This document shows positions 1 through 20,095 of a DNA stretch of 20,095 nucleotides, piece by piece. Below the pieces are notes generated by a model. The model was not told the origin of the DNA. It saw only the letters and a list, made by a program, of their open reading frames with translations, and searched no databases. Origin of the DNA: a virus; IMG/VR virus record IMGVR_UViG_3300029914_000163, positions 1-20,095 of that record. The stretch is one strand, 5' to 3'. The translations under genes and the position numbers were made by a program. Each line of letters opens with the position of its first letter. Positions within the stretch are counted from its first letter, which is position 1.

Positions 1-12
1 GGCATTTAAAAG

Positions 13-159
13 TTACTCCATTAACAGGAAATCAGCGCCAGTTTCTAAAAGCAGGATTCCGCCACTCATCAACAAAAATGCATCGTTAACAACTGGCGTA
101 GTTGGAACTCCAGTTGAATATATGATTTGTGTGACAAACCCTGATCCATAACAATTCAT
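13..159 (-). CDS. Small hypothetical phage protein, 48 aa
   Basis: A 48-residue frame beginning MNCYGSGF and ending GADFLLME before a TAA. The ATG at 159 has a strong G-rich Shine-Dalgarno (AGGGGG) a few bases upstream, which is the main reason to call it a gene. The C-terminal half alternates Gly-rich turns with short hydrophobic strands (GGILLLETGADFLLME). Similar Leu/Glu/Thr/Gly strand-turn tails occur in small phage structural proteins, so a minor virion role is possible, but this is inference. It lies just after a strong terminator, so it may need read-through or its own promoter. I do not recognise a specific family. Confidence 0.6.
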   Translation of the reverse strand: MNCYGSGFVTQIIYSTGVPTTPVVNDAFLLMSGGILLLETGADFLLME

Positions 160-169
160 ATAACCCCCT

Positions 170-194
170 AAAAAAGGGCGCTATTAACGCCCTT
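170..194 (-). terminator. Rho-independent terminator, bidirectional
   Basis: On the minus strand a 7-bp perfect stem AAGGGCG/CGCCCTT with loop TTAATAG is followed directly by a run of Ts (+ strand As 170-175). It lies just after the stop codon of the 146-aa gene, so it would end the late transcript. Read on the plus strand the same stem is followed by CGTTTTT, so it could also stop converging transcription. The U-run abuts the Shine-Dalgarno of the 48-aa gene. Confidence 0.85.
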
Positions 195-199
195 CGTTT

Positions 200-640
200 T
201 TAACTTTGAACAAATACAATATTGTTTGCGCCAGAAACTACAGGTACGCCAATTGCTGCTGGCAACGGCTCAACTACAACCCAAATGCTTCCCGCGTAGG
301 TTGTACCAGCTCCAACTGGACAATACTGGCCAAGTTTGATTTGTTCTACGCACTGGAAGTCACCACGGCGTTGCAGAATGGCAGCTACACCGGTAGCACC
401 TGCTTGTGTGCATTGGTAGATACCATTTTGATAGCCAGCTGTTTGACCAGCAAATAAAATATAATCATTTAAGTTTACAGCAACGCTGTCGATTGTTAAT
501 GCACCGGTAGCATATGTAAATGTAGCGCCTACACCGCTATTGGTTGGGCCATTAAAATAAGTACCTGATTGATTTGAATTCGCCACCAATCGGACTGAAC
601 CTAATTGCTTAAATGTATTAATAGCATTGATATTAGACAT
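200..640 (-). CDS. Putative virion appendage/decoration protein, 146 aa
   Basis: The 146-residue protein has no catalytic motif. Residues of about 55-90 contain a pattern common in phage fibre and head-fibre proteins: a 'need for no waiting' style segment of the form (V/I)L..GQT....NGIYQ, followed by an RR-D-F step and, near residue 115, a strand ending in SIWVV. From memory, such segments recur in tail-fibre hinge and decoration domains. The start ATG at 640 has TATGGAGATTTAAATA before it, a good Shine-Dalgarno. It follows two fibre-related genes and precedes a strong terminator, so it is probably the last gene of the late transcript. A role in adsorption or on the capsid surface is inferred; no partner is shown by the sequence. 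Confidence 0.7.
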   Translation of the reverse strand: MSNINAINTFKQLGSVRLVANSNQSGTYFNGPTNSGVGATFTYATGALTIDSVAVNLNDYILFAGQTAGYQNGIYQCTQAGATGVAAILQRRGDFQCVEQIKLGQYCPVGAGTTYAGSIWVVVEPLPAAIGVPVVSGANNIVFVQS

Positions 641-676
641 TATTTAAATCTCCATAAAATAAAGTAAATTTCCGTA

Positions 677-979
677 TTAACTTCCCCACACCAATGAAGT
701 TGCGGTTGTTCCAGAAGAATTGACTACGATTGAATAAATTGGGTGCCATACACCAGCAGCCAATCCGACTAGTACTTGAGTGGTACCATCCCACTTGATA
801 TACGAAACATTTCCAGTGCCACCAACATATAACCATCTAGCAAATTCTGCATTACCGCTAGCGCCATATGGCGTATCTAAGGTTACACTTCCTGTTCTAG
901 CAACACCCGCCATTACCCGTGTAGGCCCTGTGAAACCATAGGGATCTAGTGCAGGAATATTAAACGTCTGTAACGCCAT
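677..979 (-). CDS. Small spike-base-like structural protein, 100 aa
   Basis: A 100-residue protein with a central ARWLYVGGTGNVSYIKWDG strand-turn-strand and a C-terminal SSGTTATSLVWGS. From memory this layout (LYVGG-G-V, then a strand leading to GTTAT-I/L-V at the end) matches small phage proteins named spike base protein, RCAP_Rcc01079 family, of about 80-100 residues. A search would be needed to confirm the family. The ATG at 979 has AAGGAG nine bases upstream. It follows the collar-domain fibre and precedes the 146-aa protein, which supports a tail-tip or decoration role. An alternative is a generic small head-decoration protein. Confidence 0.7.
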   Translation of the reverse strand: MALQTFNIPALDPYGFTGPTRVMAGVARTGSVTLDTPYGASGNAEFARWLYVGGTGNVSYIKWDGTTQVLVGLAAGVWHPIYSIVVNSSGTTATSLVWGS

Positions 980-1009
980 AAGATAAACTCCTTGTAAATA
1001 AAACTTCCT

Positions 1010-1032
1010 AAAACCCTAATCATTAGAGTTTT
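1010..1032 (-). terminator. Weak AT-rich hairpin, possible terminator
   Basis: Between the 577-aa fibre gene and the 100-aa gene, the minus strand reads AAAACTCTA, loop ATGAT, TAGGGTTTT: a 9-bp stem with one T-G wobble and Ts at its 3' side. The plus strand reads the same stem followed by five Ts. It has few G-C pairs, so any termination would be partial. Gene order suggests partial attenuation of the distal genes at most. Confidence 0.35.
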
Positions 1033-1040
1033 TACAAATA

Positions 1041-2774
1041 TTAAAGCTTGAAGAATGCATTCATAAATGTCACTGGTGGCATATTACCATCAGCCGCACC
1101 TTGGGTATTTAATATACCACCACCTGCCGGTGTTATGGTCAATGTTGCTGTAGATCCACCAGATTGTTGCACTAACTGACCTAACGTTCCCGCCGCAACA
1201 CCACCAACCGTATTATTTAGTGGAACTGTAGATCCGGCGTGATTATGACTTGGCATACCAGCAATGGTAATAACTTCAGATCCAATATTCTCACCCAGCG
1301 TACGTGCCGTTAATCCCGCGCCGCTGCCCGCTGTCGCTAATATACGACCCAATGCTTTAGTTAAACCTATTCTATTGTTTGCAGCAAAGTCTGCAACTGC
1401 ACTTGCCCCAACCGCGCTAATGGGAACGCCAGAACTTGTATAAAGCTGAGCATAACCCGTTCCACCCGCATTTGTTCCATTGGTTTGAGATGTGACTGCA
1501 TTCCACAATAGGTTGTACAATGGAAATGTATCTCTGTCAGCTCTCGTAGATGCAGATGATCCTGTCGCTACATTAGACCCTGAACTACCAATTGATCCAT
1601 CATTAGCTGGCACCCAACCAAATGGCGAGAAACTATTTAGTGACGTTCTAATATCACCAGTTCTAAATTCATTGCAGATAGCCTCTGCGGTATCATTGCT
1701 GGTGAAATCATTACTTGGAACAGCAGTTCCGATATATAAAGTTGGCTTAGTAATATCAATGCTGCAAGTTGAATCCAGTGGCAAACCTATTTCTAAAAAT
1801 AAACCATCATTACCACAAGCACCCAATGTCTGACCAAATGCACTTGGAACGGTAAACGATAACGGGAGAGCTTGCCATGATCCATCAGCAACCAATCCAG
1901 TTGGTGTTAAACTTGCAGGCGCTGTTTGATCAACACTACCACCACCATCACCATAGAATTGCCTTAAAAATGGTGTCAAAGTTGCTGTTCCAGAATTCCA
2001 TCTATAATAAATAGTACCAGTTAAAGTCTGCCCACTTAAATTCTGAGCGCCACCCGTTATGGGAAACTGGATATATTTATAAAGTTCTCCAGAGCCTGAT
2101 CCAGAACATGAGTAATTTAAATAATAAACTGGAGCAGGAAGACCTACAGTTAAAGTAGATCCCAATGGGAATTGATAGAACTGCAATGTATCTGTAGCAG
2201 ACAGATTATTTTTAATAAAACAAATGTCCGAAGCAGCTGGACCATTCGGATTTGTACTAGCTGCAAATGCAGATAGCCCCGCGTGCGCGCCTGGTGCTAA
2301 AGTGACTAATTGCGCTGTTGTAATAACAGGAGGAGCAGCTGGTGGAATTACATCTGTTCCAGCATGTCTGTAAAATGTATTGTTATGTATTAAATTCTCA
2401 ACATAGGTAACTTCAGTAATTGGCGCACTTCCTCCGCCACCACCTGTTACAGATGTTCCATAAACATCAACACTCCATATAGTATTCCCATATGAATCTG
2501 TTACAAAAACATAATAATTTGTCGCGCTATCCCAATATATTGGACCCAATGGCAAAGAACCATTTAATCCTAATTGTATAACAAGACCCAATGATCCTGG
2601 ACCCGTCACCGTTGGGTAAACATTATTTTCTGCCGTGTCCTGATAAACAGGAGCATATACTCCAGGCTGTTGCGATAATCGCGTTCCTAAGAATCCACCA
2701 CCTAATGCTTCTCCATTCTGGTTTACAAAGTTCCAGATTGGATCTGGCAAGATGACTGCTGATGGTGTTGTCAT
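1041..2774 (-). CDS. Tail fibre with collar domain, 577 aa
   Basis: This looks like a host-recognition fibre with four parts. Residues 1-110 resemble the tailspike/fibre head-binding adaptor: DPIWNFVNQNGEALGGGFLG, then PVYQDT, then IYWDSATNYYVFVTDSYGN. A Gly-Ser linker follows at 111-116. Residues of about 125-360 look like a beta-sandwich carbohydrate-binding region (LSGQTLTGTIYYR, then LRQFYGDGG, then a WQ..PLSFTVPS strand). The C-terminus of about 380-577 is a phage tail-collar domain: FGWVPANDGSIG, RADRDTFPLYNLLW, the conserved MPSHNHAG, and the terminal MPPVTFMNAFFKL. The start overlaps the previous stop as TAATG, with AAGGA upstream, so translation is probably coupled to the ejection gene. 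The host receptor cannot be told. Confidence 0.88.
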   Translation of the reverse strand: MTTPSAVILPDPIWNFVNQNGEALGGGFLGTRLSQQPGVYAPVYQDTAENNVYPTVTGPGSLGLVIQLGLNGSLPLGPIYWDSATNYYVFVTDSYGNTIWSVDVYGTSVTGGGGGSAPITEVTYVENLIHNNTFYRHAGTDVIPPAAPPVITTAQLVTLAPGAHAGLSAFAASTNPNGPAASDICFIKNNLSATDTLQFYQFPLGSTLTVGLPAPVYYLNYSCSGSGSGELYKYIQFPITGGAQNLSGQTLTGTIYYRWNSGTATLTPFLRQFYGDGGGSVDQTAPASLTPTGLVADGSWQALPLSFTVPSAFGQTLGACGNDGLFLEIGLPLDSTCSIDITKPTLYIGTAVPSNDFTSNDTAEAICNEFRTGDIRTSLNSFSPFGWVPANDGSIGSSGSNVATGSSASTRADRDTFPLYNLLWNAVTSQTNGTNAGGTGYAQLYTSSGVPISAVGASAVADFAANNRIGLTKALGRILATAGSGAGLTARTLGENIGSEVITIAGMPSHNHAGSTVPLNNTVGGVAAGTLGQLVQQSGGSTATLTITPAGGGILNTQGAADGNMPPVTFMNAFFKL

Positions 2775-4507
2775 TATTGTTTTCCTTGTTCAGAATTATA
2801 CATTCCTTCGGCAACTGGTCCAGCAAATGGATTTAATGTGCCTCTTATTTTATCAGATAATCCCAGTCTTTTAGGATTAGTTAGAGCGTTTGTTAATGCT
2901 TTTTGTCCAAATTTAGTTTGTGCTATTGCATTTCCAATCGGTCTTATTGCATTGCCGCCTAAGAAACTTAACCCACCAGTAATAGCATTTGGTACCAAAC
3001 TCATACCATGTGTCGCTATCGCTGTTCCGGTTCCGATCAATCCAGTAACTAAATTCCTACCAAATCCTTTAGCTATGTTAGATTTTAATGCGTTTGGACT
3101 GTCTCTTAATATTTTATTCAATGAATCAACTTTCGAGCGTTCAGCATTTGAGAACAAATATTCTCGTTGCTTCTGACTGAGATTGTTATATTTCTTTAAA
3201 AATTCTTTTGGTTCTGCAGAATTATCAAAATAATGACTGCGCAATGTTTTTTTGCCGAAATCTTCATCACCAACCATTTTGCTAAATTGTTGCATTTTTC
3301 CAATATCTTCTCCGCCTTTTGGCACGTAATCCTTTATAAAAGATGCTTTATCAAAGTTAGGATTATTATTCTTTATCAAATTAGAAAATGTTGATGTAGC
3401 ATTCTTTCCTTTTGGAGTTACCACCTGATGGAATGTTTGATTCTTAGCTTGTGTTGCAGAATTAGCGTTATCAAATGTACTTTTTACTGTATCCGACAAA
3501 TTATTATTTTCTAGATTTTTTGCAACGTCACCTTTTGATAATTTTATTGCTCTAGATACAACATCAGTCGGTAATTTAGCACCTCCAATGCTATCTCTAT
3601 AATACTCATTCAATCCTTGATGATGTTTTAATGCACCTTCAAATGAACTTGGCGCAGCATCCAGTAAATTATGAACAAATTGCAATGATGCAATATGCTT
3701 ATCAGAACTCGGATTAACTTTTAATTTATCAGTCAATTCCTGGCGCATTTTCTCAAGGCCATTCATATAGCCTTCATTATTGTAATTAATACCAGGAGTC
3801 GTATCGGCTATGGAAGCATAGCCTTTTGCTACATTCCATTTATTATTTTCATCTGCTGCTGCGGTATCATGAACTGCTTTCGCTTTATCAAATGCATGTT
3901 CGCCAGCTGTTTTCTGGGCAACTTCAGGCAATGCATTTGGCGCAGACATTACAGCGTTTTTATCGCTTACAATATCGCCAACACCTTTTGCAAATGATGG
4001 CGCTGCTAAACTTTTAATATAGTTTTTCCCGGCTTGTAATCCTTTGCCAAGTAATGCTCCACCGCCTTCCAATAATGCATTGCCGCCAAAATTCATTCCT
4101 GCGTTTTCTAATAGGCTATTCTTATTATTTGGGTCCAGTTCAGAAAATCCAGTTCCAGCCGAACCTTGAATAGCTGTTCTTCCAAGGCTATTTAATAATC
4201 CTGCTCCGGCGGAAATCCCCATTAATGGAGCTGTCATCGCAAGCTGAGTTGTTACTGGGTGATGTTTAATATTTTCAACACCACCAAATTGCAAGGCAGA
4301 GCTAGGAGAATACATAGAGGGAAATTCATTTTTGAACTTCTTTGATTCTTCTTCGTAATTTATATCAGGTTTTTTTTTGTTAGATTTAGAGTACCGATTG
4401 TCAAATTCATCTTGAGATGGCAAAGAAAACCCCTGTGATTCACTATTAACATCAGTTGGGAATCTTTTATCAAATTCATCTTGAGATGGTAGAGAAAAAT
4501 CAGCCAT
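2774..4507 (-). CDS. gp16-like ejection (DNA-transfer) protein, 577 aa
   Basis: This gene is in the position of P22 gp16, the third ejection protein (609 aa there, 577 here). The N-terminus carries a tandem peptide: FSLPSQDEFDKR at 4-15 and FSLPSQDEFDNR at 27-38. A Gly/Ala-rich hydrophobic stretch (residues of about 85-110, LAMTAPLMGISAGAGLLNSL) and another near 490-530 (GLIGTGTAIATHGMSLVPNA, then GGLSFLGGNA) fit a protein that inserts into membranes. The middle is Lys/Asn-rich and predicted helical. No enzymatic motif is visible. The start overlaps the upstream stop as TAATG and its own stop overlaps the fibre start in the same way. Assignment rests on order, size and hydrophobic segments rather than recognised sequence. 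Confidence 0.72.
   Translation of the reverse strand: MADFSLPSQDEFDKRFPTDVNSESQGFSLPSQDEFDNRYSKSNKKKPDINYEEESKKFKNEFPSMYSPSSALQFGGVENIKHHPVTTQLAMTAPLMGISAGAGLLNSLGRTAIQGSAGTGFSELDPNNKNSLLENAGMNFGGNALLEGGGALLGKGLQAGKNYIKSLAAPSFAKGVGDIVSDKNAVMSAPNALPEVAQKTAGEHAFDKAKAVHDTAAADENNKWNVAKGYASIADTTPGINYNNEGYMNGLEKMRQELTDKLKVNPSSDKHIASLQFVHNLLDAAPSSFEGALKHHQGLNEYYRDSIGGAKLPTDVVSRAIKLSKGDVAKNLENNNLSDTVKSTFDNANSATQAKNQTFHQVVTPKGKNATSTFSNLIKNNNPNFDKASFIKDYVPKGGEDIGKMQQFSKMVGDEDFGKKTLRSHYFDNSAEPKEFLKKYNNLSQKQREYLFSNAERSKVDSLNKILRDSPNALKSNIAKGFGRNLVTGLIGTGTAIATHGMSLVPNAITGGLSFLGGNAIRPIGNAIAQTKFGQKALTNALTNPKRLGLSDKIRGTLNPFAGPVAEGMYNSEQGKQ
4401..4489 (-). repeat. 20-nt direct repeat inside the gp16-like gene
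   Basis: The 20-base string TCAAATTCATCTTGAGATGG occurs exactly at 4401-4420 and 4470-4489, 69 bases (23 codons) apart and in the same frame. Similarity continues for several bases beyond it. It encodes the duplicated PSQDEFD peptide at the protein N-terminus. Confidence 0.9.
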
Positions 4508-5850
4508 TATTTTTTCCCTTTTGGTAATGCTGCTCTTATCTGCTGTTGTATTTCTGGACTATATGAATCAACTGCATTCCAGAATTCATCATTATTATTT
4601 GATGGGTCAAATTTCTGTGATAAAAACCCTTTCACATCAAATTTATTAGATGGTGCATCTACTTCTTGTCCAGATTTAAATTTAGCTATATTTTCTGGAC
4701 TTAAAAATTCTTTGTATTTATTTGCATTAATTGGTTTTTGTGTTTTCACATCAAAGAACGGATAATCTGTATTATATTGGCTGTACGCTTGCTCAAGTTG
4801 AGGTGCAGTTAATCCAGCTGCTTTAAGTTTATTGTATATTGGCAAGAATTCTTGTTGTCTTTTTGCTACACCTTCGCCATAAGCAATCATTCTTTCCATG
4901 CCTTCTTTCGTCAAAGTAACATCGGGTTTTAATGTCTGCGCAACATCTAAATTAACAGCAGCACCATGTCCACCATTGACATAAGGTGCGATTGCATTTC
5001 TTAATTGCGCCACAGCACCATTTGCTACTTCACGATTTGGATCATCAGTGGCCCAGTGTGGAATTAATCCACCGCGCGGACCTTTCACCCAATTTGGAAC
5101 TTTAGCGATAGCGTCTCTAAGAATCTCGCTATTCTTTTGGATAATAGGCGCATTTCTAGAAAGTGATTGCGCAGTTGTAAACTGATCAGCTGATTGAGCT
5201 ACTTCTGCTTCAGCTTCTTTTTGTTGTTTTGCTCCCTGAGCAGACGCATTATTTTTCCATATATTATATTCACCAGGATTTTGCAATTCCTGCTGGCGCC
5301 CACCGTTAACAAATCCTTTGCTATCTAAATATGGCTGACTGTTTGGGCTGTTCACACTAGATCCTGAACCTCCGGCTTGCTCATTCGGAGACATATCACC
5401 AGATGGCGTTGCGCTAATTGCGTTTCTATTTGGTTGCCCCGTATCTTGTTGAGTTGGTGTATTATTGATTGCATTATTAGGAGTCGATGATTTACCACTT
5501 GAGCCTTGAAATACGCTCTTTAATGCATTTCCAATTGTGCTGAACATGTCTGGAGACTGTTGTTGAGGCTGTGGAAGATTTGGCTGTGACGCAGCAGGGT
5601 TGTTGCTAGCAATTGGACGTATAGCATTTAGATAGGCTTGCTCACCAGCAGCGGAACCATATAGCGCATTAGGTGATATTAAATGCTGAATTTTAGCTTC
5701 AGTTTCGCGTGGATAGAATTGATTTTGTAATTCAGCCTTGCGATTCTCCAATCCAGCTTTGGATATTGCATTGTAATTCGTAAACAACCGACCACCGGGT
5801 CCGGTATCAGACACTACACTAGGTAAAGGAATTGCGCCAAATATTGCCAT
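4507..5850 (-). CDS. gp20-like ejection protein, 447 aa
   Basis: A 447-residue protein occupying the slot of P22 gp20 (471 aa). It starts MAIFGAIPLPSVVSDTGPGG. Residues of about 90-185 are low complexity, rich in Pro, Gln, Asn, Ser and Gly (for example PQPQQQSPDMF). The C-terminal two thirds is charged and probably helical, with KPDVTLTKEGMERMIAYGEG and a final basic PKGKK. It has no long hydrophobic membrane segment and no peptidase or transglycosylase motif I can point to. Spacing is 3 bases from the upstream gene and TAATG overlap with the downstream one, so the three ejection genes form one translational block. Function is inferred from position and composition. Confidence 0.7.
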   Translation of the reverse strand: MAIFGAIPLPSVVSDTGPGGRLFTNYNAISKAGLENRKAELQNQFYPRETEAKIQHLISPNALYGSAAGEQAYLNAIRPIASNNPAASQPNLPQPQQQSPDMFSTIGNALKSVFQGSSGKSSTPNNAINNTPTQQDTGQPNRNAISATPSGDMSPNEQAGGSGSSVNSPNSQPYLDSKGFVNGGRQQELQNPGEYNIWKNNASAQGAKQQKEAEAEVAQSADQFTTAQSLSRNAPIIQKNSEILRDAIAKVPNWVKGPRGGLIPHWATDDPNREVANGAVAQLRNAIAPYVNGGHGAAVNLDVAQTLKPDVTLTKEGMERMIAYGEGVAKRQQEFLPIYNKLKAAGLTAPQLEQAYSQYNTDYPFFDVKTQKPINANKYKEFLSPENIAKFKSGQEVDAPSNKFDVKGFLSQKFDPSNNNDEFWNAVDSYSPEIQQQIRAALPKGKK

Positions 5851-5853
5851 AAT

Positions 5854-6537
5854 TTACCCCATGAAGAAACTAGCTAGACCTGGAAGCATATGCCCAAATC
5901 CACCCAATATATTTGATTGATCTTGCTGTTGGCCTGCGCGCTGACCATAACCAAATCCAGCCATGTTTTCGCCGCCAGTATTGTATAAGTTGCTCAGTGA
6001 GTTTGCCGCACCTTGGCCGCCCTGGATCAATGCTTGCTGTCCTGCGCCATAATTGGAATTAATACCCAGCACGTTACCCAGCCAGTTTTGCATATCCGAT
6101 GACGAGATGCCTTGCGCGTTTTGTTGAGCTTGCAACTGCATGGGGGTACTTCCCAATAGACCATTAGCTGATCCTTGGTTTTGCAGAGAGCGCATACCTT
6201 GTTGTTGCTGATATTTAGCCCATGGAGATTCTTGATAACCACCCATTAGATGATTGATAAATGCGGATGGATCTTGCTGGCCTTGAAGCCAGTTTTGATA
6301 ATTTCCTAATGCTTGCTGACCCGCTTGCGCATAAGGCTGCTGAGCATTAGCTGCTTTGTCGAAATACGGTTGATAGGCTTCTTGTCCTTTCTCGTAAGGT
6401 GAACCGGAGTCGCCAGTCAAACCACCAAAGAATTGGGCGAATCCGTTTCCAAATTCATTTCCCATACCGCCGTAACCCTGGCCGCCAACGTTGGCTCCAT
6501 TGTAATTTCGAGATCCGCCGAAATTCATATCCGCCAT
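5854..6537 (-). CDS. gp7-like ejection protein, 227 aa
   Basis: This 227-residue protein matches the length (229 aa) and position of P22 gp7, a DNA-transfer protein that leaves the capsid at infection. It is rich in Gly, Gln and Asn. The order is a Gly/Asn-rich N-terminus (MADMNFGGSRNYNGANVGG), a segment with EAYQPYFDKAANAQQPYAQAG, then WAKYQQQQGMRSLQNQGSAN followed by GLLGSTPMQ, and a C-terminal Gly/Gln-rich tail ending in LASFFMG. The 'GLLGS...' plus repeated short Gln/Tyr helices are typical of this ejection protein class as I remember it. AAGGA lies about seven bases before the ATG. The P22 gp14 slot upstream of it seems to be filled by the fibre/endonuclease cassette instead. Confidence 0.75.
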   Translation of the reverse strand: MADMNFGGSRNYNGANVGGQGYGGMGNEFGNGFAQFFGGLTGDSGSPYEKGQEAYQPYFDKAANAQQPYAQAGQQALGNYQNWLQGQQDPSAFINHLMGGYQESPWAKYQQQQGMRSLQNQGSANGLLGSTPMQLQAQQNAQGISSSDMQNWLGNVLGINSNYGAGQQALIQGGQGAANSLSNLYNTGGENMAGFGYGQRAGQQQDQSNILGGFGHMLPGLASFFMG

Positions 6538-6597
6538 AATAATATCCTTTTATTGCGTTAATTTTAGCACTTAATTTGGGCTAGCGTCATCTATCAA

Positions 6598-7287
6598 TTA
6601 TCGCGCACGCCTTGCGTAAATTCCGCCACACGCTGTGCTTGAGTTAGCTGTTTGTAAATATCCTGTAATATAAACTGTGGTAGTTGCAGCTATGCTAATT
6701 CTTCTCATTGGGACAGTAATTCCAGATCCCGACCCCACTGTTGCAGTAATTGCAGTGTATAATGATGCATCAGGAAAGGTTGCCGAGGTGGTCGATATCC
6801 ATCCGAGAATTATTGACGTGCCTGCGCCAACCGTATCATAAGTTATGTTTCCCCAAACATCCCAATCACCAGCGGTTAACGATATACTTGTTAGGTCGTG
6901 AGCTAAGCCACCCGAAAAAGTAACATGCGAAGCAGAAGCTATGACGCTAGAAATAAACTCCCCAATATAACCACCGGGAGCATTATTATTCGTGCTGGTT
7001 CCTTGCGCCAAAACGCCGCCAGTACCTTTGCCCGTTAATTGCAATTGAATATTTGTGTCAGTTCCACTCGCGGAAAGGAAAGGAGTATTTCCCGTAGTAT
7101 TATTTGAAACCCCTATATAATTTACTGCGCTTACGACATAACTAAATGTGAATGCCAGCGCACCCGTGCTGCTCGCGACGCCGGTGGGAGCTTGCAAAGT
7201 GCCATTTAATCCTGTCATAGAAGTTATATTGGAATTTGCGCCTGCATTCGCAATATTAGTATTTTCTATTTGGTTTTGTGTGGTCAT
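6598..7287 (-). CDS. Tail appendage protein, C1q-like C-terminus, 229 aa
   Basis: A 229-residue fibre-type protein. The N-terminus (MTTQNQIENTN) resembles that of the 195-aa neighbour (MSTNNQINSSQ), suggesting a shared docking peptide. Residues 40-100 are Thr/Gly/Asn-rich strands. The C-terminal 115 residues follow a pattern common at the ends of phage fibres: LTAGDWDVWGNITYD, a strand with GWISTTSATFPD, PMRRISIAATTTVYITGYLQ, and a final GGIYARRAR. In that family the fold is a trimeric TNF/C1q-like jelly roll used for binding, by established analogy. It is the third appendage gene of the cassette, just downstream of an HNH endonuclease gene. The receptor is unknown. Confidence 0.75.
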   Translation of the reverse strand: MTTQNQIENTNIANAGANSNITSMTGLNGTLQAPTGVASSTGALAFTFSYVVSAVNYIGVSNNTTGNTPFLSASGTDTNIQLQLTGKGTGGVLAQGTSTNNNAPGGYIGEFISSVIASASHVTFSGGLAHDLTSISLTAGDWDVWGNITYDTVGAGTSIILGWISTTSATFPDASLYTAITATVGSGSGITVPMRRISIAATTTVYITGYLQTANSSTACGGIYARRAR

Positions 7288-7299
7288 GAATTATTGATC

Positions 7300-7911
7300 C
7301 TAATCTAATATCCATTTTCGTTTATTGGTTTCAGGATCAATGATCCACTTTTTTCCTTTTGTTCGCAGGCTATTTGCCTCTCTAACTTCTTTTCTTTGTG
7401 AAACTTCTTGCAAAATATTTTTTAATTTTTCTCTATGCTCATCACTTACTTTTCTACCTTTTAACGGGCTAACCCCAAATCTTTTATATGTTTTTCCAGA
7501 ATTCCATGATGGCTTGCCTGTTTTTTTTCCTTTATTGGGGCTTTCTTTTCCTTTCATTAATGCACTCATTTGAGCTTTTCGTACTTCGCTGAGCTTTTTC
7601 CCTTTTTTGGAATCTCCCATATTTGCATTCCATTCTGGCGTATGGATAATTAACTTTAATGAAGCACTACATTTTGCCTTATGCTCAGCTGTTAACTTTT
7701 TACCTTTAAAATGAATTTTATTATGACATCCTCTGCATAATGTCAGTCCATTGCTGATTTCGTATCGTAAACTTTCATCTTTATCCCATTCTATAATATG
7801 ATGAGAGCATAAATTTTTATCGCTTTCACAATGCCGACATTTATAGTTGTCTCTTTTTAAAACCTCACTTTTCCAATAACGTCCATCTTTGTTATTTCTT
7901 CCCTTTGTCAT
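7300..7911 (-). CDS. HNH homing endonuclease with NUMOD3 repeats, 203 aa
   Basis: A free-standing HNH endonuclease expected to nick or cut a specific DNA target and spread its own gene. In the M-T-K-G numbering the zinc-binding and catalytic residues are C25xxC28, H37-H38 in CSHHIIEWDK, N54, and C59xxC62-H63 with H67. Downstream are NUMOD3-like DNA-binding segments: GKKLTAEHKAK, GKKLSEVRKAQMS and GRKVSDEHREKLK. The protein ends with GKKWIIDPETNKRKW, nearly the same as the other endonuclease in the window. ATG 7911 is preferred over ATG 7923 because GGAG lies six to eight bases before it, while 7923 sits in a hairpin loop. Lys/Asn content and AT bias are higher than in the neighbouring structural genes, fitting recent insertion. 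Confidence 0.92.
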   Translation of the reverse strand: MTKGRNNKDGRYWKSEVLKRDNYKCRHCESDKNLCSHHIIEWDKDESLRYEISNGLTLCRGCHNKIHFKGKKLTAEHKAKCSASLKLIIHTPEWNANMGDSKKGKKLSEVRKAQMSALMKGKESPNKGKKTGKPSWNSGKTYKRFGVSPLKGRKVSDEHREKLKNILQEVSQRKEVREANSLRTKGKKWIIDPETNKRKWILD

Positions 7912-7936
7912 AATAATCTCCATTAAAGAGATTATT
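7912..7936 (-). promoter_or_regulatory. Hairpin covering the ribosome binding site of the HNH gene
   Basis: The minus strand reads AATAATCTC, loop TTTAATG, GAGATTATT, immediately followed by ATG at 7911. This is a perfect 9-bp stem. The Shine-Dalgarno GGAG lies at the loop/3'-arm junction, so the site is hidden when the RNA folds. No T-run follows on this strand, so it is not a terminator for the operon. In T4, some homing endonuclease and late genes are known to have their ribosome binding site masked in long transcripts; a similar role here is inference. Confidence 0.65.
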
Positions 7937-7967
7937 TTATCATTTAATCAACTGCTATTACAGGTCA

Positions 7968-8555
7968 TTATACTTTAGTAAGACCACTACTCACGACATC
8001 CGACATTCCCCATATCGAATTAGCCACCAAACAAGTTATTAAACAGCTATCACCAGCATTGGTTGACGCCCAGGAACCGGCGCTAGAAGAAGCTTGATTG
8101 CCAAATTGAATAGTCTGACTTGTGTTGGCGGTGGCGACCCAACCTTGGCCTGTTGATAATCCATTTAATCTAATTGCATCACCTATTGCGGCTGTTGCAG
8201 GAAGTGTGACTACACATGGCGCGCTTACGTCAGCAATTATATATCCATGTGAAACGGCAGCAGCGAGCGTCGCTCCAGTTATGGTGCTCCAGGTTAGCGC
8301 ACCGCCGGTTGCATTAATTGTAATAGCGCCCGATGCACTGGTAATACTAACACCCGTGCCTGCGGTTAATGCCGCAGCAGACGGATCGCTAGCAGTAGTA
8401 CCAATTAATAATTGGCCTGCACCCAAGACAATTGGAACCATTGGGCTCGAACCTTCGGCAATCAGAATGCCATGAGCTGTAGGACTTGCAACACCTGTAC
8501 CACCTATTGCAGCGGAAAAGGGCTGGCTACTATTTATTTGATTATTTGTACTCAT
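7968..8555 (-). CDS. Appendage protein, paralogue of the 277-aa protein's C-terminus
   Basis: A 195-residue protein whose whole length after a short N-terminal peptide aligns with residues 96-277 of the 277-aa protein encoded upstream. Shared landmarks are GGTGV.SPTAH, AEGSS, GQLLIGTTASDP against GQLLIGSTGADP, AGTGVSITSASGAITI against AGAGISISNASGAITI, the TW(S/T)TIT step, VTLPAT/VVLPAT, and the IVANTVW/LVANSIW near the end. Such GQLLIG..GADP segments are common in phage fibre proteins. It lacks the 95-residue N-terminal domain of its paralogue and has MSTNNQINSS instead. TAGGAG lies about ten bases before the ATG. It is flanked on both sides by HNH endonuclease genes. It probably adds a second binding or structural unit at the tail tip. 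Confidence 0.75.
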   Translation of the reverse strand: MSTNNQINSSQPFSAAIGGTGVASPTAHGILIAEGSSPMVPIVLGAGQLLIGTTASDPSAAALTAGTGVSITSASGAITINATGGALTWSTITGATLAAAVSHGYIIADVSAPCVVTLPATAAIGDAIRLNGLSTGQGWVATANTSQTIQFGNQASSSAGSWASTNAGDSCLITCLVANSIWGMSDVVSSGLTKV

Positions 8556-8583
8556 TTTATACAGCTCCTAGATAAACACTCAT

Positions 8584-9240
8584 TCAATACCAGATTCTTT
8601 TATTTGTTTCTGGATCTATTTTCCATTTCTTGCCTTTTAATCTAATTTTATTAGCTTCAATATTTTCTGGTGTTCTAGCTTCTAATAATGCTGCTTTATG
8701 AGATTCGCTTAATTTTCTTCCCAGCTTGGCATCCCTTAATTTTTTCTTATGCTCATCAGTAAATTTTATACCTTTTTTAGAAGCGCTTATTTTTCTATTT
8801 CTTTCTATAGTATAAATTTGGTTTTTATGAGCAAAACTCATTTTCTTTTTTGTTTCTTCGCTAGCTTTTTTTCCTAGCTTTGCTTCACGCATTTTTTCTT
8901 TTGTTTCTTCGTTAAAACACCCTTTTTGTCCTTTATTCCAAGCTTTCATTCCTTTTAATTTTTCACTTAATTTTTTCTTTGTTTCCTCGCTTAATGGAAT
9001 TCCTTTAAGCTTACTTTCTTTACCAATATGATGATGCTTATTGTGACAAGAAGTACATAATGTTAATCCATTATTCACTTCATATCGCAAATCTTCGTTC
9101 TTATCCCATTCTATAATATGATGAGCATGAATTTTCCTTCCTACAATTTTACAGCGCTGACATATATTCTTATCTCTTTCAAGAACAGCGTTTCTCCAGT
9201 TATGATAATTGCTATTGTTTGGTCTAGTTGAATGTTTCAT
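8584..9240 (-). CDS. HNH homing endonuclease with NUMOD3 repeats, 218 aa
   Basis: A second free-standing HNH endonuclease, 218 residues. Metal and catalytic residues are C27xxC30, H40-H41 in AHHIIEWDK, N57-N58, and C62xxC65-H66 followed by H69/H70. It then has more NUMOD3-like repeats than its sister gene: GIPLSEETKKKLSEKLKG, a stretch with NEETKEKMREAKLG, ASEETKKKMS, TDEHKKKLRDAKLG and LSESHKA. The C-terminus GKKWKIDPETNKRIW matches the sister protein. A GGAG precedes ATG 9240 by about seven bases. The gene is Lys-rich and AT-rich compared with the surrounding fibre genes. It lies exactly between two paralogous fibre genes and interrupts neither, so it is a free-standing element and not part of a visible intron. 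Confidence 0.92.
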   Translation of the reverse strand: MKHSTRPNNSNYHNWRNAVLERDKNICQRCKIVGRKIHAHHIIEWDKNEDLRYEVNNGLTLCTSCHNKHHHIGKESKLKGIPLSEETKKKLSEKLKGMKAWNKGQKGCFNEETKEKMREAKLGKKASEETKKKMSFAHKNQIYTIERNRKISASKKGIKFTDEHKKKLRDAKLGRKLSESHKAALLEARTPENIEANKIRLKGKKWKIDPETNKRIWY

Positions 9241-9245
9241 ATAAT

Positions 9246-9263
9246 CTCCAATTAAGGAGGTGA
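9246..9263 (-). promoter_or_regulatory. Anti-Shine-Dalgarno-like leader before the second HNH gene
   Basis: The transcript leader contains TCACCTCCTTA (minus strand of 9253-9263), which equals the conserved 3' end of 16S rRNA. Its CTCC can pair with the gene's own GGAG (9246-9249) across a six-base loop. The stem is only 4 bp, so masking of the start site is plausible but weak. This is a parallel to the stronger hairpin ahead of the HNH gene at 7300-7911. Confidence 0.35.
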
Positions 9264-9283
9264 ATTTATCATATTGTTAACCG

Positions 9284-10117
9284 TCAAACTACTTGTGGAT
9301 TGCTATTAATCGAAGTCACAGACCAAACAGTATTAGCCACTATTCCTTTCACAGTAATGTTTGAATATTGAATATCAGAATTTATCGAGCCTGCAATGCT
9401 AGTACTTACCGAACCGAATTCGATGTTTTGTCCGCTGTTACAAACCAATGACCAGCCACCCGCACCTAATCCCATAATTTCAACAAAATCCCCGGCGGAG
9501 AATGTTGCTGGCAAAACTACACTAACCGGTGTCACTGTGCGATTAGTAATATAACCATTATTGGCTGCAGCATTCACCGAAACAGCAGTAATCGTTGTCC
9601 AAGTAACTCCTGATCCAGAAGCTGAAATGGTTATTGCTCCAGATGCATTTGAAATACTAATACCTGCACCAGGTATTAAATTTCCCGCCACTGGATCAGC
9701 CCCAGTAGATCCTATTAATAATTGTCCGTCAGTTAAAGGACCAATAAAGTTAAAATTACTCGAACCCTCTGCCACAGGCAATGTATGAGCAGTTGGACTT
9801 ACAACACCTGTTCCGCCCTGTGTTGGCGTAATCGGGAATGTAAAACTTCCCGCTTCCAATGGGTTCCACTTGTTATTATACCAAACCTCTACTTCTACAT
9901 TAGTTGTGTTAAATATAAATTGACCGTTCTGCGGTAATTTAATGGTGTCGCGTTGAGATGTTGTAACCTGCGGTATGAACATTCCATACTGCGACAAATA
10001 TCCAATTAAATTTTGATAAAATATTTCAAACCATCTTCGAGTTTCATCTGTTAATTTACCAGATTGACTTTTTACAAAGGCATCATAAATTGGTGGTATA
10101 TCGAAGTCATTAGCCAT
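9284..10117 (-). CDS. Tail-tip adaptor/fibre protein, 277 aa
   Basis: The 277-residue protein occupies the place of the P22 tail needle gp26 (233 aa) but does not look like a coiled-coil needle. Residues 1-90 form a distinct domain: FDIPPIYDAFVKSQSGKLTD, then RRWFEIFYQNLIGYLSQYG, then LPQNGQFIFNTTNVEVEVWY followed by NNKW. The last part resembles the 'NGQxIFNTTTN..V...W' strands seen in many phage structural proteins. Residues 96-277 are the fibre module shared with the 195-aa protein. I infer that the N-terminus docks on the gp10-like hub and the C-terminus is exposed. ATG 10117 has GGAG eight bases upstream and starts just after the gp10-like stop. Confidence 0.7.
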   Translation of the reverse strand: MANDFDIPPIYDAFVKSQSGKLTDETRRWFEIFYQNLIGYLSQYGMFIPQVTTSQRDTIKLPQNGQFIFNTTNVEVEVWYNNKWNPLEAGSFTFPITPTQGGTGVVSPTAHTLPVAEGSSNFNFIGPLTDGQLLIGSTGADPVAGNLIPGAGISISNASGAITISASGSGVTWTTITAVSVNAAANNGYITNRTVTPVSVVLPATFSAGDFVEIMGLGAGGWSLVCNSGQNIEFGSVSTSIAGSINSDIQYSNITVKGIVANTVWSVTSINSNPQVV

Positions 10118-10120
10118 TGA

Positions 10121-12013
10121 TTACTCCGGCAATACTTCATAAAACCAAGTGGCACCTAAAATAATAAATGGTGTCTGTGTAAAGAACTCAATCATAGGAA
10201 CAAAAGCTTGACCTCTGACAGTCGTACCTAATTTTCTCCAAACTGTTCTAAATGTACGTTGCCCGACATTACCCATAGGTGCAGGTAGACGATATCCAAA
10301 TGACTGACCTCCATCCTTAGATATGGATAAATAAACTAGTGGCGCTAAAGTTAAATCATAAACAAATGTGGCACCTTCTGTGATTATATCCACTCCGCTT
10401 TCGGTTTCTAATCCAAATCCAGATTCTGTTGTGATATCTACTGGCTGCGGTGTTTGCTGATCTTCAGTAATTTGTCCTTGTAATAAGTCCAATTGGAATC
10501 TATCAATTCGCAAGCGCTGCGATGTAGGTGGCATAATTGGTCGGCCGATTCTGATTCTTCGAATGCTTTCTCCATCATTACTGTTGTAGCTTGGATCAAC
10601 ACTGTAGAGTTCAGGTGTTAGATAATTACCAACATAATTCACCCCGTAGAAATATCCATGCGTTTGCGCAACATGTCTAGACTCGTCCAACATTTCTTCT
10701 TCATGCCAACGTTTATTCTGCTCGTCAGACATTGTCACGCCATATACGTAGGTATGATTCGCTAATGTAAAGTTAAGACGGTAGAATATTAATCCATTTT
10801 CTTTAATTAAAAATCCTCTAGCATCGGCTACGCCAGTCAGAGGGTCAGCAGCATATTGCGCAATCGCATAATCCAATGCTCTGGTAGATACTGGAATTGA
10901 TTCAGTACCAACAACCTCCATTACGGCGCCTTGACCATCCCTGTCTTGAGATAAGAAAAATAACTTATCAAAACCAGTCGCCACGCTACCAATGGCTGCT
11001 GTTCCATACTCCATTAATGCAGTATTATTTCTGCGAAATGGAAGATTTGAACCTAATCCTGAATTTTCCCATACTTCTGTGAAATATTGCGAAAAGAAGA
11101 ATATCCTACGATGCAATGTTCGACATGCAACAAGTGTTCCAGGATGCGATGTAACAGCGCCTTCTTGTAATTGCCCATTATTCATTATTGTTGGCGATGC
11201 GGAAAATCCAGAACCAAATACAATAGGTGTTGGAACTGGTGCAATTGCCATTGCAAGAGTGCTAGCTAGTTGAAATGTAGTAGCACCCGTATTGATAATA
11301 TAATAAGTGTTTCCAGATGTTATTCCGCTTGGTAATGCGCCAGTTCCATTTCCAACAACAACTGCTGCTCCAGTTGGAAACATCGATGTATCAGTAGTGG
11401 TAAAAGTGCTAGTTACAACATTTGCAGCCGAAATATTTGATGTTGTTCCAGACCAAATTAACCCTTCATTAAGACTGCTAAGGTAAAAGTTATTTGTATT
11501 TGCACTGATAACAACAAAGAAACCATCTAGATAGCACACGTCAATCGGACCATTTGGCGCCACTGGAAATGCGGCGTCAGTAATTTTAGTCCACACCGCT
11601 GAAACTACATCGTAAATATAACCATTTGCTCCATCAACAAATATAACCTGAACATGACCATCTGTTCCGCCATTATTTGCATCAATACCAACATATCCAG
11701 TAGTTTGAGCCAATGGTGATGTATTTATTTTAGTAACAGTAAATGCATTATTTATTACATAAACATTTGCGCCAATTACCACAAACATTAACTGGGATGA
11801 TCCTAGATTTGCAACAAACTGTGCTCTATACCCGTTTGCAGCGCCAGGAAATGTTAGATCAGAATTCAATAGACCCGATGTTGATAAAAGTGATTTATCT
11901 TTCTTGCCAAGAGGATCTAGATACTCGAATAGGTTTACAGAGCGCTCACTATCAATAGATGATATGCGCTGATTGTTGTATGAACCGACAATGTCATAAT
12001 TTTCAATAGGCAC
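10121..12013 (-). CDS. gp10-like packaged-DNA stabilisation (tail hub) protein, 630 aa
   Basis: This fits P22 gp10, the hub that plugs the portal after packaging and holds needle and tailspikes. The start is typical of that family: IENYDIVGSYNNQRISSIDS, then ERSVNLFEY. Repeated beta-propeller-like strands follow, and the centre has FFFSQYFTEVWENSG, FRRNNTALMEYGTAA and DKLFFLSQDRDGQGAV. Length is 630 against 472 in P22. Part of the excess is an inserted module at about residues 198-270 (TSMFPTGAAVVVGNGTG, then ITSGNTYYIINTGATTFQLA), similar to one in the gp4-like protein. Near residue 520-545 there is a short Thr/Glu/Ser/Gly repeat (ITTESGFGLETESG). The start codon is GTG, one base after the upstream TAA, with no clear Shine-Dalgarno, so translation is likely coupled. 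Confidence 0.85.
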   Translation of the reverse strand: MPIENYDIVGSYNNQRISSIDSERSVNLFEYLDPLGKKDKSLLSTSGLLNSDLTFPGAANGYRAQFVANLGSSQLMFVVIGANVYVINNAFTVTKINTSPLAQTTGYVGIDANNGGTDGHVQVIFVDGANGYIYDVVSAVWTKITDAAFPVAPNGPIDVCYLDGFFVVISANTNNFYLSSLNEGLIWSGTTSNISAANVVTSTFTTTDTSMFPTGAAVVVGNGTGALPSGITSGNTYYIINTGATTFQLASTLAMAIAPVPTPIVFGSGFSASPTIMNNGQLQEGAVTSHPGTLVACRTLHRRIFFFSQYFTEVWENSGLGSNLPFRRNNTALMEYGTAAIGSVATGFDKLFFLSQDRDGQGAVMEVVGTESIPVSTRALDYAIAQYAADPLTGVADARGFLIKENGLIFYRLNFTLANHTYVYGVTMSDEQNKRWHEEEMLDESRHVAQTHGYFYGVNYVGNYLTPELYSVDPSYNSNDGESIRRIRIGRPIMPPTSQRLRIDRFQLDLLQGQITEDQQTPQPVDITTESGFGLETESGVDIITEGATFVYDLTLAPLVYLSISKDGGQSFGYRLPAPMGNVGQRTFRTVWRKLGTTVRGQAFVPMIEFFTQTPFIILGATWFYEVLPE

Positions 12014-12014
12014 A

Positions 12015-13055
12015 TTAATAACTCAAAATATTTGGCCAGTAGAAAGGCTCTGGTGCTGTTAGCACAACAGATGGTCTAATCGTTAAGTCAGTTTCATTAG
12101 CATTTTTCAGGTTATTGTAGTAATCCTGATATTCATCTTCGTTAGTTTGTGGCCAATTTCCCGAAGGATAGTATGCTAAAAACTTTCTGCATAATGCGTA
12201 TTTTAAGAAACCATAATAATATGGAGGCAATGATCCAAGTGATGTTTCATTGCTAACAGAGTTAAGCATTGACTTAACTTGAATCTGATATGGATATGGT
12301 TGATCTGGAACTGGATAAACAGTAAAGAAACTTTCAGTTGCTTGCTTATCTAGAAATATAAATCCAGGTCTAGCTAATAAGTTTGTCTGCCTTACAATTC
12401 CCCAATAAGTAGCTTTGTTTATTATCCGCAACGGATAAACAATACTAGTCATTTCAGTATTATATTGACCCTGATACGTTGTAATGACATTAACAGGAAC
12501 ACCGTCAGTTAATATCTGTATTGGAATTCCAATTAATGCATTCTGTTCAGTTGCAGCCAACATGATAGTAGTAGCATTTACAAATATAGTGTAGTACGTA
12601 ACACCAGTAATAAATGGCGATGGCACTGTTCCAAATGTCGATAGCACAACGGGCGTACCCGTGACAAATGGCGTAGCAGAACTTACCGTTAAATAATTTG
12701 TCACATTGCTAGCGGTAAAGTTTTCAGAGATTGGATTTGAGTTTTGATTAATACCCGTTCCAGGAACAAGATAATTTGCAAAACTTAAATCAACAATTCT
12801 ATCTGCAACAATGTCAGTTCCTATTGTAATATCAGAAACAGAGTAAGTGTCTTTGCCAACAATGAAATGACTCTTCAATGTTGTTAGGTAGGGAATGTAA
12901 ATACTATCAGCGGAGAATTTAGCTAAAATCTCATTAAGCAATTCCAACCCGGTACTAAGCATAAAGCCGTCAGGTGTTTCACCGACGCCAAGCTCACCAA
13001 GCATGTACAATGATCCAATGATTAGATCATCGGTAGTTGGAATATTCTGTGGCAT
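12015..13055 (-). CDS. gp4-like head-completion / packaged-DNA stabilisation protein, 346 aa
   Basis: This is in the position of P22 gp4, the first portal-closing protein (166 aa). Residues 1-95 fit: TTDDLIIGSLYMLGELGVGE, a helix with LSTGLELLNEILAKFS, and IPYLTTLKSHFIVGKDTYSV. The C-terminus (YGFLKYALCRKFLAYYPSG, then EDEYQDYYNNLKNAN) is the family-typical helical end. The extra length is mainly an inserted beta module at about 113-193, with TPFVTGTPVVLSTFGTVPSP and TGVTYYTIFVNATTIMLAAT. P22 gp4 is also reported to have a peptidoglycan-hydrolysing activity; I see no clear catalytic motif here. AAGGATGA precedes ATG 13055. The long inverted repeat lies directly upstream. Confidence 0.8.
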   Translation of the reverse strand: MPQNIPTTDDLIIGSLYMLGELGVGETPDGFMLSTGLELLNEILAKFSADSIYIPYLTTLKSHFIVGKDTYSVSDITIGTDIVADRIVDLSFANYLVPGTGINQNSNPISENFTASNVTNYLTVSSATPFVTGTPVVLSTFGTVPSPFITGVTYYTIFVNATTIMLAATEQNALIGIPIQILTDGVPVNVITTYQGQYNTEMTSIVYPLRIINKATYWGIVRQTNLLARPGFIFLDKQATESFFTVYPVPDQPYPYQIQVKSMLNSVSNETSLGSLPPYYYGFLKYALCRKFLAYYPSGNWPQTNEDEYQDYYNNLKNANETDLTIRPSVVLTAPEPFYWPNILSY

Positions 13056-13069
13056 AAATCATCCTTGAG

Positions 13070-13125
13070 TATAGAAAATCGAAATTCCTATACATGACAT
13101 TTCTATCATGTATAGGTTTTCTATA
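13070..13125 (-). repeat. Long interrupted inverted repeat (20 bp of pairing)
   Basis: Inner arms CCTATACATGA and TCATGTATAGG (13106-13116 and 13087-13097) pair perfectly over 11 bp around an 8-base loop. Outer arms TATAGAAAA and TTTTCTATA (13117-13125 and 13070-13078) add 9 bp; only the 3' side has an 8-base bulge. It fills the gap between the 93-aa gene's stop and the gp4-like gene. A terminator, attenuator or RNA processing site are all possible, since a TTTT follows the inner stem only after the bulge. Confidence 0.75.
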
Positions 13126-13127
13126 AA

Positions 13128-13409
13128 TTACTCAGATGATGGTTTGCGCACTGGAAATGCTTCGTGATCAATACTTGAAGTCAATGCAGATGCTAAACGT
13201 TGTGCGTGAGCACCGTTATTCATCATTTCAGCATTAAATTCCATATCCTTAGCTTCTAACTTAGGATCACGCCCAGCCTTTGATTTGATCTTAGCTTCTT
13301 CAGATTTTACAAATGAATTAGCCGAAGAATGCTCACCTTCAAATCTCTTTCCGCGAACGTTCGCCATTCTTGCATCTTTTCCCGGTGCTCTGTCGTATCT
13401 GCTTTTCAT
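13128..13409 (-). CDS. Small charged hypothetical protein, 93 aa
   Basis: A hydrophilic 93-residue protein, Lys/Arg/Glu-rich, without Cys or membrane segments. It starts MKSRYDRAPGKDARMANVRG and its middle KSEEAKIKSKAGRDPKLEAK is likely helical. GAGGG lies about five bases before ATG 13409, a strong signal. It begins inside the 67-aa upstream gene (71-base overlap, different frame). Placed between coat and head-completion genes, it may be a minor head protein, but I do not recognise a family. Its stop is followed by the long inverted repeat. Confidence 0.7.
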   Translation of the reverse strand: MKSRYDRAPGKDARMANVRGKRFEGEHSSANSFVKSEEAKIKSKAGRDPKLEAKDMEFNAEMMNNGAHAQRLASALTSSIDHEAFPVRKPSSE

Positions 13410-13542
13410 ATTTATCCCTCATATCTTTTGCTTTGGTAGGATGTTCAAACCACACGCCTGATGCAACCAACTTATTAAAATACTCTTCATCATCCGTCAC
13501 GATCATGTCTTTCACTGGATGATATAAACACGTCAGTTGCAT
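13339..13542 (-). CDS. Small hypothetical protein, 67 aa
   Basis: A 67-residue protein: MQLTCLYHPVKDMIVTDDEE, then FNKLVASGVWFEHPTKAKDM, then a basic tail. The 'YHP...M.V.D..E...L...GWF/VWFEHPTKA' layout is reminiscent of short phage proteins in which a conserved Trp-Phe precedes a His-Pro step, seen next to coat genes, but I cannot name the family. AGGTGA lies about five bases before ATG 13542, and the coat stop is 12 bases upstream. Its last 23 codons or so overlap the next gene in another frame. Confidence 0.68.
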   Translation of the reverse strand: MQLTCLYHPVKDMIVTDDEEYFNKLVASGVWFEHPTKAKDMRDKYEKQIRQSTGKRCKNGERSRKEI

Positions 13543-13554
13543 CTACATCACCTA

Positions 13555-14766
13555 TTAAGAAAGTAACTTACAAGCGTATTGTGGATGCCATAAGAAACCG
13601 CAAAGCACGTCAAGACGCATAAAGTTTTGATAACCAAGAATGTCACCCGTTTGTGTAACAGCAAGCGATAATCCTGTTTCCGGATCAACAGCAACAGAAG
13701 CATATGGAACTTGCAGTTTATACAATGGAGGGCAAACAATGTCTAATGCGCGTGATGGATATGCCACGTTAACATTGTAACTTGGAACTACAGTAACGGA
13801 CGCACCATTAGGAACAGCATTCGATACATTTTGATGTGGGTCGCCAGCCGTACTGATGATATTTGGGCTAACAGTAATTGTCACAGCGCCGCCAGCACTA
13901 GAGTTAGCTGCAGAGGTGATAACAAACTGCATGTTTTGGCCAGTTGTTACTAATGACAATGGGTTAACTGAAGTCACGCCAGAAATGGAAATCAAATCGC
14001 CAGGCAAGAAGTAGTTAGTAATGCTTACTGTTGCGCCAGAAAGTATAATCGTATTGCCAGAAGCAACCGCACCATTAACCAGCAATGTATCGCCAGAATA
14101 AGTTGTTGGGCCGACGCCAGCGGTATGCTTATGTACATTTTGAGATTGGAAAATATCAAAATAGGATAAGTGACCAATAGCTGATTGACGAACAATGTCT
14201 TCGTTAAATACTGGGGTGAAGTTATTCAGTAATGCACCTTTCAAGCTAGAACCATCACGAACAGTCATCGCCAAATAAGCATCAGATGAAATATTCACGC
14301 CTTGCTCTAACAGTTTCGCGCCAGCTGTATCAACTGCTGTAAAGCTGTTGATTGGGGTGCCAGCTGTACCACTGTAGAAGTTCAATTGTTGTTCAGCAGC
14401 TGAGCAAATATCTTGCTCCATCTTGGAAATGATGTTTTGAATAGCAGGTTGAATGAAGATTCGTGAGAAATCTTCGATACGCAAGGTTAAATCTTGTACT
14501 GTGTACGAAATTAAAGCATGGTATTGGTGAGCAACAGTGATGTTTTCCACGGTTTCAATAATGTCTTGCGGAACAGCTGTTGAACCATCACCAACAATGA
14601 AATTGTTCTGTCTGCGAACTTGTAAGGTATCACCAATTTTATAACCAGACGACGTAAAGTCATCTTGGTAAATACGTGAACCAGTCATAATGAATGGTGC
14701 ATTGTTCGCGAACATAGCTAAAGCGGTATTACTAACGAGTTGGGTCGTAATAAATTGATTGGGCAT
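13555..14766 (-). CDS. P22-gp5-like major coat protein, 403 aa
   Basis: This is the major capsid protein that assembles on the scaffold, HK97 fold by family knowledge. P22 coat is 430 aa; this is 403. The start ATG 14766 (MPNQFITTQLVSNTALAMF) is preferred over 14790 because it matches the usual 'MPN.F.T..LV...AL..F' beginning of such coats and has GGAG nine bases upstream. Diagnostic segments are SSGYKIGDTLQVRR, TVAHQYHALISYTVQDLTL, DGSSLKGALLNNFTPVFNED and QSAIGHLSYFDIFQSQNVHK. Residues of about 225-340 are Gly/Ser/Thr/Val-rich and beta-like. A branched RNA stem-loop lies directly upstream, between scaffold and coat, and may set coat expression above that of its neighbours. Confidence 0.9.
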   Translation of the reverse strand: MPNQFITTQLVSNTALAMFANNAPFIMTGSRIYQDDFTSSGYKIGDTLQVRRQNNFIVGDGSTAVPQDIIETVENITVAHQYHALISYTVQDLTLRIEDFSRIFIQPAIQNIISKMEQDICSAAEQQLNFYSGTAGTPINSFTAVDTAGAKLLEQGVNISSDAYLAMTVRDGSSLKGALLNNFTPVFNEDIVRQSAIGHLSYFDIFQSQNVHKHTAGVGPTTYSGDTLLVNGAVASGNTIILSGATVSITNYFLPGDLISISGVTSVNPLSLVTTGQNMQFVITSAANSSAGGAVTITVSPNIISTAGDPHQNVSNAVPNGASVTVVPSYNVNVAYPSRALDIVCPPLYKLQVPYASVAVDPETGLSLAVTQTGDILGYQNFMRLDVLCGFLWHPQYACKLLS

Positions 14767-14795
14767 TGTGCCAGTCTCCATTAAGTCCATTTAAT

Positions 14796-14848
14796 GGCGA
14801 ACTGCAAGTGTATTGCTGGACTATCCTAGTCCGTCCTTACAGCTCACC
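14796..14848 (-). promoter_or_regulatory. Branched stem-loop in the scaffold-coat gap
   Basis: The outer stem GGTGAGCTGTAAG (minus strand of 14836-14848) pairs with CTTGCAGTTCGCC (14796-14808) over 13 bp, three of them G-U. Inside is a perfect hairpin GGACTA-GGA-TAGTCC (14818-14832). The structure starts two bases after the scaffold stop and ends 29 bases before the coat ATG 14766. No U-run follows, so a simple terminator is unlikely. RNA processing, stability or translation control of coat mRNA is inferred. Confidence 0.65.
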
Positions 14849-14849
14849 G

Positions 14850-15623
14850 CTATTTAAAGTTACCGGCTTTCATGCGAGCTCTAATTTCAGAAGCTGGCGT
14901 GTTGTCGTTAACTTGCGATGGTGCAACTGGAGTATTCTTGATCTGACCAATGGGTCGTGGAGCAGAGCCCGACTTACCACCGCCAGACATCAAGGCAACA
15001 GATAGTTTCACCATCTCTTTTGCTTGGTCTAGTGGATGAAGTTTCGCAATGCGTTCAAGTTCGGGTCTATTCTTGCCAAGTTTATAGAGTACATCGCCCG
15101 GGTTATCCAGAAGCAACGATGCATCTCGCATCGCTTCGGTAAATGGGACTTTATCCCCACGTACTACGTCGTCAAAGTCGTCATATTTATCGGCGGTAGC
15201 ATCCAGATGATCTTGCAAATTCTGGTACTGCTGATGTACATGAGCGGCTTTTTCAGCTTCCTTAGCGCGACTTTCGTGCTCGTCTTTCGCACGCATCGCC
15301 GCAGCTACGGCACGTTGTATCTGATCATCCATTCCACCATCACCTTGCGGTTGTGGTTGTGAGCTTTGCATGTTTTGGCCGCCAGATTGTTGTGCTTGCA
15401 TCAACTGTTGCAATTGTTGCTGCACTGCACGTAATTCCCTTTTATGCCGCTTTTCTTGTCTGCCTAATCTTTCCTTGGCAAAAGCAGGCAAATCCTCCGC
15501 TGGTTCCTTTTTAGGTTCGGAGCTTTCACCTTCCGTCCCTTCTGACATGCCTAAATCATGGTTCACTTCACTGGCTAGATTTTCATGTTCTTGACTAGAA
15601 ATATTCTCTTCTTGAATGCTCAT
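14850..15623 (-). CDS. Scaffolding protein, 257 aa
   Basis: A highly charged, helical protein between portal and coat, the place of P22 gp8 (303 aa). The N-terminus is acidic (SSQEHENLASEVNHDLGMSE), followed by a basic helix with RLGRQEKRHKRELRAVQQQL, a Gln/Gly-rich linker and further helices (AVAAAMRAKDEHESRAKEAE, DDFDDVVRGDKVPFTEAMRD). The C-terminus is basic (EIRARMKAGNFK); in P22 the C-terminal basic helix-turn-helix binds coat. ATG 15623 is chosen because GGAG is seven bases upstream; the GTG at 15626 directly before it is a near-equivalent alternative. It would be expelled or recycled during capsid maturation. Confidence 0.85.
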   Translation of the reverse strand: MSIQEENISSQEHENLASEVNHDLGMSEGTEGESSEPKKEPAEDLPAFAKERLGRQEKRHKRELRAVQQQLQQLMQAQQSGGQNMQSSQPQPQGDGGMDDQIQRAVAAAMRAKDEHESRAKEAEKAAHVHQQYQNLQDHLDATADKYDDFDDVVRGDKVPFTEAMRDASLLLDNPGDVLYKLGKNRPELERIAKLHPLDQAKEMVKLSVALMSGGGKSGSAPRPIGQIKNTPVAPSQVNDNTPASEIRARMKAGNFK

Positions 15624-15785
15624 CACTTAACTCCACATTGGCATTGACTCTGCCCCAGAACTTGATAACGCGCCTTCTGTAAGCGCCCGGCGAGAATTCC
15701 CCACCGTAATTAATGACAATTTTACTCTTGCTGGTTAGGAAAGCATCTACACAGGTGTAGGTTATTTCTTCTTCTTGCGTTTTTT
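15595..15785 (-). other. Open -1 frame after the 49-aa gene, possible frameshift extension
   Basis: From the A6 run at the end of the 49-aa gene (+ strand 15780-15785), the -1 frame stays open for about 63 codons to a TAG at 15595-15597, running through the whole 135-base gap and 29 bases into the scaffold gene. It has no ATG, GTG or TTG start near its beginning, so only a -1 slip in the A-run would translate it. Two pieces of its protein look natural: VDAFLTSKSKIVINYGGEFS and AYRRRVIKFWGRVNANVELS. A 14-bp palindrome CTACACAGGTGTAG (15747-15760) follows the zero-frame stop. Chance openness is a serious alternative. Confidence 0.22.
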
Positions 15786-15911
15786 CTCGCCCGCTTCACT
15801 ATAAGCAATTGCTACCGCTTGCTTTTGTGGTTTGCCTGATTTCATTTCACGCTCAACATTCTCACTAAATCCTTTTTTCGTTTTAGCTTTTTTTCCTTTT
15901 ACTAACGGCAT
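15762..15911 (-). CDS. Small basic phage protein (DUF6496-like), 49 aa
   Basis: A very basic 49-residue protein: MPLVKGKKAKTKKGFSENVE, then EMKSGKPQKQAVAIAYSEAG, ending in a Lys/Arg run. The 'PL.KGK..K..S.N...EM..GKPQKQAVAIA' pattern matches small phage proteins I know as DUF6496; a search would confirm it. The molecular role is unknown; its charge suggests nucleic-acid contact. ATG 15911 has GAAGGAG seven bases upstream and overlaps the portal 3' end by 29 bases. The longer in-frame reading from 15962 lacks such a signal. Confidence 0.85.
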   Translation of the reverse strand: MPLVKGKKAKTKKGFSENVEREMKSGKPQKQAVAIAYSEAGEKKRKKKK

Positions 15912-18063
15912 TACTTTTCTCCTTCGGTTGAGGGTTTTTATGTTTGTGCAGATCAACAGCATGCCCCATCATTTTATTGGAGTGCTCTTTCTCTACTTTT
16001 AATAAATCCATTTCATGGTCACGTTGATCTTGCTGAGTTCGTAACTCTACTTCATGCTCTTCCAACTCCATTTTACGCCGCTTTAGAGCTAATTCTTGCT
16101 GATCTAACTCGATCTTTTGCTTCTCCAGCTGCGTTTTTGCCATTTCATTCTGAATTTTGCTTTGCTTTTCCTGCAATTCAGCTTGCATCATCATTTCTTG
16201 TGGATTTGGCTTAGGTGGAGGAGGCGGCTCGCCGTTTTCTTTCGCCAAAATATCAGGTGGCACAAGTGTTTTGAAGCGCTCGACGATCTGGTCAGTGTAT
16301 TGTAGGTCCATATTCTTAGCCCAAAGATCGGCGATAAGCGGGAATATTTGCGGATTGATTTGCATTGTTTGCTGGAACATCTCCAACGCCACTTCTTTCT
16401 GAACAGCAAAACTTGGTCCTGCATCTATTTCAATATCATAATCACCAGCTGTTAATTCATTTTCTATCGAACCATCTTCATTCTTTTTGTTAAGAACAAT
16501 GGATTTACCTTTGCCATCAAATTGCGATATCACCATGTGCCTTTCATCATTACCAACAATGGCTGGCAATAAATCTAATACCACACGGCCGCCTTGCTCC
16601 AATGACTGGTTCAAGTTAGACAAGAATACCATTGCCGACATCGATCCCTCTAGTTTTCTCTCTTGCCTAGCCTTCCCAGAGATGTCACGTCCTTGCAGTT
16701 CTTCAGCCTCAGAGAATCCTAGAATCTCCTTAATATCTTGCGAACCACGCTGGAAGTTTTCCATTAACGCCGGTGATAAATCCCATGCCTGCATCTTAAC
16801 TGGCATCGTTCCTGTCTTTTGATCAGGTTTGGCTAGCAATATCCCCATTTGTAATTCAGGATTACGCCACATTTGCTCCTGACCAATAATGTTATCCGGT
16901 GTACCAATCCATTGTTCACGTCTGCGATTCTTAATCTCTGCTGCAATTTCACTACCAACATAGTTAATGAACTTCTGCGCATCGCGCGCTTCGTGAATAA
17001 ACGACTTTGTATATTGGCGACCCTCAATGTAGTGTGAGTCACCATCTACGAATATGATAGGCAAATACTTTGACGGCCATACTGTATAGTCAATAATCTG
17101 ATCGTGTATTAAGCGATAATGCATGATGGTGTAATCTTGCGTTTGACGCTTCTTCGTAATAGTTGGAATGTCATTACGTATCATGTCACCAACTACTTTA
17201 GAACTATCCGCCAATTTCTTGCGCATGCGAATGTTCTTCTGCATATCATTCCATTCATCTGGCGTAACTGTTTCACCATTGGATAACATGTAAACTTCAG
17301 TTGAATACCATTCCTTAACGTAATAATCACATACTACAATTGTATCTCTAGTTTCCCATTGGAAATCTAATAGAGTACGCGCATCTGAATAAGAGACTGG
17401 ATTGAAAATGTATGGATATGTTGCTGCAAACTCTTCTTTAGTGAAATGGAAATCTCTACTACACCAGTTTCCATCACCTTTATGTGGCTTAGTTGCAGAT
17501 GGATCCCATGCGCAATGGGTTGGATCTGGAATAGTTAAATACTTGACGACTTGATTAAATGACTTTGGTGATTCAAAATCAATATCAATCTGGAATGCAC
17601 CAAAACCCATCATGAGAGCAGCCTTAAATGCAGACTGATACACTAAATCATTCTGAGACTGATATGAAATTGTACGGACTAGATCGGCACGGAGATTTAT
17701 TTGTTCTTGAGTTGCCTTACCAGTTAGCGATCTCACCATCAGATCTGGCTTATTCTTCCGCTGTTCGCCAACTATTTTCTTTACTGCGTCATATAACTTG
17801 TTAAACGTCATCGCAGGTTTAAATAGCCTTGAGAATTCACTACGCTCAATAGCCGTCCATTGATCACGTAAGCAGAAGTTCATGTCATCCTTACCACGCA
17901 CGATGTTCTCGTTGAAGTAATTATTCCATGTGTTCTTGTGCTCTTTAGCCATGCGAAGAACATCAGCTTCGTTAATCCCAGCATCAGCCAAAGATTGTAA
18001 TCGACGTTCCTCTATCTTGTTAATGTCTTCCGCTGACATTTCGCTGGGCGCGTAGTCTTCCAT
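15883..18063 (-). CDS. P22-like portal protein, 726 aa
   Basis: This forms the dodecameric ring at one capsid vertex through which terminase pumps DNA. Length is 726, nearly identical to P22 gp1 (725). Family-like segments are NNYFNENIVRGKDDMNFCLR, FNKLYDAVKKIVGEQRKNKP, AALMMGFGAFQIDIDFESP, IPDPTHCAWDPSATKPHKGD and RQYTKSFIHEARDAQKFINY. The C-terminus, from about residue 610, has PPPPP and then a Gln/Glu/Lys-rich helix to about 700, the likely barrel/coiled-coil region. ATG 18063 (MEDYAPSEM) is preferred over 18072 (MVIM) because AAGGA lies eight bases before it, whereas it would touch the earlier ATG. Confidence 0.93.
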   Translation of the reverse strand: MEDYAPSEMSAEDINKIEERRLQSLADAGINEADVLRMAKEHKNTWNNYFNENIVRGKDDMNFCLRDQWTAIERSEFSRLFKPAMTFNKLYDAVKKIVGEQRKNKPDLMVRSLTGKATQEQINLRADLVRTISYQSQNDLVYQSAFKAALMMGFGAFQIDIDFESPKSFNQVVKYLTIPDPTHCAWDPSATKPHKGDGNWCSRDFHFTKEEFAATYPYIFNPVSYSDARTLLDFQWETRDTIVVCDYYVKEWYSTEVYMLSNGETVTPDEWNDMQKNIRMRKKLADSSKVVGDMIRNDIPTITKKRQTQDYTIMHYRLIHDQIIDYTVWPSKYLPIIFVDGDSHYIEGRQYTKSFIHEARDAQKFINYVGSEIAAEIKNRRREQWIGTPDNIIGQEQMWRNPELQMGILLAKPDQKTGTMPVKMQAWDLSPALMENFQRGSQDIKEILGFSEAEELQGRDISGKARQERKLEGSMSAMVFLSNLNQSLEQGGRVVLDLLPAIVGNDERHMVISQFDGKGKSIVLNKKNEDGSIENELTAGDYDIEIDAGPSFAVQKEVALEMFQQTMQINPQIFPLIADLWAKNMDLQYTDQIVERFKTLVPPDILAKENGEPPPPPKPNPQEMMMQAELQEKQSKIQNEMAKTQLEKQKIELDQQELALKRRKMELEEHEVELRTQQDQRDHEMDLLKVEKEHSNKMMGHAVDLHKHKNPQPKEKSNAVSKRKKS

Positions 18064-18091
18064 AATAACCATCCTTGGTTAATGTATGTGG

Positions 18092-18160
18092 TGGCCTATT
18101 TTCCCAGTAAGAAGATTTCTCTATATGGACTCTCACCATTTCTAATAGTATCTTCGGCCA
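18092..18160 (-). promoter_or_regulatory. Nested inverted repeats upstream of the portal gene
   Basis: On the minus strand four arms nest: TGGCC with GGCCA (18156-18160 and 18092-18096), GAAGAT with ATCTTC (18150-18155 and 18111-18116), CTAT with ATAG, and ATGG with CCAT around a 7-base loop. Together they give about 19 bp with internal bulges. The same stretch also holds a 21-codon reading frame (18096-18161, MAEDTIRNGESPYREIFLLG) with no convincing ribosome binding site. I cannot tell which reading, if either, matters. Confidence 0.33.
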
Positions 18161-18165
18161 TAAAC

Positions 18166-18306
18166 TTATCGTTGCTGCACTCTATAAAACAACTCTTCTT
18201 GCTTTAACTGCTCACGATGCGAATCACGTTCTTTGGGTTTCTCATTCTCACGCAGAATACCCGGAACTAATTCTTTAATCTGCGACCATTCAACATTATC
18301 AGCCAT
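18166..18306 (-). CDS. Small charged hypothetical protein, 46 aa
   Basis: A 46-residue frame: MADNVEWSQIKELVPGILRE, then NEKPKERDSHREQLKQEELF, ending YRVQQR. It is acidic at the start and strongly charged and helical after that. The ATG at 18306 overlaps the TAA of the 83-aa gene as TAATG, the same coupling used by three other junctions in the window, which is the main evidence. There is no separate Shine-Dalgarno. No family recognised. It lies between terminase and portal, where P22-like phages sometimes carry small accessory genes. Confidence 0.5.
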   Translation of the reverse strand: MADNVEWSQIKELVPGILRENEKPKERDSHREQLKQEELFYRVQQR

Positions 18307-18557
18307 TATGGCAATACCGTTAACTGGCATGATGTCCCTGTGAACACAGGCTTATAGATTTGATGACCATCAGAACCAACAGCAAATACGAAATCAGATG
18401 GCTTTAAATCCATGCCTTGCGATAACAAATAGCTATTCATATAACCAGCAGATGAAATAACAGCTAATGTATCAGTTGATAACAAATGTGCGAAACGTGG
18501 TAATACGCCATCAGATGTTTGACCTGGGAATTGTACTTTGAAATTGGTTATAGCCAT
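18306..18557 (-). CDS. Small hypothetical structural-type protein, 83 aa
   Basis: An 83-residue protein: MAITNFKVQFPGQTSDGVLP, then TDTLAVISSAGYMNSYLLSQ, PSDFVFAVGSDGHQIYKPVF and a final CQLTVLP. From memory, short phage proteins with a 'FPGQ....P....TDTLA.I..AGY' core and a 'DFVFV..' strand are widespread near structural genes; I know of no assigned function. A strong GGAGG lies seven bases before ATG 18557. It follows the terminase by 22 bases. A head-decoration or tail role is possible, but the place between terminase and portal is unusual for such a protein. Confidence 0.75.
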   Translation of the reverse strand: MAITNFKVQFPGQTSDGVLPRFAHLLSTDTLAVISSAGYMNSYLLSQGMDLKPSDFVFAVGSDGHQIYKPVFTGTSCQLTVLP

Positions 18558-18579
18558 TGTGTTGCCTCCGTTAAATTAA

Positions 18580-20095
18580 TTATTGCCACCTAAAAACTGG
18601 ATTAAACATATCTTGCACCGGCTTAATATTCTGTTTCGCCAATATAGAATCAGCCGCTATTTCACCACATAGATATTGCAGCGCATCGTGCGGATGACTA
18701 CTTGCATTCTTGTCCGGCTTATCTTTGTAACGCTCGTCACCACTTACAGCGAGACGCTTAAACACGTAATCCTTAACAAACCCATTGTGCAATGTCGGGC
18801 AACCCTTCTTAGATAGCATCAGCCCCGGCTTACCATCAATCGCTTTGTTCAAGAAGAATCTTACACCACCTATGCGCGGCTCCAAATCATTTGTTCTCGC
18901 AGGATCAGTTTTGATGCCCAATGCGTTCAACTCACCCAAACAACTAAGCTCTTCCATAATACTATCACGAGCTGCACCGGATGGGTCACCTACGGATGAA
19001 CCCACCTTGCAATAAGGGAAATCCCTATTCAAGCTAGGTATTACTACTGACTCCGCAAATGTACGTATGCCCATGTCAGTCGCACAATATTCTTTTAACA
19101 CTAATAGTTGACCACGCGAATTAACCTGCGCAACAACACATGCCGGTGTTAATCCAAAGTCCCATCCTAAGAGTAATGGATCGCCTTGTATCGCCGGTAT
19201 ATCGTCTACCGCATGCCAGTCTGAGTTATATTCTGGGTAGACGTTCTTGCCGGTTCCGACGGAGCCATACTGTCCGAGACAGAACACTTTGACGAAGTCT
19301 GTGGATTGTCCTTCAGCGAGTTTGAGATAGTAATCATCTGATAAATTAGCAGCGTTATCACAATCTGGGTTACGCAACCAAACACCGTCGGGATCAGGAA
19401 TAAGACCAGGCGGCTGATAAAATATCTCATAGTTCTCTAATCGCTTTTCTTCAAAGTCTTTGTAGATCCAATGGTCAGTAGCGCAGGGATTAGTGTCGGC
19501 CAAGATACCGGACCAATATGGTTCGCTGCAAAATGACTTACTGGGGTAACGACCATTAACCCTACCTTTGATGTGCGATAAGACATTCTGAGGGAGTTCA
19601 GAAAGTTCGTTGAGATAAGCAAATGTGGCCTCCATTGATTTCAATTTCCGTACATCGTCCGGTCTGTCCAATGCTAGGAATATTAACTCCAATTCTACCA
19701 CACCATTGCCATCGTTAAATGTGTGCTCATATGTCATCAACGGCTTCTGGCGCTTAGATATATCGCCTAAATCACCCATCCACTGCAGCCATGTTTGTAG
19801 TGTTGTAGAAGTCAATTCGCCAGATGTGTTACGTATGACAAGTCCGCGAGCGCGACGACGACCATTACTCCAGTAAGGCATGCGGCAAGCCAATCTAACC
19901 ATTTGCTGGACGCACATCGTTGACTTTCCAGACCCATAAGGCCCAAACACAAGTTTAATAAAAGACTCAGAGTTAGCAAACCGCTCACCAGTAGGTGATG
20001 GTACATAAATACGATCCTGTGTAGGTGAGATTAATCGAACGTGGTCATCGTTGAATAAGATATGTTGTTGATGCTGCCTGATGCCTTGAACACGC
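18580..20095 (-). CDS. terL: Terminase large subunit, 5'-partial
   Basis: The motor/nuclease that packages DNA into the procapsid through the portal. The frame stays open to the window end, giving 504 residues; the true start lies beyond 20095. The GTG at 19950 is an internal Val, since 48 sensible in-frame codons precede it (including SPTQDRIYVPSPTGERFANS). Walker A is GPYGSGKST at visible residues 51-59. The Walker B region is ATFAYLNELSEL at about 156-167. A TNP step (LADTNP, about 198-203) follows. The C-terminal nuclease shows three acidic sites: D312 in GWDFG, D370 in GDPSG and D470 in HDALQYL. P22 gp2 is 499 aa, so little is missing. The small subunit gene is expected just outside the window. 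Confidence 0.95.
   Translation of the reverse strand, partial: RVQGIRQHQQHILFNDDHVRLISPTQDRIYVPSPTGERFANSESFIKLVFGPYGSGKSTMCVQQMVRLACRMPYWSNGRRRARGLVIRNTSGELTSTTLQTWLQWMGDLGDISKRQKPLMTYEHTFNDGNGVVELELIFLALDRPDDVRKLKSMEATFAYLNELSELPQNVLSHIKGRVNGRYPSKSFCSEPYWSGILADTNPCATDHWIYKDFEEKRLENYEIFYQPPGLIPDPDGVWLRNPDCDNAANLSDDYYLKLAEGQSTDFVKVFCLGQYGSVGTGKNVYPEYNSDWHAVDDIPAIQGDPLLLGWDFGLTPACVVAQVNSRGQLLVLKEYCATDMGIRTFAESVVIPSLNRDFPYCKVGSSVGDPSGAARDSIMEELSCLGELNALGIKTDPARTNDLEPRIGGVRFFLNKAIDGKPGLMLSKKGCPTLHNGFVKDYVFKRLAVSGDERYKDKPDKNASSHPHDALQYLCGEIAADSILAKQNIKPVQDMFNPVFRWQ

Follow-up and report, generated by a model that had tools for sequence, protein, structure and literature searches.

How did two endonuclease genes come to lie between three tail-fibre genes of a phage, and did they bring the fibre genes with them? 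The question is raised by a virus record of 20,095 bases, the whole of which we analysed and call the window. The virus is an uncultured P22-like phage. Its structural genes lie on the minus strand in the order terminase, portal, scaffold, coat, gp4-like, gp10-like, a five-gene block and a gp7-like ejection protein, beyond which come more genes at ejection and tail gene positions. A preliminary description of the sequence had proposed that the block alternates fibre, HNH, fibre, HNH and fibre genes, that it occupies the slot where P22 carries gp26 and gp14, and that the endonucleases helped to build or swap it. The alternation is borne out by five minus-strand ORFs, in both coordinates and lengths. 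As for the slot, synteny (coat, gp4-like, gp10-like, cassette, DNA-ejection protein) agrees with the position in P22, whereas no homologue of gp26 or gp14 was identified. The gp10-like protein matches the PHROG head closure family Hc3 (5e-53), and the DNA-ejection gene also matches a PHROG family (3e-6).

Layout of the five-gene block

Read along the minus strand, the block opens with fibA (9284-10117, 277 aa), in which residues 1 to ~87 are homologous to a short ORF found in this slot in relatives, and residues ~95-277 form a fibre domain paralogous to fibB (44% identity in the C-terminal ~180 aa). HNH1 follows (8584-9240, 218 aa), with matches to Pfam HNH (1.1e-7) and NUMOD3 (8.9e-12), both above cut-offs. 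The next gene, fibB (7968-8555, 195 aa), encodes an array-type fibre protein with the conserved start MSTNNQIN at 8555-8532. HNH2 (7300-7923, 207 aa) again matches Pfam HNH (2.9e-5) and NUMOD3 (7.6e-7) above cut-offs; because of the position of its ribosome-binding site, it starts more probably at 7911 than at 7923. The block closes with fibC (6598-7287, 229 aa), which starts MTTQNQIE and carries a tail-fibre C-terminal domain (PHROG 11393 tail fibre, 7e-13; solved tail fibre PDB 8vbx_R, 4.6e-8).

Two observations concern the surrounding genes. The gp4-like (12015-13055) and gp10-like (10121-12013) genes have an inserted domain in common (gp10 residues ~191-265, gp4 residues ~109-196, roughly 37-44% identity), which is also found in L006 and L008 close to homologues of tail577 and gives the impression of having been passed from one virion gene to another. 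In relatives, gp10 matches spanning ~2.6 kb had suggested an insertion in gp10 itself, a reading that we dropped since the domain is common to both genes. In addition, longer proteins in L105 (8900-10099, 399 aa) and L183 (1082-2395, 437 aa), which lie near fibre arrays of other phages, begin like an 83-aa protein of the window (18306-18557), whose N-terminus they share.

A resident slot protein and a probable additional fibre array

A gp10 scan of viral contigs yielded near-identical records and distant ones at 49-60% gp10 identity. In the distant relatives the slot holds a single ORF of 87-107 aa followed by the gp7-like gene, and this ORF matches only residues 1 to ~87 of fibA. The slot was empty of the block in 10/10 gp10-relatives, and an HNH profile search of the same ten records, several of which are fragments, gave no match. 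Of the lineages sampled, only one therefore has the five-gene block. Where the cassette and the empty slot diverge, one breakpoint falls inside fibA (at about aa 85-95) and the other after fibC, before the ejection gene. The best reading of fibA is that a fibre domain was fused to the resident slot protein, the N-terminal part (residues 1 to ~87) presumably serving as virion anchor. We also considered that distal fibre genes had been translocated into the slot. This was rejected, as a near-identical record of 27.6 kb keeps two distal fibre-like genes (302 and 448 aa), downstream of small appendage genes. The cassette looks additional rather than moved.

The block has a history different from that of the structural genes, as the preliminary description had anticipated. 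Relatives whose coat, gp4 and gp10 are 84%, 76% and 60% identical have none of the fibre block at this locus. Conversely, the closest relatives of the C-terminal part of fibA, of fibB and of fibC are found in arrays of other phages (L021, L022, L195-L198, L105-L110, L178), in which, within the DNA fetched, coat and gp10 kinship is undetectable or limited to distant gp10 kinship. The best fibB relative is 57% identical in amino acids, and among 50,697 phage records we found no isolated-phage relative of fibA, of fibB or of the fibre of another HNH-bearing array, L266.

Structure prediction gives a lead on the function of these proteins. The fibA and fibB models both resemble the tailspike-assembly region of CBA120 TSP4, which anchors and assembles a branched tailspike complex (PMC8825819). 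For fibB (mean pLDDT 84) the best Foldseek match is TSP4-N of CBA120 (E 3.9e-5, rmsd 3.2 over 112 columns, TM 0.42 by query); for fibA the match to CBA120 TSP4 has an E of 7.4e-7 but a TM of 0.29. Weaker matches of the fibB model, CpaA and T4 gp10, coincide with published relatives of the XD1 domain of TSP4-N (PMC8825819). As in the branched receptor-binding complexes of the CBA120 type (PMC8825819), a presumed N-terminal anchor precedes a domain whose predicted fold may be that of TSP4-N, and several appendage genes stand in a row. Unlike them, the proteins are short, without visible depolymerase domain, with ~20% identity or less to TSP4-N and modest TM-scores. The models thus suggest that array proteins may carry assembly or glycan-binding domains, and their products might assemble into one complex.

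HNH genes at the junctions of the array

Both window HNH proteins combine an intact nuclease domain with modular DNA-binding motifs (HNH and NUMOD3). Each is encoded by a separate ORF flanked by intact genes, without intron or intein, and no fibre ORF is interrupted. Homologous sites without the gene exist too, in HNH-free arrays and, for the HNH-bearing array L026, in orthologous HNH-free junctions. The proteins are indeed paralogous (39% identity over 216 residues), with H, N and Cys positions conserved among HNH1, HNH2 and the L026 HNH. G+C content is 0.30-0.36 in windows over the HNH genes versus 0.42-0.49 in neighbouring fibre windows. We conclude that the two genes most likely encode free-standing homing endonucleases, carried as passengers by a fibre array that the phage acquired. 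A group I intron or other structured RNA around them was rejected, Rfam having returned a single sub-threshold match to a eukaryotic snoRNA (SNORD14, window 3383-3444 on the plus strand, 30.6 bits against a cut-off of 64), which we take as chance.

The pairing of an HNH nuclease with a separate DNA-binding part, the position between conserved genes and the patchy occurrence in relatives are all shared with the free-standing endonucleases of T4-type phages, such as the mob and seg genes (PMC2988022). So is a hairpin over the ribosome-binding site, described for mobE and segB and known for several T4-type endonucleases (PMC2988022). In the window, the hairpin AATAATCTC-tttaatg-GAGATTATT (7912-7936, minus strand) holds the ribosome-binding site of HNH2, with a folding energy of -10 kcal/mol and a z of -3.73 (0/200 shuffles as stable), and probably damps HNH2 translation. 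Folding z-scores of the other leaders are -2.11 (L026 HNH), -1.93 (L266 HNH) and -1.25 (HNH1), against +1.30 and -0.64 for fibre leaders, and the hairpin is convincing on its own for HNH2 only. Unlike the T4-type genes, whose neighbours are mainly replication and nucleotide-metabolism genes, those of the window sit among tandem tail-fibre genes, as two paralogues in successive junctions, with a start-motif scar at two of the sites compared; the homing-type class is here read from sequence.

The HNH genes are intruders between fibre genes, since fibre arrays exist without them. A census of tandem arrays of the same fibre types gave 112 distinct HNH-free fibre-fibre junctions in 62 loci, with a median length of 12 bp; in L105-L110, homologous to the window array, genes of these types follow one another at junctions of 9 to 21 bp. 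HNH-occupied junctions number two in the window lineage, one in L026 and one in L266. L026 has the order fibre, HNH (159 aa), fibre, fibre, and in its orthologues L244, L249, L236 and L210 the same two fibre genes are directly adjacent (54-68% identical to L026 for the first fibre, 74-85% for the second). The occupied junction of L266 belongs to another array, and its HNH has retained NUMOD3 along with a KGKxWxIDxETxKRxW tail. In L269, an HNH-like gene (4411-4911) without fibre neighbours combines a similar C-terminal tail (KGKSWKIDQESGKRVW) with a different nuclease part; the tail motif is therefore not confined to fibre arrays. A genome-wide search for this C-terminal motif gave one off-target match, in an archaeal MAG.

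Genes inside arrays start with a conserved M-[AST]-T-N-N-x-[IT]-N (82 distinct examples, the search pattern itself having demanded a loose form of the motif). We built a weight matrix of this start from HNH-free arrays and used it to score the leaders of the HNH genes and 730 control leaders. Upstream of HNH1, overlapping the fibA stop, lies a degenerate fibre-gene start (9252-9287, minus strand), TTGACGGTTAACAATATGATAAATTCACC, whose translation would be (M)TVNNMINSPP followed by a stop; 2/730 control leaders score as high. The L026 HNH leader (730-795) contains MTINN-stop and (M)TTNNAKRLAKW-stop in tandem (3/730), which might point to repeated visits to the site. The score was not significant for HNH2 (181/730 control leaders as good) or for the L266 HNH (456/730). 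The scars suggest that the genes may have inserted at fibre 5′ ends, with an intact start left downstream.

A scar of this kind could also be the remnant of a lost fibre gene in whose place each HNH now stands, and not an insertion footprint. The scars are indeed starts without bodies, L026 has two of them in tandem, and many arrays contain at least four fibre genes. Such a replacement is nevertheless very improbable in our view: in the orthologues of L026 the two flanking fibre genes adjoin each other directly, and no gene lies between them that could have been lost.

We consider it fairly likely instead that the window carries an acquired array of three fibre genes with the HNH genes at its two junctions, placed there by homing at or near fibre 5′ ends. 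Three further fibre genes in tandem would have been acquired by an ancestor between the gp10-like and gp7-like genes, and the first of the three would have been joined to the phage's own small slot protein, serving as virion anchor. Two paralogous free-standing HNH genes would have filled both junctions, either by later invasion or already in the source array. The enzyme would cut a co-infecting HNH-free array in or close to the 5′ end of a fibre gene, a conserved stretch that recurs along the array, and repair would copy the endonuclease gene into the junction, turning the old start into a degenerate scar upstream and leaving an intact start downstream. The cleavage site, the activity and the order of events are what we infer. 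Against this reading stand the two junctions where the scar is absent. No close relative has one or no HNH in the same array either, and the homing event itself is for that reason not seen. Furthermore, free-standing endonucleases of T4 often cut far from their own gene (PMC2988022), and the fibre start need not therefore be the target.

It is also unlikely, in our judgement, that the two nucleases are inert or domesticated and home no more, being passengers or having another role such as the exclusion of competitor phages, with the start-like leader a coincidence or a translational leader. The near-identical records, 99.9-100% identical, are in line with this, as all those spanning the cassette carry both HNH genes unchanged and we found no presence/absence variation among them; two of the four sites are without scar, and some T4 endonucleases exclude markers of rival phages (PMC2988022). 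Active mobility, by contrast, fits the intact HNH motifs and the patchy distribution over equivalent junctions of three array lineages. Rather more speculatively, the HNH lineage might be specialised for the start motif that recurs at gene 5′ ends in tandem fibre arrays, each array offering several targets. It would then duplicate and diverge along an array, cross between unrelated phages sharing little beyond the motif, and leave start-motif scars. We regard this as possible though doubtful; if true, it would predict, in a form open to testing, what a group of phage homing endonucleases targets, namely a conserved fibre-gene start repeated along an array.

Endonucleases and the making of the adsorption cassette

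According to the preliminary description, the two HNH genes, in homing, had taken the fibre modules beside them from phage to phage, and the adsorption cassette had been assembled or swapped in this way. Several facts speak for this: fibB is bracketed by two HNH genes, phage homing endonucleases are known to cause co-conversion of flanking DNA (PMC2988022), homing endonuclease genes have been proposed to mobilise the regions that they flank (PMC10448857), and the fibre block does not share its history with coat and gp10. The breakpoints, predicted to lie near the HNH genes, fall away from them, at the cassette edges given above. The 112 junctions free of HNH genes stand against it as well. Moreover, HNH-free arrays change neighbours anyway: in 28/95 comparisons an anchor gene at least 75% identical had a neighbour whose identity or coverage was below 50%. 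As a count of independent swaps this is an upper estimate, since some cases reflect differing protein lengths or near-duplicate contigs. No high-identity tract common to the cassette and another phage was found, either in the 50,697 phage records or in the comparison with fibre relatives, and the near-identical records show no variation in which conversion tracts would stand out. Homing as the builder of the cassette is thus improbable, and the block can be explained without it.

The bracketing of a virion gene by endonuclease genes recalls the HEG islands of Barth et al. 2023 (PMC10448857). The published islands exceed 10 kb and are highly identical between phages, unlike the 0.6 kb bracketed here, for which no highly identical partner was found, the phage records containing no match to fibA or fibB. 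A search of the open-access literature returned general work on endonucleases near virion genes and not the present arrangement. The kind of system is already known; the novel detail is the start-motif scars together with one HNH paralogue per junction.

Widespread as they are, tandem fibre arrays whose genes begin with the conserved MATNNxIN should be a useful marker for adsorption modules in uncultured phages. They also allow two questions to be kept apart, whether selfish genes live among receptor-binding genes and whether they drive receptor-binding change. The comparison of arrays lends no support here to the second, and favours the view of selfish genes living among receptor-binding genes.
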